From positions 1 through 56,832 of the forward strand of contig CAIOAT010000032.1 in NCBI GenBank assembly GCA_903856085.1: a DNA stretch of 56,832 bases, written 5' to 3'. The stretch comes from Candidatus Omnitrophota bacterium. Lineage in GTDB: Bacteria; Omnitrophota; Omnitrophia; Omnitrophales; Aquincolibacteriaceae. The translations under genes and the position numbers were made by a program. The notes under the pieces are model-generated. The model saw only the letters and a list, made by a program, of their open reading frames with translations. It was not told the DNA's origin and made no database searches. This document shows positions 1-56,832 of the stretch, piece by piece. Numbering within the stretch: position 1 is the first letter of the stretch; each line of letters starts with the position of its first letter.

Positions 1-780
1 AAAACGGAGGGTATCGATTGCGAGGAAATTTATCTCCCGGCAGAAGCGATTGATAATGCTGTGATTGAGTATTTGAAAAATCTTCGGCTCCAACCCGCTG
101 TTATCGAAAAAGTTATTGGAAAAGCGAATGATTCGACTTCGTCGCGGATAGGACATATTCAGAAAGACCTTGAGCGGGTGCGCGAGAAGCTAAAAATTGC
201 CCGCACTAAAACCTCGAATTTGGTGGACATTCTTGCTGATAAAGGAGTTTCTCAACTCAAGGCGATCAAGGAAAAACTGGAGACGTTGAATCAGGAGGAA
301 GAAGAGCTTATTCTTGAAGAAAAGCGTTTAGACCAAGAAACAAGGGCCGAAAAAGCCCAAGCCTCAGCTGCCCACCAGCAGATCCAAAGTCTTAACCTTT
401 TTAGCGATCTGTTTCGTTTAAACAAAAACCGCCCTGAAAAAATTAAAATGATTCTCCCTCGTTTTGTGAACTTTGTGGTTTGCCACCTAACGGACAAGAA
501 AAAAGGGATCGGAAGACTCGATGTCGGTCTTTTTGGTAAACCATTTATTGGGGACGGTAATGCAGAAATCTGGAACGAGGCCCTGCAAGAATTGGCTGCT
601 CAGTGCCAAAAGGAGGCTAATGCTTCAATTTCCACCGGATCAGCAAACCCTCTGTGGTCCAGAGGGTTGCTGGTTCGCCCGGGAGGAACAACTGGGGCCC
701 CTGATCTTACCCCCGGCGAACCAAACAAAAAAATATTGGTTCGTCCGGGAGGAACAATTGGGGTGGGCGAGGGGAATTGA
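1..780 (+). CDS. Large serine recombinase, C-terminal part (5' partial)
   Basis: The frame is open from the first base of the window, so the true start lies upstream. The visible part looks like the end of a recombinase/zinc-ribbon large serine recombinase: a short segment ending in a zinc-ribbon-like Cys, the LPAEAIDNAVIEYLKNL helix common after that ribbon, then a long Glu/Lys-rich coiled coil (about residues 45-130) and an RPEKIKMILPRFVNFVV-like segment. The N-terminal catalytic Ser domain is not in view. The last 40 codons are odd: they translate a nearly duplicated 27-nt sequence (671-697 and 737-763), giving two copies of an LVRPGGT motif, and the stop lies inside the antisense tRNA-His. 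This suggests the gene end was rebuilt by insertion next to the tRNA. The family call is from sequence feel; the exact recombinase subgroup is unknown. Confidence 0.6.
   Translation, partial: KTEGIDCEEIYLPAEAIDNAVIEYLKNLRLQPAVIEKVIGKANDSTSSRIGHIQKDLERVREKLKIARTKTSNLVDILADKGVSQLKAIKEKLETLNQEEEELILEEKRLDQETRAEKAQASAAHQQIQSLNLFSDLFRLNKNRPEKIKMILPRFVNFVVCHLTDKKKGIGRLDVGLFGKPFIGDGNAEIWNEALQELAAQCQKEANASISTGSANPLWSRGLLVRPGGTTGAPDLTPGEPNKKILVRPGGTIGVGEGN
671..763. repeat. 27-nt direct repeat pair at the recombinase/tRNA junction
   Basis: Copies at 671-697 and 737-763 match at 25 of 27 positions. The second copy ends inside the 3' CCA end of the antisense tRNA-His. Between them CGAACCAA and TTGGTTCG (about 717-742) form an inverted repeat. 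The placement beside a recombinase gene and a tRNA 3' end is what an attachment-site region looks like, but a crossover site cannot be proved from one copy of the locus. Confidence 0.55.
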
Positions 781-836
781 ACCCCCGACCCCAAGATCCA
801 CAATCTTGTGCTCTAACCAACTGAGCTACGCCCACC
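759..836 (-). tRNA. tRNA-His (GTG anticodon)
   Basis: On the minus strand the sequence folds as a full cloverleaf: acceptor GTGGGCG/CGCCCAC, D-arm GCTCAGTTGGTTAGAGC, anticodon stem CAAGA/TCTTG with anticodon GTG, and T-arm GGGGGTTCAATTCCCC. An extra G at position -1 (836) opposite C73 (762) is the identity feature of tRNA-His. CCA is encoded (761-759). It lies antisense to the last codons of the recombinase frame. Confidence 0.95.
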
Positions 837-874
837 ATGATTCTCATTAATTAAAAAAGAAGGAAATCACGATT

Positions 875-916
875 GTCCTGACCATCACAGATCAACAGAA
901 TTTGAAAAGTCAGGGC
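875..916 (+). repeat. Palindromic 42-nt unit (family A)
   Basis: One unit of the dispersed hairpin family found also near 1027, 1645, 2182, 19244 and 41503. It opens with GTCCTGAC, has an ACCATC-like motif just after the left arm, and closes with GTCAGGGC, so the arms pair. Here it lies alone between tRNA-His and the small membrane protein gene. Confidence 0.65.
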
Positions 917-1026
917 CCCATGATCCGATTGAAACAGGAGGGCATTATAACGAAAAAAGTGTTTTAGGGAAGGAAGAAAGCTCTATCCTTGTCTTGGATT
1001 TTATTTCTCCAAGAGTTGACAAGGTT

Positions 1027-1062
1027 GCCCCCAATTTCCATGCAATTAGTAACAATTGGGGC
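1027..1062 (+). repeat. Short palindromic unit (family A-like)
   Basis: A 36-nt hairpin with arms GCCCCCAATT and AATTGGGGC. It is shorter than the other units but has the same CCCAAT/ATTGGG arm as those at 19244-19326. A TATAAT hexamer follows directly at 1063-1068 and a TTGACA lies just upstream at 1016-1021. Those two boxes are 41 nt apart, too far for an ordinary sigma-70 promoter. Confidence 0.5.
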
Positions 1063-1111
1063 TATAATGCACTCGTCTGTGGAGATTCTGAATTTAATCC
1101 TGGAGGTATTC

Positions 1112-1324
1112 ATGAGAGCGTTTCTGGTTGGGTTATTAGTGATTGTTATGGCGTTGGTTCTTTACGGGATCGGGATTCTTTTGCTGCCCCTTCTTTTTGT
1201 GATGGGCCTGTTCCTTCGTTTGGTCCTCGGTCTGATCGTTCTGCTTCTCGCGATATGGCTGATCGGGAAAGTGACGCTTTTTCTGATCGACGTTCCAAAA
1301 AAGAAAGAAGATAAACAAGTCTGA
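1112..1324 (+). CDS. Small two-helix membrane protein, unknown function
   Basis: A 70-residue protein beginning MRAFLVGLLV. It has two very hydrophobic segments (about residues 4-28 and 30-52) and ends in a charged VPKKKEDKQV tail that would sit in the cytoplasm. I chose the ATG at 1112 rather than the longer frame from 989 because GGAGGT lies 4 nt upstream and the extra N-terminus would be translated from the palindromic repeat at 1027-1062. I do not recognise a family. It lies 10 nt upstream of a small HTH protein and may be cotranscribed with it. Confidence 0.6.
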   Translation: MRAFLVGLLVIVMALVLYGIGILLLPLLFVMGLFLRLVLGLIVLLLAIWLIGKVTLFLIDVPKKKEDKQV

Positions 1325-1334
1325 CGGGGCATTT

Positions 1335-1586
1335 ATGGAACGGTTGATGACGGCGAAGCAGGTAAGTGAATTGATCGAGGTGAAACCCTCTACGGTCTAT
1401 CAATGGGTGCATCTCGGTCTTATCCCTTATGTAAAGCTTGGCAAATGCGTGCGTTTCAAAAAGGCCGAGCTTTTCCGCTGGATCGACAAAAACCTCCGCA
1501 AAGAACGCATCTCCTTCAAGTCTGTGGAAAAGACCCTTGGCAAATACCCCTCTTCCAAACAGAAAGAATTCTTCGAGTTGGAATGA
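1335..1586 (+). CDS. Excisionase/MerR-type helix-turn-helix DNA-binding protein
   Basis: An 83-residue protein. The N-terminal 50 residues (MTAKQVSELIEVKPSTVYQW then a VKLGKCVRFKKAELFRWID stretch) match the HTH_17/excisionase-like winged-helix fold: the first helix pair selects the DNA, and the V-R-F-K strand with the following helix closes the fold. The C-terminal 30 residues are basic and unassigned. Such proteins act as recombination directionality factors or small regulators. The location about 0.5 kb from a serine recombinase end makes a mobile-element role possible, but stand-alone HTH_17 proteins are also common chromosomal genes. The Shine-Dalgarno is weak. Confidence 0.7.
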   Translation: MERLMTAKQVSELIEVKPSTVYQWVHLGLIPYVKLGKCVRFKKAELFRWIDKNLRKERISFKSVEKTLGKYPSSKQKEFFELE

Positions 1587-1644
1587 TTTTCTGTGCCGTC
1601 CTCAGCTGACATAAAAAGTATGTATCCCGCGATGGACTAGGCCT

Positions 1645-1726
1645 GTCCCAACACCCATCTATCGAATCAGAGTTGAGGTTGGCAATCCTGACTATCATCT
1701 ATTGAAAGAAAACAAAAGTCAGGATA
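1645..1726 (+). repeat. Tandem pair of palindromic units (family A)
   Basis: Two adjacent units. The first (1645-1684) has arms GTCCCAAC and GTTGGCA. The second (1685-1726) has arms ATCCTGACT and AGTCAGGAT. Both carry ATCATCT/CCATCT after the left arm, as in the four-unit array at 19244-19409. Arm sequence differs between the two units but pairing is kept. Confidence 0.7.
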
Positions 1727-1806
1727 GAATAATGCCGTAAGTGTGAGTGCCGGAAGTTCGGCGGTTTCATTGGGTACGCATCCTAGTGTGGGTTGGGACG
1801 GCAAAT

Positions 1807-1818
1807 AGGAGGTGATCC
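1807..1818 (+). promoter_or_regulatory. Twelve-nucleotide full-length Shine-Dalgarno
   Basis: AGGAGGTGATCC immediately abuts the ATG at 1819. It is complementary over all twelve bases to the usual 3' end of bacterial 16S rRNA (GGATCACCTCCT). Complementarity of this length is far above the usual 4-6 bases and decides the start of the small protein that follows. Confidence 0.85.
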
Positions 1819-2007
1819 ATGACAGAGCCTCAGAGGCATAAGCTTGTCGCCGGCGGAGCAGTCGCAGTGACGGTGTGCCTGATTCTGTATTTTATCGTTT
1901 TCGGGTTTCGTTCTTTTGATCCGAAGACTCTGGTCCTTTTCGTCGGTTTTTTTGCGGTGGCCGCGAAACTTTCTACCGTAAAGCATAAACACAATCCGAT
2001 GATCTAG
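1819..2007 (+). CDS. Small membrane protein, unknown function
   Basis: A 62-residue protein. After a short polar N-terminus there are two hydrophobic segments (about residues 9-29 and 36-50), split by a GFRSFDPKT turn, and a basic KHKHN tail. No family is recognised. It is preceded by an exceptionally long Shine-Dalgarno, so it is likely a real and well-translated gene despite its size. It stands alone, between palindromic repeats and prfB. Confidence 0.65.
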   Translation: MTEPQRHKLVAGGAVAVTVCLILYFIVFGFRSFDPKTLVLFVGFFAVAAKLSTVKHKHNPMI

Positions 2008-2181
2008 TCTGGCCTGCCAGCAGGTAGGCATAGCGTACAACGGGCAACGCGTAACGAGTTGTTTTTTTACGTTGGGCTTTGCGCGTTGCGCGCCTTCTTC
2101 CTTGTAAAATCCTACCTCATTCAGTACACTACTCACCCTATCCCAACTTGATATTTTTTTACATGAATAGCCGTTAGGATT
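2008..2181. other. Intergenic region rich in small inverted repeats
   Basis: Holds a GCCTGC...GTAGGC hairpin (about 2013-2030) and a longer imperfect inverted repeat in which GCAACGCG pairs with CGCGTTGC (about 2044-2098). No gene is visible. The composition (repeated GCGTTGCGCG-like words) suggests a second type of dispersed repeat. Confidence 0.45.
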
Positions 2182-2224
2182 GCCCCAATTTCTGCTTTGC
2201 GCAAATTGAAAGGTATTTGGGACT
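2182..2224 (-). repeat. Family A palindromic unit carrying the prfB Shine-Dalgarno
   Basis: Read on the plus strand this 43-nt unit starts GCCCCAATTTCT and ends with AAATTGAAAGGT and TTTGGGACT just before the prfB ATG. It is nearly identical (about 37 of 42 positions) to the unit upstream of the GT2 gene (19244-19285, other strand). The arms CCCAA/TTGGG can pair. The purine stretch GAAAGG inside the unit is the only evident ribosome-binding sequence for prfB. Confidence 0.7.
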
Positions 2225-3335
2225 ATGAAAGAAGAAATTGCTGCGCTCAAGGACCGCATCACGGATCTCAAGGAAAAGCTCCAAGAGATAAGGGGGTATC
2301 TTTGACCTTGAGGCGCAAGAGCGTGAGATTTCTAATATTAATGAAAAAATGGCCGGGGCTGATTTCTGGGACCGCCCGCAGGATGCGCAGGCAACGGTTG
2401 AACGCTTAAAAGTCCTCAAAAAAGTCGTCGATCCTTGGCATAGGGCCAACCAAACTTCCGTGGATCTTATCGAACTGATGGGGATGGTCGACGAGAACCA
2501 GGAAGAGGCCTTAAAGGAACTCCAGGAAGACGTCGCAAAACTCGCGCGGGAAGTCGAGCTTCTTGAATTTCAGCGGCTTTTGTCTGGTCCTTTTGATCCC
2601 AACAACGCGATCGTGAGCATTAACTCGGGCGCGGGCGGCACCGAGGCTTGTGATTGGGCTCAGATGCTTTATCGGATGTATACGCGTTGGGCCGAACAGC
2701 ACGGCTATGTGGTGCAGATGGTCGATCTGATGCAGGGGGAAGAAGCGGGAATCAAAAGCGCGACTTTTATTGTGCAAGGCGGTTACGCCTACGGTTATTT
2801 GAAAGCTGAGTCGGGCGTGCACCGGCTCGTACGGATATCACCTTTTGATGCCAATAAACGCCGTCATACTTCGTTTGCGTCCATGGATGTGATCGCGGAA
2901 GTGGATGACATCCCCGAGATTGTGATCAAAGACGAGGATATCCGGGTCGATGCTTTTCGGGCCGGTGGTGCGGGAGGGCAGCATGTAAATAAGACCTCAA
3001 GCGCGATCCGCATCACGCATCTTGCGACTGGGATCGTAACACAGTGTCAAAATGAACGCTCTCAAACCCAGAACAAGCAAGTGGCGATGAAAGTCCTGAA
3101 GGCGCGCCTTTACGAAAGATTGCGTCAGGAAAAAGAAGCAGCACTTGCGACACAGTATGGGCCCAAGAAAAAGATCGAATGGGGCTCTCAGATCCGTTCG
3201 TATGTTTTTCATCCCTATACGATGGTGAAGGACCACCGCACAGACTTCGAGACTTCAAACGGAGATGCGGTGATGGACGGCAAGTTGGATGAATTCATCG
3301 AAGCTTACTTGAAACAGAATGTAGCAAAAAACTAA
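2225..3335 (+). CDS. prfB: Peptide chain release factor 2, with programmed +1 frameshift
   Basis: RF2 ends translation at UGA and UAA. The gene is in two frames: 25 codons after the ATG at 2225, CTT is followed by an in-frame TGA (2303-2305). AGGGGGTATCTTTGAC (2291-2306) is the canonical frameshift site, with an internal Shine-Dalgarno, slippery CTT and UGA-C. Skipping T2303 gives DLEAQEREI and continues to 3335, for about 369 residues, the normal RF2 length. The anticodon-mimic SPF tripeptide lies in RISPFDANKRR, and the catalytic GGQ in RAGGAGGQHVNKTSSA. The feature spans both frames. The frameshift makes RF2 level self-regulating: scarce RF2 means slow UGA reading and more shifting. secA follows 69 nt downstream. 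Confidence 0.97.
2291..2306 (+). promoter_or_regulatory. prfB programmed frameshift site
   Basis: AGGGGGTATCTTTGAC: an internal Shine-Dalgarno (AGGGGG), three bases of spacing, slippery CTT codon, in-frame TGA and a 3' C, the weakest UGA context. It matches the well-studied Escherichia coli site base for base. Confidence 0.96.
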
Positions 3336-3343
3336 AAAATTCG

Positions 3344-3389
3344 GGTGACGAGAAACATAGGTTTTTCGTTCCCCATTCAACATTTCCCG
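3344..3389 (+). repeat. Family B hairpin repeat, copy 1
   Basis: After GGTGACG a 9-bp stem (ACGAGAAAC at 3348-3356 with GTTTTTCGT at 3361-3369, one wobble) is followed by CCATTCAACATTTCCCG. The same layout and right-hand motif (CCGTTCAACGTTTGCCG) occur at 12251-12297 with a different stem sequence. It lies between prfB and secA and could serve as a transcript-end hairpin, but no run of T follows. Confidence 0.5.
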
Positions 3390-3404
3390 CGATAAGGATT
3401 TCAG

Positions 3405-6086
3405 ATGCTCAACTTTGTTTTAAAAAAGATCTTTGGGACACAGAACACCCGCACCTTGAAATTGCTTTGGCCGGTCGTGGCGCAAGTGAATGCGCTTGAA
3501 CCTGAGATCCAGAAGCTGACCGATGCGGAGCTGTGTGCCAAAACGGATGAGTTCAGGAAGCGCCTTGCGGAAGGGGCAACGCTTGATGATATTCTCCCGG
3601 AGGCTTTCGCGGTGGTGCGCGAGGCGTCGATTCGGACGACCAAGATGCGTCATTTTGACGTTCAAATCTTGGGCGGTCTTGTGCTCCACAAAGGAAAGAT
3701 CGCTGAAATGTCCACCGGCGAAGGGAAGACGCTTGTGGCGACGCTTCCGGTCTATCTTAATGCTCTCGAAGGTAAAGGCGTGCATCTTGTGACTGTTAAT
3801 GATTACCTGGCTCGTCGCGACCGGAATTGGATGGGACCGATCTATGAATTTCTCGGTCTCACGGTGGGCGTGATCCAACACGACATCCCGCAGGACGAGC
3901 GCCAGAAAGCCTACGCTTCGGATATTACATTTGGCACGAACAACGAGTTCGGTTTCGATTATTTGCGTGACAACATGGTCACCCAGATCGAGATGCGCGT
4001 CCAGCGGCCGCTTCATTATGCGATCGTCGACGAAGTGGATTCAATCTTGATCGATGAAGCCCGCACGCCGCTCATCATCTCCGGTCCCGCGGAAGAGTCG
4101 ACGGATAAATATTATAAAGCTCAGCGCGCGGCGCTTGCGCTCAAGGTGCACCGGATCGTGAAAGAAGAGGTCGACCCCGAGTGGAAATCCAAGTTTGAGG
4201 AGATCAAGAAGACGGTGGATTACATCGCCGATGAAAAGGCCAAGACGATCCGTATGACTGAACAGGGGGAATCGAAGGCCGCGAAACTGATGGGCGTAGG
4301 CAATATGCACGACTCGGATACGGTCGCGGAACGGCATCACATCATGACCGCTTTACGCGCTAAGGAGTTTTTTGAGAAGGACGTGGATTATGTGATCAAG
4401 GATGACGAGATCCTGATCGTCGATGAATTCACGGGACGTCTCATGCCGGGCCGCCGTTTTTCGGATGGACTCCACCAGGCGCTCGAAGCCAAGGAGGGCG
4501 TGGAGATCCGTCGGGAAAACCAGACGCTCGCGACCGTGACGTTCCAGAATTATTTCCGTATGTATAAAAAACTTGGCGGTATGACCGGGACTGCTGCGAC
4601 CGAATCCGTAGAGTTCGACAAGATCTACAAACTGGATGTGGTGGTGATGCCGCCGAACCGTCCATGTGTTCGTATCGATTCGGCGGATTGTATCTATCGG
4701 ACCGAAAAAGAAAAATTCGACGCGGTGGTGCGCGAGGTTGCGGAGGAACACAAAAAAGGAAGGCCGGTTCTGGTCGGGACGATCTCGATCGAAAAGTCTG
4801 AACGTCTGAGCCGCATGCTTCAAAAGATCAATCTTCCTCACGTCGTCTTGAACGCCAAGTATCACGAAAAGGAAGCCGAGATCGTGGCGCAGGCCGGGCA
4901 GCCGGGAGTTGTGACGATCGCAACGAATATGGCGGGCCGCGGAACAGATATCGTGCTGGGGCCTGGGGTGGCCGACAAAGGTGGGCTTACGGTGATCGGA
5001 ACCGAGCGTCATGAGGCCCGGCGTATCGATAATCAGTTGCGTGGCCGTTGCGGACGCCAAGGTGATCCCGGCTCTTCCAAGTTTTTCATTGCGATGGAAG
5101 ACGAACTCATGCGGCTTTTTGGTTCAGATAGGATTTCTTCCATGATGCAGCGCCTCGGAATGCAGGAAGGGGATGAGATCCAGCATCCTCTCGTAAGCCG
5201 GGCCATGGAGACAGCGCAGAAGCGTGTCGAGGCCCACAACTTCGAGATCCGCAAACACTTGCTCGAATATGATGACGTGATGAACCGCCAGCGCGAACTG
5301 ATCTATGGCGAGCGCGATCTGGTGCTCAAGGGTTCTCCGGAGGAACTGAAAAAACATGTGCTTCAGATGGTCGAGAACGTGGTAGAGGCGCTGGTCCTCA
5401 CTTATATTAACCCGGACATCCGGGAAGAAAATAAAGATCCTGAAGGGTTGATCACGGCTTTGAGCGAGAAATTCGGCGCGGGTTTCCGTGAGGTTGTTGA
5501 AAAAAATCTGGATGATATGGATGCGCTTCTGGAAGCCCTGGAAGAGAAAGTGGGCGAGCAGCTGGAACTGCGCGAACGCGAATTTGGTCCGGAGCGCATG
5601 CAATATCTCGTGCGTTATATCCTGCTTCAAGTGATCGATACGAAATGGAAAGAGCATTTGTACGGGCTGGATAACCTTCGCGAAGGGATCGGTCTCCGGG
5701 CTTACGGTCAGCGTGATCCTCTCGTGGAGTATAAGCGCGAGGCCTTTGACATGTTCGATCAAATGACCGATAGCATCAAGGAAGAAGCGGTTGAACTTCT
5801 TTTCCGCGTTCAACAGGTTCATGAGGTCAAGCCGGCGAATCCGATCGAAGAATTGAAGGCGGAATATCTTCATCCTGAGGCTGGATTGTCCGAAAGCAAA
5901 GGGGCGTCTTCCATGAAATTGCCTCGAGGCATGGGCACTCCGTCGCCTTTTTCACCGCGCAGCGAAGCCCCCGACAATCAGGCGCCGACTCCCATCAAAC
6001 GGGTTCTGGACAAGGTGGGGCGAAATGATCCTTGTCCTTGCGGCAGCGGCAAAAAATATAAGAAGTGCTGCGGGACGAATGAATAG
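3405..6086 (+). CDS. secA: Preprotein translocase ATPase SecA
   Basis: An 893-residue motor that drives secretory preproteins through SecYEG at the inner membrane. Walker A is MSTGEGKT (GEGKT at residues 105-109), Walker B/DEAD lies in [15 protein letters not shown] (about residue 210), the second NBD carries [16 protein letters not shown], and the [15 protein letters not shown] arginine-finger region follows. The preprotein cross-linking and scaffold domains are intact. The C-terminus ends in a SEC-C zinc motif ([13 protein letters not shown]) that contacts SecB or the ribosome in related bacteria. Length is normal. AAGG lies about 8 nt before the ATG. The stop overlaps the likely lnt start. 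Confidence 0.98.
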
Positions 6087-7668
6087 TAGGGCGTGCGGCG
6101 TACCCCACGGAGCTGATTCGGTGCGGCGTACAACTGAAAAAAGTATTCCGTACTCGATCCGTCGTACCCCGTACCTCTATCAAATAGTATCCGGTCTTTT
6201 GCTTGTGCTGTCCTATCCTTCCACGGGCTGGGGATTTCTAGCCTGGTTCGCGCTCGTGCCGCTTCTTGCCTCCATTCACCATGCTCAAAATCATTTACAA
6301 GCCTTGGGCTTTGGACTGATCTCAGGGATCCTTTTCTTCTTTTTTTCTCTTCACTGGCTTACGCATGTATCGACGGTGGGCTGGATGCTTGTGGTGCTGA
6401 TGCAAGCGGTTTACATTATGGTTTTCGCGTGGCTCGCGTATTTGGGGATCAAATCTCATCTGCCCGTTGTTTTTAAAGTTCTATGGATCGCTCTGGCGTG
6501 GACGGTCATGGAGTTTTTGCGCTCCGAGATGCCGGTGTTTGGTTTCGGCTGGAATTTGCTCGCGTATTCTCAGAGTGCCTACGTTCCGGTCATTCAGTTC
6601 GCGAATGTCTTAGGCGCTTATGGAATGGGGTTTTTGATAATGTTAGTAAACGCCTCTCTTTTTTATGCCTGGTTCGAGCGCAAGGTCTGGAAAACAGCTT
6701 TGAGCTTGATCGCAGTCGTGATTTTGGTGCTGGGCGGCCTTTGGAGTTATGGGACAATGACACTCGCGAAACCGGTCACGCCCACAGAATATTTGCGCGT
6801 CTCCGTCGTACAGGGAAATATTCCTCAGTCCGTGAAGTGGGAGCTCATGGCGAAGGAGAAAATCCTTGAAATCTACGAGAAATTGACCCAGCTTGCGGCG
6901 CTCGAACAGACGGATCTGATCCTCTGGCCGGAGGCGGCTTTTCCGGGTTATTTTAATAGAGACCTTCAAGCGGAGCGGATCTCCCGGCTCGCACAAGAGA
7001 TCCAAACGCCGCTTTTGATCGGCGGGCTTGAATGGGAAAGTGAAAAGGAATCCTATAACAGTGCTTATTTTCTCAAAAAAGACGGCGCTTCCGGGCAGCG
7101 GTATGACAAGCTGAAACTCGTGCCGTTTGGGGAATACATCCCATTGAAATCCATCTTCGGGTGGCTGACGCCCGTCGCGGACGCGCTCGGGATCAGTGAC
7201 TTTAGCGCGGGGACTGCTCCCGTGATCTTTCGATGGGCGCGTGAGGATTGGCCGTTTGGAGTCCTGATCTGTTTTGAGGATGTTTTTTCGGGCCTCGCGC
7301 GGGATCTGGCGGATCGCGGTGCGACATTTCTAACCGTGATTACGAATGATGCCTGGTTCGGAAAAACCAGCGCGCCCTATCAACATCTTCAGGCGTCGAT
7401 CTTTCGCGCTGTCGAGAATGGCCTAGCGGTCGTACGTGCTACTAACACGGGTGTTTCAGCTTTCATTTCTCATCAAGGGCGTGTGCTTGCCACCGTAAAA
7501 GATCCGAGCGGGGAGGAGACTTTTGTCATGGGACAGAAGACGCTCGACTTGCCGCTTGTGACGGAACGGACGCTTTACCGGCAAGGGGGCTATCTTTTTC
7601 CGTATCTTGTTGTGGGGATTTTTTTGATCATGGGTTTGTGGATTATCCGCAGAAATAAAAAAGTATGA
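6079..7668 (+). CDS. lnt: Apolipoprotein N-acyltransferase
   Basis: An integral membrane enzyme that adds the third acyl chain to the N-terminal Cys of diacylated lipoproteins, a step before Lol sorting. About eight hydrophobic segments precede a periplasmic nitrilase (CN_hydrolase) domain starting near [12 protein letters not shown]. The Glu-Lys-Cys triad is visible: Glu in [12 protein letters not shown], Lys in [14 protein letters not shown], Cys in [10 protein letters not shown]. The ITNDAWFG and [11 protein letters not shown] motifs follow. The start is uncertain. The ATG at 6079 overlaps secA by 8 nt, but then about 30 residues come from a repeat-like sequence with two copies of GTGCGGCGTAC. 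The GTG at 6121, with GGAG upstream, gives 515 residues and fits the family better. A secreted protease gene follows with an ATGA overlap. Confidence 0.94.
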
Positions 7669-8429
7669 TCTTCGGTAATATTCTACGCCGCACTATTCTC
7701 TTTCTCGCATTTATGTTGGTGGCTGGGGTGCCGGTCCCGCATTTGCAGGCGGCAGACTCTGCCGTCAGTTCTGTCTTGGAAACTTCAAAAGCGCTCGTGG
7801 ATATTCAAAGCGTGAATGCCACCGTTTTGAGCGGTAAGCCGCATGGGTTTATTGACAAGGCCACAGGTCAGATCTTGATCACGAGAAAAGTCCGGCCCGT
7901 CGAGTACACGCGAAACGGAAGCGGTGTCATTATCGATCCGCGCGGGATCATTGTGACGAATGCCCACACTGTCCGGAATGCCGGAGGCCTGATTGTCACC
8001 CTTTATAACGGAACGCACGCTTCGGTCAAAGAAGCCTATCTGGTACCCGGAACCGACCTGGCTTTTCTTTCAATCGATCCGCCGCTTGCACTTGCCTCGA
8101 TCCGACTCGCGGATCCGGATGTTGTTTTACCCGGAGCGAGTATCTACACGATTGGTCATTCACATTGGCTCAAGGGGACGGTGCTTGGCGGGAAGATCGT
8201 GGGTATTCAAAGGGAACAAAAAGACGGCATTTCACACGCCACGGCATTGCGTCTCAATCTCGATATGGAAAAAGGGGATAGTGGATGCCCGGTTCTTGAT
8301 GCTAAGGGAGCACTCTTGGGAATCGTGGGGGCGAGTCTCATCGGGCGCGGCGATGCTACGCTTGCCATTCCTTCCAATACGATTGCTGCCGCCTATAAAG
8401 AATATCTCAAACGGGTAAAAAAAGAATAA
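7665..8429 (+). CDS. Secreted trypsin-like serine protease (S1C/DegP-like catalytic domain)
   Basis: A 254-residue protein with a signal peptide (basic start, hydrophobic core, cut probably after LQAA near residue 30). The chymotrypsin-fold triad is complete: His in IVTNAHTVRN, Asp in PGTDLAFLSI, Ser in EKGDSGCPVLD. There is no PDZ domain, unlike DegP or DegS, so it would be a stand-alone periplasmic protease. Its ATG overlaps the lnt stop (ATGA), so the two are probably cotranslated. The substrate is unknown. Envelope quality control is a reasonable guess from the neighbours (secA, lnt), not something the sequence shows. Confidence 0.88.
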   Translation: MIFGNILRRTILFLAFMLVAGVPVPHLQAADSAVSSVLETSKALVDIQSVNATVLSGKPHGFIDKATGQILITRKVRPVEYTRNGSGVIIDPRGIIVTNAHTVRNAGGLIVTLYNGTHASVKEAYLVPGTDLAFLSIDPPLALASIRLADPDVVLPGASIYTIGHSHWLKGTVLGGKIVGIQREQKDGISHATALRLNLDMEKGDSGCPVLDAKGALLGIVGASLIGRGDATLAIPSNTIAAAYKEYLKRVKKE

Positions 8430-8547
8430 CTGCTTTGAATCCATCGCGGAGATGGAATGCTTTCAGGGTATCCATGTCGACTCACCCGAGTGTCAGGATA
8501 AAAATTCCCAGGATGAACTTTTCATAACCCCTTTTCCCATTTTATTG

Positions 8548-10485
8548 TTACGGAGCCCGCGGTTTTTGGGGTGCGGCAGTATGCTCCGCGATCTTTCGTT
8601 CCAAATACTGGGCCATGTCGGAACGGTTGAGTGTCTTTAATTTTCCGACCTGTATTTTGGCCGCCTTCAAGTCGCCTGTTTCTAGGTAGAGTTGCCCCAG
8701 AGCGAAAACAGGATCTGCGTAAAGCGGGTCCAAATGGCTTGAATGCTGAAATAAATCTGCGCTGTTTTTCCAATCCCCATAATCTTTCAGGATGAGGCCG
8801 AGGCGTAAATAGGGCGGCGCGTAAGCAGGATTGATCTCGATGGCTTTTTGGAAAGTTTTGATCGCTTTTTCGATATCTCCCTTGTCGTGATAGATCACAC
8901 CAAGATTGTCGTAACCTACTACGTAGGAAGGGTTTGACAGGATGGCTTTTTCCAGCGCGTCTGCAGCGCGGTCCATGTCTTTTATCCGTGCGTAATAAGT
9001 TCCAAGATTATTGTAAGCCTGGCAGTGTTGCGGATCCAATGCGATGGTTTTTTGATAAAGGGCAATGGCTTTTTGCCAGTCATTTTTTTGCGCGTAATAC
9101 AGTCCTAAGTGGTAGTAGCTATTCGCATAGAGCGGATCTATTTGTATGGATTTTTCATATAAGTCGTAGGCTTTTTGTTGCTCCCCCCGTTCGGCATAAG
9201 CAAAACCGAGATTCCCATACCCCCTCGCTTTATGAGGCGATTTGTGGATGGTATCGCTCCAAAGCGATATCTCATCTTTCCAGACATTATTGCGCGCATA
9301 AGTCATGCAAGACAAAGTAAGGATGACGAGAGTGCCTGCGATCATGAAATGGGAGCGTCTTCTCAGAAAACGATGTAAAACGAACGCCAAGAGAATGGCG
9401 AGACCCGCCAGCGGGAGATACATGCGGTGTTCAAAGATCACATCGTCCAGCGGGATAAAGGTTGATTCCACGCTGAGCGTCAGAAAGAACCAGAAGATCG
9501 AGAATGTGACCAACCGATTCTTCTTCAGCATCCAGATTCCCGCAGCCAATAATCCTGTCAGCAACAAAAAGCACAAAAAAGTTTTAGGTTCCAGCAAGGA
9601 ATGGGAGATCGGATAATCGTAGTCCAGATTTTGATGGATCGGGAATAGGAATAAACGCAAATAAGTGCACAATACGTTGATCTCGGTTAAAAAGTATTCC
9701 CCGCGTGAAAACGCATTGTTTTTTATTAAAGCATTCGGGATGAATTGATGTAGGGCCGGATTTGCATTGCTGTTTGAATGGATCAGGAATGGTGTGATCA
9801 CTAGCGTCAACAAAAAAGGTAAGAGACGGAATAAGGTCTTCCGTTTTTCTTGGGTCTCAAAAAATAAAATTTCCACAAGGACGATTGCTAAGGGGAGCGT
9901 GAACGCATTCTCTTTACAAAACATGGCGGCAATCGTCATCCCGAAAGCCAATCCGTAATCGACCGTTCTCTTCTCGATTCTTCCTCGTAAGTAGAAGACG
10001 ATAGCCCCAAGATAAAAAAAAGTAACCATCGAGGCCAAACGCTGAATGATATAGGTGACCGCTTGGGTTTGGAGGGGATGACAAAGAAAGACGAGCGCGC
10101 TAAAACATGCCAGATCGTAGACCGTCTCGCGAGAGAAGCTCTGTTGCATTTTAGGGGTCGCGCAGATCAGAAGAACGAGGCAATAGACCCAGAACGCATT
10201 GAAGAGGTGGATGCCCAGGTTGAAAAGATGGTAGCTGAAAACATCGCTTCCCGTAAGAAATAAGTTAAATGCGAGGGAAAGCGTCGGAAGAAAGCGTGTT
10301 TTGAAATTCAATTTCCAGATAGTGGGAATATCGGAAATGTTGTGGATCGACCAATTCGAAAGGATGTGGTCCCTATCATCGAATTGAAAGGATGCATTCC
10401 ATGTGTTGGAATAGATTAAAATTCCAAGAATAAAAATGAGAGCCAGGATTGCCGTGCGTTTATGTCTTATGACGAAGCTGGCCAT
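8548..10485 (-). CDS. TMTC-like membrane protein with C-terminal TPR repeats
   Basis: A 645-residue protein. The N-terminal 400 residues have about ten transmembrane segments. An early lumen/periplasm-facing loop contains FQFDDRDHI, with the paired Asp typical of GT-C glycosyltransferases, and later FLCHPLQTQAVTYIIQR, a signature of the DUF1736/TMTC-like family. The last 230 residues hold five or six TPR units (YGNLGFAYAERGEQQKA and so on). In eukaryotes TMTC1-4 O-mannosylate cadherins; bacterial members are uncharacterised. It would be a polyprenyl-sugar-dependent transferase or an envelope scaffold. It is transcribed on the minus strand after the fabL-like gene, with a 119-nt gap. Confidence 0.8.
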   Translation of the reverse strand: MASFVIRHKRTAILALIFILGILIYSNTWNASFQFDDRDHILSNWSIHNISDIPTIWKLNFKTRFLPTLSLAFNLFLTGSDVFSYHLFNLGIHLFNAFWVYCLVLLICATPKMQQSFSRETVYDLACFSALVFLCHPLQTQAVTYIIQRLASMVTFFYLGAIVFYLRGRIEKRTVDYGLAFGMTIAAMFCKENAFTLPLAIVLVEILFFETQEKRKTLFRLLPFLLTLVITPFLIHSNSNANPALHQFIPNALIKNNAFSRGEYFLTEINVLCTYLRLFLFPIHQNLDYDYPISHSLLEPKTFLCFLLLTGLLAAGIWMLKKNRLVTFSIFWFFLTLSVESTFIPLDDVIFEHRMYLPLAGLAILLAFVLHRFLRRRSHFMIAGTLVILTLSCMTYARNNVWKDEISLWSDTIHKSPHKARGYGNLGFAYAERGEQQKAYDLYEKSIQIDPLYANSYYHLGLYYAQKNDWQKAIALYQKTIALDPQHCQAYNNLGTYYARIKDMDRAADALEKAILSNPSYVVGYDNLGVIYHDKGDIEKAIKTFQKAIEINPAYAPPYLRLGLILKDYGDWKNSADLFQHSSHLDPLYADPVFALGQLYLETGDLKAAKIQVGKLKTLNRSDMAQYLERKIAEHTAAPQKPRAP

Positions 10486-10604
10486 AGTTGTCTTCCTGAT
10501 GGTTGGAGAAGTTTTTTCCTGATATTTAAATCCCTCTAGATATCGGACGTCGGGTCACTATTATTGAATTAGAAGTGAAGTGAGAGTTTTTGTGTGAGAT
10601 GCGA

Positions 10605-11363
10605 TCAAATCAGGGAAAGACCGCCGTCGGCGGTGACGGTTTGACCGACGATCCAGGAGGATTCGGGAGAGCAGAGGAACGCGACGACACGCGCAAGGTC
10701 TTCCGGTTTTCCGATCCTGCCGGCCGGAGTTCTCTGAAGCACTTCCTTTTTAAACTCGTCAAAAAACGGGAACATTTTCAAGGCATCTGTATCCACTAAT
10801 CCGCCCGAGACACAATTGACGCGTATTCCTTTTGGCATCAATTCCACTGCCAGATAGCGGGCCGTGGCTTCGATCGCGGCTTTGGAGATACCGATGGCGC
10901 CATAATTGGGGATAAAATGGTGCGCGCCAAGGCTTGAAAGGGCGATGATGATGCCTTCCTTTTTGGCTTCCATGATGGGGAGTGCTTTTTGCGAAAGCGC
11001 GAGGAACGCTTTGGCATTAATATTCATCGAAAGGTCCCAATGGTTCATTTTGAGCCGGTGAACGGGCTTGAAGGCTCCGAGCGCGGCATTGTGGATGAGG
11101 ATATCGAGAGTCCCAAAGGTCTTCAGGACGCCCTCGAAGAGAGCTTTGTGGGCGTCAAGGTCGCCGACATTGGCCTGGAACATGGCGGCTTTCACGCCTT
11201 TGGCGAGCAGTTCTTCGACGGTTTTCTTGGCGGATTCTTCATTTTGGAGGTAATTGACCGCAATATTTACACCATCGTCGGCTAAACGGAGGGCAATGGC
11301 TCTTCCGATGCCGCGAGAAGCTCCGGTAATGAGGGCGACTTTGCCTTTCATAGAATTCGTCAT
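10605..11363 (-). CDS. fabL: FabL-type enoyl-ACP reductase (SDR family)
   Basis: A 252-residue short-chain dehydrogenase with the cofactor motif TGASRGIG (about residues 13-20). The spacing of the catalytic pair is Tyr154-x6-Lys161 (NYGAIGISK), the FabI/FabL enoyl-reductase pattern, not the Y-x3-K of FabG ketoreductases. Other stretches (MNINAKA, AVSGG-like CVSGGLVDTDALK, TPAGRIG, GQTVTADGG) match Bacillus subtilis FabL closely. It should reduce trans-2-enoyl-ACP with NADPH. It is divergent from the methyltransferase gene of the acyl-ACP operon across 262 nt, so it may serve that pathway, general fatty acid synthesis, or both. No strong Shine-Dalgarno precedes either possible ATG (11363 or 11351). 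Confidence 0.82.
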   Translation of the reverse strand: MTNSMKGKVALITGASRGIGRAIALRLADDGVNIAVNYLQNEESAKKTVEELLAKGVKAAMFQANVGDLDAHKALFEGVLKTFGTLDILIHNAALGAFKPVHRLKMNHWDLSMNINAKAFLALSQKALPIMEAKKEGIIIALSSLGAHHFIPNYGAIGISKAAIEATARYLAVELMPKGIRVNCVSGGLVDTDALKMFPFFDEFKKEVLQRTPAGRIGKPEDLARVVAFLCSPESSWIVGQTVTADGGLSLI

Positions 11364-11625
11364 GGGCGATAAGATAGCAGAAAAGCCTGAAAACTAAAAT
11401 AAAAACTTCGGTCAAGAGACTGCAGACGGCAGATTTCAGCAAAAACTCGAAAAAAAACCGTTTCCACAGTTTAGATCGATGCTCTGAGGTCTGTAGTCTG
11501 TGGTATGATTCAAAAAAGATTCTTGGGGCCGTCCAAACCATCTTTTTGGGGATAAAAATAAAAAGTTTGGGCGGAAACAGCTCCATGCTATAATTTCCCG
11601 CTCAAAAACTATAACGAATGAGATC
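11364..11625. promoter_or_regulatory. Divergent intergenic region with a long inverted repeat
   Basis: Lies between the fabL-like gene and the biosynthetic operon. AGACTGCAGAC (11417-11427) pairs with GTCTGTAGTCT (11489-11499) with one wobble, enclosing A-rich sequence. A TATAAT (11589-11594) precedes the plus-strand operon, with TTTGGG or TTGGGC about 16-17 nt upstream as a poor -35 box. The start of transcription in either direction is inferred. Confidence 0.45.
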
Positions 11626-12255
11626 GTGAAGACCATTAAGAATAACCTGCAGGCCTTTCAGCGTCAGATACTGGACGGGATTGTTCGACATTTTGCTCAT
11701 GGCGCTCTCGAGGTCCGGGCGGAGAAGATAGTTCAGCTTTTTGAAAAACAGATCCCGCGGGGAAGCCGGATCTTGGATTTAGGAGGCGGTTGGGGTTTTT
11801 ACGCCGAGCCCCTGAAAAAGAGGGGGCATGAGCACCTGGTTCTTGATGTTGTGAACCCAGGCTATCAGAAGGGGCCGGTGGTGCTTTATGATGGCTTCAA
11901 GATCCCGTTTCCGGATCAAAGTTTTGATGTGACGATTCTTGTGACCATGCTTCATCATGTGCCGGATCCCCAGGCGCTTTTTAAAGAAGTGCGGCGGGTG
12001 ACGCGCCAAAAGGTTGTGGTGGTCGAGGATCTTTATCGTCACGCAGCCGGGCGCTTTTGGACCATTTGTCGCGACAGGATTTTGAATGTAGAATTCATGT
12101 CGCATCCGCATCAGTTCCGTAAGGACGGTGAGTGGCGGGAGTTTTTTAAGATCGCTGGCTTCGAAGTTAGTTCTTTTAAAAGTTTCTATACTTGGCTTTC
12201 AGGATTTCGTATCTTGAATGGAGTTTACGTCTTAGAAAAGAAGGGCAAGGGGTAA
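11626..12255 (+). CDS. Class I SAM-dependent methyltransferase
   Basis: A 209-residue methyltransferase. Motif I is ILDLGGGWGFYAEPL (about residue 50), an acidic end to strand 2 lies in HLVLDVVNPG, and motif II/III includes FPDQSFDVTILVTMLHHVPDP, the type-11 methyltransferase signature. The product and acceptor cannot be read from sequence. As the first gene of the overlapping acyl-ACP operon it may methylate a polyene, a free acid or a ring hydroxyl. Related methyltransferases sit in aryl-polyene and ladderane clusters. The GTG start is the best available in this frame; its ribosome-binding site is weak. Confidence 0.8.
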   Translation: MKTIKNNLQAFQRQILDGIVRHFAHGALEVRAEKIVQLFEKQIPRGSRILDLGGGWGFYAEPLKKRGHEHLVLDVVNPGYQKGPVVLYDGFKIPFPDQSFDVTILVTMLHHVPDPQALFKEVRRVTRQKVVVVEDLYRHAAGRFWTICRDRILNVEFMSHPHQFRKDGEWREFFKIAGFEVSSFKSFYTWLSGFRILNGVYVLEKKGKG

Positions 12256-12297
12256 CGCTAAAAGCAAAATAGAGCGTTTTCCGTTCAACGTTTGCCG
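12251..12297 (+). repeat. Family B hairpin repeat, copy 2
   Basis: Starts GGTAACG, has a perfect 6-bp stem AACGCT/AGCGTT (12254-12259 with 12273-12278), and ends CCGTTCAACGTTTGCCG, matching copy 1 at 3344-3389 in layout and right-hand motif but with a different stem. It overlaps the methyltransferase stop codon and lies just before the first dehydratase. Confidence 0.5.
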
Positions 12298-12315
12298 TTC
12301 CCTGGAGTTTTGAAG

Positions 12316-12723
12316 ATGACGCAGCTTGCGATCGAAAAGGTTCTTTGGGTGAAAGAAGGCGAGGGGATTACGGCCTGCGGCCGGATTCCGAAGGACTCTG
12401 AATTCTTCAAAGACCATTTTCCAGGGTTTCCCGTGTTGCCGGGAGTTTTGGCGCTTGAAATGCTCAAGCAGACCGCGGAGCGGTATCTGGCGTCGCTTGT
12501 GAGCGGTGAGGGACAGCATTATTTTTTGAAGCAAATCCGTGCGACCCGGTTCACGAAATATCTCAGGCCGGGGGACGAATGGGAAAGTCGTCTCATGCTC
12601 ACGCAAAGCGAGGGCGAGGAAACCACCTGGGACGCGAAGTTGTTTTACCACGGCGATGTCGCTGTGTCGGCCAAGTTAACGTTGGCTAAAGTAAAGAATC
12701 CGCAATCATCAGCATTGTCATAA
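12316..12723 (+). CDS. FabZ-like 3-hydroxyacyl-ACP dehydratase (catalytic subunit)
   Basis: A 135-residue hotdog-fold protein. FFKDHFPGFPVLPGVLALEML carries the FabZ motif. The catalytic His (residue 34) and Glu (residue 48) are at the normal 14-residue spacing. It would dehydrate 3-hydroxyacyl-ACP to trans-2-enoyl-ACP. I chose the ATG at 12316 because GGAG lies 8 nt upstream; an in-frame TTG at 12292 would add eight residues. It precedes the ACP gene. A second dehydratase-fold gene without the His lies two genes on, so the two may form a heterodimer. Confidence 0.85.
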   Translation: MTQLAIEKVLWVKEGEGITACGRIPKDSEFFKDHFPGFPVLPGVLALEMLKQTAERYLASLVSGEGQHYFLKQIRATRFTKYLRPGDEWESRLMLTQSEGEETTWDAKLFYHGDVAVSAKLTLAKVKNPQSSALS

Positions 12724-12745
12724 ACAACTTAGGAAGGACGAGAGA

Positions 12746-13159
12746 ATGATCATGGAGAAAGAGCTCTTTACGAAAGTTCAACAAACGCTTGCCGGCGCGC
12801 TTGGCGTCGAGGAATCGGATATCACGCCGGAAGCTTCCCTGAAGCGGGATCTTGGCGCAGAGTCCATCGATTTCATCGATATCGTTTTCCGTCTTGAAAA
12901 AGCTTTTGACCTCAAGATCCCGGCTGGAGATCTTTTTCCGAGTCATCTTTTGAACGATGAGCGTTTCGTGAAGGAAGGGATGGTCACGGCGGAGGGGCTC
13001 ACGGAACTCCGTACAAAGCTCCCTTATCTCGAACTCGGGGAATTCACCAAAGATCCCCAGATCACGAAGTTGGCGGATTGTTTTACGGTGAAGATGCTCC
13101 TTCGTTATCTTAACGACCGCTTGGGCAAGAGTTCCTGCTCCGATCAATGTTGCTCGTAA
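12746..13159 (+). CDS. Acyl carrier protein, long form
   Basis: A 137-residue protein. The N-terminal 75 residues form an ACP: a helix 1 region, then DLGAESIDFIDIVFRLE, in which Ser40 is the phosphopantetheine attachment site (the usual D-S-L is E-S-I here). The C-terminal 55 residues are an extension not found in FabC/AcpP-type ACPs of about 80 residues, and end in a Cys-rich SSCSDQCCS tail. This is a specialised carrier for the cluster rather than the housekeeping AcpP. GGAAGGA lies before the ATG. The gene overlaps acpS by 13 nt, pairing the carrier with its activating enzyme. Confidence 0.86.
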   Translation: MIMEKELFTKVQQTLAGALGVEESDITPEASLKRDLGAESIDFIDIVFRLEKAFDLKIPAGDLFPSHLLNDERFVKEGMVTAEGLTELRTKLPYLELGEFTKDPQITKLADCFTVKMLLRYLNDRLGKSSCSDQCCS

Positions 13160-13530
13160 AACAAAGAATTGCCACGCTGCGCGGCGTGGGTGTCGATTTG
13201 GTATCCCGCAACCGCGTCAAACAATTCCTTTCCCGCCACGGGGATTATGTCCGAGAACGTTTTCTGAATTCTTCCGAACGACGGTCCTTCAAACGTCTTT
13301 CTCCCCAAGATTTTGCAGAGCTTTTTACGGCCAAAGAAGCATTTTTTAAGGCTTGCGGGGAGGCGTGGATGGGGCTCGAGGGGTTTCAGGGCATGAGGAT
13401 GAAACGATGCCAGGGAGATCATTTTGAAATGGAATGGCGGACCGGGACCACTAACAAGCTTTACCGCGGGGAAGGCCATTTTTTCAGGAGCGGGGATCTG
13501 GTGGGCGCGCAAGCCATGATCTGGAGATAA
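13147..13530 (+). CDS. acpS: Holo-ACP synthase (AcpS-type phosphopantetheinyl transferase)
   Basis: A 127-residue enzyme that moves 4'-phosphopantetheine from CoA to the ACP serine. The two metal-binding motifs of the family are present: GVGVDLVSRNRV (Asp17) and FTAKEAFFKACG (Glu64). The middle WMGLEGFQGM region varies as usual. It overlaps the end of the long ACP gene by 13 nt and ends 1 nt before the second dehydratase, so it is probably dedicated to this cluster, though it could also be the only AcpS of the cell. Confidence 0.85.
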   Translation: MLLVKQRIATLRGVGVDLVSRNRVKQFLSRHGDYVRERFLNSSERRSFKRLSPQDFAELFTAKEAFFKACGEAWMGLEGFQGMRMKRCQGDHFEMEWRTGTTNKLYRGEGHFFRSGDLVGAQAMIWR

Positions 13531-13531
13531 T

Positions 13532-13969
13532 ATGCGCTGGCTTCTTCTTGAGAAAGTCCATTCGATCCATAAAGGTAAAAAGGCCGTTGCTTCCGCCAAA
13601 GTTCCCAAGGCTCCCTACAGTTCCGAAGTGCTCTTCATTGAAATGATGGCGCAGACCGGCGGCCTCTTGGTTGGTGCAGAAAGCGATTACCAAAAAGACC
13701 TCATTTTCGCGAAGATTGAGAACGCGACCATCACAAACGTTCCGAAGCCCGGCACCCCCCTTCAGATTGAGGCATGGTCTGAAAGTCTTGGGACCGAAGG
13801 CGGTTGGTTGGAGGCAACGATCACCTGTGCCGAGGGATCGGTCGCGCGAGCAAAGCTTTTGCTCATGGCGGTGGGGGGGCTTTCTGCGGGTCAGACGAAG
13901 TCCATCACGTTCCACGAGGCTTTTATGAATCATTTTAACGTTCGCGAGAAGATCATCCTGCCTTCATGA
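13532..13969 (+). CDS. Dehydratase-like hotdog protein lacking the catalytic His
   Basis: A 145-residue protein related to FabZ/FabA through LFIEMMAQTGGLLVG, where Glu37 matches the catalytic Glu. The HFPG motif is gone: the position of the catalytic His (14 residues before the Glu) is Lys23, in SAKVPKAPYSSE. It is likely a non-catalytic or half-site partner. I recall that the ApeI/ApeP dehydratases of aryl-polyene synthesis work as an asymmetric heterodimer, so pairing with the intact enzyme at 12316 is a reasonable inference. Its stop overlaps the next start (ATGA). Confidence 0.75.
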   Translation: MRWLLLEKVHSIHKGKKAVASAKVPKAPYSSEVLFIEMMAQTGGLLVGAESDYQKDLIFAKIENATITNVPKPGTPLQIEAWSESLGTEGGWLEATITCAEGSVARAKLLLMAVGGLSAGQTKSITFHEAFMNHFNVREKIILPS

Positions 13970-15252
13970 CTTCCAAACGCCGTGTCGTGATCACAGGTTT
14001 CGGAGTTATCACGCCGTGCGGAAACGGCTGGGAACCTTACTGGGATGCTGCGCTTCACGGGCGTTCTCTGATCCGAAGCTCCGAGCCCCTCAAGCTGAAC
14101 TGTCCCTCTTTCAAATACGCGGGGATGCTTTCGCAATTCGAACCGAAAGAATTCATCGGGAATCGAAAATCCATCAAGCTGATGTCCCGTGAGATCCAGA
14201 TGGCTGTCGCCGCGAGTGGGCTCGCGCTGAAAGATGCTCATCTTTCGCCGGAAAGCTATGATCCCACGCGCATCGGCGTGACGCTTGGGACCGGGATCAT
14301 CAATAACGATCTCGATGAGATCGGAGTGGGTTTCAGGAATGGTTTGGATGAAAATGGTCACTTTTCCATGACCAAGTTCGGGCAAGACGGTATTCGCTCG
14401 CTTTTTCCGCTGTGGTTCTTGAAATATCTGCCGAACATGCCGGCCTGCCATATTTCCGTCGCCTATCAGCTCCGGGGTCCGAACAATACCATCACGACTT
14501 CCTCGGCCGCGAGCACACAAGCGATTGGAGAGGCGTATCGCGTGATCGAACGCGGAGATGCGGACATCATGCTTGCCGGAGGCACGGACTCCAAACTCAA
14601 CGCGATGGGGATCTCGCGCTTCCAGCTTCTCGGTCTTCTTTCGAAAAGAGAAGAATCCCCCGAAAAGGTTTACTGTCCCTTTGATAAAAAACATGACGGG
14701 ATCGTGCTGGGTGAGGGTGCGGGGATCCTGGTGCTGGAATCTTTTGAGAGCGCAAAAAAACGCGGAGCGAATATTTACTCCGAAGTGGCGGGATATGGCT
14801 CCTCTTCAGATTTTAATTATGATCCGCGCGACACAGACGATTTCACCGGAAAGCGCGTGGCGATCCGTCGGGCCCTTGAAGATGCCGCGCTTGAACCTGC
14901 GGATGTCGATGTCCTTGTCGCTAATGGCAGCGGCATCCCGCAGGAGGATATCCAGGAGTCGCTGGCCGTTCATTCTTTTTATGCTTCGACATTCAAAAAA
15001 CTTCATGTGACAGCTGTCAAGCCCGTGACGGGGAATCTGGTCTACGCTACAGGAAGCATTGAGGCTGTGGTTGCAGCGCTGACTACGAAAAAAGGGCAAG
15101 TGCCGCCGGTCACGAACCTTGAAAGTCCGGACCCCGAATGTTCATTGCCGTTTGTCAAAGATAAAGCGAAGTCCTGCCAAGTGAACGTGGCCGTTTTGAA
15201 CACGTTCGGGTTTGGCGGCCAAAACGCTTCCCTGGTATTCAAAAAATGTTAA
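13966..15252 (+). CDS. Ketosynthase-fold chain-length-factor-like protein (no catalytic triad)
   Basis: A 428-residue FabF-fold protein with the normal N-terminal RRVVITGFGVITPCG and C-terminal NTFGFGGQNASLVF signatures. All three catalytic residues are replaced: the nucleophile Cys is Ser180 (TTSSAAS against TACAAS in the next gene), the first His is Asn320 (VANGSG for NAHGTS), and the second His is Asn357 (VTGNLV for MLGHMI). This is the state expected for a KS-beta/chain-length factor, which dimerises with an active KS and sets chain length. Known CLFs usually have Gln at the Cys position, so this Ser variant differs. It overlaps the dehydratase upstream and the active KS downstream. Confidence 0.86.
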   Translation: MTSKRRVVITGFGVITPCGNGWEPYWDAALHGRSLIRSSEPLKLNCPSFKYAGMLSQFEPKEFIGNRKSIKLMSREIQMAVAASGLALKDAHLSPESYDPTRIGVTLGTGIINNDLDEIGVGFRNGLDENGHFSMTKFGQDGIRSLFPLWFLKYLPNMPACHISVAYQLRGPNNTITTSSAASTQAIGEAYRVIERGDADIMLAGGTDSKLNAMGISRFQLLGLLSKREESPEKVYCPFDKKHDGIVLGEGAGILVLESFESAKKRGANIYSEVAGYGSSSDFNYDPRDTDDFTGKRVAIRRALEDAALEPADVDVLVANGSGIPQEDIQESLAVHSFYASTFKKLHVTAVKPVTGNLVYATGSIEAVVAALTTKKGQVPPVTNLESPDPECSLPFVKDKAKSCQVNVAVLNTFGFGGQNASLVFKKC

Positions 15253-16544
15253 AACGCAGAGTGGTGGTAACAGGCATGGGTGCCGTGACGCCCTTGGGGA
15301 ATTCGGTGCGCGATACCTGGCTTCGCTTGACACAGGGAAAGTCGGGCATCGGGCCCATCACGCTTTTTGACGCGAGCCGTTTTCCGACCCGCATCGCCGG
15401 TGAAGTCAAAGGATTTTCATTTGAAAAGTGGCTTGAACGCAATCCGCCGCTCAGTTGCGCGGGCCGCAGCACTTTCTTTGCGCTCCAGGCTGCCGCTGAA
15501 GCTTACAAGAGTGCGGGACTTGAGCCTCTTGCGGTGAATCCGAACCGCTTTGGTATTTATTTTGGTGCCGGCGACAGCGGGATCGATTTTGCTCCCTTCA
15601 TCCGGACGTTGGTATCGTCTTTCACAAAGGATGGCGTGGAGGTTGTGGATAAAGGAAAATATCTTCAACATGCGAGTGAGAATATGAGCGCTTTGCGGGA
15701 GCTGGAAAACCAGCCGTTTATGACCGTGACGCATCTGACACGTCTTTTTGATATCCGTGGGCCGGTCTCGAATTGCTTGACGGCGTGTGCGGCATCGTCG
15801 CAGGCGATCGGGGAGGCTTTTGAATGGATACGGCGCGGGGACGCGGATATCATGATGGCCGGAGGATCCCACTCCATGATCTATCCGATGGGAGTTGCCG
15901 GATTTAGTTTATTGACAGCGCTTTCCACGCGCAATCATGAACCGGAAAAAGCCTCACGGCCGTTTGATAAAAAACGAGATGGATTTGTGATCGGTGAAGG
16001 CGCGGGAGTATTGATCCTGGAAGAGTTGGAGCAGGCGCGCAAACGAAAGGCTACAATCCACGGAGAGATTGTCGGTTATGGCTCGACCGCGGACGCGTAT
16101 CGCCTTACGGATATGGATCCGGAAGGCAGGGGCGCGGCGCGCGCTATGGAAATCGCGATGGAAAAAGCTTGCGTCCGGCCTCAAAATGTTGATTATATCA
16201 ACGCACACGGTACTTCCACCTCGGTGAACGATTCGCTGGAAACCCTTGTTATTAAAAAAGTGATGGGCGAGCACGCGTCAAAAGTGCCGGTGAGCTCGAC
16301 GAAATCCATGTTGGGACACATGATCGCGGCAGCCGGTGGAGTCGAGGCGATCATTTGTTTGTTGGCGATGCGCGATTCTATTCTTCCGCCGACCATTAAC
16401 TATGAAGAACCGGACCCCGAATGCGATTTGGATTATGTGCCGAATACGGCGCGGCGTTCGGATGTCCAGGTGGCTCTCTCGAACTCATTTGGGTTCGGCG
16501 GGCAGAATATTTGCTTAGCGTTACGGAGATATCATGGCACATAA
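15246..16544 (+). CDS. Beta-ketoacyl-ACP synthase II-type (active KS partner)
   Basis: A 432-residue FabF-like condensing enzyme. Cys181 (LTACAASSQ), His321 (NAHGTST) and His358 (KSMLGHMIAAAG) form the complete triad, and SFGFGGQNICLAL ends the fold. It should elongate acyl-ACP with malonyl-ACP. It overlaps the catalytically dead paralogue by 7 nt, so the two chains would be made together, as in KS/CLF heterodimers of type II polyketide and aryl-polyene systems. In classical type II PKS operons KS comes before CLF; here the order is reversed. An insertion with SFTKDGVEVVDKGKY around residue 125-140 may cap the substrate pocket. Confidence 0.9.
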   Translation: MLKRRVVVTGMGAVTPLGNSVRDTWLRLTQGKSGIGPITLFDASRFPTRIAGEVKGFSFEKWLERNPPLSCAGRSTFFALQAAAEAYKSAGLEPLAVNPNRFGIYFGAGDSGIDFAPFIRTLVSSFTKDGVEVVDKGKYLQHASENMSALRELENQPFMTVTHLTRLFDIRGPVSNCLTACAASSQAIGEAFEWIRRGDADIMMAGGSHSMIYPMGVAGFSLLTALSTRNHEPEKASRPFDKKRDGFVIGEGAGVLILEELEQARKRKATIHGEIVGYGSTADAYRLTDMDPEGRGAARAMEIAMEKACVRPQNVDYINAHGTSTSVNDSLETLVIKKVMGEHASKVPVSSTKSMLGHMIAAAGGVEAIICLLAMRDSILPPTINYEEPDPECDLDYVPNTARRSDVQVALSNSFGFGGQNICLALRRYHGT

Positions 16545-17628
16545 TTTGATCTTTATGACGGGTGCGACCGGCGTGTTGGGGCAGGAACTCGTCAAAGAAC
16601 TGCTCAAGACCACGCACTCGGAGGTTGCTGTTCTGGCCCGCGCAAAGAACCGCGCGTCTCACGCCGACCGGGTCAAGAAGATCTTCACCTCGATCGATAT
16701 TGATTCCCATCTGGGTTCTCGCATCCACGTGATCGAAGGGGACGTGACCCATCACAAATTCGGTATCAAAAAAGCCGATCTCGAATATTTGGAGCGCGAG
16801 TGTAAGGTCTTCTATCACATCGCGGCACTTACGGCTCTGAACGGGACAGAAAAAGAATGTCAGCAGATCAATGTTGGAGGCACCGAGCACGCGCTTGAGT
16901 TGGCCTGGGACCTGCGTAAAAAAGGAAAACTCGAGCGGTTTATTTATTTCAGCACGGCCTTTGTGGCCGGAAGTGTGTGGAACCATTGTTCCAAAGAAGA
17001 TAAGCTGCCGGCCAAGCCAGTGTTCGCCAATTATTACGAATCAAGTAAATACAAGGCCGAAACCAAGGTGCGCGAAGCAATGGCGAAGGGTCTTCCGGTC
17101 ACGATCATCCGGCCGAGCATTGTGGTGGGGCATTCCGAAACTGGCGAGGTCTCGGATTTCAACGTGATCTATCCTTTCATTAAGCTGTTTGCTCACGGGA
17201 TGCTTTCAAAAATTCCAACGCATCTCAAGAACACGTTCAATATCGTGCCCATCGATTTTGTGATCAGGGCGACGTGCGCTATTGTCAAGGATCCGAGGAG
17301 TGTGAACAGGGCCTTTCATGTCGTGGCGCCCAAGCCTCCGACGATCGGCATGCTCCTGAGGGTGGGGGAGGAAGAATATTCGACTATCCCTCCGATCGAG
17401 GTGATCGATCCCAAGCATTTCAAAAAAAACAACATGAGCGCACAGGAGCAAATGGTGTTTGCCATGCTGGAGCCTTATCTGGGGTATTTGAACGGGCATC
17501 TGACTTTTGATACCAGGAACACTCGGCAGATCCTTCGCGGAACCGGGATCCCAATGCCAAAAACGGACCATCCTTTTCTTAAAACCCTGGTCCGTTATGC
17601 CGTAAAAGTCGGTTATCTGGCCATTTAG
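16534..17628 (+). CDS. Thioester reductase / fatty acyl reductase-like SDR
   Basis: A 364-residue extended short-chain dehydrogenase of the NAD_binding_4 (male-sterility/thioester reductase) type. The Rossmann motif is TGATGVLGQELV (about residue 10). Family motifs include VFYHIAALT, NVGGTEHALELA, IYFSTAFVAGS and the catalytic Tyr-x3-Lys in NYYESSKYKAE, followed by TIIRPSIVVGHSETG. Such enzymes release acyl-ACP or acyl-CoA thioesters by NAD(P)H reduction to an aldehyde or alcohol. As the last enzyme in the operon it would off-load the product of the KS/CLF pair. The specificity is inferred from the family, and a role in epimerising or reducing a sugar is less likely but possible. Confidence 0.78.
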   Translation: MAHNLIFMTGATGVLGQELVKELLKTTHSEVAVLARAKNRASHADRVKKIFTSIDIDSHLGSRIHVIEGDVTHHKFGIKKADLEYLERECKVFYHIAALTALNGTEKECQQINVGGTEHALELAWDLRKKGKLERFIYFSTAFVAGSVWNHCSKEDKLPAKPVFANYYESSKYKAETKVREAMAKGLPVTIIRPSIVVGHSETGEVSDFNVIYPFIKLFAHGMLSKIPTHLKNTFNIVPIDFVIRATCAIVKDPRSVNRAFHVVAPKPPTIGMLLRVGEEEYSTIPPIEVIDPKHFKKNNMSAQEQMVFAMLEPYLGYLNGHLTFDTRNTRQILRGTGIPMPKTDHPFLKTLVRYAVKVGYLAI

Positions 17629-17662
17629 CTTTTATCAATCAACCATCCAAGGAGGAGATTAA

Positions 17663-18016
17663 GTGAAAAGAACAATGAGTGCGATCATGATCATGGCGTT
17701 ATTAAGTTTTTGGGTCCCGTGCGTATACGCGGAGGTTTCTCGCGACCTGGATCCGATGATGCCGGCAGACCCACAGGCGACTGTTGCAAGCGAAAGTTCT
17801 ACGAATAATACCGTGACTAGTGGGGCGAGTAATGTGGCAAGCACCGCGGATGCAGCAGGGGCCGGGGAAAAAGCAGGTGAGAAAAAGGCGGACGCGAAGA
17901 AAAAGACAAAATCTAAAAAGAGTTCCACGAAAAAGTCTTCCTCCTCCAAAAGCAGCAAGTCCGTCGGCGACCATTCATCCAAGCAAACCAAAAAACGCAA
18001 AAAGATTTCCAACTAA
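17663..18016 (+). CDS. Secreted Lys/Ser-rich small protein, unknown function
   Basis: A 117-residue protein starting at GTG with GGAGGAG 6 nt upstream. It has a signal peptide (MKRTMSAIMIMALLSFWVPC, cut near VYAE), an Ala/Ser/Thr-rich middle, and a C-terminal half made almost only of Lys, Ser and Thr (KKKTKSKKSSTKKSS and so on), resembling histone H1-like tails. A strongly basic exported tail could bind polyanions such as lipopolysaccharide, DNA or teichoic-like polymers. It is the last gene before a strong terminator and probably in the same transcript as the acyl-ACP operon, 34 nt after the reductase. Confidence 0.7.
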   Translation: MKRTMSAIMIMALLSFWVPCVYAEVSRDLDPMMPADPQATVASESSTNNTVTSGASNVASTADAAGAGEKAGEKKADAKKKTKSKKSSTKKSSSSKSSKSVGDHSSKQTKKRKKISN

Positions 18017-18034
18017 GACGCGCTTTTTTCTGGA

Positions 18035-18074
18035 AGGCGTTACTTCTTGCGCAAGCAGGAGGTAACGCCTTTTT
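18035..18074 (+). terminator. Rho-independent terminator of the acyl-ACP operon
   Basis: A perfect 9-bp stem AGGCGTTAC (18035-18043) and GTAACGCCT (18062-18070), with further weak pairing inside, runs directly into TTTTG. It lies 19 nt after the stop of the Lys-rich protein gene. Confidence 0.85.
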
Positions 18075-18085
18075 GCTTTGTGGAC

Positions 18086-19243
18086 CTACCGCCAATGCGT
18101 CGGACGTTTGAAAGCGGCCATCAGAAAGGCGTCGAAGAGGATCGCGGTAAAAACCAATGCCGCAACCGGATGCAACAGGGCATAGCGCTTCCTTGCTTTG
18201 ACAATCGCATAAGCCTTGGCTGCGGTGGCGAAGATGATGCAGAGAATGGAAAGTATGAGAATCCCGGAAAGGGAGAAAGGCTGAAGCCGTGTAGCTAGCA
18301 CAATGAAAGGGAAGATGGAAAAGAAGAAAACGCTTAGGACGCATTTGAAAATCACCGCAGGCTTTTGATCGAACGCGTGAAGAAAGATCCGTCGCCAGCC
18401 CCGCCAGATCGTGTCAAACGATTCATACATTCGTGTGCCGTAGAGCGCCATGCCGAAGGCGCACATCCCGCGGGCGCCCATCTCTTTTGTTTTTTTCATT
18501 AGAGCGAAGTCTTCGAGAAAGGCTTCCTTGACGCCATCGTGTCCGCCCATCTTCCGGTAATGTTCTGCGCGGAGCAGCAGGTATTGACCGTTTCCAAAGT
18601 AGACCTTGGACTTGGGGTCGTTGATCTTTTTGATGGGGAACCAAAGCCCCATATAGCTCATGGCACAAGGTTGGATGAGGTTTTCCCAAAAGCCTTGGGC
18701 GAGGCAGCGAGGCAGGAGCGTTAGGAGATCGAGCTTTTTTCCCTCCGCGAAGGCCAGAGCGGCGTTGAGGCTTCCGGGTGCATGACGTGTATCCGCATCG
18801 GTGAAAAGAAACCAATCGCCCGCGGCATGTTGAACGCCGAGATGAAGCGCGAAATTCTTGCCCGTCCAACCTTCGGGGGTTTTGGGGGTGTTGAGGTATT
18901 TAAATTTTGAGCTCGATTTTTCCGGGGCATCTTCGAGGTCAATCCGAATGCCGCCCAGATCCTTAAGAATGGCTTCGGTCCTGTCCTCGGAGCAGTTATT
19001 GATCACCAGGATCTCATCACCCTCCCGAAGTTGTAAAAGAAAAGGTCTAACGCAATCCGCGATATTCTTTTCCTCATTTTTAGCGGGAATGAGCACGGAG
19101 ACTTTGCCGCGTCGGCAGGCAGAGTTTTCGAGGTGGAGGGTAGGGGCCTGTTTTAATTCGGAAAGGGAACGCCAGCTGCGGTAAATCCATCCCACCAGGA
19201 TAAAGAGGAGCAGGAATAACATTGTGGTTGCGATGATTTCCAT
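18086..19243 (-). CDS. Family 2 glycosyltransferase, membrane-bound (CrtQ/HpnB-like)
   Basis: About 385 residues. An N-terminal transmembrane helix is followed by a GT-A domain: VSVLIPAKNEEKNI (nucleotide site), EILVINNCSEDRT, the metal-binding FTDADTRHAPGSL, and EDFALMKK with the GTRMYESFD region. At least two C-terminal helices anchor it (about 290-345). The DTRHAPG motif and layout resemble the glycosyltransferases of carotenoid or hopanoid glycolipids (CrtQ, HpnB), so a lipid acceptor is plausible. The plus-strand neighbour is the acyl-ACP operon, converging at the terminator. I chose the ATG at 19243; the TTG at 19261 lies inside the palindromic unit that also supplies AAAGG. Confidence 0.8.
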   Translation of the reverse strand: MEIIATTMLFLLLFILVGWIYRSWRSLSELKQAPTLHLENSACRRGKVSVLIPAKNEEKNIADCVRPFLLQLREGDEILVINNCSEDRTEAILKDLGGIRIDLEDAPEKSSSKFKYLNTPKTPEGWTGKNFALHLGVQHAAGDWFLFTDADTRHAPGSLNAALAFAEGKKLDLLTLLPRCLAQGFWENLIQPCAMSYMGLWFPIKKINDPKSKVYFGNGQYLLLRAEHYRKMGGHDGVKEAFLEDFALMKKTKEMGARGMCAFGMALYGTRMYESFDTIWRGWRRIFLHAFDQKPAVIFKCVLSVFFFSIFPFIVLATRLQPFSLSGILILSILCIIFATAAKAYAIVKARKRYALLHPVAALVFTAILFDAFLMAAFKRPTHWR

Positions 19244-19409
19244 AGTCCCAATACCTTTCAATTTTTACGAAGTAGAAATTGGGGCAGTCCCAATACCAAT
19301 CAATCGAAGCAAACGAAGATTGGGGCTGTCCTGATTACCATCCAGGGAAAGAAAATCAAAATCAGGGCTGTCCCAGCTGCCATCTATGTAACGAAATTTA
19401 AAGTTGGGA
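19244..19409. repeat. Four tandem palindromic units (family A array)
   Basis: Units start at about 19245, 19287, 19328 and 19370 (period 41-42 nt). Each opens with GTCC and closes with GGG(G)C or GGGA. The arms pair within each unit: CCCAAT/ATTGGG twice, CCTGAT/ATCAGG, and CCCAGCT/AGTTGGG. The arm changes are compensated, while ACCATC/ACCAATC-like sequence after the left arm and purine-rich loop sequence are shared. The first unit overlaps the leader of the GT2 gene on the minus strand. There is no constant repeat with variable spacers, so it is not a CRISPR. Confidence 0.8.
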
Positions 19410-19455
19410 TAGAGGCGGCATCATAACAAATGTTCAAAACGGGTCAAGATAAATT

Positions 19456-19498
19456 GGGGTCATCCTCAATTGACCCCATCTGGAAACTAACATATAAT
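19456..19498 (+). promoter_or_regulatory. Sigma-70-type promoter of lysS with overlapping inverted repeat
   Basis: TTGACC (19470-19475), 17 bp, TATAAT (19493-19498), then lysS ATG at 19553. A perfect 7-bp inverted repeat GGGGTCA/TGACCCC (19456-19462 with 19471-19477, 8-nt spacer) covers the -35 box and could be an operator or simply a hairpin. This is the best-looking promoter in the window. Confidence 0.75.
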
Positions 19499-19552
19499 AA
19501 AACCTTCAATCGTCTTAAATCGTTCTGCACCAAGGAATAAGGATAAGTCGAA

Positions 19553-20953
19553 ATGACCAAATCGGATTACGGGCATAGGTTTCTTCCCATAGACTCCCTC
19601 GCGGAGATTCGCGCGAATTTTCAGGAGGGCCGCAAGGTGCGTGTGGCGGGACGTCTTATGACTCGCCGTGATATGGGGAAGAGTGCGTTTGCGGACTTGA
19701 AGGATGAAGGCGCGCGCATGCAGATCTATGCCAAAAAAGATATGCTTGGAGAGGAAAGCTATAAATTTTTCACGGGTCTGTCGCTTGGGGACATCATCGG
19801 CCTCGAGGGCGAACTTTTTAATTCCAAGACCGGGGAGCCCACGATCAAGATCGAGAAATTCGAACGGCTTTCCAAGATCATTCGTACGCTTCCCGAAAAA
19901 TGGCATGGGCTCAAAGATGTAGAGACCCGCTACCGGCAGCGTTATGTGGATCTTATTTCGAATGATGACGTGCGGGCGACCTTTAAGACGCGTAGTCGTA
20001 TTATCCGCGAGACCCGCGCGTTTCTCGATAAGAAGGATTTCATGGAAGTGGAAACGCCGATGATGCAGCCGTTGGCCGGTGGTGCCCGGGCCAAGCCTTT
20101 TGTCACGCATCATCACACGCTTCACACGGATCTTTTTTTGCGTGTTGCGCCGGAGCTTTATCTTAAACGGCTTCTCGTGGGCGGTTTTGAAAAAGTCTAT
20201 GAGATCAATCGGAATTTCCGCAATGAGGGTATCTCCGTCCGCCATAATCCTGAATTTACGATGATGGAGCTTTATCAGGCGTACGCAGATTATGAAGACA
20301 TGATGAATATCACGGAAGAACTGACCCATCATCTCGTGACGATGCTTTATGGAAAAGATGAGATTCCGTACGGGGATAGGACCTTAAACTTTAAACGGCC
20401 CTGGAAGCGCATTTCCTTTTATGGCGCGCTTGAAGCAGCGACCGGCATGGATTTCCGGAAGGTGAATGTCCGCGACGCTGCGAAGAAACTTCACGTCGAA
20501 GTCGCCGATAATATGGAAGACATCGATGTTTTAAACGAGATCTTCGGGGAGAAGGTCGAGAAGGATTTCTGGGATCCCGTTTTTGTGATCGATTATCCGA
20601 CGGTGATGACGCCCTTGGCGAAGGCCAAGACTGAGGACCCAGAACTGGTCTACCGGTTCGAGCTTTTTGTCGCAAAGATGGAGATCGCCAACGCTTTTTC
20701 TGAATTGAATGATCCTGCGATCCAGCGCCAGCGTCTTATGGAACAAAAAGAACTTATCGGAGAGTCGAAAGAGGTCGATGAAGACTTTTTGACAGCACTT
20801 GAATACGGGATGCCGCCCGCGGGAGGGCTTGGGATCGGGATCGACCGGTTGGTCATGCTCCTTACCAATCAGGCTTCGATCCGTGATGTGATCTTATTTC
20901 CTCAGTTGAAGCCCGAAAAAAAGACAATCGAACAGGTTGAAGCGGAGTCCTAA
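19553..20953 (+). CDS. lysS: Lysyl-tRNA synthetase, class II
   Basis: A 466-residue class II synthetase that charges tRNA-Lys. An OB-fold anticodon domain (VRVAGRLMTRRDMGKSAFADLKD, residues about 25-110) precedes the catalytic core with motif 1 (TFKTRSRIIRETRAFLDKKDFMEVETPMM), motif 2 (YEINRNFRNEGISVRHNPEFTMMELYQAY) and motif 3 (GLGIGIDRLVMLLTN). Length is slightly short but complete. AAGGAT precedes the ATG. A good promoter lies upstream, and lolC follows 10 nt after the stop, so it starts the lysS-lolC-lolD transcript. Confidence 0.97.
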   Translation: MTKSDYGHRFLPIDSLAEIRANFQEGRKVRVAGRLMTRRDMGKSAFADLKDEGARMQIYAKKDMLGEESYKFFTGLSLGDIIGLEGELFNSKTGEPTIKIEKFERLSKIIRTLPEKWHGLKDVETRYRQRYVDLISNDDVRATFKTRSRIIRETRAFLDKKDFMEVETPMMQPLAGGARAKPFVTHHHTLHTDLFLRVAPELYLKRLLVGGFEKVYEINRNFRNEGISVRHNPEFTMMELYQAYADYEDMMNITEELTHHLVTMLYGKDEIPYGDRTLNFKRPWKRISFYGALEAATGMDFRKVNVRDAAKKLHVEVADNMEDIDVLNEIFGEKVEKDFWDPVFVIDYPTVMTPLAKAKTEDPELVYRFELFVAKMEIANAFSELNDPAIQRQRLMEQKELIGESKEVDEDFLTALEYGMPPAGGLGIGIDRLVMLLTNQASIRDVILFPQLKPEKKTIEQVEAES

Positions 20954-20963
20954 AGGAGTTTTT

Positions 20964-22271
20964 ATGGGATTTGAAACTTATATCGCAATCAGGCATTTGA
21001 CGCGGCGACGCAAAACAGGTTTTATTTCGCTGATCTCGATGATCTCCATTAGCGGTGTGGCGATCGGGGTGATGGCCCTGATCGTGGTGCTTGCGGTGAT
21101 GAGCGGGTTTGACCGTGAGCTCAAGGCGAAGATCGTGGGTGTTCAGCCGCATCTGAGGATCGAAAAAGTGGATGGGATCGAGGACGCGGATCACGATCTT
21201 GCCCTGATACGCAGTCACAACATTCCCGGGCTTGTGTCTGCATCAAGATTCATTGAAGGACAGGCGATTCTCCGGAGCACGAAGAATGCGTCGGGAGTTA
21301 TCGTAAAAGGGATCGATCCCCAGACAGAAGATCTCAGCATTTTTGAAAAGAACATGGTGTCTGGGACTTTGAATTTTAAGGATTCCGTGCAAGTGGAGCG
21401 TAAGCGGTTCCTCTGGTTCTTCAAACGCAAAATCGAGACGCGTCACGGCAGTGTTTTTATCGGGGAAAATTTGGCGGCCTCGCTCGGCGCTCAAGTGGGG
21501 GATGTGATCTACATGATCACGCCGATCCCTGAGCCTGAGAATCCATTTGTTCCGCTTCCGGCGCACGTGAGGACTTGGCCGTTTCTGGTGCGCGGCATCT
21601 ATCGCGTGGGGATGAACGATTTTGATACTTCGCTTGCGCTCGTGACGATCGATCAGGCGCAAAAGGTCTATCAGATGGGGTCCAAGGTTTCCGGGATCAG
21701 CATGCGCTTCAAGAATGTGGACGATGCGGAAAAATGGAAATGGGTGATCGCTGGAGATTTTTCAGGCCAGTATTATTTCCGTTCCTGGTATGACATGAAC
21801 CAGAATTTCTTCCAGGCGCTCAAGGTTGAAAAGAGCGTGATGACGATCCTTCTGGGGCTTATTATTCTGGTGGCGGCGTTCAATATCATTTCGACGCTGA
21901 CCATGGTCGTGATGGAAAAGACCAAAGATATCGGGATCCTCCGGGCGCTGGGGGCGACGCGCATGAGCATCCGCAGGATTTTTGTAATGGAAGGGTTCAG
22001 CATCGGGTCTCTGGGGATCATGCTCGGGGCGGTGCTTGGGCTTGCGCTTGCTTACAATCTGAATCCCGTGGCGGATTTCCTGAAAAAAACCACGGGGCTT
22101 GATGTGTTCCCGAGCGATATTTATCTTTTTGATCGTATTCCCTCCGAGGTTCATATGCCCGATGTGGTAATGATCGTGGGGTTTGCGTTGATCGTGGCGG
22201 TGGTGGCGGGTTTTTATCCGGCGCACCGTGCGGCGAGCCTCAATCCTGTGGAGGCGCTTCGCTATGAGTAA
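20964..22271 (+). CDS. lolC: Lipoprotein-releasing transporter permease (LolC/LolE/LolF type)
   Basis: A 435-residue permease that extracts triacylated lipoproteins from the inner membrane for LolA. One transmembrane helix near the N-terminus (SLISMISISGVAIGVMALIVVLAVMSGF) is followed by a large periplasmic MacB-like domain and three C-terminal helices (FtsX domain, MTILLGLIILVAAFNIISTL onward). Only one such gene is present next to lolD, so the transporter may be a homodimer as in LolF systems, or the partner lies elsewhere. AAAGGAG lies 5 nt before the ATG at 20964. The stop overlaps the lolD start by 8 nt. Confidence 0.92.
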   Translation: MGFETYIAIRHLTRRRKTGFISLISMISISGVAIGVMALIVVLAVMSGFDRELKAKIVGVQPHLRIEKVDGIEDADHDLALIRSHNIPGLVSASRFIEGQAILRSTKNASGVIVKGIDPQTEDLSIFEKNMVSGTLNFKDSVQVERKRFLWFFKRKIETRHGSVFIGENLAASLGAQVGDVIYMITPIPEPENPFVPLPAHVRTWPFLVRGIYRVGMNDFDTSLALVTIDQAQKVYQMGSKVSGISMRFKNVDDAEKWKWVIAGDFSGQYYFRSWYDMNQNFFQALKVEKSVMTILLGLIILVAAFNIISTLTMVVMEKTKDIGILRALGATRMSIRRIFVMEGFSIGSLGIMLGAVLGLALAYNLNPVADFLKKTTGLDVFPSDIYLFDRIPSEVHMPDVVMIVGFALIVAVVAGFYPAHRAASLNPVEALRYE

Positions 22272-22998
22272 TGTTGTGGAAGCTCCGCTTCTGAGCGCGT
22301 TCGATGTTCGTAAAGATTACGAAACACCGGCAGGGACTTTGGAGATCTTACGTTCGGTTCAATTGATCGTTCGCAGGGGAGAGATGATTTTTATCACTGG
22401 AAAATCGGGTTGCGGGAAATCAACCCTCCTGCATATTTTGGGTGGTTTGGACAGGGCGACAGACGGAAAGATTTTTTTTGAAGGCAAGGATATGGTCGAG
22501 ATGTCGGAAAAGGAGTTGGCGCGTTTGCGCAGTCATCAGGTGGGTTTTGTGTTCCAGTTCTATCATCTGTTACCGGAACTGACCGTTTATGAAAATGTGT
22601 TTTTGCCGACCCTGATCGCGGGGAAGCCTAACAAACCGTGGGTCAAGGAAGTCCTCAAGCGCGTGCGCCTTTGGAACCGCAGAACCCATTACCCGTCCGA
22701 ACTTTCGGGCGGTGAGCAGCAGCGTGTGGCGATCGCGCGGGCACTTGTGAATCATCCGGCTGTGGTGCTTTGCGACGAGCCGACGGGAAACCTTGATCCT
22801 GAAACCGCGGGTTCCGTGATGACGCTTTTGAATGAACTCAATCAACAGGAAGGACAGGCGTTTTTGATCGTGACGCATGACGAAGAAATGGCGTCGCGGT
22901 ATAACCGTTCCTACCGCTTGCAGGATGGCGTGCTTTTGCCCGGGCAATCGAGGGTCCCGGGGCCTGAGACGATCATTAATAGCAAACCGATCTTATAA
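22264..22998 (+). CDS. lolD: Lipoprotein-releasing transporter ATPase
   Basis: A 244-residue ABC ATPase of the LolD/MacB class. Walker A is GKSGCGKST, the Q-loop lies in VGFVFQFYHLLPELTVYENV (the YHLLPELT segment is typical of LolD), the signature is LSGGEQQRVAIARAL, Walker B is VVLCDEPTGNLD, and the H-loop is IVTHD. It energises the LolC/F permease encoded immediately upstream with an 8-nt overlap. The ATG at 22264 is preferred over the earlier in-frame start at 22228, which lies well inside lolC. Confidence 0.93.
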   Translation: MSNVVEAPLLSAFDVRKDYETPAGTLEILRSVQLIVRRGEMIFITGKSGCGKSTLLHILGGLDRATDGKIFFEGKDMVEMSEKELARLRSHQVGFVFQFYHLLPELTVYENVFLPTLIAGKPNKPWVKEVLKRVRLWNRRTHYPSELSGGEQQRVAIARALVNHPAVVLCDEPTGNLDPETAGSVMTLLNELNQQEGQAFLIVTHDEEMASRYNRSYRLQDGVLLPGQSRVPGPETIINSKPIL

Positions 22999-23021
22999 TT
23001 GTAAGAACCCAGGAGAAAAAA

Positions 23022-23927
23022 ATGGAACTTCAGATCTACCTCGATGGCAAATGGTATCCGAAAAGCGAAGCGAAGATCTCGATCTTTGATCACGGACTTT
23101 TGTACGGCGATGGTGTCTTTGAAGGGATCCGCGCCTATGACGGACTGGTCTTCAAATTGGACGAGCATCTTAAGCGGCTCTGGGAATCCGCGCATACCCT
23201 GATGCTCACCATCCCCATGGATGTCAAAGCCATGAAAGTCGCGATCCTTGAAACGCTTAGGAAGAATCAGCTGATGGATGCCTATATCCGTGTGGTGGTG
23301 ACGCGCGGCGTGGGGGATCTCGGACTTTCGCCCTGGCTTTGCAAAAAAGCCACAGTCTTCATCATTACCGACAAGATCGCTCTTTATCCCAAGAGCCTTT
23401 ATCAGAAGGGCTTGGAGATCATTACCGTGCCGACGGTGCGGAACCTTCCGGAAGCTGTGAATCCTTCGATCAAGAGCCTGAATTATCTCAATAATATTAT
23501 GGCGAAGATCGAAGCTAAGAATGGCGGCTGTATGGAGGCGCTCATGCTCAATCATCAGGGGTATGTGGCGGAATGCACCGGCGACAACGTATTCATGGTG
23601 AAGAAGACCGGCAAGGGGCAGACGGTGAAAGATTATATCCTGCTCACACCGCCGACATATCTGGGCGCACTCAAAGGCATTACCCGTCAGGCTATTATCG
23701 AGATCGCGGAAAGGATCAAGCTGCCTTTTGAGGAACGCATCATTACGCGGCATGATCTTTTCAATGCGAACGAAGTGTTTCTTACCGGTACAGCCGCGGA
23801 GGTTATTCCGGTTGTGAAGATCGACGGCCGCGGGATCGGCGAGGGCAAGCCGGGGAAGATTACAAGCATGCTTCTTAAGGATTTTCAGGCGCTGACCCAT
23901 AAAGACGGCGTGCGATACACGCTTTGA
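23022..23927 (+). CDS. ilvE: Branched-chain amino acid aminotransferase
   Basis: A 301-residue PLP fold-type IV enzyme that interconverts Val, Leu and Ile with their 2-oxo acids using glutamate. The N-terminal FDHGLLYGDGVFEGIRAYDG, the PLP-lysine region SIKSLNYLNNIMAKIEA, ALMLNHQGYVAECTGDNVFMV (substrate Glu loop), and GITRQAIIEIAE and FLTGTAAEVIPV near the C-terminus all match IlvE rather than D-alanine transaminase or PabC. AGGAG lies about 8 nt before the ATG. It follows lolD by 23 nt, on the same strand. Confidence 0.92.
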   Translation: MELQIYLDGKWYPKSEAKISIFDHGLLYGDGVFEGIRAYDGLVFKLDEHLKRLWESAHTLMLTIPMDVKAMKVAILETLRKNQLMDAYIRVVVTRGVGDLGLSPWLCKKATVFIITDKIALYPKSLYQKGLEIITVPTVRNLPEAVNPSIKSLNYLNNIMAKIEAKNGGCMEALMLNHQGYVAECTGDNVFMVKKTGKGQTVKDYILLTPPTYLGALKGITRQAIIEIAERIKLPFEERIITRHDLFNANEVFLTGTAAEVIPVVKIDGRGIGEGKPGKITSMLLKDFQALTHKDGVRYTL

Positions 23928-23955
23928 TCCACCGCGAGTCCGGAGCCAACCCATC

Positions 23956-24477
23956 ATGATCTGCAATGTTTGCGGGACCAAGGAAGCGACTATCCATCTG
24001 ACGGAGATCGTCAACAGCAAGATGGCCGAGGTCCATATCTGCGAGACGTGTGCCGAAGAAAAAGGCACGGAGTTTAAGACCTATTTTAATTTCGGGGACC
24101 TGCTGTCCGGCGCCCCGGGTCTTGAGACGACGCTCGGTGCTTCAGGCAAGAAAATACCGCTTGTTTGCAAAGATTGTGGCATGAATTATGAGGATTTCGC
24201 GAAGAACGGGCGTCTCGGATGTGCGGGATGCTATGTTTCTTTCCAAAAACCACTTGCGATCGTGATCAAACAGGTTCAGCGTTCGGGCTTTCATGTCGGC
24301 AAGAAACCCTCTCGTATCCCAAAGGAAACGCGCAGCGTCCATGATCTGCGTCAACTCCAGGAAAAGCTCCGCAAAAGCATTCAAGAAGAGGCGTTCGAGG
24401 AAGCGGCGCATTTGCGAGATGAGATCAAACAGGCTTTGGACAAGCTCAAAAAAGTAAAGAGGCCGAAAAGTGAGTGA
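23956..24477 (+). CDS. mcsA: McsA-like zinc protein with UVR motif (activator of arginine kinase)
   Basis: A 173-residue protein with two pairs of CxxC in the N-terminal half (CNVCGTKEATIHLTE; CETCAEEKG) and two more at CKDCGMNYEDFAKNGRLGCAGC. These form treble-clef-like zinc sites. The C-terminal UvrB/UvrC motif (LQEKLRKSIQEEAFEEAAHLRDEIK) ends the protein. In Firmicutes McsA binds and activates the protein-arginine kinase McsB. Here its last codons overlap the mcsB start by 8 nt, supporting the same partnership. Confidence 0.93.
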   Translation: MICNVCGTKEATIHLTEIVNSKMAEVHICETCAEEKGTEFKTYFNFGDLLSGAPGLETTLGASGKKIPLVCKDCGMNYEDFAKNGRLGCAGCYVSFQKPLAIVIKQVQRSGFHVGKKPSRIPKETRSVHDLRQLQEKLRKSIQEEAFEEAAHLRDEIKQALDKLKKVKRPKSE

Positions 24478-25534
24478 GATCGATCGTTTTATGGACCAGC
24501 CGGTGAACTGGCTTCGGGCCACAGGGCCTGAAAGTGACGTGGTCATCAGTTCGCGTTTGCGCATGGCGCGCAATCTCGCGGCTTTTCCTTTTCTGAGCCG
24601 TCTTGCAAGCGAGCAGCGCACCGCGATCATTCAGGAGGTCGGGGAAGCGGTCAAAAGATCGAATTTTCTTAAAAACGCTTATTTCATTTCCTCGACGGAA
24701 CTTCCTGAGCTCGATCGGCAATTCCTGCTGGAACGCCATCTGGTCAGCCGGGAACTTTTTCTGGAAGAAGGCAAGAGCGCGGTCGCGATCACACCGGATG
24801 AAATGGTGAGCCTGATGGTGATCGAAGAAGACCATTTGCGGCTGCAAGTGTTCCAATCAGGTCTTAATCTCGTCGAGACCTGGCGCATTGCCGATGAGAT
24901 CGACAGCGAACTTGAAAAGGACCTGGATTATGCTTTTGACGGGACGTTAGGATACCTGACAGCTTGTCCGACGAATGTCGGGACGGGCATCCGAGCCTCA
25001 TGCATGTTGCATCTCCCGAGTCTTGTTCTGACCAAACAGATCCACAAAGTCTTGCAGGCTCTTTCCAAACTTAATCTTGCGGTGCGCGGACTTTACGGCG
25101 AGGGGACACAGGCGAGCGGAAATTTTTTTCAATTTTCAAATCAAATCACGTTGGGACAGCCGGAAGATGAGATCATCTCGAATCTTGAAGGTGTGATCCG
25201 ACAGGTGATTACGCATGAGCGTGAGGCCCGGGAGTATCTCAAGAAAAAACGAAAAGGCAAAATGGAAGATCAGATCTGGCGCGCTTTGGCGGCGCTCAAA
25301 GCCGCGCGCATGATGTCTTCTTCCGAAGCGGTCCAGCTTTTGTCACTTGTCCAGGTCGGGATCGACGTCGGGGTTCTGGAAGGACAAGTGACCCACACGG
25401 ACCTGAACCAGCTTTTTCTTTTGATCCAGCCGGCGCATCTCCAGAAGATGAACGGTAAAGAGCTCGGCACCACGGAGCGTGATGCCCGGCGAGCCGCGCG
25501 TATTCGCGAATATTTTTCAAAAGTTGCTCTCTAG
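24470..25534 (+). CDS. mcsB: Protein-arginine kinase
   Basis: A 354-residue ATP:guanido phosphotransferase-fold kinase that phosphorylates Arg in client proteins and marks them for ClpCP in Bacillus. The nucleotide-binding SSRLRMARNLAAFPF, the NEEDH-equivalent (MVIEEDHLRLQV) and the CPTNVGTGIRASCMLHLP catalytic Cys loop are present. The C-terminal RGLYGEGTQASGNFFQFSNQITLG region and the pArg-binding helical domain complete it. Start is GTG at 24470. The ClpC target lies one gene downstream. I saw no ctsR repressor gene in the window. Confidence 0.95.
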   Translation: MSEIDRFMDQPVNWLRATGPESDVVISSRLRMARNLAAFPFLSRLASEQRTAIIQEVGEAVKRSNFLKNAYFISSTELPELDRQFLLERHLVSRELFLEEGKSAVAITPDEMVSLMVIEEDHLRLQVFQSGLNLVETWRIADEIDSELEKDLDYAFDGTLGYLTACPTNVGTGIRASCMLHLPSLVLTKQIHKVLQALSKLNLAVRGLYGEGTQASGNFFQFSNQITLGQPEDEIISNLEGVIRQVITHEREAREYLKKKRKGKMEDQIWRALAALKAARMMSSSEAVQLLSLVQVGIDVGVLEGQVTHTDLNQLFLLIQPAHLQKMNGKELGTTERDARRAARIREYFSKVAL

Positions 25535-25550
25535 AATCTTGGAGGAAAAT

Positions 25551-27242
25551 ATGAAAAAAATATTTTTTGCACTGGCTTTTATTCTCTTGGCGCAACCCTT
25601 TGCTTATGCCGCGGATGTAACCGCATCCTCGCATATCAGCGAAGTCACGGTCTATTCCTCGAGCGCTTTTGTGACTCGCTCGGCTCAGGTGGAATTGAAG
25701 TCAGGGGACACGCGGGTTGTCTTTGCCGACATCATTCCAGAAATTGATGAGAACTCGATACGAGTCAAAGGAAAAGGAACCGCGGAAGTCAAGATCCTCG
25801 GGGCGCAGATGAAGCGGGAGTATACCGAAGAGGCGCCCGTCGCGCGGGTCGAGCAACTGGAGTCTGAGATCCAGACAATCGTAGACCAGAATGCAAGATC
25901 GGAAAATGAAAAACGGGTTCTGGCAGAAGAAAAACAATATCTGGATTCTGTCCGGCTTTTTGCGAATCAAAAGATTCCTGAAGACCTTGTCACCAAAATG
26001 CCGTCTGCGCAAGACCTGGAGGCAACGCTGAATTTTCTCGATGTGAAATTAAAGGCGAACTTCACTCGCGGTCAAGAGATCGATATCGCCGTTCGCGAAA
26101 GCCAAAAAAAGTTGGAAGTTCTGCGTCACGAGCTCGAAGAGATCTCAGGCTCAGGTCGGAAGATCAAGCGTTCGATCATTGTGGAGATCGAAGTCGTGAA
26201 AGCCGGATCGTTGAGCCTAGATTTGTCCTACATGGTGAACGGCGCTTCCTGGAACGCAGTCTATGACGCACGCGCGGATTTTGAAAAATCAGAAGTGGAA
26301 CTAGTTTCGTATGCGGTCGTGCGCCAAAGCTCTGGTGAAAACTGGGAGAATGTGGATATGGTGCTTTCTACCGCGCAGGTGACTTCTGGCGGGAATATGC
26401 CGGAGGCGAATTCCTGGTTCATCCGTCCTTATCAGCCGCCGGCGCCTGTGCAGCGTGAGATGATGTATGCCCGAAAGGTCAGGTCCGAGAGTCGCGCAGC
26501 GATGGAGGATGCTAGCGGTGCAGGGACTGTTGTGTCGCAAATGTTGGCGGTGGCAGCTCCGGTGTCGATGCCAGCAGAAAATCTTTACGCTCAGGCGGAG
26601 GCCAAGGGAGTTTCCGTGGCTTATAAACTTTCGCGCAAGGCTACGGTCAAGACCGACGGCTCGGATTATAAACTGCCTATCACATCGCAAAGGCTCAAAT
26701 CGAATTTTGAATATTCGGCTTACCCTCGCGCAGCCGCGATGGCCTATCTCAAAAGTCTTGTGACGAACGCCAAAGACCTTCAGCTTTTGGGCGGACGAGT
26801 GAATGTTTTTTTTGACGGGGATTTTGTCGGGACCTCGAGCTTCGAGAGCATTGCCCCGGGTCAGGAATTTGATCTTTATATGGGGGCGGATGAGAACGTG
26901 AAGGTCAAAAGAGAACTGCTTGAGAAGAAGACCGATGATGTGTTCCTGGGAGGGATCCCGTCGCCCACGAAGAAAATGATTTATAAATACAAGCTAACGG
27001 TCGAAAATTACAAGACCAAGGTCAGCAGGGTCAACCTGTTCGATGCGATCCCAGTCTCCGAGGACGAGCGTATCAAAGTAAAGGTTTCGGGGCTTAGCTT
27101 GGAACCAAAGCAGAAGGATTGGAAAGATCGCAAGGGGGTCTGGCGTTGGGAGCTTCAGCTGGAACCCAAAGGAAAGCAGGAAATCTTTTATACGAGCACC
27201 GTGGAATTTCCTCGCGATATGCGTGTTGAAGGGCTTGATTAA
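25551..27242 (+). CDS. DUF4139 (MuiA-like) secreted or periplasmic protein
   Basis: A 563-residue protein with a signal peptide (MKKIFFALAFILLAQPFAYA). An N-terminal DUF4140-like domain (SEVTVYSSSAFVTRSAQVELKSGDTRVVF) is followed by a coiled coil (about residues 85-200) and the DUF4139 beta-rich domain (SYMVNGASWNAVYDARAD and so on to VEFPRDMRVEG). Function is unknown; the family name mucoidy inhibitor A comes from an Escherichia coli phenotype. GGAGG lies 6 nt before the ATG. Its place between mcsB and clpC is unusual, as the other two are partners in the cytoplasm and this one is exported. Confidence 0.85.
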   Translation: MKKIFFALAFILLAQPFAYAADVTASSHISEVTVYSSSAFVTRSAQVELKSGDTRVVFADIIPEIDENSIRVKGKGTAEVKILGAQMKREYTEEAPVARVEQLESEIQTIVDQNARSENEKRVLAEEKQYLDSVRLFANQKIPEDLVTKMPSAQDLEATLNFLDVKLKANFTRGQEIDIAVRESQKKLEVLRHELEEISGSGRKIKRSIIVEIEVVKAGSLSLDLSYMVNGASWNAVYDARADFEKSEVELVSYAVVRQSSGENWENVDMVLSTAQVTSGGNMPEANSWFIRPYQPPAPVQREMMYARKVRSESRAAMEDASGAGTVVSQMLAVAAPVSMPAENLYAQAEAKGVSVAYKLSRKATVKTDGSDYKLPITSQRLKSNFEYSAYPRAAAMAYLKSLVTNAKDLQLLGGRVNVFFDGDFVGTSSFESIAPGQEFDLYMGADENVKVKRELLEKKTDDVFLGGIPSPTKKMIYKYKLTVENYKTKVSRVNLFDAIPVSEDERIKVKVSGLSLEPKQKDWKDRKGVWRWELQLEPKGKQEIFYTSTVEFPRDMRVEGLD

Positions 27243-27282
27243 TTGAACCATTCAGTGTCATTGTTTTAATCCGGAGGTTACT

Positions 27283-29748
27283 ATGTTCGATCGTTTTACG
27301 GAAAGAGCTCGTAAGGTCATTATTCTCGCCAAGGAAGAAGCCAAAAGATTCAATCACGATTACATCGGGACGGAACATATTTTGCTCGGGCTTATCAAAG
27401 AAGGGGAAAGCGTTGCGGCGGCGGTGCTCCAGAATCTCGGGCTGTCGCTTGATACGATCCGCCTGGAAGTCGAAAAGCTTGTCCAGTTCGGGCCGAGCAC
27501 GGTTGTTTCCGGGGATATCCCCTTTACACCCAAGGCCAAGAAAGTGATCGAGTTGGCGATGGATGAAGCTCGCCGTCTCGGGCATAACTATATCGGGACC
27601 GAGCATTTGCTGCTGGGGCTCATTAAAGAAGGCGAAGGCGTGGCGAGCCATGTGCTCATGAATGTTGGGCTTGACCTCAATAAGGTGCGATCCGAAGTGA
27701 TCAAGCTTTTGGGTTCCACGACGCCGAATACTGAACCGGGTGCACCGTCGCCTAGTATGGGCGGCCCCGGAAGCGCGGCCGGAGGGAAGTCGAAAACCAA
27801 AACGCCGGCGTTGGATGCATTTGGTCGCGATCTTTCACAACTCGCGCGCGATGGGAAACTTGATCCCGTTGTGGGCCGGCAGGATGAGATCCAGCGCGTG
27901 ATCCAAATCCTCGCGCGTCGCACGAAGAACAACCCCGTGCTTTTGGGAGAGGCTGGGGTCGGAAAGACCGCGATCGTGGAAGGTCTTGCTCAAATGATCA
28001 TCGCGGGAGACGTGCCGGAGATTTTGGCTGACAAACGCATCGTCGTGCTCGATTTGGCGCTCATGGTAGCGGGAACGAAATACCGCGGCCAATTCGAAGA
28101 GCGTATCAAGGCCGTGATGGATGAGATCCGTCGTACGGAAAATGTCATGATCTTTATTGATGAATTGCATACGCTGGTTGGCGCGGGCGGTGCCGAAGGC
28201 GCTATCGATGCGTCGAATATCCTGAAGCCTTCTCTTTCTCGCGGTGAGATCCAGTGTATCGGAGCGACGACGCTTGACGAATACCGCAAATACATTGAAA
28301 AGGACGCGGCTTTGGCCCGCCGTTTTCAGACCGTGGTTGTCGAACCTCCGTCGGTCGAGGATACGATCCAGATCCTGAAGGGATTGCGGGATAAATATGA
28401 AGCCCATCACCGGGTGAAAATCCTGGATGAAGCGCTTGAAGCAGCGGCGAAGCTTTCTGATCGCTACATCTCCGGCCGGTTCCTCCCGGATAAAGCGATC
28501 GATATCATCGATGAAGCGGCTTCGCGCGCGAGGTTGTCTGTCACGACCATGCCCAAGGACCTGAAGAAGGTTGAGGCGGATATAGAGTCTCTTCGCCGCG
28601 AAAAAGAATCTTCGATCAAGGCGCAGGATTTCGAAAAGGCCGCGAAAATGCGCGATGATGAGCGTAAAGCCAAGGAAGAGCTTCAGCGGATGAAAAAAAG
28701 CTGGAAAGAATCCAAATCCGAGGTCGAGGTCCAGGTGACCGAAGAGGATATCGCATTCGTACTCTCCAAGTGGACCGGCGTGCCTCTTGCGCGTCTCGAA
28801 GAAAAAGAGACCGCGAGACTTCTCAAGATGGAAGATGAACTTCATAAGAAGATCATCGGCCAGGATGAGGCGATCCGTGCGATTTCGCACGCAGTGCGTC
28901 GCTCACGATCCGGGCTTCGTAACCCGCGTCGCCCCATCGGATCATTCATCTTTTTGGGACCTACGGGCGTTGGAAAAACACTGCTTGCCCGGGCGCTTGC
29001 GGATTTCATGTTCGGGGATCAGGATGCGGTGGTGGTAGTGGATTGCTCCGAGTACGGTGAAAAATTCAACGTCTCGCGTCTTGTGGGAGCGCCTCCGGGG
29101 TATGTGGGCTATGAAGAGGGCGGGCAACTTACCGAAAAAGTGCGCCGGCGTCCGTATTCTGTGGTGCTCTTAGATGAGATCGAGAAAGCGCATCCGGATG
29201 TTTTCAACATCCTTCTCCAGCTCATGGAAGAGGGGCGTTTGACGGATTCTTTCGGGCGTAAGGTGGATTTCCGCAACACCATTGTGATCATGACCTCGAA
29301 TGTCGGGGCGGATCTGGTTAGGAAGCAAGGCGACCTTGGCTTTGCTCCTAAAAAAGATGAAATGAATTACGAGGTGCTAAAGCAGAAGCTTCTGGATGAG
29401 ACGAAAAAAGTTTTCCGTCCGGAATTTCTGAACCGCGTGGATGACACCATCGTTTTCCATCCTCTGACGCGCCAGGATCTGGAACAGATCATTCATATCG
29501 AGCTCAAGGAAGTGCATGATCGTCTCAAGGATAAGAAGATAGAATTGATTCTTTCCGAAGAAGTTCTGAAGTTTCTGATCGACCAGGGGTACGACCCTGT
29601 GTTCGGGGCCCGGCCGCTCAAGAGGACGATCCAGCGTTTTATCGAGAACGTCCTGGCTGAAGAGATTCTCGGCGGGAAGTTTGAAGAAGGTGACAAGATC
29701 GTGGCGGAGATCCGGGGGGAACGGATCTCTTTTGAAAAAGCGACCTAG
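27283..29748 (+). CDS. clpC: ATP-dependent Clp protease ATPase subunit ClpC
   Basis: An 821-residue AAA+ unfoldase. Two N-terminal Clp_N repeats ([33 protein letters not shown] and its second copy) bind adaptors, including McsB. The first AAA domain has Walker A GEAGVGKT; a UVR motif ([19 protein letters not shown]) lies in the middle domain, which marks ClpC rather than ClpA or ClpB. The second AAA domain has GPTGVGKT and the D2-small domain ends the chain. The usual ClpP-binding loop region is present in D2. GGAGG lies before the ATG. Possible promoter: TTGAAC (27243) and TTTAAT (about 27265). Confidence 0.96.
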
Positions 29749-29766
29749 CGCGAGAGACCCGCGCGC

Positions 29767-31692
29767 ATGCGCTCTTTTCTGAAGGCCGTTCTTTTTTTCT
29801 TCGCGCTGGCACTTGTGACCGGTGCCCTTCTTTTTAATTTTCTTCTGACCCGAATCGCGCATTCGGAAGATTTTAAGCGTTTTGCCGAGAAAAAAGTCGG
29901 CGAATACCTTAAAGCCAAGGTCCATATCGGCGAGATCCGGCCCTACCATCTGAACCAGCTTGCGCTTGAAAAGATCCTCATTGAAACCCCTTCCGCAAAG
30001 GGGGGCTCCCAATTGATCCGCGCGGACCGCCTTCTTTTTCGCTATGACCTGAAACAGCTCTGGCACCGGCAGTTCGATGCGCCTGTCGGGGTGGTGTTGA
30101 AGAATCCCGCCATTCTGATCGAACAGGATCAATTCCCTTACCGCTATTTTGAGAATGCTCCCGGGGGATCTTCCGGGCTTTCGATGCCGTCCTTAGATTT
30201 TAAGGGGGGCGAGATCCGCTATCTTCTTTCGTCCCTTGGCAAGGAGATCCTGCTCCGTGAGGTGGAAGGAAAGATCCTCCCGTCTCTTGATAAAAAAGTC
30301 CAAGTGGATGTGCGCGCTCACGTGACCGGAATCGTGAACGGGCGTGTTCACATTCATGGTTCGGTCGATCCTTCCAAGAGCACGCATGATCTTTGGTTGG
30401 AACTGGAGGCTATGGATCTTGCAGAGGACATTCCGCTTCCGTTCAAAGCGCTTGAAGGGAAAGTCCATTGGGTGGGGCATGATCTTTTCTTTGAAGGTCT
30501 GCAGGGGACTTTATATGGATGGGATGCGGAGCTCTCCGGAGCTTTTTTAAATCGTGCGGGACAGCCCGAGGTGAACGCGCATGTCCGGATCGGTAAAGGC
30601 GCTCCCTGGATGAAACTGGATTTTGCTTTGAGTTTGCCTCATCAGACATTGGAGGGGACTTTCCAACCCATGGAAGGACGAGTTTTCAATTTTTCTGGAA
30701 AAGTTCACCAGGACCGGAAGCGTTTTGTGATGGATTCGCTTGTCTTGGGATCGGGGTATCAAGGCCGGGGAGAACTTGACTTTGCCAGCGGGAACTATGA
30801 GCTTGGTTTTGAAAAAGGCGCGAAGCGAATGGCCATTCACTCCAACCTCCAGGGGATGGACTTCGTGCTGAATTTTCATTTGGATCACGTAAAAACTTTT
30901 GGGATGGACCTTGTGACGGAGGGGAAAATCTTTCTCCATTCCCTGTCGCCACGTTGGAAAGGCCGCGATCTTTTGTTTAAAGGGGAATTTGAGACCAATT
31001 ATTTTATTCTGGATCGCCAGCCGTTCGAAGATCTGAAGGGAAGTTTTGACTTAAGTCCCTTAGGGATGACAGGTATCCAGAGTTCGTGGGGCAATCAGTT
31101 CAAAATGACGGGACAAGTGACAGGCCGTGGTAGGAACCCGCATCTAAAACTTCTCATGAATGTTGAGGATTTTGATCTCGGGACTGTGCACGAGTTTACC
31201 GCGAAGCCATTGCCCAAGGCCCTGGGCGGCCGTTTGGATGGGAAGCTCTCGGTGGAGGGGGACCTTTCAAAACCCGAGGTCTCGGGGGTCTTCAACATCC
31301 ATGATGGAAAATGGGGGCAACTTAATTATGACCGTGGTATCATTCAGCTTCGGGGATTCCTTCCTTATCTGCCCTTGAAGGACTCTAAGATCTGGAAAGG
31401 TCGGACGGTCTTTTTTTTGACCGGGGCATTGGACTTGAAACTAGACAATATCTTTGCAGGCGTCAAGGTGCAGACGCCGGATAATCTAGTGATTTGGAAG
31501 GGCGTTGAGGCGGCCCTGCATGAAAAAGACAATAGCCTGGAATTAAATACGGCGAAGTTAGGAGCGTGGGGAGAGCTCTCAGTGTTTGAAGCTCGCGCTC
31601 CGGAACCGACGCAGGGGACGGGTAATGCTGAGACGCAGGATACCAAAAAGGAAAAACAAACGGTTCTTTTTGGTCCTAAGCTGAAGTTTTGA
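29767..31692 (+). CDS. AsmA/TamB-like envelope protein
   Basis: A 641-residue protein. One N-terminal transmembrane helix (AVLFFFALALVTGALLFNFLL) is followed by VGEYLKAKVHIGEIRPYHLNQLALEKILIETP, the beta-rich start typical of AsmA-like proteins, then long beta-strand repeats (for example LGGRLDGKLSVEGDLSKPEVSGVFNIHDGKWG). The C-terminal 30 residues are Gln/Thr/Lys-rich. AsmA-like proteins form lipid-conducting bridges across the periplasm in Escherichia coli (TamB, YhdP, YdbH). Its location directly upstream of the MCE operon fits a lipid-transport role. Classification into a specific subfamily is not possible by eye. Confidence 0.75.
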   Translation: MRSFLKAVLFFFALALVTGALLFNFLLTRIAHSEDFKRFAEKKVGEYLKAKVHIGEIRPYHLNQLALEKILIETPSAKGGSQLIRADRLLFRYDLKQLWHRQFDAPVGVVLKNPAILIEQDQFPYRYFENAPGGSSGLSMPSLDFKGGEIRYLLSSLGKEILLREVEGKILPSLDKKVQVDVRAHVTGIVNGRVHIHGSVDPSKSTHDLWLELEAMDLAEDIPLPFKALEGKVHWVGHDLFFEGLQGTLYGWDAELSGAFLNRAGQPEVNAHVRIGKGAPWMKLDFALSLPHQTLEGTFQPMEGRVFNFSGKVHQDRKRFVMDSLVLGSGYQGRGELDFASGNYELGFEKGAKRMAIHSNLQGMDFVLNFHLDHVKTFGMDLVTEGKIFLHSLSPRWKGRDLLFKGEFETNYFILDRQPFEDLKGSFDLSPLGMTGIQSSWGNQFKMTGQVTGRGRNPHLKLLMNVEDFDLGTVHEFTAKPLPKALGGRLDGKLSVEGDLSKPEVSGVFNIHDGKWGQLNYDRGIIQLRGFLPYLPLKDSKIWKGRTVFFLTGALDLKLDNIFAGVKVQTPDNLVIWKGVEAALHEKDNSLELNTAKLGAWGELSVFEARAPEPTQGTGNAETQDTKKEKQTVLFGPKLKF

Positions 31693-31715
31693 TCGTTTTT
31701 TAAAACAGGAGTGTT

Positions 31716-32528
31716 ATGTCTCATTGGACTAATCTAAAGCGGACCGTTTCGGTCCGATCATGGCTCCAAAAGTTTGGAGCTGGGTGCTTGGATATTTTTG
31801 AAGGAGCAGGCGGCATTGCGCTTCTTTTTAAAGAGGCCTGTGTTTTGTTGGCATCCAAGAAGATCCGCTGGAAGGCAACGCTCGACCAGATGAACAAAAT
31901 CGGAGTACAGTCGCTCCCCCTGGTTTTTCTGACCGCTTTTTTCACGGGCATGGTCCTTGCCTTGCAGTCGGCCTACCAGCTGAAACTTTTTTCTGCGGAA
32001 CAATTCACGTCTGATTTGATATCGGTTTCATTATGTCGCGAACTTGGGCCCGTGTTGACGTCGATGGTGGTGGCCGGACGCGTGGGGGCCTCGATTGCTG
32101 CTGAGCTCGGCACCATGAAGGTGACAGAACAGATCGATGCCCTGAAGGCGCTTGCCACGAACCCCGTCCAGTATCTTGTCATTCCAAGATTTATCGCGGC
32201 TTTGTTTATGCTTTTTTTGCTCACCATGTACGCGGATGTGATCGGTATGTTCGGGGGGTATTTGATCTCTGTTTTTAAGCTGGGAATGAGTTCCCATATG
32301 TACATCAAACGCGGGATCGACGCGCTGGTGGTCAAGGACGTCGTGACCGGCCTCATTAAGGCTTTTTTCTTTGGGGGGATCATCTCGATCGTCGGTTGCT
32401 ACTTCGGGTTCACAGCCCGTGGCGGGGCTGAAGGTGTCGGCCGGGCAACGACGTTGGCAGTAGTTGTTTCCTTGATCATGGTGATCGCCTCGGACGCGCT
32501 TTTTTCAGCGATTTTTTATTTCTTTTAA
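31716..32528 (+). CDS. mlaE: MCE/Mla transporter permease
   Basis: A 270-residue permease of the MlaE/YrbE family with about five to six transmembrane segments. Family motifs include FFTGMVLALQSAYQL, SLCRELGPVLTSMVVAGRVGASIAAELGTMKVTEQIDAL and GGIISIVGCYFGFTARGGAEGVGRATT. With MlaF it moves phospholipids between the inner membrane and the MCE-domain protein. The N-terminal 45 residues include a STAS-independent amphipathic stretch. The ATG at 31716 has AGGAG 8 nt upstream. mlaF follows after 17 nt. Confidence 0.93.
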   Translation: MSHWTNLKRTVSVRSWLQKFGAGCLDIFEGAGGIALLFKEACVLLASKKIRWKATLDQMNKIGVQSLPLVFLTAFFTGMVLALQSAYQLKLFSAEQFTSDLISVSLCRELGPVLTSMVVAGRVGASIAAELGTMKVTEQIDALKALATNPVQYLVIPRFIAALFMLFLLTMYADVIGMFGGYLISVFKLGMSSHMYIKRGIDALVVKDVVTGLIKAFFFGGIISIVGCYFGFTARGGAEGVGRATTLAVVVSLIMVIASDALFSAIFYFF

Positions 32529-32545
32529 ATTAAGATTGAGGTTTT

Positions 32546-33316
32546 GTGATCCAGATCCAAAATATTCATAAATGGTTCGGAACGCAGCACGTTCTCCGGG
32601 GGGTCGATCTGACCATCAAGGAAGGGGAGACCGTGGTGATCATCGGACGTTCGGGATGCGGAAAAAGTGTGCTTTTGAAGCATATCATGGCGATCCTGGA
32701 GCCGGATGAAGGAGATATCAAGATTGACGGGCATTCCATGTTCTCGATGCTCCCGGATGAGCAGGATCAGTGCCGGTTGCAGCTCGGAATGCTTTTTCAG
32801 GGAGCCGCACTTTTTGATTCGCTGACTGTGCTCGAGAATGTCGGATTTTCTCTTTTTGAGCATACGAACCTTTCCGAAGAAGTGATCAGTCAGAAGGTCT
32901 TGGAAAAGCTTCGTATGGTGGGGCTTATGGGGATCGAGGATCTGATGCCCGCCAGCCTTTCGGGGGGTATGAAAAAAAGGGTAGGTTTAGCGCGGGCAAT
33001 CTGCAACGAGCCGAAGATCATTCTTTATGATGAGCCGACTACGGGTCTGGACCCGATCAACGCGGACGTTATTAACGAGCTTATTTTGAGCATGCAAAAG
33101 CAGCTGAAAGTGGTTTCGATCGTGGTGACCCATGACATGACCAGCGCTTACAAAGTGGCGGACCGGATCGCCATGCTTTACGAGGGACGGATCATCGGTA
33201 TCGGCACGCCGGATGAGATCAGAAATTCCTCGGACCCGATTATTCAGCAATTCATTACCGGATCGGCGCGGGGCCCGATCACGGATAAGCAGCAAAAGGA
33301 GACGGAGTCATTATGA
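32546..33316 (+). CDS. mlaF: MCE/Mla transporter ATPase
   Basis: A 256-residue ABC ATPase. Walker A is GRSGCGKSV; the Q-loop region is LGMLFQGAALFDSLTVLENVGF, characteristic of MlaF; the signature is LSGGMKKRVGLARAI; Walker B is IILYDEPTTGLDPI; the H-loop is VTHDMTSAYKVADRIAML. The start is GTG. Its stop overlaps the start of the MCE protein (ATGA). Together with mlaE and mlaD it makes a complete inner-membrane phospholipid transporter; MlaB and MlaC partners are not in the window. Confidence 0.93.
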   Translation: MIQIQNIHKWFGTQHVLRGVDLTIKEGETVVIIGRSGCGKSVLLKHIMAILEPDEGDIKIDGHSMFSMLPDEQDQCRLQLGMLFQGAALFDSLTVLENVGFSLFEHTNLSEEVISQKVLEKLRMVGLMGIEDLMPASLSGGMKKRVGLARAICNEPKIILYDEPTTGLDPINADVINELILSMQKQLKVVSIVVTHDMTSAYKVADRIAMLYEGRIIGIGTPDEIRNSSDPIIQQFITGSARGPITDKQQKETESL

Positions 33317-34125
33317 AAAAGAAAAGTAATGAAGTGTCGGTTGGCGTTTTTGTGATCCTCGGATTTGTTTTTTTGACGTTGGTGCTCTTCTTTGTCAGCG
33401 GGGTTTATTTGTTCCGCTCGGGGTATACCGTGGACGTGATGTTTAACTACGTCAGTATTCTTAATAAGGGGGCGCCGGTGCGTATGGCAGGGGTCCGGGT
33501 CGGGGAAGTAAGCGATGTGACCATCGTTTATGACGAAGCGAAGCAGAACAATCGTGTGAAGGTCAAACTTTTCATTGAAAAGGGTGCGGAAATCAGAGAA
33601 AATTACTCCTTCACGATTCGTGGGACGCATGTCTTGAGCGAGCCCCATGTGGAGATTACGCCAAATCCAGGAGCTTTTCCGTTGCTCCATAAAGGCGCGT
33701 TGGTGGAGGGAGTGCCTTTGGTGGCAGTGGAAGAACTGATCGACCGGGCGCATGAGATTTTGAACCACCTTGCCGCGATCCTGGGCAAGTTCAAGACGGG
33801 CATGGATGATCAGGGGACGGTCGAGAACCTGAAAACACTGATCAGTAATCTTTCGTCATTGAGCGGGGCGTTGAATACTTCTCTTAAGGCTCCAGACGGG
33901 AATGTGCATCAAAGTTTTCAGCACATCGAGTCTTCGAGCGCTTCGTTGAGCAACATCCTTGGGAAAGTTGAAAAAGGAGATGGGACGCTCGGGAAACTCT
34001 TGATGGAAGATGAGCTTTACAACGAGATGGAGGCGTTCGTGAAGGATGTTCGGGCGCACCCCTGGAAACTTCTTAAGAAAGACTCGAAGGACGCGCGAAA
34101 GTGGTACTTTCTTTTTTTAGCATAA
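33313..34125 (+). CDS. mlaD: MCE-domain substrate-binding subunit
   Basis: A 270-residue single-pass protein. The N-terminal helix (VGVFVILGFVFLTLVLFFVSGVYLF) leads into the MCE domain (YTVDVMFNYVSILNKGAPVRMAGVRVGEVSDVTI through GTHVLSEPHVEI), which forms the hexameric ring with a lipid tunnel. The C-terminal 130 residues are helical with a repeated LLKKDSKDARKWYFL end and a LEGKVEKGDGTLGKLLMEDELY segment, as in longer MCE proteins. The stop is followed by a 171-nt structured non-coding stretch before the next gene. Confidence 0.9.
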   Translation: MKKKSNEVSVGVFVILGFVFLTLVLFFVSGVYLFRSGYTVDVMFNYVSILNKGAPVRMAGVRVGEVSDVTIVYDEAKQNNRVKVKLFIEKGAEIRENYSFTIRGTHVLSEPHVEITPNPGAFPLLHKGALVEGVPLVAVEELIDRAHEILNHLAAILGKFKTGMDDQGTVENLKTLISNLSSLSGALNTSLKAPDGNVHQSFQHIESSSASLSNILGKVEKGDGTLGKLLMEDELYNEMEAFVKDVRAHPWKLLKKDSKDARKWYFLFLA

Positions 34126-34296
34126 GCTATTCGCCGCACCCCAACGGGAAACTCCGATAAGAGTTGAGGCGAGGGACGGCGTGAAGGTTTTAGAGGCGTT
34201 TTTTACAAAGCTGCGGTGATGAAGCCGTGGTACAGGATTCAAGGTAACCAATGAATATTAACTTTTCATATAAGCGACACCAAAGGAGCCGTGATC
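34126..34296 (+). other. Structured intergenic stretch between mlaD and the PIN/TRAM gene
   Basis: Contains AACTC/GAGTT around 34149-34164 inside a longer possible stem closed by CGCCG/CGGCG (about 34131 and 34176), and a second GC-rich segment GAGGCGTTTTTT that could act as a terminator. No ORF is visible. I compared it with riboswitch classes I know and could not identify one. Confidence 0.3.
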
Positions 34297-35451
34297 ATGA
34301 TTCTTGCCATAAGACTTATTTTTATTCTGGGCTGTGCTGTGTTCGGGTATCTCGCGAAAATTCAGTGGCTGTTGAGTCTCCAGGTGTCTTACAGTGAGTG
34401 GATCTCAGCAGGCATCGGCGGGTTGTTCGGCATTCTCATTGTTTCGATAGATATTTTCTTTAAGCAGTACACGGTTCGTAACATTCTCGCGATTATCTTA
34501 GGGCTGGCGCTCGGGCTTTGGACCCATCGGCTTTTTATGATGGTTTTTGCTTACGCGCATTTTCCGACAGAGGTAACGCGGAATGTTGGGATTGCAACGG
34601 CGATCATTTTTTCCTACCTGGGCATTATCACCATCCTTCGAGGGCAAGACGAATTCAGTTTGATGATCCCGTTCGTACATCTGGATTCCAAGGGGCCGGG
34701 TGAGGAAATGATCCTTTTGGATACGAGCGTCATCATCGACGGCCGCATCGCGGATATTGCAAACACGCATTTTCTTTCAAGCAAACTGATTCTCCCGCGT
34801 TTTGTTTTAAAGGAACTGCAGTTGATCGCGGATTCCTCAGACCCTTTGAAGCGTGCCCGCGGGCGCCGCGGTCTAGATGTCCTGAATGCGATCCAATCCA
34901 ATCCGAATATTACGGTGAAGATCCATGAGCTTGATTTTCCAGAATTCAACACTGTGGATGCGAAACTGGTCAAGATGGGGCAGGTGCTTCAGGCCAAGGT
35001 CTTTACAAACGATTACAATCTTAACAAGGTCGCTGAGCTTCAGGGAGTGAAAGTTCTTAATATTAACGATCTGGCGAATGCTCTGAAACCCGTGGTCATG
35101 CCGGGAGAAGAGATGGAGATCAAAATCCTCAAGGAAGGCAAGGAACAAGAACAGGGCGTGGCCTATCTCGATGACGGAACCATGGTTGTCGTGGATAACG
35201 GCAAGCGCCGCCTGGGCCACACGGTCAAGGTCACGATCACGAGTGTGCTTCAAACGCAAGCCGGGCGCATGATCTTTGCAAAACTCTCCGATGATAATGG
35301 TCACCATCCGGAACGCGGCGCAGAGCGCTGGCGCGATAACCGGGGCGCCCATGGGACTGATACCCGCCGTCCGCGTAACGGTCATGACCGGCCGGGCCAT
35401 CAATCCTATCAAAATCCACCGAGCCCCCAAGGTCACGAGGGAGGGAGGTAG
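34297..35451 (+). CDS. Membrane PIN/TRAM-domain protein (YacL-like)
   Basis: About 384 residues. Three or four N-terminal transmembrane helices (about residues 1-125) precede a PIN nuclease-like domain ([20 protein letters not shown], then RGRRGLDVL and [12 protein letters not shown] with the acidic residues) and a TRAM RNA-binding domain ([34 protein letters not shown]). The last 40 residues are Arg/His/Gly-rich and disordered-looking. The ATG at 34297 is 8 nt after GGAG; the GTG at 34291 is too close. The family is probably an RNA-processing or decay factor, but no substrate is known. It leads the ispDF-cysS operon as in some Firmicutes. Confidence 0.85.
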
Positions 35452-35456
35452 GGTGA

Positions 35457-36659
35457 ATGCGAGTTTCCCTTATCATTCCTGCCGCCGGGCTGGGTAGTCG
35501 GTTCCGGCAAAGCCTGAGTCGTTCTGACAAGAAGGTCTCTTCGTGTCGATCCAAGCTTTGTTATCAGCTTAATGGAGAACCGGTGCTTCTCAGAACCCTC
35601 CGGGCTTTTGAGCAGATCCCTGAAATCTGTGAAATGATCGTTGCGATCAGTCCTGAGATGCTTCCAGAAGTGAAGGGGTGGACACGTTCGATCAGGGGTT
35701 TGAAAGTCCGGTGGATCTTAGGCGGTAAGACCCGTGCAGAGTCGGTATGGAATGCGCTTAAAAAAACTTCTCTGCAGTCCGATTGGATCATGGTTCATGA
35801 TGGCGCGCGGCCTCTGATCACACCCCATGCGATCCGACAAGTTCTCAAGGCGGGTAAAGATTGGGATGGTGTGATCCTGGCCCGTAAGGTGGTGCCGACT
35901 ATCAAGCGCGTGTTAACGGAGGACGGGCATATCCGGGAAACCGTGGATCGGAATGCTCTTTATGAGGCTGAAACACCTCAGCTTGTACGACGCGAGATGC
36001 TTCTCAGAGCGTATAAGCAGAATCCCAGGGCGTTTGAAGCTACGGATGAAGCGGGCCTTTTGGAAGCAATCGGTGCTCGCGTGCGAGTAATGCCTCATGG
36101 GGACTGGAACCCGAAACTTACCACCCTGACGGACCTGATGCTTGCTAAAGCCACGACGGAAAAGAATATTTTACCAGAAGTTCGTGTCGGGATCGGATTT
36201 GACACGCACCGATTAGTCAAAGGCCGTAAGTTCTATCTCGGTGGCATGGTGATCCCATCCCCGAAGGGTGCGCTTGGGCATTCCGATGGGGATGCGCTGC
36301 TTCACGCACTCGCGGATGCGATCTTGGGTGCGATCGGCGCGGGCGACATCGGAGAATGGTTTTCAGATCGTGATCCGAAGTTCAAGAATATTCGCAGTAC
36401 GAAAATCCTTGGGGTCATTCTCGCGGAAGCAAAAAGGCGAGGATGGCAGCCCTATCACGCGGACACGAATATTATCCTGGAATCTCCGAAGCTTTATGCC
36501 CACAAGTCCAAGATCCGTAAAAGTGTCGCCAAATGTCTCGAACTTGATGAGAAAGATGTCTCCATCAAGGCGCGTACCCGAGAGGGGCTTGGCCCCGAAG
36601 GAGAGGGTTTGGCGGTGACCTGTGAAGCCGTGGTGAGTATGAGAAAAGTGACTGCATGA
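35457..36659 (+). CDS. ispDF: Bifunctional IspD/IspF (non-mevalonate isoprenoid synthesis)
   Basis: A 400-residue fusion. The N-terminal IspD half (SLIIPAAGLGSRF, VHDGARPLI, ETPQLVRREML, EATDEAGLLEA) makes CDP-methylerythritol from MEP and CTP. The C-terminal IspF half begins VRVGIGFDTHRL and has the zinc/metal motif GHSDGDALLHALADAILGA and KARTREGLGPEGEG; it makes the cyclodiphosphate. An extra stretch (RQSLSRSDKKVSSC) lies in the IspD nucleotide loop, before the Lys. GGGAGG precedes the ATG. Its stop overlaps cysS (ATGA). Confidence 0.95.
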   Translation: MRVSLIIPAAGLGSRFRQSLSRSDKKVSSCRSKLCYQLNGEPVLLRTLRAFEQIPEICEMIVAISPEMLPEVKGWTRSIRGLKVRWILGGKTRAESVWNALKKTSLQSDWIMVHDGARPLITPHAIRQVLKAGKDWDGVILARKVVPTIKRVLTEDGHIRETVDRNALYEAETPQLVRREMLLRAYKQNPRAFEATDEAGLLEAIGARVRVMPHGDWNPKLTTLTDLMLAKATTEKNILPEVRVGIGFDTHRLVKGRKFYLGGMVIPSPKGALGHSDGDALLHALADAILGAIGAGDIGEWFSDRDPKFKNIRSTKILGVILAEAKRRGWQPYHADTNIILESPKLYAHKSKIRKSVAKCLELDEKDVSIKARTREGLGPEGEGLAVTCEAVVSMRKVTA

Positions 36660-38080
36660 TCCAATTCCATAATACGCTTTCGGGGAAACTCGAAGAGTTC
36701 AAGCCGCTTAAAGACGGCGAAGTGACCTTCTACGCCTGCGGTCCCACCGTCTATAACTACGCGCATATCGGAAATTTCAGGACCTTTGTGTTTGAGGATC
36801 TGCTCCGCAGGTTTCTGGAATTTAAAGGGCTTAAGGTCAAGCACGTGATGAACGTGACGGATGTGGATGACAAAACCATCGCTGGTGCAAACCGCGAGAA
36901 AAAGACGCTTTCGGTCTATACGGCCTATTACACTGAAGCGTTTCAGCAGGATCTCCAGACACTCAACATGCTTTCTCCTGTGATCCAGCCGTACGCCACT
37001 CAGGAGATTCCCGCGATGCAGCGACTTATCCAGACGTTGATTGAAAAGGGAGTTGCTTATGAAGCAGATGGCTCCGTCTATTATCGCGTCACGGCGTTCC
37101 CGCAGTACGGAAAGCTTTCGAAGAAGAAACTCGAAGGGAATATCGAAGGCGCACGCGTCGATGTGGATGAATACGATAAGGAGCAAGGCGCGGACTTTGT
37201 TCTCTGGAAAAAAGCCAAAGAGGATGAGCCATCCTGGGACTCCCCGTGGGGCAAAGGTCGTCCGGGTTGGCACATCGAATGTTCGGCCATGTGCATGCGT
37301 CATCTCGGGGAGACGATCGATATCCATGCCGGTGGCGAGGACCTGGTTTTTCCGCATCACGAGAACGAGATCGCGCAGTCAGAGGCCGCAACCGGAAAAC
37401 CGTTTGTGAAGTACTGGCTTCACGCGAAGCACCTGCTGGCAAACGGCGAGAAGATGTCGAAATCCAAAGGGAATTTCTTCACGCTTCGTGATCTTTTGGC
37501 CAAAGGCTATGATCCTATGGCGATCCGCTACGCGCTCCTGGCGGTCCATTACCGACATTCGCTCAATTTTACCTTCGACGGTCTCAAAGAAGCCCGTGAG
37601 GTGATTGAGAAACTGGATAACTGCTATTTTCAATGTTTGAGCATATCGAATATTTCAGTTGAGAGTGCTGGTGTGGGGCTGACCCAGAAACTATCGCTTG
37701 CTCTTGATAAAATGACGGAAGCGTTAGGACGTGATCTTAATATTGCCGAAGCCGTGGCGGTTCTTCTCGAAGAGATCACCTTGATCAACGCCGCGATCGC
37801 AAAGAAGACCCTTGATGCGGAAGACGTGAAGTCAGTGCTAAGTTTTATCCAGGAAACGGATCGTTTGCTGGGTTTTGATATTGCTTCCGTCCATTTTATT
37901 CCTGAGAACGTAAAAACAGCTTTAGAACAATATTCCGAGGCCCGCAAGACACGCGATTTTGTGAAATCAGATCTTATGCGTCACAAGATCGTGCAACTCG
38001 GCTGGCTTGTCAAAGACGGCCGGCCGGGAGAATCCTCCACGGTGAAGAAAGCCCGCAGGGCGTGGGACATCAAGAAATGA
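36656..38080 (+). CDS. cysS: Cysteinyl-tRNA synthetase
   Basis: A 474-residue class I synthetase. The HIGH motif appears as HIGN (TVYNYAHIGNFRTFVFEDLLRR), zinc ligands as CGPTVY, ECSAMCMRHL and GEDLVFPHHENE, and the KMSKS motif as GEKMSKSKGNFFTLRDLL. The C-terminal DALR anticodon-binding part is complete (to VKKARRAWDIKK). It overlaps ispDF by 4 nt and tmk by 4 nt, part of a chain of translationally coupled genes. Confidence 0.96.
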   Translation: MIQFHNTLSGKLEEFKPLKDGEVTFYACGPTVYNYAHIGNFRTFVFEDLLRRFLEFKGLKVKHVMNVTDVDDKTIAGANREKKTLSVYTAYYTEAFQQDLQTLNMLSPVIQPYATQEIPAMQRLIQTLIEKGVAYEADGSVYYRVTAFPQYGKLSKKKLEGNIEGARVDVDEYDKEQGADFVLWKKAKEDEPSWDSPWGKGRPGWHIECSAMCMRHLGETIDIHAGGEDLVFPHHENEIAQSEAATGKPFVKYWLHAKHLLANGEKMSKSKGNFFTLRDLLAKGYDPMAIRYALLAVHYRHSLNFTFDGLKEAREVIEKLDNCYFQCLSISNISVESAGVGLTQKLSLALDKMTEALGRDLNIAEAVAVLLEEITLINAAIAKKTLDAEDVKSVLSFIQETDRLLGFDIASVHFIPENVKTALEQYSEARKTRDFVKSDLMRHKIVQLGWLVKDGRPGESSTVKKARRAWDIKK

Positions 38081-38694
38081 AAAAAGGATATTTCATTACA
38101 TTTGAAGGTGCGGAGGGGAGCGGGAAGAGCACGCAGATCCGCAATGCCGTGGCATTTCTGGAAAAGAAAGGCCGCTCGGTTGTGATGCTGCGCGAGCCGG
38201 GCGGAACTCGTATCAGTGAAGCGATCCGAGCCATTCTTCTGGATAAAAATCTGAAGGAAATGACGCATGTGACGGAGCTGCTTCTTTATCTCGCGGCTCG
38301 GGCGCAAATCGTTCGTGAAAAGATCCTGCCAGCGCTTAAAAAAGGTAAAGTTGTGATCTGTGACCGGTTTGAGGATTCAACGCGGGCTTACCAGGGATTT
38401 GGCCGTAGGATCCCACTCTCGTCGATCGAGCAGGTGAACTGCCTCGTTCGTGATTCTCTCAGGCCGGACCTCACCTTCGTGCTGGATATTGATATTGCGA
38501 AGGGCCTTGCGCGTGGCGGTCGGCATGACCGGATCGAGCGTGAGGCTTTGAGTTTTCACGAGCGGGTGCGTCATGGATTTCTTTCTCTTGCGAAAAAAGA
38601 ACCGAAGCGAATGGTTGTGCTCGATACCAGCAAGTCTGCGGAATCGGTCAGTCAAAAGGTTCGGGAAAGGCTCGAACGTGTTTTTGGCCAATAA
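38077..38694 (+). CDS. tmk: Thymidylate kinase
   Basis: A 205-residue P-loop kinase that converts dTMP to dTDP. The P-loop is FEGAEGSGKST, the DRF-type motif is VICDRFEDSTRAYQGFGR, and LREPGGTRISEAIRAILL is the nucleotide/substrate loop. The LID region is RGGRHDRIEREALSFHERVRHGF. The ATG overlaps the cysS stop (ATGA). The 3' end overlaps holB by 17 nt. The tmk-holB order is conserved in many bacteria. Confidence 0.95.
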   Translation: MKKGYFITFEGAEGSGKSTQIRNAVAFLEKKGRSVVMLREPGGTRISEAIRAILLDKNLKEMTHVTELLLYLAARAQIVREKILPALKKGKVVICDRFEDSTRAYQGFGRRIPLSSIEQVNCLVRDSLRPDLTFVLDIDIAKGLARGGRHDRIEREALSFHERVRHGFLSLAKKEPKRMVVLDTSKSAESVSQKVRERLERVFGQ

Positions 38695-39544
38695 CACCCA
38701 GAAATTAGCAGTGCGCATTCTTGAATCCCATATTCGGGAGGGACGTGTTGCATCTTCCTATATTTTTAGCGGTTGCGGGGAAGATGGGGAAATGGCCGAG
38801 ATGGGCGGTGAACGACACAGTGCGGACATTAAAGAAGAATTCGCCGTAGCATTTGCTTATGCCCTTGAGAGTCGCGATCCGAAACTTTTTAACTGTCAAG
38901 ACTCCGTACTCTTACAACGCCTATGGAAACATGGATATCCCGATGTCCGATGGCTGGGGGAAGACCTTACCGAACGATCGATCAAGATCGAAGCGGTCCG
39001 TGAAACGATCCAGTGGGCATCGATGAAACCTTTTGAAGGTAAATGGAAAATTTGTATCGTGCTGAAAGCAGAACGGTTGCCGGAAGTGGCAGCGAACGCT
39101 TTTCTGAAAACTCTGGAAGAGCCGCCCAAGAATACGGTTTTTTGCCTTCTCGTGGAAAATAAAAACAATCTTTTGGAGACGATCCAGTCCCGTTCCTTCG
39201 AGATCCGTCTGATGCCGATGTCCTCTTCGCCGGTTCCAATGGGCGCGGGGACACTCGAGGCTCTGCCGGTTCGCGAGGTCTTTGAAACTTATCCGACGAT
39301 ATCTCGTGACGAAGTGAAACGGAAACTGGACGGGCTGATGGCCACTTCACGGGAGAAGATCTATCAGCTGGTGGCCGGAGGCGATGCGGATCCCCGAACG
39401 GTGGACCGCTGGCTCGAGGCTATGGACCTTCTTTATGATTCCAAGTCGGCGCTCGATATGAACGTGAATCAGAAACTGATGGCGACTCGCCTTGCGATAA
39501 GACTCGCGCGTCTTTTCCCATCGCAGAAAGTTGTGAGCTTATGA
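38678..39544 (+). CDS. holB: DNA polymerase III delta' subunit (degenerate nucleotide site)
   Basis: About 288 residues from a GTG at 38678, with AAAGG 7 nt upstream. It is the clamp-loader wrench subunit: KIEAVRETIQWASMKPFEGKWKICIVLKAERLPEVAANAFLKTLEEPPKNTVFCLLVENKNNLLETIQSRSFEIRLMP carries the conserved SRC-like (SRS) region. The Walker A is degraded (SYIFSGCGEDGEMAEMG in place of G-x4-GK) and the zinc-finger cysteines are missing, as in many delta' chains that do not hydrolyse ATP. It overlaps tmk upstream and metG downstream (ATGA). Confidence 0.88.
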   Translation: MFLANNTQKLAVRILESHIREGRVASSYIFSGCGEDGEMAEMGGERHSADIKEEFAVAFAYALESRDPKLFNCQDSVLLQRLWKHGYPDVRWLGEDLTERSIKIEAVRETIQWASMKPFEGKWKICIVLKAERLPEVAANAFLKTLEEPPKNTVFCLLVENKNNLLETIQSRSFEIRLMPMSSSPVPMGAGTLEALPVREVFETYPTISRDEVKRKLDGLMATSREKIYQLVAGGDADPRTVDRWLEAMDLLYDSKSALDMNVNQKLMATRLAIRLARLFPSQKVVSL

Positions 39545-41070
39545 CGAAAACATACTATCTGACAACGCCGATCTATTATGTGAATGGAAAACCGCATATC
39601 GGGCATGCGTATACGAGTATTCTTTGCGATACGTTCGCCCGTTTCCATCGGCTGCTCGGCGAGTCTGTTTTTTATATCACCGGTACTGATGAGCACGGAA
39701 TCAAAGTCCAGAAGGCTGCTTTGGAACAGGGCAAGGAACCCAAAGCTTTTGTGGACGCGATTGTGCCCGAATTTAAGGAGCTTTGGCGGGTTCTCGGGAT
39801 CCACTACGATCATTTTATTCGGACCACGGATGATTATCACAAGACGACCGTGCAAAAGGTTCTGAGCGATCTCGAAAAAAAAGGGGATATCTATAAGGCG
39901 TCCTATAAAGGATGGTATTGCACGCCGTGTGAATCGTTTTGGACCGAGCTGCAGCTCAAAGACGGTAAGTGCCCGGATTGTAATCGTGGCGTGGATCAAC
40001 TCGAGGAAGAAAATTATTTTTTTAAAATGTCCACTTATCAGCAATGGCTGATCGATTATATCCAGCGGCATCCGGATTTTATTCAGCCGGAGTACCGCAA
40101 GAATGAGGTTCTTGGATTTTTGCGCGAACCGCTCGAAGACCTTTGCATTACGCGGCCGAAGACGCGGCTTACGTGGGGGATCGAATATCCGGGTTCCAAG
40201 GACCATGTGGTTTATGTATGGTTTGATGCTCTTTTGAATTATGTAACAGGCGCCGGATATCTAACGGACGATAAAAAGTTCAAGTCCCTTTGGCCGGCGG
40301 ATCTCCATTTGGTGGGCAAAGATATTCTTCGCCAACACGCTGTTTTCTGGCCGATCATGCTCAAGGCCATGGGCGTTGAAATGCCAAAGCTGGTATTTGC
40401 GCATGGCTGGTGGAAAATGGGGGGCGCCAAGATGTCGAAGTCGGTCGGGAACGTCGTGGATCCGATCGCACTGGTTCAAAAGTACGGTAGTGATGTGCTC
40501 CGCTATTTTCTTTTGAACGAAGTGACATTGGGCTTGGACGGAACCTATTCGGAAGACCTTTTGGTGGAACGTTATTCGAGTGACCTCGCGAATAGTCTCG
40601 GCAATCTCTGGCATCGGACCGCTTCCATGATCGAAAAATATTTTGAAGGGAAAATCCCGGAAGGTGTTCGTGCCCACCGTTTCTATAACCCGATCGAATT
40701 ATGGGAGAATGTTTCTAAAGCTGTTATGGCGCATGATCCGCGCGAAGCCTTAGGTAAGATCTGGGAGGTCATTAGTCGCGCCAATCAGTTTGTGGAAGAA
40801 ACGAAGCCTTGGGCGTTGGCCAAGGATTCTTCCAAAAAAGAAGAGCTTGCGGATGTGCTTTTCAATTTAGCGGATAGCGTGGCGCATGTGGCGATCCTGC
40901 TGCAAGCTTTTATGCCGGGAACCGCCGGGAGGATCCTCGGGCGCTTGAAAATCGATTCGCCAGAAAAGATTCACACCGATTCGGAGTTTAGCAAGCCGCT
41001 GGTGACTGTCGGAGTCACGATCGAAAAAGGAGAGCCGCTCTTCCCGCGTCTTGACGAGAAAACGTCATGA
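39541..41070 (+). CDS. metG: Methionyl-tRNA synthetase
   Basis: A 509-residue class I synthetase of the short type without the C-terminal tRNA-binding (Trbp111) domain. The HIGH motif is GKPHIGHAYTSILCD, the zinc knuckle is WYCTPCESFWTELQLKDGKCPDC, and the KMSKS motif is GGAKMSKSVGNVVDP. It overlaps holB by 4 nt and tatD by 4 nt. A clustering of metG with tatD and holB/tmk is common in bacteria. Confidence 0.96.
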   Translation: MTKTYYLTTPIYYVNGKPHIGHAYTSILCDTFARFHRLLGESVFYITGTDEHGIKVQKAALEQGKEPKAFVDAIVPEFKELWRVLGIHYDHFIRTTDDYHKTTVQKVLSDLEKKGDIYKASYKGWYCTPCESFWTELQLKDGKCPDCNRGVDQLEEENYFFKMSTYQQWLIDYIQRHPDFIQPEYRKNEVLGFLREPLEDLCITRPKTRLTWGIEYPGSKDHVVYVWFDALLNYVTGAGYLTDDKKFKSLWPADLHLVGKDILRQHAVFWPIMLKAMGVEMPKLVFAHGWWKMGGAKMSKSVGNVVDPIALVQKYGSDVLRYFLLNEVTLGLDGTYSEDLLVERYSSDLANSLGNLWHRTASMIEKYFEGKIPEGVRAHRFYNPIELWENVSKAVMAHDPREALGKIWEVISRANQFVEETKPWALAKDSSKKEELADVLFNLADSVAHVAILLQAFMPGTAGRILGRLKIDSPEKIHTDSEFSKPLVTVGVTIEKGEPLFPRLDEKTS

Positions 41071-41921
41071 ACCTGACGGACACTCATATTCATCTACATT
41101 TCCCCCAGTACGATGTTGATCGTCCGGAAATAATTCAGAGGGCGATCCATGGCGGTATCCGTCATTTCTTGAATATTGGTACCGATCTTGAGGATTCCAG
41201 AAAAGCCATCGCGATCGCCGAGCAATATCCCGAAGTTTATGCCGCTGTCGGGTACCATCCCCATGAGACAAAACATGCTCATGATTCAGAGCTTGCTGAA
41301 CTCGAAAAACTTCTTTCTCATCCGAAAGTCGTGGCGATCGGGGAGGTGGGGCTGGACTATTTTCACGAGCATTCTCCGCGGGATGTACAACTGAAACTTT
41401 TGAATGTTTTTCTCGGATGGTACGAGAAGCATCAAAAACCGATCATTATCCATTGTCGCGACGCTTATGATGAGCTGCTTGACGTTCTCAAGGACTATGG
41501 CAAGTCCAATTCTCCATTAAAAGAATCAAAGGCTAATTGGACTAGCCCTGGCGTTCTTTCGGTAGAAGAAAATAGATGCCAGGGCAAGACGCCCTATCGC
41601 GGGACTCTCCACTGCTATTCCTCGGATGCCGGAACGATGAAAAAATATCTCGACCTTGGTTTTCATATCGCGTTCGGCGGGGCCCTGACCTATAAAAAAA
41701 ACGACGGGTTGCGTGAGGCCTGCGCGCTGTGCCCGAAGGACCGTTTGCTCCTTGAGACGGATGCGCCTTATCTACCCCCCCAATCGAAGCGGGGTCAGCG
41801 CAACGAGCCTTTGTATATAATTGAAACCGCTGAATGTGCCGCGAAGCTCCACGGCATGAGTCTGGAGGAGATTGCGGAATTGACCACGGCGAATGCCCGG
41901 AAGCTTTTCCGGATGAATTGA
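41067..41921 (+). CDS. tatD: TatD-family metal-dependent hydrolase with repeat-derived insertion
   Basis: A 284-residue TIM-barrel nuclease/deoxyribonuclease. Metal-site motifs are TDTHIHLHFPQYD, GEVGLDYFHEHSP, IIHCRDAYDELLDVL, GTLHCYSSDAGTMKKYLDLGFHIAFGG and LLLETDAPYLPPQSKRGQRNEP. Between DYGK and KTPYRG there are 28 extra residues (from 41503 to 41586). They are encoded by two palindromic family A units, without a frameshift or stop. Removing exactly 84 nt restores DYGKTPYRG, which is how TatD sequences normally read. The insertion lies in a surface loop before the HCxS strand, so the enzyme may stay active. It overlaps metG by 4 nt. Confidence 0.92.
   Translation: MNLTDTHIHLHFPQYDVDRPEIIQRAIHGGIRHFLNIGTDLEDSRKAIAIAEQYPEVYAAVGYHPHETKHAHDSELAELEKLLSHPKVVAIGEVGLDYFHEHSPRDVQLKLLNVFLGWYEKHQKPIIIHCRDAYDELLDVLKDYGKSNSPLKESKANWTSPGVLSVEENRCQGKTPYRGTLHCYSSDAGTMKKYLDLGFHIAFGGALTYKKNDGLREACALCPKDRLLLETDAPYLPPQSKRGQRNEPLYIIETAECAAKLHGMSLEEIAELTTANARKLFRMN
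41503..41585 (+). repeat. Two palindromic units inserted in-frame in tatD
   Basis: Unit 1 (41503-41543) has arms AGTCCAATT/AATTGGACT, unit 2 (41545-41585) has arms GCCCTGGC/GCCAGGGC. Period is 42 nt (14 codons). The hexamer GGCAAG occurs on each side (41499-41504 and 41583-41588) and may be a target duplication. The loops share AGAAAAT-like sequence with the array at 19328. Confidence 0.85.
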
Positions 41922-41989
41922 GAAAGTTTGTTCTTGTTGCTCTGTTGTTCCCTCAGGATTATTATGAGAAACATTTGAATGGAGAATCT

Positions 41990-43051
41990 ATGAAAAAATT
42001 GAAGGTCCCTTTTTCCCCAATTCGCTTCTCGAAAGCGACCCTGTATCTATTGGATCAGAGGAAACTTCCTTCCCAAGAAACTTGGGTTCCATGCCGGAGC
42101 TCTCAGGCTGTTTGGAAAGCGATACGTACGATGGTGGTGCGGGGAGCGCCCGCGATTGGTATTACGGCAGGGTACGGTCTCTATCTCGGTATTCATTCCT
42201 TTCGAGGAACACGCGAAGGATTTTTGAAAAAACTCCGCCAACAGGCAGTCTATCTCGATTCTTCCCGGCCGACGGCCCGCAATTTGGCTTATGCGGTCGA
42301 AAGAATTGTTCGGAAAGCTATTTTGAGCAAAGAGAAGCAGGTCCCGAAGCTTCGGGATCTGGTGTTCCAGGAGGCCAAGGATATTCATGCGGAAGATATT
42401 CTCATTTGCCGGAATATCGGAAAATACGGTTCAAAGCTTTTTAAGGCGGGCTCCCGCATTCTCACCCATTGCAATGCCGGTGGGTTGGCGACGTCAGGCT
42501 ACGGCACGGCGCTTGCGGTCTTTTACGCAATGAAAGAAAAAAAAATCCCGTTTTTCGTCTACGCAGATGAGACTCGGCCGCTTTTACAAGGTGCACGGCT
42601 GACCGCTTGGGAACTTTTTAAGAGCAAAATCCCTTCAACGCTTATTTGTGACAACATGGCCGCGAGTCTTATGCGGGCTGGCAAGATCGACGGTGTGGTG
42701 GTCGGTGCCGATCGCATTGCTATGAATGGTGATACCGCTAATAAGATCGGCACGTATGGCGTGGCGGTGCTGGCACATGTCCACAAGATACCTTTCTATA
42801 TCGCCGCCCCGAGCACGACGTTCGACCTCCGGGCGAAGACAGGGAAGGATATCCCGATCGAGGAGCGGCCGCACCAGGAGGTGTCTGAGCTGAACGGAAA
42901 ACAGCTCGCGCCAAAGGGGATGAAGATCTTTAATCCTTCATTCGATGTTACGCCGCACCCCTATATTACCGGCATCATTACGGAGGCCGGAGTGTTAAGG
43001 CCGCCGTTTAAACGTTCGATCCAAAAGATACAGGAACTTCTTAAAAGGTAA
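41990..43051 (+). CDS. mtnA: S-methyl-5-thioribose-1-phosphate isomerase
   Basis: A 353-residue isomerase of the methionine salvage pathway (eIF2B-like fold). Conserved pieces are VVRGAPAIGITAGYGLYLG, the catalytic Cys loop LTHCNAGGLATSGYGTALAVFYAM, DETRPLLQGARLTAWEL and the Asp loop GVVVGADRIAMNGDTANKIGTYGVAVLAHVHKIPFYIAAPSTTFDL. The ATG at 41990 is 5-6 nt after GGAGA; a much longer frame overlapping tatD is not needed. The 68-nt gap after tatD holds no obvious terminator. Confidence 0.95.
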   Translation: MKKLKVPFSPIRFSKATLYLLDQRKLPSQETWVPCRSSQAVWKAIRTMVVRGAPAIGITAGYGLYLGIHSFRGTREGFLKKLRQQAVYLDSSRPTARNLAYAVERIVRKAILSKEKQVPKLRDLVFQEAKDIHAEDILICRNIGKYGSKLFKAGSRILTHCNAGGLATSGYGTALAVFYAMKEKKIPFFVYADETRPLLQGARLTAWELFKSKIPSTLICDNMAASLMRAGKIDGVVVGADRIAMNGDTANKIGTYGVAVLAHVHKIPFYIAAPSTTFDLRAKTGKDIPIEERPHQEVSELNGKQLAPKGMKIFNPSFDVTPHPYITGIITEAGVLRPPFKRSIQKIQELLKR

Positions 43052-43191
43052 ATGGCGCAAAAGTTTCTTCGGGCCGACATCGCCTGAATCCAGGTTGGCT
43101 ACGCCCAAGGAATGGTTATCCAGACGAATGTGAGATCCTAGGACCTTTTTTAAATTACACGAAAATGTGAGGGGGCAAGAAAGGGGTGGGT

Positions 43192-43686
43192 ATGAATATT
43201 AGAACGGTAACTTTGAGGAGCGGTCTAATTGGCGCGGCTATAATTGTGACGGTAATATTTGCTTTTACTGGATGCGGACAGGCCCCGACGAAGGAGTATT
43301 ACAAAAACGGGAAAGTAAAATCAGAGCAGTTTTACAAGGGCGGAAAAAAACACGGACTCTCTAAGGAATATTATGAAAACGGGCAAGTGAAAGAAGAAAT
43401 TGTTTATAAGAATGGGAAGGCGGAAGGAACGGTTAAGGCGTATTACGAAGACAAGCGATTAAGATTTGTGGGAGCTTACAAGGACGGCGGGTATGAGGGG
43501 CTGTTCAAGGGATATTATCCCAGCGGAAAATTAAAAGGCGAGGGAGTCTACAAGAGTGGAGAGCCTGACGGGTCGTTTAAGGAATATTATGAAAACGGGA
43601 AAGTGAAATTAGAGGCGGTTTTTAAGGACGGAAAGCTAGAGGGGGCAGTTAAGGGGTATGACGAAAATGGAAACTTAAAGCATTGA
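43192..43686 (+). CDS. MORN-repeat lipoprotein
   Basis: A 164-residue lipoprotein: hydrophobic segment then lipobox FTGC (Cys at about residue 27), so it should be acylated by Lgt/Lnt and sorted by Lol. The mature part is six or seven MORN_2-like repeats (KEYYENGQVKEEIVYKNGKAEG). Such repeats are found in YwqK-type antitoxin annotations, but here they form a secreted lipoprotein, and the antitoxin label should not be taken as function. It is followed 72 nt downstream by a paralogue with the same layout. Confidence 0.8.
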   Translation: MNIRTVTLRSGLIGAAIIVTVIFAFTGCGQAPTKEYYKNGKVKSEQFYKGGKKHGLSKEYYENGQVKEEIVYKNGKAEGTVKAYYEDKRLRFVGAYKDGGYEGLFKGYYPSGKLKGEGVYKSGEPDGSFKEYYENGKVKLEAVFKDGKLEGAVKGYDENGNLKH

Positions 43687-43758
43687 GCAAGCGGTGACCG
43701 AAGAATCCGAGAGGATCTTTGGGGCGTCCGAGGTTCTGGAGCGGCGGGAGGTGTAAAG

Positions 43759-44184
43759 ATGAATATTAAAATTGGTGCATTTGTGAGCGGGTTCATTGGA
43801 ATCGCCGTAATTTTAATGGTAACATTTTGCTTTACGGGCTGTGGAAAAAAACCGAGTAGAGAGTATTACGCAAATGGGAAATTGAAATCAGAGATGTCGT
43901 ATGAGAAAGGTATCCATCATGTATTGTCCAAAGACTATTACGAAAATGGACAATTAGAGTCGGAGATGTCTTTTGATAATGGAAAGCCTGAAGGCGCGGT
44001 GAAGTGGTATTACGAAAACGGACAATTAGAATCGGAAAGCTTTTTTAAGAATGGAAAGCTTGAGGGGTTGTCTAAGAAATATTACAAGAGCGGGAAATTG
44101 CGTTCAGAGGAGTCTTACGCGAACGGAGAATTTAATGTGCTGTCATATAGGGAGTATGACGAAAGCGGTCATTTGAAACCGTAG
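43759..44184 (+). CDS. MORN-repeat lipoprotein, paralogue
   Basis: A 141-residue protein with the same plan as its neighbour: a hydrophobic segment, lipobox FTGC and four or five MORN_2-like units (SKDYYENGQLESEMSFDNGKPEG). The two are clearly duplicates; N-terminal halves are very alike (MNIRTVTL against MNIKIGAF) while the repeat number differs. GGGAGG lies 6-7 nt before the ATG. thiL begins 6 nt after its stop. Confidence 0.8.
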   Translation: MNIKIGAFVSGFIGIAVILMVTFCFTGCGKKPSREYYANGKLKSEMSYEKGIHHVLSKDYYENGQLESEMSFDNGKPEGAVKWYYENGQLESESFFKNGKLEGLSKKYYKSGKLRSEESYANGEFNVLSYREYDESGHLKP

Positions 44185-44190
44185 GGGACG

Positions 44191-45123
44191 ATGGACGAAT
44201 TCTCATTTATCGAATACCTGAAGAAAAAAATACCAGCTCGCGGACGGGTTCGCCTCGGGATTGGGGATGATGCGGCTGTGCTGGATATTGCGAAAGACAA
44301 AATGCTTGCTGTTTCCACGGATGTGATCGTGGAGAATGTGGATTTCAGGATTAAAACCTTGAGTCCTGAGAAGATCGGCCGCAAGGCGTTGGCGGTTAAC
44401 CTCAGCGATATCGCAGCCATGGGTGCGTCGCCCTCCGCATTTGTGATCAGTATCGGAAAACCCGCGCGTGTTACGACAACATGGCTCAAGCGTTTTTATA
44501 GTGGCCTTTTGGCGCTAGCGACGCAATACGATGTTCCATGCATTGGTGGCGATCTTTCGAGATCCAAAGAATTCTTTGCGAATGTTACGATCTTCGGCGA
44601 AGTTTCGCTCGATCATCTTGTGAAGCGGTCCGGGGCCACGCACGGGGACTGGATCGCGGTGACGGGTGCCTTGGGCGGTTCGATCATACGTCACCACTAT
44701 GATTTTACGCCTCGCGTTCGGGAGGGGGTTTTCATCGCAGGACATATTACGCCGACCGCCATGATCGATATCTCCGACGGTCTCGTCCAGGACCTGACGC
44801 ATATCCTGAAAGCTTCCAAAGTAGGGGCTGTGCTTGATCTTGATAAAATCCCCGTCTCGCGCGACGCGAAAAAGATGAGCTCCGGGAGTAAAATGAAGGC
44901 TCTCTCTCATGCGTTGAGTGATGGCGAGGATTTCGAGCTTTTGTTTACCGTGCCGCCTTGGCAGAAAATGATGCTTGCAAAAAGTTGGCGGAAAAAATTT
45001 CCCAAGGTGCCTCTGGCGTGGATCGGGAAGATCGAAGGCAAAGCGCCCCGAATTTCCTGGCGCAGGGATGGAGAAAGAATTCTGCCACCCAAGCTCATTC
45101 AAAAAGGGTTCTCGCATTTTTAG
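44191..45123 (+). CDS. thiL: Thiamine-monophosphate kinase
   Basis: A 310-residue kinase of the PurM/ThiL fold, making thiamine diphosphate from thiamine monophosphate. The conserved opening LGIGDDAAVLDI, STDVIVENVDF, KALAVNLSDIAAMGASP, GGDLSRSKEF, VTGALGGSI and the ISDGLVQDLTHIL motif are all present. Length is normal. The upstream neighbour is a MORN lipoprotein and the downstream neighbour is tsaE, 1 nt away. Confidence 0.93.
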   Translation: MDEFSFIEYLKKKIPARGRVRLGIGDDAAVLDIAKDKMLAVSTDVIVENVDFRIKTLSPEKIGRKALAVNLSDIAAMGASPSAFVISIGKPARVTTTWLKRFYSGLLALATQYDVPCIGGDLSRSKEFFANVTIFGEVSLDHLVKRSGATHGDWIAVTGALGGSIIRHHYDFTPRVREGVFIAGHITPTAMIDISDGLVQDLTHILKASKVGAVLDLDKIPVSRDAKKMSSGSKMKALSHALSDGEDFELLFTVPPWQKMMLAKSWRKKFPKVPLAWIGKIEGKAPRISWRRDGERILPPKLIQKGFSHF

Positions 45124-45124
45124 T

Positions 45125-45550
45125 ATGAAAAAAAAAGTTGTCTCTACCTCATCCCCGCAAGAAACAATTGAATTTGGCAAACGTTTTGCTGCTGGCCTTA
45201 AGCCAGGTACGGTTCTTTGCTTGGAGGGACAGCTTGGGAGCGGGAAGACGACCTTTATCAAGGGGCTCGCGGAAGGCCTGGGACTGAAGCATCCGTCGCA
45301 GGTCAAAAGTCCGACATTCGTCCTGATGCATATTTATGAAACAAAGATGCCACTCTATCATTTTGACTGTTATCGCTTGAATTCGTTGGAGGAATTAGAG
45401 AATATCGGTTTTCAGGATTTCGTGAACGACCCGCATGCCATCTCTTGTGTCGAATGGGCTGAAAAAGCCGGAGATCTTATCCCCGAAGGTGCCCGTCATA
45501 TCCGCTTTGAGATCCTCAGCGCCACCCGACGTCGCATTGCCGTTTCTTAG
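45125..45550 (+). CDS. tsaE: tRNA threonylcarbamoyladenosine synthesis ATPase TsaE
   Basis: A 141-residue P-loop protein. Walker A is LEGQLGSGKTTFIKGLAEGLG, followed by the VKSPTFVLMHIYE switch and the HFDCYRLNSLEELENIGFQDF motif typical of TsaE (YjeE). With TsaB and TsaD it makes t6A in tRNA. The ATG at 45125 is used; longer upstream frames overlap thiL by 150 nt. Confidence 0.94.
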   Translation: MKKKVVSTSSPQETIEFGKRFAAGLKPGTVLCLEGQLGSGKTTFIKGLAEGLGLKHPSQVKSPTFVLMHIYETKMPLYHFDCYRLNSLEELENIGFQDFVNDPHAISCVEWAEKAGDLIPEGARHIRFEILSATRRRIAVS

Positions 45551-45618
45551 TATTCAGGGGGCATAGATTCCGTGTGGGAACAGCCACAGCCTGAGAGTGT
45601 TGAATAGTAAACATATTA

Positions 45619-45646
45619 TTGACAAATAGTGATATTGTGGTATCTT
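45619..45646 (+). promoter_or_regulatory. Promoter for radC
   Basis: TTGACA (45619-45624), 16-bp spacer, TATCTT (45641-45646). It sits 100 nt before the radC ATG. Downstream, a perfect 7-bp hairpin CTCCAAG/CTTGGAG (about 45714-45740) lies in the leader. Confidence 0.55.
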
Positions 45647-45747
45647 GGCGTGCATGAAAGAGCGTGTTTCTATAATCCTGAAGGAGCCTTGGAACTTGAT
45701 ATTCTATTTTGGGACTCCAAGTTGGGGCGGGGTCTTGGAGCAGTGAC

Positions 45748-46428
45748 ATGATTAAAAGCATTCGAGAATGGCCGGAGAACGAACGGCCAAGGGAAAAGCT
45801 GCTTCAAAAAGGGGCGGAGTCTCTCTCAGACGCCGAACTTTTGGCTGTGCTTCTTAGACAGGGGACGCGTGGGCAAGATGTGGTGAGTTTCTCGCGAAGT
45901 TTGCTTCTTCAATTTGGAAGCCTGCGTGGGATTTTAGCGCAACAGCCGGTATCTTTTAAAAAAGTAAAGGGGCTCGGGCAGGCCAAGGTCTGTATGATCC
46001 TGGCTGTTCGGGAGATCGGGCTCCGTCAGCTCCGTGAGAAAATGATCGGGCAGAATTTTGTCCGAAGCCCTCAGGCCGTGACCGATTATCTTACCGCGGC
46101 ACTCCGGGATCAGAAGCGAGAGATATTCAAAGTTCTTTTTCTGGATAGAGGACTCCGCATCCTCGGGGAACGCGATCTCTTTTTTGGGACGATCGATGAG
46201 GCCGCGGTTCATCCGCGCGAAATCGTCAAAGCCGCCCTGGAATTTCACGCTTCAAGTTTAGTGCTTGTGCATAACCATCCCTCTGGCAAGGTCGAACCAA
46301 GCCGCGAGGATTATGAGATCACGCAGAAGATCAAGGCTGCCTGCCAAACCGTTTCGATCCGGGTGCTGGACCACATTATCGTCGGCGAGAACCAGTATTT
46401 CAGCTTCTCAGAGCGCAATTCACTTTAA
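45748..46428 (+). CDS. radC: RadC-family JAB/MPN-domain protein
   Basis: A 226-residue protein. N-terminal UPF0758 region (WPENERPREKLLQKGAESLSDAELLAVLLRQGTRGQDVV) and helix-hairpin-helix, then the JAMM metalloprotease-like domain with VLVHNHPSGKVEPSRED (HxH...D metal ligands). The ATG at 45748 is preceded by TTGGAG; the frame opens earlier at 45709 but those codons come from the leader hairpin. Despite the name, involvement in DNA repair is doubtful. The last codons overlap the minus-strand HAD gene by 9 nt (convergent). Confidence 0.92.
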   Translation: MIKSIREWPENERPREKLLQKGAESLSDAELLAVLLRQGTRGQDVVSFSRSLLLQFGSLRGILAQQPVSFKKVKGLGQAKVCMILAVREIGLRQLREKMIGQNFVRSPQAVTDYLTAALRDQKREIFKVLFLDRGLRILGERDLFFGTIDEAAVHPREIVKAALEFHASSLVLVHNHPSGKVEPSREDYEITQKIKAACQTVSIRVLDHIIVGENQYFSFSERNSL

Positions 46429-47115
46429 CGGACTTTCGAGGCATTCCATAAAATCGGGGATATTCGTGAGATCTTCGAGAATGTGGTCCGGTGGGTCTTT
46501 TTCGAAATGTTTCCGGGTCCTGCCGTTGGTGAGTACTGCGATACTCCTGACCCCGGCTTTTTTGGCGGCCGCGATGTCATATTCTGTGTCCCCGATGACA
46601 AAGATCCTGTTCTTCTCAAAGCGCTCCCGGGCGAATTCTTCGGAATAATCTACCGCTGCGAGAAGGATCTTGTCGCGTTCCCGGGCGTCATTCCCGAATC
46701 CTCCTGTCAGGAAATAATGCTCCACCGCGCCGCGTTTGAGTTTCATGCGGCCGGCTCTTTCGAAGTTGCCGGTTGCGAGCGCCAGAAAGATACCCGGGTC
46801 TCGAGAAAGATGTTCCAGGATTTCAACGACGCCGGGCATAAGTTCAAAGCGGGGCGATTGTTGGATGCGTTCTTCGAAAATTTCCTCATAGCGCTCCATT
46901 AAAAGGTCGAATTCGCCTGGCGAAAGTAGACGCCCGAGCACGCGTTTGGCTACCTCATCGAAAATGGCCGGGTCGGTCTTGCCGTGCGGGTCGAGATTCC
47001 CCCAGGCATCCGGGACTTCAAAGATCTCCTCGAAGGCTTCTTCAAAGGCGATTTTACCAGCACCGCCCGTGAGAAGTAACGTTCCGTCGATATCAAAAAG
47101 AAGTAAGGTTCGCAT
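46420..47115 (-). CDS. HAD-superfamily phosphatase (Gph-like)
   Basis: A 231-residue phosphatase. Motif I is LLFDIDGTLLLTGG, motif II ALATGNFERA, motif III with Lys is in LKRGAVEHYF and RDKILLAAVD, and motif IV is FVIGDTEYDIAAAKKAGVRSIAV. The cap domain is the C1 helical type. This is most like phosphoglycolate phosphatase or a related nucleotidase; the substrate cannot be named. It converges with radC. Confidence 0.82.
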   Translation of the reverse strand: MRTLLLFDIDGTLLLTGGAGKIAFEEAFEEIFEVPDAWGNLDPHGKTDPAIFDEVAKRVLGRLLSPGEFDLLMERYEEIFEERIQQSPRFELMPGVVEILEHLSRDPGIFLALATGNFERAGRMKLKRGAVEHYFLTGGFGNDARERDKILLAAVDYSEEFARERFEKNRIFVIGDTEYDIAAAKKAGVRSIAVLTNGRTRKHFEKDPPDHILEDLTNIPDFMECLESPLK

Positions 47116-47353
47116 GGGGACTAAGTCTTTATCTGTTTTTCTCGGAGTGTGACTTGGGCAGTTCCAACCTTTATTAAAAATTCAAGAAAGCCGGAGCTTC
47201 GCTGATCTCCGATTATCTCTCGTGAATGAAGATCAAGGGTTGTCATGATCCCGCGTTTATTGATTCGGCCAAAGAGCATCATGGAACGAATTTTACCACA
47301 GCGGGGGTTCCTAGGAATATGTTATATTATTCGCTCAAACGAGGAACGGTCCC

Positions 47354-49030
47354 TTGAACTCTAAATGTTATATTTTCGTTCTCCTCTTATTGCTGAGCGG
47401 TCCTGTTTCAGGCCAGGCCGCAAAGAGCGATTTTTTTGACAAGACGCTTGTTCTTCCCATCGCGACCGAACCCAAGACCTTCAATGTCCTGGTCGCCCAG
47501 GAGACCTCAAGTGCGGAAGTCACACAATATCTTTTCGAAGGCCTCACAGAGTTCGATCCTTGGACTTGGGCGATCCTCCCGAAGCTCGCGGAAAGCTGGG
47601 AGCAATCCTCGGATGGCCTCGTTTGGACATTCCATTTGAGGAAGGGAGTCCGGTGGTCAGATGGACAGCCCTTCACGTCCCGGGACGTGCGGTTTACATT
47701 CGAAGACGTTATTTTCAATCCCGCCATTCCCAACAGTGCTCGCGATATTTTTACGATACAAGGTAAGCCCATTACGTTAAAAATTGTCGATGACCAGACC
47801 GTTGAATTCCATTTACCGGCGCCATTTGCGCCTTTTCTTCTTTCCCTTTCACAGCCGATCATTCCCGAGCATATCCTAGAGAATTCCGTTCACGATGGAA
47901 CATTCTCAAGTGCGTGGGGACTCGGCGAAAAGCCCGATCGTGTGGTGGGAACAGGTCCCTTTAAGATCGCCAAGGTTCTGCCTGGAGAAAAAGTGGAGCT
48001 TGTCCGAAATCCATTTTTTTGGAAGAAAGATGTGGATGGGAAACCTCTGCCTCGAATGGATCGCATTATCCTCCTGATCGTTCCGAGCCAGGAGAACCAG
48101 CTGCTGCGTTTTCTCGACGGGGAGACGGATCTTTATGTTCTGCGCGGCGCGGATTATCCTGTGTTAAAGCCCCTGGAGAGAAAAAAGCATTTCAAAATTT
48201 ATCAGGCAGGTCCGTCGCTCGGCTCCTCCTTTGTGGCGTTCAATCAGCAGCCGCGTACACCCTGGAAGAAGAAATGGTATCAGAACCGCGACCTTCGTCG
48301 GGCTCTCTCTCATGGCATTGATCGCGCGTCCATGGCCGATATTGTATTCAACCGTTTTGCCGTGAAGCAATGTTCGCCGCTTAGTCCCTCAGTTCCTTTT
48401 TTCTATAGCGATGAAGCGCCCTGTTACGACTACGATCCAAAAACCGCAAAGACGATCTTGACGGAGATCGTGGGGTTTCAAGATAAAGATAAAGACGGTA
48501 TTCTGGAAGACGAGGAGGGTCATCCGCTTGAGATCGTGCTTGTCACCAATACCGAGGACCCTACACGGCTTCAACTGGCCCAGATGATCCGTGAGGATTG
48601 GCGGCGCATCGGGATCCAGGTCCATCTGCTTCCGATGGAGTTCAACGCGCTCGTTTCTAAACTGACGGTGACCCATGATTGGGAGGCGGTCGTGATCGGA
48701 CTGACGGGCTCCTCGGAGCCTCATTTTGGAGCGAATGTCTGGCTTTCCAATGGCAATCTCCATTTCTGGAACACGGGCGTCGGGAACAAGACCTATATCG
48801 AGACAAAGGTGGATGAGCTTTTCGGTAAGGCCGCTGTGACCTTGGATCGGGACAAGCGTAAAGAATATTATGATGAGTGGCAGCGGATCGAGGCGGAAGA
48901 ACTTCTGTTGATCCCGACGGTTCTGCCCGAGGTCCTTTACGCGGTGAGGGACCGTTTTGTTTCCGTAAAACCAACCCCGCTTGGCGGTCCTTTTTATCCC
49001 ATCGAAGAACTTGAGACAAGACGATCATGA
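47354..49030 (+). CDS. Oligopeptide/dipeptide ABC transporter, substrate-binding protein
   Basis: A 558-residue family 5 solute-binding protein with a signal peptide (LLLLLSGPVSGQA). The family opening TKTFNVL-like EPKTFNVLVAQETSSAEVTQYLFEGLTEFDP and WTFHLRKGVRWSDGQPFTSRDVRFTFEDV are clear, as is DLRRALSHGIDRASM. No lipobox Cys is present, so it should be free periplasmic. The TTG start follows GAGGAACGGTCCC, and no other start is plausible near it. An extra DKDKDGILEDEEG loop resembles an EF-hand. It starts a five-gene operon with 4-nt overlaps. Confidence 0.9.
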   Translation: MNSKCYIFVLLLLLSGPVSGQAAKSDFFDKTLVLPIATEPKTFNVLVAQETSSAEVTQYLFEGLTEFDPWTWAILPKLAESWEQSSDGLVWTFHLRKGVRWSDGQPFTSRDVRFTFEDVIFNPAIPNSARDIFTIQGKPITLKIVDDQTVEFHLPAPFAPFLLSLSQPIIPEHILENSVHDGTFSSAWGLGEKPDRVVGTGPFKIAKVLPGEKVELVRNPFFWKKDVDGKPLPRMDRIILLIVPSQENQLLRFLDGETDLYVLRGADYPVLKPLERKKHFKIYQAGPSLGSSFVAFNQQPRTPWKKKWYQNRDLRRALSHGIDRASMADIVFNRFAVKQCSPLSPSVPFFYSDEAPCYDYDPKTAKTILTEIVGFQDKDKDGILEDEEGHPLEIVLVTNTEDPTRLQLAQMIREDWRRIGIQVHLLPMEFNALVSKLTVTHDWEAVVIGLTGSSEPHFGANVWLSNGNLHFWNTGVGNKTYIETKVDELFGKAAVTLDRDKRKEYYDEWQRIEAEELLLIPTVLPEVLYAVRDRFVSVKPTPLGGPFYPIEELETRRS

Positions 49031-50013
49031 GCCGCCGAAATCTTTTCTTTCACCGTTTTTTGATGGCGCTGCCGCTTTTATTCTTGCTCCCGCTTCTGAC
49101 CTTTTGGCTCATGCATTTGGTGCCCGGGAATTATTTTGACTCACTGCGTATGAACCCGCAGATCTCGCAGGCCACGGTTGCACAATATGAAAAACTTTAT
49201 CACCTCAATGAGCCGGTCCTGGTTCAATATGGATATTGGCTCAAGCAGCTTTGCAAACTTGATTTCGGTTACTCCTTCGCGTATAAACAGCCGGTTCTTG
49301 ATATTCTTCTTTCGCGGCTTGCCAATACCGTACTTCTGACCGGTGTTTCGTTTGCTTGGGCTTGGATCCTGGCGGTCTTCCTGGGTCTTCTCGCGGCACG
49401 CTATCCGCGGTCGTTTCTCAACGGGCTTCTGGAATGGATCGCTTATGGGGCCCTGTCAGTTCCGAATTTCTTTCTCTGCCTTCTCCTCTTATACCTTGCG
49501 GCAGCTTGGGGTGGATTGCCCCTTGGAGGGATGCGGTCCGTGGCTTATGAATCTTTTTCCGGAGGGGAGAAGGCCGTTGATATCCTTAGGCATCTAGTGA
49601 TTCCATCGTTTGTGCTCGGGATTGGGATCTTTGCGTTCCTTTTCCGGTTGATGCGAGCTCAGGCACGGGAGATTTTCGAAAAAGATTTCATCCTTTACCT
49701 CCGGATCTGGCACATCCCGGGACCCAAGATTCTTTTCAAACATGTGGCGCGGAATGCCATCAATCCTCTCGTGACGCTGCTCGGCATGCAGTTGCCGGCC
49801 CTGGTGAGTGGTGCTGCCCTCGTAGAGATTTTTACGGGTTGGCCGGGACTCGGGTCTGTTATGCTCCAGGCGGTACGGGCTCAGGACCTTTTCTTGGTGC
49901 TTGGAAATATGGTCATGGTTTCATGCCTTCTTGTCGTGGGAAATCTTCTCTCGGATATCCTGCTTTTAATAGTAGATCCACGCATTCGCTCCGGCAAGGG
50001 AGGTCCGTCATGA
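49027..50013 (+). CDS. Oligopeptide ABC transporter permease (DppB/OppB-like)
   Basis: A 328-residue permease with six predicted helices. The N-terminal FWLMHLVPGNYFDSLR matches the DppB/OppB opening and VEIFTGWPGLGSVMLQAVRAQDLFLVLG the conserved C-terminal loop. The EAA-like region includes RKILFKHVARNAINPLV. It overlaps the binding protein upstream by 4 nt (ATGA) and the second permease downstream likewise. Confidence 0.92.
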   Translation: MSRRNLFFHRFLMALPLLFLLPLLTFWLMHLVPGNYFDSLRMNPQISQATVAQYEKLYHLNEPVLVQYGYWLKQLCKLDFGYSFAYKQPVLDILLSRLANTVLLTGVSFAWAWILAVFLGLLAARYPRSFLNGLLEWIAYGALSVPNFFLCLLLLYLAAAWGGLPLGGMRSVAYESFSGGEKAVDILRHLVIPSFVLGIGIFAFLFRLMRAQAREIFEKDFILYLRIWHIPGPKILFKHVARNAINPLVTLLGMQLPALVSGAALVEIFTGWPGLGSVMLQAVRAQDLFLVLGNMVMVSCLLVVGNLLSDILLLIVDPRIRSGKGGPS

Positions 50014-51023
50014 AACATGGATTTCTTTTCTGGTGCGCGACGCTATTCCTTGGAGGGTTGATCCTCAGCGCGTGTTTTGCAGACCGGATCGCGCCGTATG
50101 ATCCTAATCTCGAGAACCGTACGCAGGCGCTCCATCCGCCTACGCTGCTGCATTTTTGGGATGAGAAAGGGCGATTCCATAAAAGACCTTTCATCTATCC
50201 GACGCAGGGAGTGTTCGAGGCGAATATGACGCGTTCTTACGATGCTATCCATAAGAAGAAATGCTTTTTGAGGCGCGGCACGCGTGCGCTGCTCGGCGTT
50301 CAATCACCGGCCCGACTTTATCTTCTGGGAACAGACTCTCGCGGGCGGGACATTTTTTCCCGCATTCTTTATGGGGCTCGCGTCTCACTCTCGATCGGTA
50401 TCTTCGGAGCGTTCGTGGCGGTCGCGTTCGGGTTTTTTGTCGGAGCTCTGGCGGGGTATTTTGGGGGATGGCTGGATCATCTTCTGATGCGTGTCGCGGA
50501 ATTTTTCATCATGATCCCGGCTTTGTATCTTCTGCTGGCGCTGAGGAGCGCCTTGCCACCGACGCTCGATTCATTTCAGGTCTATCTCTTGATCGTCCTC
50601 ATCTTGAGCGCGATCGGGTGGGGCGGCGTCGCGCGCGTCATCCGCGGCATGGTGCTGTCGCTGCGGGAAAGGGAATTCGTGCAGGCTGCACAAGTGCTTG
50701 GCCGGAAAACGCCGGAGATCCTCATGCGGCACATCTTGCCGCATACGTTCGGCTATTTGGCTGTGATCGTGAGCATCTCCATTCCCAGCTATATTTTTGG
50801 CGAATCGTTCCTGAGCGTTCTGGGGCTTGGTATTCAGGAGCCTGCAATCAGTTGGGGAAATTTGCTTATGGAATCTCTATCCTATTCCGTGGTGCGTTTT
50901 CATCCTTGGGTGCTGTATCCCGGGTTGGCGATTTTTCTGACCGCGCTTTGTTTTAACATCGTCGGTGATCACCTAAAGGCATCTCAAGTCTCTGAGGACA
51001 AGACAGGAGAGATCCCGTCGTGA
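50010..51023 (+). CDS. Oligopeptide ABC transporter permease (DppC/OppC-like)
   Basis: A 337-residue permease. The characteristic N-terminal loop region GTDSRGRDIFSRILYGARVSLSIGI and the EAA loop (RHILPHTFGYLAVIVSISIPSYIFGESFLSVLGLGIQEPAISWGNLL) are those of DppC. Between the first helix and the main domain is a long insert (about residues 40-105) with a KKKCFLRRGTRALLG stretch. The ATG at 50010 overlaps the preceding stop by 4 nt. Confidence 0.92.
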   Translation: MKHGFLFWCATLFLGGLILSACFADRIAPYDPNLENRTQALHPPTLLHFWDEKGRFHKRPFIYPTQGVFEANMTRSYDAIHKKKCFLRRGTRALLGVQSPARLYLLGTDSRGRDIFSRILYGARVSLSIGIFGAFVAVAFGFFVGALAGYFGGWLDHLLMRVAEFFIMIPALYLLLALRSALPPTLDSFQVYLLIVLILSAIGWGGVARVIRGMVLSLREREFVQAAQVLGRKTPEILMRHILPHTFGYLAVIVSISIPSYIFGESFLSVLGLGIQEPAISWGNLLMESLSYSVVRFHPWVLYPGLAIFLTALCFNIVGDHLKASQVSEDKTGEIPS

Positions 51024-51733
51024 GCGTTTTGATGGATGTGAAAGACCTGGTACTCTCCTATCCCAAAGGCCCGCGCTTTGGGCCGATGAGTTTTGAGATC
51101 CGGGAGGGAGAGGCCTTCGCTTTGGTGGGTGAGTCCGGTGCTGGAAAAACCACGGTTGCGTTCGCGCTCACGAATGTCCTGCGTTTCAAAAGGGGCAAGC
51201 GGATCAACGGAAAGATAAATCGTCACTGCTCCTATAAAGAAATTTCTTATGTTCCCCAAGATCCGGCGGCAGCATTGGACCCGCTTTTTACGATCGGGAG
51301 CCAAATCCGAGAATTAGGCTGCTCTGAGGTCGCGATCCGGGATGTGCTTGAAAAAGTAAGGTTGCCGCTCGAAAATATTTCACTTCAGAGTTATCCGCAT
51401 GAGCTGAGCGGTGGAATGCTGCAGCGGCTTTTGATCGCCATGGCACTCGTGCGCAAGCCGAAACTTCTTATCGCCGATGAGCCGACATCCTCACTTGACG
51501 TGATCCATCAAGCCGAGATCATGAAGCTTTTTCGCGCTGTCCACGCGGAAGGCATCGCCATTCTTTTTATTACGCATCATCTGCCGCTTGCGATGGCCCT
51601 TTGCTCGCGTATGGCCGTCCTTTTTGAGGGTAAGATCGTGGAGACGGGGACTCCGCAAATGATCTTTCAAACTCCACAGCACGAATTTACTAAGCGCCTT
51701 TTGGCGGCCGTGCCGATGTTGGAGGTCGCATGA
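51020..51733 (+). CDS. Oligopeptide ABC transporter ATPase (DppD-like, short form)
   Basis: A 237-residue ABC ATPase from a GTG overlapping the permease stop. Walker A GESGAGKTT, Q-loop in SYVPQDPAAALDPLFTIG, signature HELSGGMLQRLLIAMAL, Walker B LLIADEPTSSLDV and H-loop ITHHLPLAMA. It lacks the C-terminal oligo_HPY extension of about 80 residues found in Escherichia coli DppD/OppD. Confidence 0.9.
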   Translation: MSVLMDVKDLVLSYPKGPRFGPMSFEIREGEAFALVGESGAGKTTVAFALTNVLRFKRGKRINGKINRHCSYKEISYVPQDPAAALDPLFTIGSQIRELGCSEVAIRDVLEKVRLPLENISLQSYPHELSGGMLQRLLIAMALVRKPKLLIADEPTSSLDVIHQAEIMKLFRAVHAEGIAILFITHHLPLAMALCSRMAVLFEGKIVETGTPQMIFQTPQHEFTKRLLAAVPMLEVA

Positions 51734-52506
51734 ATTCCGAGCCTCTTTTTCAATTGAAGCAGGTTTCCAAGACTTATGCGACGAGAGAGGGTGAAGAATT
51801 CCATGCGGTGGACGGCATTGATCTAGAGTTCCATCGCGGCGTTTCGTACGCGCTGGTGGGCGAGAGCGGCTCCGGGAAAACGACGCTGGGCCGGCTACTC
51901 ACGGGACTTGTTTGTTCCACGGAAGGGGAAATTTTTTTTGAGGGCAGGAGGCTCCGGGATTGGGTTCGTAAGAGCCGTACGAAGTTCTGTGAGAAAGTTC
52001 AAATCATTTTTCAGAACCCTTATCTCTCGCTTGACCCAAAATGGAATATCCGGGAGATCCTCGAGGAGGGTATCCGGGGAATGCCCGGGCGTGAACGGAA
52101 GCGAAAGATCGCGGTGATCCTTGAACGCGTCCGTCTTGCGGCCGCGTGTCTCCATAAAAAGCCGAATGCTTTGAGTGGGGGAGAACGGCAACGCGTTGCG
52201 ATCGCGCGCGCGCTTCTGGTGGAACCTGAATTCCTGGTTCTCGATGAGCCTACCTCGCAATTGGATGTGTCGACACAAGCCGGGATCATGACGTTGCTCA
52301 AGGAATTAAAATCCTCCTTGAAGGGCGGTCTTCTTTTCATCACCCACGATATCGCCCTTGCCAGCCAACTTGCCGAGGTGTTCATCGTTATGCGTCGGGG
52401 CAAGATTATTGAGCAGGGGCTCAGGCAAGAGATCCTTCTATCCTCAAAAGCTCCTTATACCCAGCAGCTTCTTGCTTCCATTCCCGCATGGCCACCGTTA
52501 ATCTGA
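51730..52506 (+). CDS. Oligopeptide ABC transporter ATPase (DppF-like, short form)
   Basis: A 258-residue ABC ATPase. Walker A is GESGSGKTT, the Q-loop is VQIIFQNPYLSLDPKWNI (a DppF/OppF hallmark), the signature is NALSGGERQRVAIARAL, Walker B is FLVLDEPTSQLDV and the H-loop ITHDIALAS. The C-terminal extension is again short. It overlaps the previous ATPase by 4 nt and ends the operon. Confidence 0.9.
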   Translation: MNSEPLFQLKQVSKTYATREGEEFHAVDGIDLEFHRGVSYALVGESGSGKTTLGRLLTGLVCSTEGEIFFEGRRLRDWVRKSRTKFCEKVQIIFQNPYLSLDPKWNIREILEEGIRGMPGRERKRKIAVILERVRLAAACLHKKPNALSGGERQRVAIARALLVEPEFLVLDEPTSQLDVSTQAGIMTLLKELKSSLKGGLLFITHDIALASQLAEVFIVMRRGKIIEQGLRQEILLSSKAPYTQQLLASIPAWPPLI

Positions 52507-53202
52507 TAGCTTCTTTATAAAGCTTGATTCGGTAGCTCGCCATTTAGTTAATTCCCTCGATATCCATGGAGACTTTTTGTATTGTGCTGGGCTCTTGAGC
52601 TCAAGAGGCCACAGGCCCAGATTCTAGAAGTTCTCCGAGGCCAAGCTTCCGTCACGCATTGCCTCGCGTTTGACGTACGTACCTTTCTCGAGAAGGTGGC
52701 TGTAAGGCCCTATGGGGTAATTTCATTACCAGCTATGCCCCTTAAAATCCTCTGATTTTTTCTGTCTCTTCAATCATAAAAAAATCTATTTTAAAGAGAT
52801 GTTTTTAAAGTTTTAAAGCATCTATTTGATTAGCATTAGTTTCTATAAGTTTAAAGAAGCTATAAAAAGATATGTATTGCTATTAATGCTAGTTATTGCT
52901 ATGCGGTATTTTAGGAAAAGCCATTGCTAACCTTTAATTAAGATGTTAGTTGTTTAGGTGAGGATTGAAGTGAAGGACCGAAGAGCCTCCAAGATAGCTA
53001 AGAAAATGAAAGTTGGCGCGATGAAAAAAATAAATGAAAAAGGAATATTAAGTCAGAAAACATTTAGCCCTGAAATATCCTGCCGCACGGTATCGCCTTT
53101 TTTTGTAGATTCAGCCTTTCCGTTTTCTTTTCTTAGTTGGACCGCCACGAGCGGGTCGATTTCTTTTGTCGAGAAAAAATTCCAAAAGGGGGCACGAAAA
53201 AA
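52507..53202. other. Long non-coding upstream region of the giant gene
   Basis: About 700 nt with no convincing gene. The first 230 nt are mixed-composition, with a CCTTTCTCGAGAAGG hairpin near 52681. The stretch 52750-52960 is strongly AT-rich with repeated TTGCTATTAATGCTAG-like words, unlike its surroundings. A possible 82-codon frame from a GTG at 52958 has low-complexity sequence and no family resemblance. AAGGGGG lies about 10 nt before the ATG at 53203. Its length and AT content fit a regulated promoter region. Confidence 0.4.
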
Positions 53203-56200
53203 ATGAAAACACTTACCGCGCACAAAATCGTCGCGATTATTACGGCAGTCAGTTTAGCCTTTTTACAGGTCGTTCCGGCCGGGATGGCCGCAACCACAAA
53301 GCCTGAGGATTTAGCCGTCGCGACGGGTGTGCCCGGTTCCGTTGATGCCTTGGCGACGAACACTTCGACTGTAGTTCCGCCAGCGTCTTCGACCAACACT
53401 ACAACGACCAGTTTTCAAATGGGCACTAGCGCTCTCTCCGCGGTGACTCCCGCGGCGGTGACAGCCACGGCAGTCACGCCGATGGTTGCTTCCAAGCCAC
53501 CGGCTATTTCAACCCAACAGAAACAGGTGGCGACTCAACTGGGTGTGAAGCCGGAGGCGATCACCAATTTTGTTTACACCGCATCGCAGGACGAAAGCGT
53601 CAATAAAAAATGCAAGGGCCCCGGATGTCAGGTGAGCGTGGGCTATACCAGTTTCCAGGTGAACGGGGTCAGTTATGTGGGACGCGTTGAGCAGGACGTT
53701 GTTCTTCCGGTCCGCGTTGATCTCATCAAGACAGATTTGAAAGTCGAAGACGTGAAAGCGATTGCCGCACAATTGGGGACCCGATTTGAAAATATCGCAA
53801 AGGTCGATTCGAAAGCCATGCCGGTTTGTATGTCTTTAGCTTGTCCGGTCATGGCGAGTCAGGTGACGGTCGAGCTCAAGAACGGGAAGGTGTACGCTGG
53901 CACTATCAAGAAATACAGGCCACAGGACGGGAATGTCCGGTATGACGTAGCGCTTAAAGAAACACTTCCTCCTTTGGCCCAGACGGCCATGGATCAATTA
54001 GTCGCAGGGATGAAGCCTAAGAATTTCGAATACACTTTTAAAAATCCAGGAAATGGGGGAGCCATTTCGCTCACTTTTACGAATGTCGGGACTTGCCCGA
54101 AGGGGACTATGTGTGTGTGGAGTGGAATTTCAAACGGCGATCTCACGACGATGAGTTTTAATATTTCATCTGAGGGAGTGATCGATCCGGGTACATTGAA
54201 GGACGTGACTTATCAAGGCGTGGGAGTCGTTGATGATGTCCAATTACTTTATGGGGCGATGAATACCTGTCCCAAAGATCAAACTTGTCCGCAGATAAAG
54301 CTCTCTCCGATGGGACTTCTGGAGAAAATGAGTCTAATTACGATGACTGTCGTTGAAAAAGGCGCGATCCATTACAAGTTGGATAGCAAATTCTATAAAG
54401 CCTATCGCGATGCGGCTGGGACAGTGATCGTTGAAGATGAAATGGTGGTTTTGAGCGCGGAGATCCTGGCAAGGGTCGCGGTGGAGATTGCAAAAGTCGC
54501 GGCCGAGCTCGCGGGCTATGAGGCAAGGCTTGCGGCCCAGCTTAAGGAATGGACAGCGAATGTGGCTCAATTGAAGGCGGATCTCCTGGCGGGGAGAGCG
54601 GATGCGGACAGTATTCGTTTATCGCTTGAAAGCTATTTAGGCCAAGTGGGAGTCAGCGATGATTTGAACCACGAGATTAAGGGATATCTGAGTAGGAGCG
54701 GGAGTTTGATTGATGGACTGAATGCTGCCGAAGAGCAGTACGCGGCTTTTTTGAGGCGCGGACTCACGATGACTGAGTACGCTATTCGAGATGCGAAGGC
54801 TTATCTAGCTGCCCTTGAGGATCATAAGACGAAGGTTGCTGCTGCGAAAACGCTCGAGGAATTAGCTTTGCTGAAAGATCTTCCTGAGCGGATGATGATG
54901 AGCGTGAGGTGGGCGCCTCCTGTGGACGATCCCCGGATCGCACTGAAAGCCTTGCTCGCGGACGGGAAGCTCTTAAAGGAGAAGCTTGATGCCCTGCCTC
55001 CTCTCCCTGTTCGGAAGTTTGTGTGGGCGCTACAGTCACAGCTTGGGAAAGGTTTCAATGTCCACTCCATCGAAAGTGTGTTCGGGAATTTCACCGCGGA
55101 CCAATATTGCATGACAAAACCCTGCCCAGGGCCGAATGATCCGGTGTTTATCGTTTATGTAGAACGTAATGAAGTTCCTTCGGGGTACGTAGGGGGCATG
55201 AAAATCATGATCACCCCGGACGCGAAGATCCTGAACATGGACGTGGGGGGGATCACCGGCACGGTGCTGTTCGAGGCGATGAAGGTTTTGAAACCAGGGT
55301 CAAGCGATCAAGACGCGCTAGTGATGCTGACGACGATCATGCAAGTCAGGGCTGACGCCGTTGGCGCGGTCCATTTCTCATTGAAGGATGACACGGGGAA
55401 GGTCCACTATTATAGAGCCTACCGGGAAAACGAAACGGTGAAACTCAAAGAGGAACTTTCTCCCGAGGATCAAAAGCTGGTTGATCTAGTGAATGATCCG
55501 AAATTCAATTTTGATTTCAACCAGGACGGTGTGTTGAATAATTTGGATTACACATTATACAAAGCCTTCGACGGCGGAGCGGGAGAACGGCCCGATTTGA
55601 CCGTGTTTTTGACCCCTGACGCCAAGGCAAAACTGGACTTGAATAAAGATGGGGCGGTGGATCCTAATGACGTCCTTCAGTTCGGTGATTTGCTTCGAAT
55701 GTTTGAGGCGGTTAATGATCCGAAATTTAATTTTGATTTCAACGGGGATGCTAAGGTGGGCTGGGCGGATTATTCACTGTTCAAGTCATTTGACGGGGGG
55801 CAACGTGTGCCGAATCTTGCCGCCTATCTGACTCCTGAGGCCAAGAAGAAGTTGGACTTGAATAAAGATGGGGTTGTGGATCCGAAGGACGTCCTTCAGT
55901 TCGGGGATTTGATTAAACTTCTTGAACGGGTGAATGATCCGAAATTCAACTTCGATTTCAACGGAGATGGCGTGTTGAATGATGGGGATTATATTTTATT
56001 CAAAGCCTTTGATGGTGGCCCTGGTGACTTGCCGGACATGGCAGCTTTTCTTACGCCTGAGGCCAAGGCAAAACTCGACTTGAATAAAGATGGGGTGGTG
56101 AATCCGGATGATGTCGTCATGTTTGGAGAAATAATTAAAAAACTGCCTGAGGGTCAGAGGGCGATTGGAACCATGACGGACATTATTGCCGGTAAATATG

Positions 56201-56832
56201 ACGTCAATCACGATGGAATGTTTGATCAGAACGATATCAACACTGCTCAAGCTTCAATCCAGCTGGCCGCCGATCTGTGGCAGTACCTGAAACCCGATTT
56301 CAACGGGGACGGTGTGTCCGATGACAAAGATTATGCCATGATGAAAGACGGCATCCAGAAGATGCAAGATGTCCTTAAACAAATAGACGCCGTGCGCGAG
56401 TTTGCAGGCGCTCTCAAGAACGCAACGCAAAATCCTGTCGCAGGCGATCTTAACGGGGATGGGATTGTCGACATGAGCGACGTCGTATTTGTTCAGAAAG
56501 GCTACGAAGCCGCATTCGCTGTCCTTGAGTATTTGCCTTCTGACGTGAGAGGTGTGCTCGATGTCAATAAAGATGGCGTCGTTGGTAAAGATGATCGCGA
56601 GTTCTTGGTTGAGCTCATATCAACGCAAATGAAAGAAGCGGCTTTTCCTGCGGTGAAGGTTGGGTTGGCGAATACGTTTGGGATTCCACAAGAAGCGCTC
56701 GATCAATTGGTGAAAGACGGCCTGATCCAGATTAAAGTGGATCTCGAAAAGTTGACGGCGGTTGTTTCGATAAAGATAGACGCATTTAGAAGTTCCATTA
56801 AAGGGGCTCCAAGTCTCGTGGATCCTCTTGGG
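53203..56832 (+). CDS. Giant secreted EF-hand/dockerin-like repeat protein (3' partial)
   Basis: The frame from the ATG at 53203 stays open for 1,210 codons and runs off the window. A signal peptide (MKTLTAHKIVAIITAVSLAF, cut near GMAA) leads into a Thr/Ser/Ala/Pro-rich linker. Residues about 140-640 hold beta-rich segments punctuated by paired cysteines (CKGPGC, CMSLAC, CPKGTMC, CPKDQTC, CMTKPC) and a helical coiled-coil-like part. From 55489 there are three tandem repeats of 73-74 residues (VNDPKFNFDFNGDGVLN...). Counting all, ten EF-hand-like loops of the dockerin type (DxNxDGxVxxxD) are visible. It should be calcium-binding and exported. The function is unknown; adhesion, matrix or predation are only guesses. 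Confidence 0.88.
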   Translation, partial: MKTLTAHKIVAIITAVSLAFLQVVPAGMAATTKPEDLAVATGVPGSVDALATNTSTVVPPASSTNTTTTSFQMGTSALSAVTPAAVTATAVTPMVASKPPAISTQQKQVATQLGVKPEAITNFVYTASQDESVNKKCKGPGCQVSVGYTSFQVNGVSYVGRVEQDVVLPVRVDLIKTDLKVEDVKAIAAQLGTRFENIAKVDSKAMPVCMSLACPVMASQVTVELKNGKVYAGTIKKYRPQDGNVRYDVALKETLPPLAQTAMDQLVAGMKPKNFEYTFKNPGNGGAISLTFTNVGTCPKGTMCVWSGISNGDLTTMSFNISSEGVIDPGTLKDVTYQGVGVVDDVQLLYGAMNTCPKDQTCPQIKLSPMGLLEKMSLITMTVVEKGAIHYKLDSKFYKAYRDAAGTVIVEDEMVVLSAEILARVAVEIAKVAAELAGYEARLAAQLKEWTANVAQLKADLLAGRADADSIRLSLESYLGQVGVSDDLNHEIKGYLSRSGSLIDGLNAAEEQYAAFLRRGLTMTEYAIRDAKAYLAALEDHKTKVAAAKTLEELALLKDLPERMMMSVRWAPPVDDPRIALKALLADGKLLKEKLDALPPLPVRKFVWALQSQLGKGFNVHSIESVFGNFTADQYCMTKPCPGPNDPVFIVYVERNEVPSGYVGGMKIMITPDAKILNMDVGGITGTVLFEAMKVLKPGSSDQDALVMLTTIMQVRADAVGAVHFSLKDDTGKVHYYRAYRENETVKLKEELSPEDQKLVDLVNDPKFNFDFNQDGVLNNLDYTLYKAFDGGAGERPDLTVFLTPDAKAKLDLNKDGAVDPNDVLQFGDLLRMFEAVNDPKFNFDFNGDAKVGWADYSLFKSFDGGQRVPNLAAYLTPEAKKKLDLNKDGVVDPKDVLQFGDLIKLLERVNDPKFNFDFNGDGVLNDGDYILFKAFDGGPGDLPDMAAFLTPEAKAKLDLNKDGVVNPDDVVMFGEIIKKLPEGQRAIGTMTDIIAGKYDVNHDGMFDQNDINTAQASIQLAADLWQYLKPDFNGDGVSDDKDYAMMKDGIQKMQDVLKQIDAVREFAGALKNATQNPVAGDLNGDGIVDMSDVVFVQKGYEAAFAVLEYLPSDVRGVLDVNKDGVVGKDDREFLVELISTQMKEAAFPAVKVGLANTFGIPQEALDQLVKDGLIQIKVDLEKLTAVVSIKIDAFRSSIKGAPSLVDPLG
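55489..56151 (+). repeat. Three tandem EF-hand pair repeats in the giant gene
   Basis: Units start at 55489, 55711 and 55930 (222, 219 and about 222 nt). Each encodes VNDPKFNFDFN..DG, a YxLFKxFDGG turn, an LTPEAKxKLDLNKDG loop and a DVLQFGDLI helix, that is two EF-hand-like loops per unit. The DNA is conserved too, indicating recent duplication. Confidence 0.85.

Follow-up and report, generated by a model that had tools for sequence, protein, structure and literature searches.

The hairpin units dispersed through this DNA each form half of a tiny mobile DNA element, which occupies 100 or more places in its own genome and is also found in relatives. The window, the whole stretch that was analyzed, comprises 56,832 nucleotides from a Candidatus Omnitrophota bacterium (contig CAIOAT010000032.1); an earlier note on it had described a family of hairpins with a tandem period near 42 nt. 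That period is seen, and 42 nt is half of the mobile unit: rather than a single hairpin, the usual unit is a pair of ~84 nt, in which an A-hairpin (~37 nt) is followed by a 3- to 4-nt linker (G), a B-hairpin (~39 nt), and a 3- to 4-nt right end (T′). An element in another genome, G004, reads TTAG|TCCCAATACC...ATTGGGG (A-hairpin), linker CAA, then TCCCGACTACC...AGTCGGGA|TAG (B-hairpin). An inner palindrome is frequent in A units, and the B-unit loop is A-rich. We give about even chances to a reading in which this transposase-less palindromic element is mobilized in folded single-stranded form and finds its target through the linker, which serves as its guide.

The four tandem units described previously are present at 19244-19285, 19286-19326, 19327-19368, and 19369-19410 (plus strand; covariance-model matches of 40.5 to 47.6 bits), and they correspond to an inserted four-hairpin array at 19246-19412 with linkers CAG, CTG, and CTG and a right-end TAG at 19410-19412; the TAG at 19243-19245 is its left flank and target. 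The two units placed at 1645 also hold, as a plus-strand pair at 1646-1727 (units 1646-1683 and 1684-1725, ending in TAG at 1725-1727), as do the two in tatD, a pair at 41505-41588. The copies at 1027 and 2182 that had been read as single do exist, but each has a B partner on the minus strand: the A+B pair at 983-1064 runs TAG (1064-1062), A-hairpin (1061-1029), linker GCAA, B-hairpin (1024-987), and TAG (985-983), and that at 2138-2225 runs TAG (2225-2223), A, linker CAA, B (2140-2181), and TAG (2140-2138). The B-hairpin at 987-1024 came from a hairpin scan together with a minus-strand reading, which places it downstream of the A-hairpin at 1029-1061. The third supposedly single copy, at 875, is a plus-strand unit at 874-916 (arms CCTGAC/GTCAGG; 34.2 bits) whose partner, at 833-873, is at best degenerate (14.3 bits). 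A single unit also lies at 11530-11572 on the plus strand (arms CCAAAC/GTTTGG; 34.5 bits), and the aligned site in the congener G002 is without it.

The covariance model was built from ten window copies, with the alignment trimmed before modeling, MAFFT alone having misaligned the short-loop copies. It recovers all of the window sites listed in the earlier note, and adds 2140-2181 on the minus strand and the degenerate 833-873; by its scores, 11530-11572 and the tatD pair are family members too. A genome-wide covariance search had been suggested as the way to find further copies, and it found many: the own genome (G000; 2.36 Mb, 95% complete) has matches at no fewer than 107 places at E ≤ 10, with 150 of 1,041 candidates scored, and 53 matches at E ≤ 0.01, the counts being taken from the model search and from individual stretches. 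Searching the genome for a strict 15-mer pattern is uninformative because the arm letters vary. Matches at E ≤ 0.01 occur in 15 of 58 related genomes, including all six genomes of the genus (27 to 125 each), G016, G021, G023, and G025 of the same family, and a few more in other families of the order, the matches being sparse outside the genus.

Other repeats lie in or near these elements. Some copies (L177, L189, L167) have a short perfect palindrome, CCTGCCTGCCGGACAGGCAGG, inserted at their A/B linker, and a stretch resembling it lies near 2014-2035 of the window; it looks like a separate small repeat. In G004, a stretch of ~160 nt that contains long inverted repeats, CCCCCAATGGC...GCCATTGGGGG, lies between an A- and a B-hairpin (L077:6010-6334). 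That genome also holds a larger repeat (L079, L083, L085, and others), TAG-TACCGCATGACATTCGAATTT...ATGCGGTAC-AA-TACCGTTAACCCTTAG(pair)AATCAAATGGAGAACGGTATTAG, which is likewise built of two hairpins and has younger pairs inserted at TAG in the second loop. The sole array that Tandem Repeats Finder reports in the window, at 43936-44085, is a coding-like repeat with a period of 72 (YYENGQLESESSFKNGKPEG-like).

The arms differ between copies yet stay paired, as had been noticed from the letters of the window. Across 126 distinct units and six arm pairs, found partly via the structure model, 97.0% of arm cells are paired versus 80.8% after shuffling, 163 arm cells are changed on both sides versus 53.3 in shuffles (0 of 500), and in slid registers pairing drops to 3 to 65%. 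The tatD subfamily, found by BLAST alone, provides an ascertainment-free check; 19 of its 26 copies in that set have fully complementary 6-nt arms, and four arm types occur (CCAATT/AATTGG, CCCATT/AATGGG, CCCATG/CATGGG, and CCCATC/GATGGG). Folded as single-stranded DNA, the whole tatD pair has a free energy of -18.7 kcal/mol (z -4.6). G-T or T-G pairs make up 17 of 733 paired cells (~2%) and mismatches ~3% of arm cells, and the rarity of G-T pairs suggests that a DNA hairpin fits better than an RNA helix.

Covarying arms, and the mostly intergenic position of the copies in the window, would also be expected of structured RNA elements under selection, such as small RNAs, terminators, or mRNA-stability hairpins. 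However, there is no Rfam covariance-model match, G-T pairs are rare, and the copies lie on both strands, inside reading frames as well as between genes, and are missing at syntenic sites in congeners. We have set a functional RNA aside on these grounds and consider one extremely improbable.

The elements are mobile. The array at 19246-19412 is missing at the syntenic G002 site, with CATAG|AGGCGGCATC in the window against CATACGACCGGCATC in G002, and the two are of equal length once the insert is removed. Some copies are old, since unit 1684-1725 has an ortholog in G002 that differs by one C-G to T-G change; unit 1646-1683 was lost from G002 or was never there. Main-type pairs sit at TAG within copies of the tatD type, whose own sequence provides the empty site (L167, L182, L186). 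G004 has undergone a recent burst of near-identical copies: the 20 stretches taken from it contain 22 matches that tie at ~44 bits, and TAG stands at every free-standing left end listed there but one (GAG). Tandem arrays arise by reinsertion beside or inside older copies, being either a pair repeated or a pair nested in the linker of another, and the four-unit architecture of the window recurs elsewhere in G001 (L055), G002 (L056/L141), and G004 (L085). The paired arm changes had been taken to point either to selection on the folded form or to a copying process that requires it; the empty sites, the G004 burst, the nested insertions, and the stems that extend into the target flank give good support to copying. 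A functional RNA is not supported.

The boundaries of the elements are exact, and the left flank (T), the linker, and the right end are matched to one another. Among 87 collapsed main-type pairs, T equals T′ in 46 (12.6 when shuffled), T and G form Watson-Crick pairs at 184 of 261 positions (131 when shuffled), and G and T′ at 164 (120 when shuffled; P ≤ 0.0001 in each case); in these figures related copies are non-independent even after collapsing, and a few pairs are still represented by their reverse-strand reading as well. The effect stays significant without the TAG class, holds when only distinct triples are counted, and reaches significance in the tatD subfamily as well. Matched T/G/T′ states include TAG/CAA/TAG, CGG/CCG/CGG, TGG/TCA/TGG, and CAA/TTG/CAA, together with CAAG/CTAG or CTTG/CAAG, CACG/CGAG/CACG, and CAAA/TTAG/CAAA; some copies have T equal to T′ while G misfits (CATG/CTAG/CATG). 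Targets are subfamily specific, and at many independent sites a given subfamily tends to keep to a single combination of target and linker (CGG with CCG; TAG with CAA). This speaks for an inherited linker that chooses the site, and against correction of the linker after insertion.

Later correction of this kind would belong to an inert repeat whose compensated arms come from hairpin-templated DNA synthesis (quasi-palindrome correction), the fold being needed neither by a transposase nor by selection. Flank and linker would then be corrected jointly, and the few G-T and mismatched intermediates are as this process predicts, but it leaves the dispersal, the exact empty sites, and the young burst unexplained, along with the use of the same target in many independent insertions of one subfamily. 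The young G004 copies, moreover, appear to match linker and target before there was time for correction, and we think this account quite improbable.

We propose instead that the element, which lands immediately 3′ of the short target T in host DNA, moves as folded single-stranded DNA. An enzyme acting in trans would read the hairpin shape and conserved loop letters rather than the arm letters, so that the arms may drift while pairing holds, and G would base-pair with the cleavage or target site, setting both the landing place and the right-end cut, as guides do in IS200/IS605. Because T′ is itself the target sequence, each insertion would make a fresh adjacent target, and head-to-tail arrays with a period of 84 nt (2 × 42) would follow. 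Paired arms with free letters, conserved loop motifs, and a target-complementary linker are what we would expect as the trace of an enzyme reading folded single-stranded DNA.

Telling against a guide, the identity of T and T′ is equally expected from a 3- to 4-bp target-site duplication, such as a DDE transposase acting in trans on a MITE-like element would leave, with the hairpins incidental or used for host processing. The excess of pairs with T equal to T′ suits such an element, as do the exact insertion at empty sites and the copies in which T′ tracks T even where the linker misfits (the CATG cases). Yet terminal inverted repeats shared with an autonomous element, as in DDE MITEs, are not seen, only ~TCC...GGA being common to both ends as an inverted repeat, and the arms differ freely between copies; there is also no reason for such an element to show linker-flank complementarity or a linker-dependent target preference. 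We regard this explanation as possible, if rather doubtful.

The copy in tatD illustrates insertion into a reading frame. On the plus strand, the target CAAG (41501-41504; the empty G001 site has CAAG there, and G004 has CAAA) is followed by the A-hairpin (41505-41541, arms CCAATT/AATTGG), a central linker or guide CTAG (41542-41545) that is complementary to both CAAG flanks except for one A·A, the B-hairpin (41546-41584, arms CCCTGGC/GCCAGGG), and a right-end copy of CAAG (41585-41588). Without 41505-41588 (84 nt, 28 codons), tatD aligns gap-free across the site to all five congeners. The subfamily has ~35 copies in six genomes, of which ~27 share one sense frame in open reading frames of at least 100 amino acids, with a recurring peptide like GKPNSPSKDSKVNWTSPGNLxxEENRCQGK. 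Proteins hosting that peptide include AddB-like, helicase, phosphofructokinase (PFK), NuoL-like, and histidine-kinase proteins, names that are read from the sequences, the Pfam check of host proteins having covered TatD only. Main-type elements are also found in frame, with a peptide like SPNxNQF...GNWGNPDY.

The elements thus survive in frame in proteins. By eye, the tatD-subfamily consensus has stops in the other two sense frames and in all antisense frames. Survival in one frame can therefore result from the weeding out of damaging insertions, with no function implied; genic copies would persist mainly in the one stop-free frame. At one NuoL-like site, YTREYQGK|KNIALLGFFYN, a tatD-type element is found in two genera (L045:1459-1584 in G021 and L160:1501-1590 in G005), and the G021 copy has a main-type pair nested inside it; the shared site may reflect common ancestry, gene transfer, or repeated insertion.

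In search of a mobilizing enzyme, we found no match to Pfam Y1_Tnp (PF01797) in G000 (95% complete) or in the burst genome G004 (82% complete); PF01797 matches are present in four congeners, and the assemblies in general are incomplete. A group of Y1 proteins with at least 55% identity to P0002 is encoded in G002, G003, G016, and G021, all of them hairpin bearing, and in none of the compared genomes without hairpin matches. This distribution is in keeping with REP-like elements moved by a genus-encoded Y1-family RAYT (TnpA-REP), with one enzyme per subfamily, lost or unassembled in some genomes, and so is the situation in G003, the only one of the four in which a hairpin pair adjoins a Y1 gene (P0003), just upstream of it and alongside another palindrome. 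The P0002 group is nevertheless absent from the hairpin-bearing G000, G001, G004, G005, and G023, its Y1 gene is flanked by a different palindrome of its own, the hairpin family carries no GTAG tag, and other Y1 genes are common in hairpin-free genomes. With the Y1 genes flanked by other palindromes and none found in G000 and G004, we set a Y1/RAYT enzyme aside as the obvious mobilizer and judge this origin unlikely.

The palindromes bordering the P0002 group differ between genera (ACCCTGTACACACC..., TGTCAAATCC..., and TTCGACACCGG...; L110, L111, L112, L113), and in G002, G003, and G021 the group adjoins a conserved hairpin-rich stretch, GAGACTTACGGGTCTCGACTCACCTG...GGTTCGTGGCCACC...CACTCGGTCACGAACC. 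Viral spread was also considered and rejected, since the viral contigs contain no exact match to the core and the phage records give no match by blastn. None of the copies in the stretches read, a non-exhaustive set, is autonomous. Neither a circular junction nor an excision product was observed.

A fuller version of the guided, folded-strand reading can be put forward with considerable reservation: a single DNA guide, lying between the two hairpins, would be used for both ends and for target choice, mobilization would be by an enzyme outside the known Y1/RAYT proteins, and linker-target subfamilies would have diversified naturally, some persisting as harmlessly translated inserts in host proteins. 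Ever since the Rickettsia palindromic elements (RPE) were discovered, it has been an open question how protein-coding palindromes, and other hairpin repeats that lack a transposase, manage to spread. Here exact insertion sites number in the dozens, one genome has had a recent burst, sister species show empty sites, and linker-target pairs form a natural series; taken together, these yield a specific, testable prediction, that the target is chosen by linker base pairing. If this is true, DNA-guided target choice, engineered in IS608, extends to elements of only 84 nt, and a selfish DNA family survives in frame in core enzymes throughout a genus that belongs to an uncultured phylum.

In the open-access literature, to which our search was directed, we found no earlier description of this hairpin family, and several known systems invite comparison. 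The attC sites of integrons vary in their stem letters and keep their pairing, since it is the folded strand that is recognized; the Omnitrophota element is alike in its varying but paired stems, and is set apart by description in being without an R-box consensus and without cassette genes. RPE and their Wolbachia equivalents (Ogata et al. 2000, 2005; reviewed in PMC2229807) are 105 to 146 bp long with long terminal stems, and their target-site duplication is marked as unknown (PMC2229807). Both families are small mobile palindromes, intergenic and in frame in many unrelated conserved proteins, and RPE too are without a known transposase; in-frame insertion into several unrelated conserved proteins is a feature that we observe here. 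Unlike RPE, and comparing by description, the Omnitrophota element is a pair of short hairpins (2 × 42 nt) with exact ends, linker-target complementarity, and tandem arrays, in another phylum.

IS608 recognizes TTAC through a tetranucleotide guide beside each hairpin, which pairs with the cleavage and target sites, and a change of guide retargets insertion (PMC5934647); a similar rule has been shown for one REP system (PMC8266576). Like IS200/IS605 elements (IS608, ISDra2) and PATEs (PMC5934647, PMC3119063), the Omnitrophota element has a subterminal hairpin at each end (A and B), inserts exactly 3′ of a short fixed target whose letters change with those of a complementary guide, and would need no extra duplication; like PATEs, it is without a transposase gene. 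Unlike IS200/IS605, it has one central linker in place of two guides, identical left and right flanks, a length of ~84 nt, and pure tandem arrays, and two of its six host genomes, G000 and G004 (both incomplete assemblies), have no Y1 gene, the HUH transposase expected in a PATE host. The guides of IS608 lie 5′ of each hairpin, whereas the single linker between the Omnitrophota hairpins would serve both ends. With the linker 5′ of hairpin B and T′ 3′ of it, the right end has the IS608 geometry; the left does not, hairpin A lying between target and linker.

Like REP/BIME sequences and their RAYT (TnpA-REP; PMC8266576, PMC3733652), the family comprises hundreds of small palindromes, often in pairs or tandem arrays, with the hairpin probably recognized as a folded single strand. 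It differs from them in its head-to-tail rather than inverted arrangement, long loops of 20 to 25 nt, freely varying arms, and in-frame genic copies, and most genomes lack a flanking RAYT. The REP tag GTAG/CGTC is not found 5′ of the palindrome, the flanks being TAG, CGG, CAG, TGG, or CAAG according to subfamily; because this tag and a Y1 gene in every host are lacking, we file the element in neither the PATE nor the REP family. By analogy, it appears to act like a PATE or a REP that is guided as IS608 is, and to behave towards proteins like an RPE.
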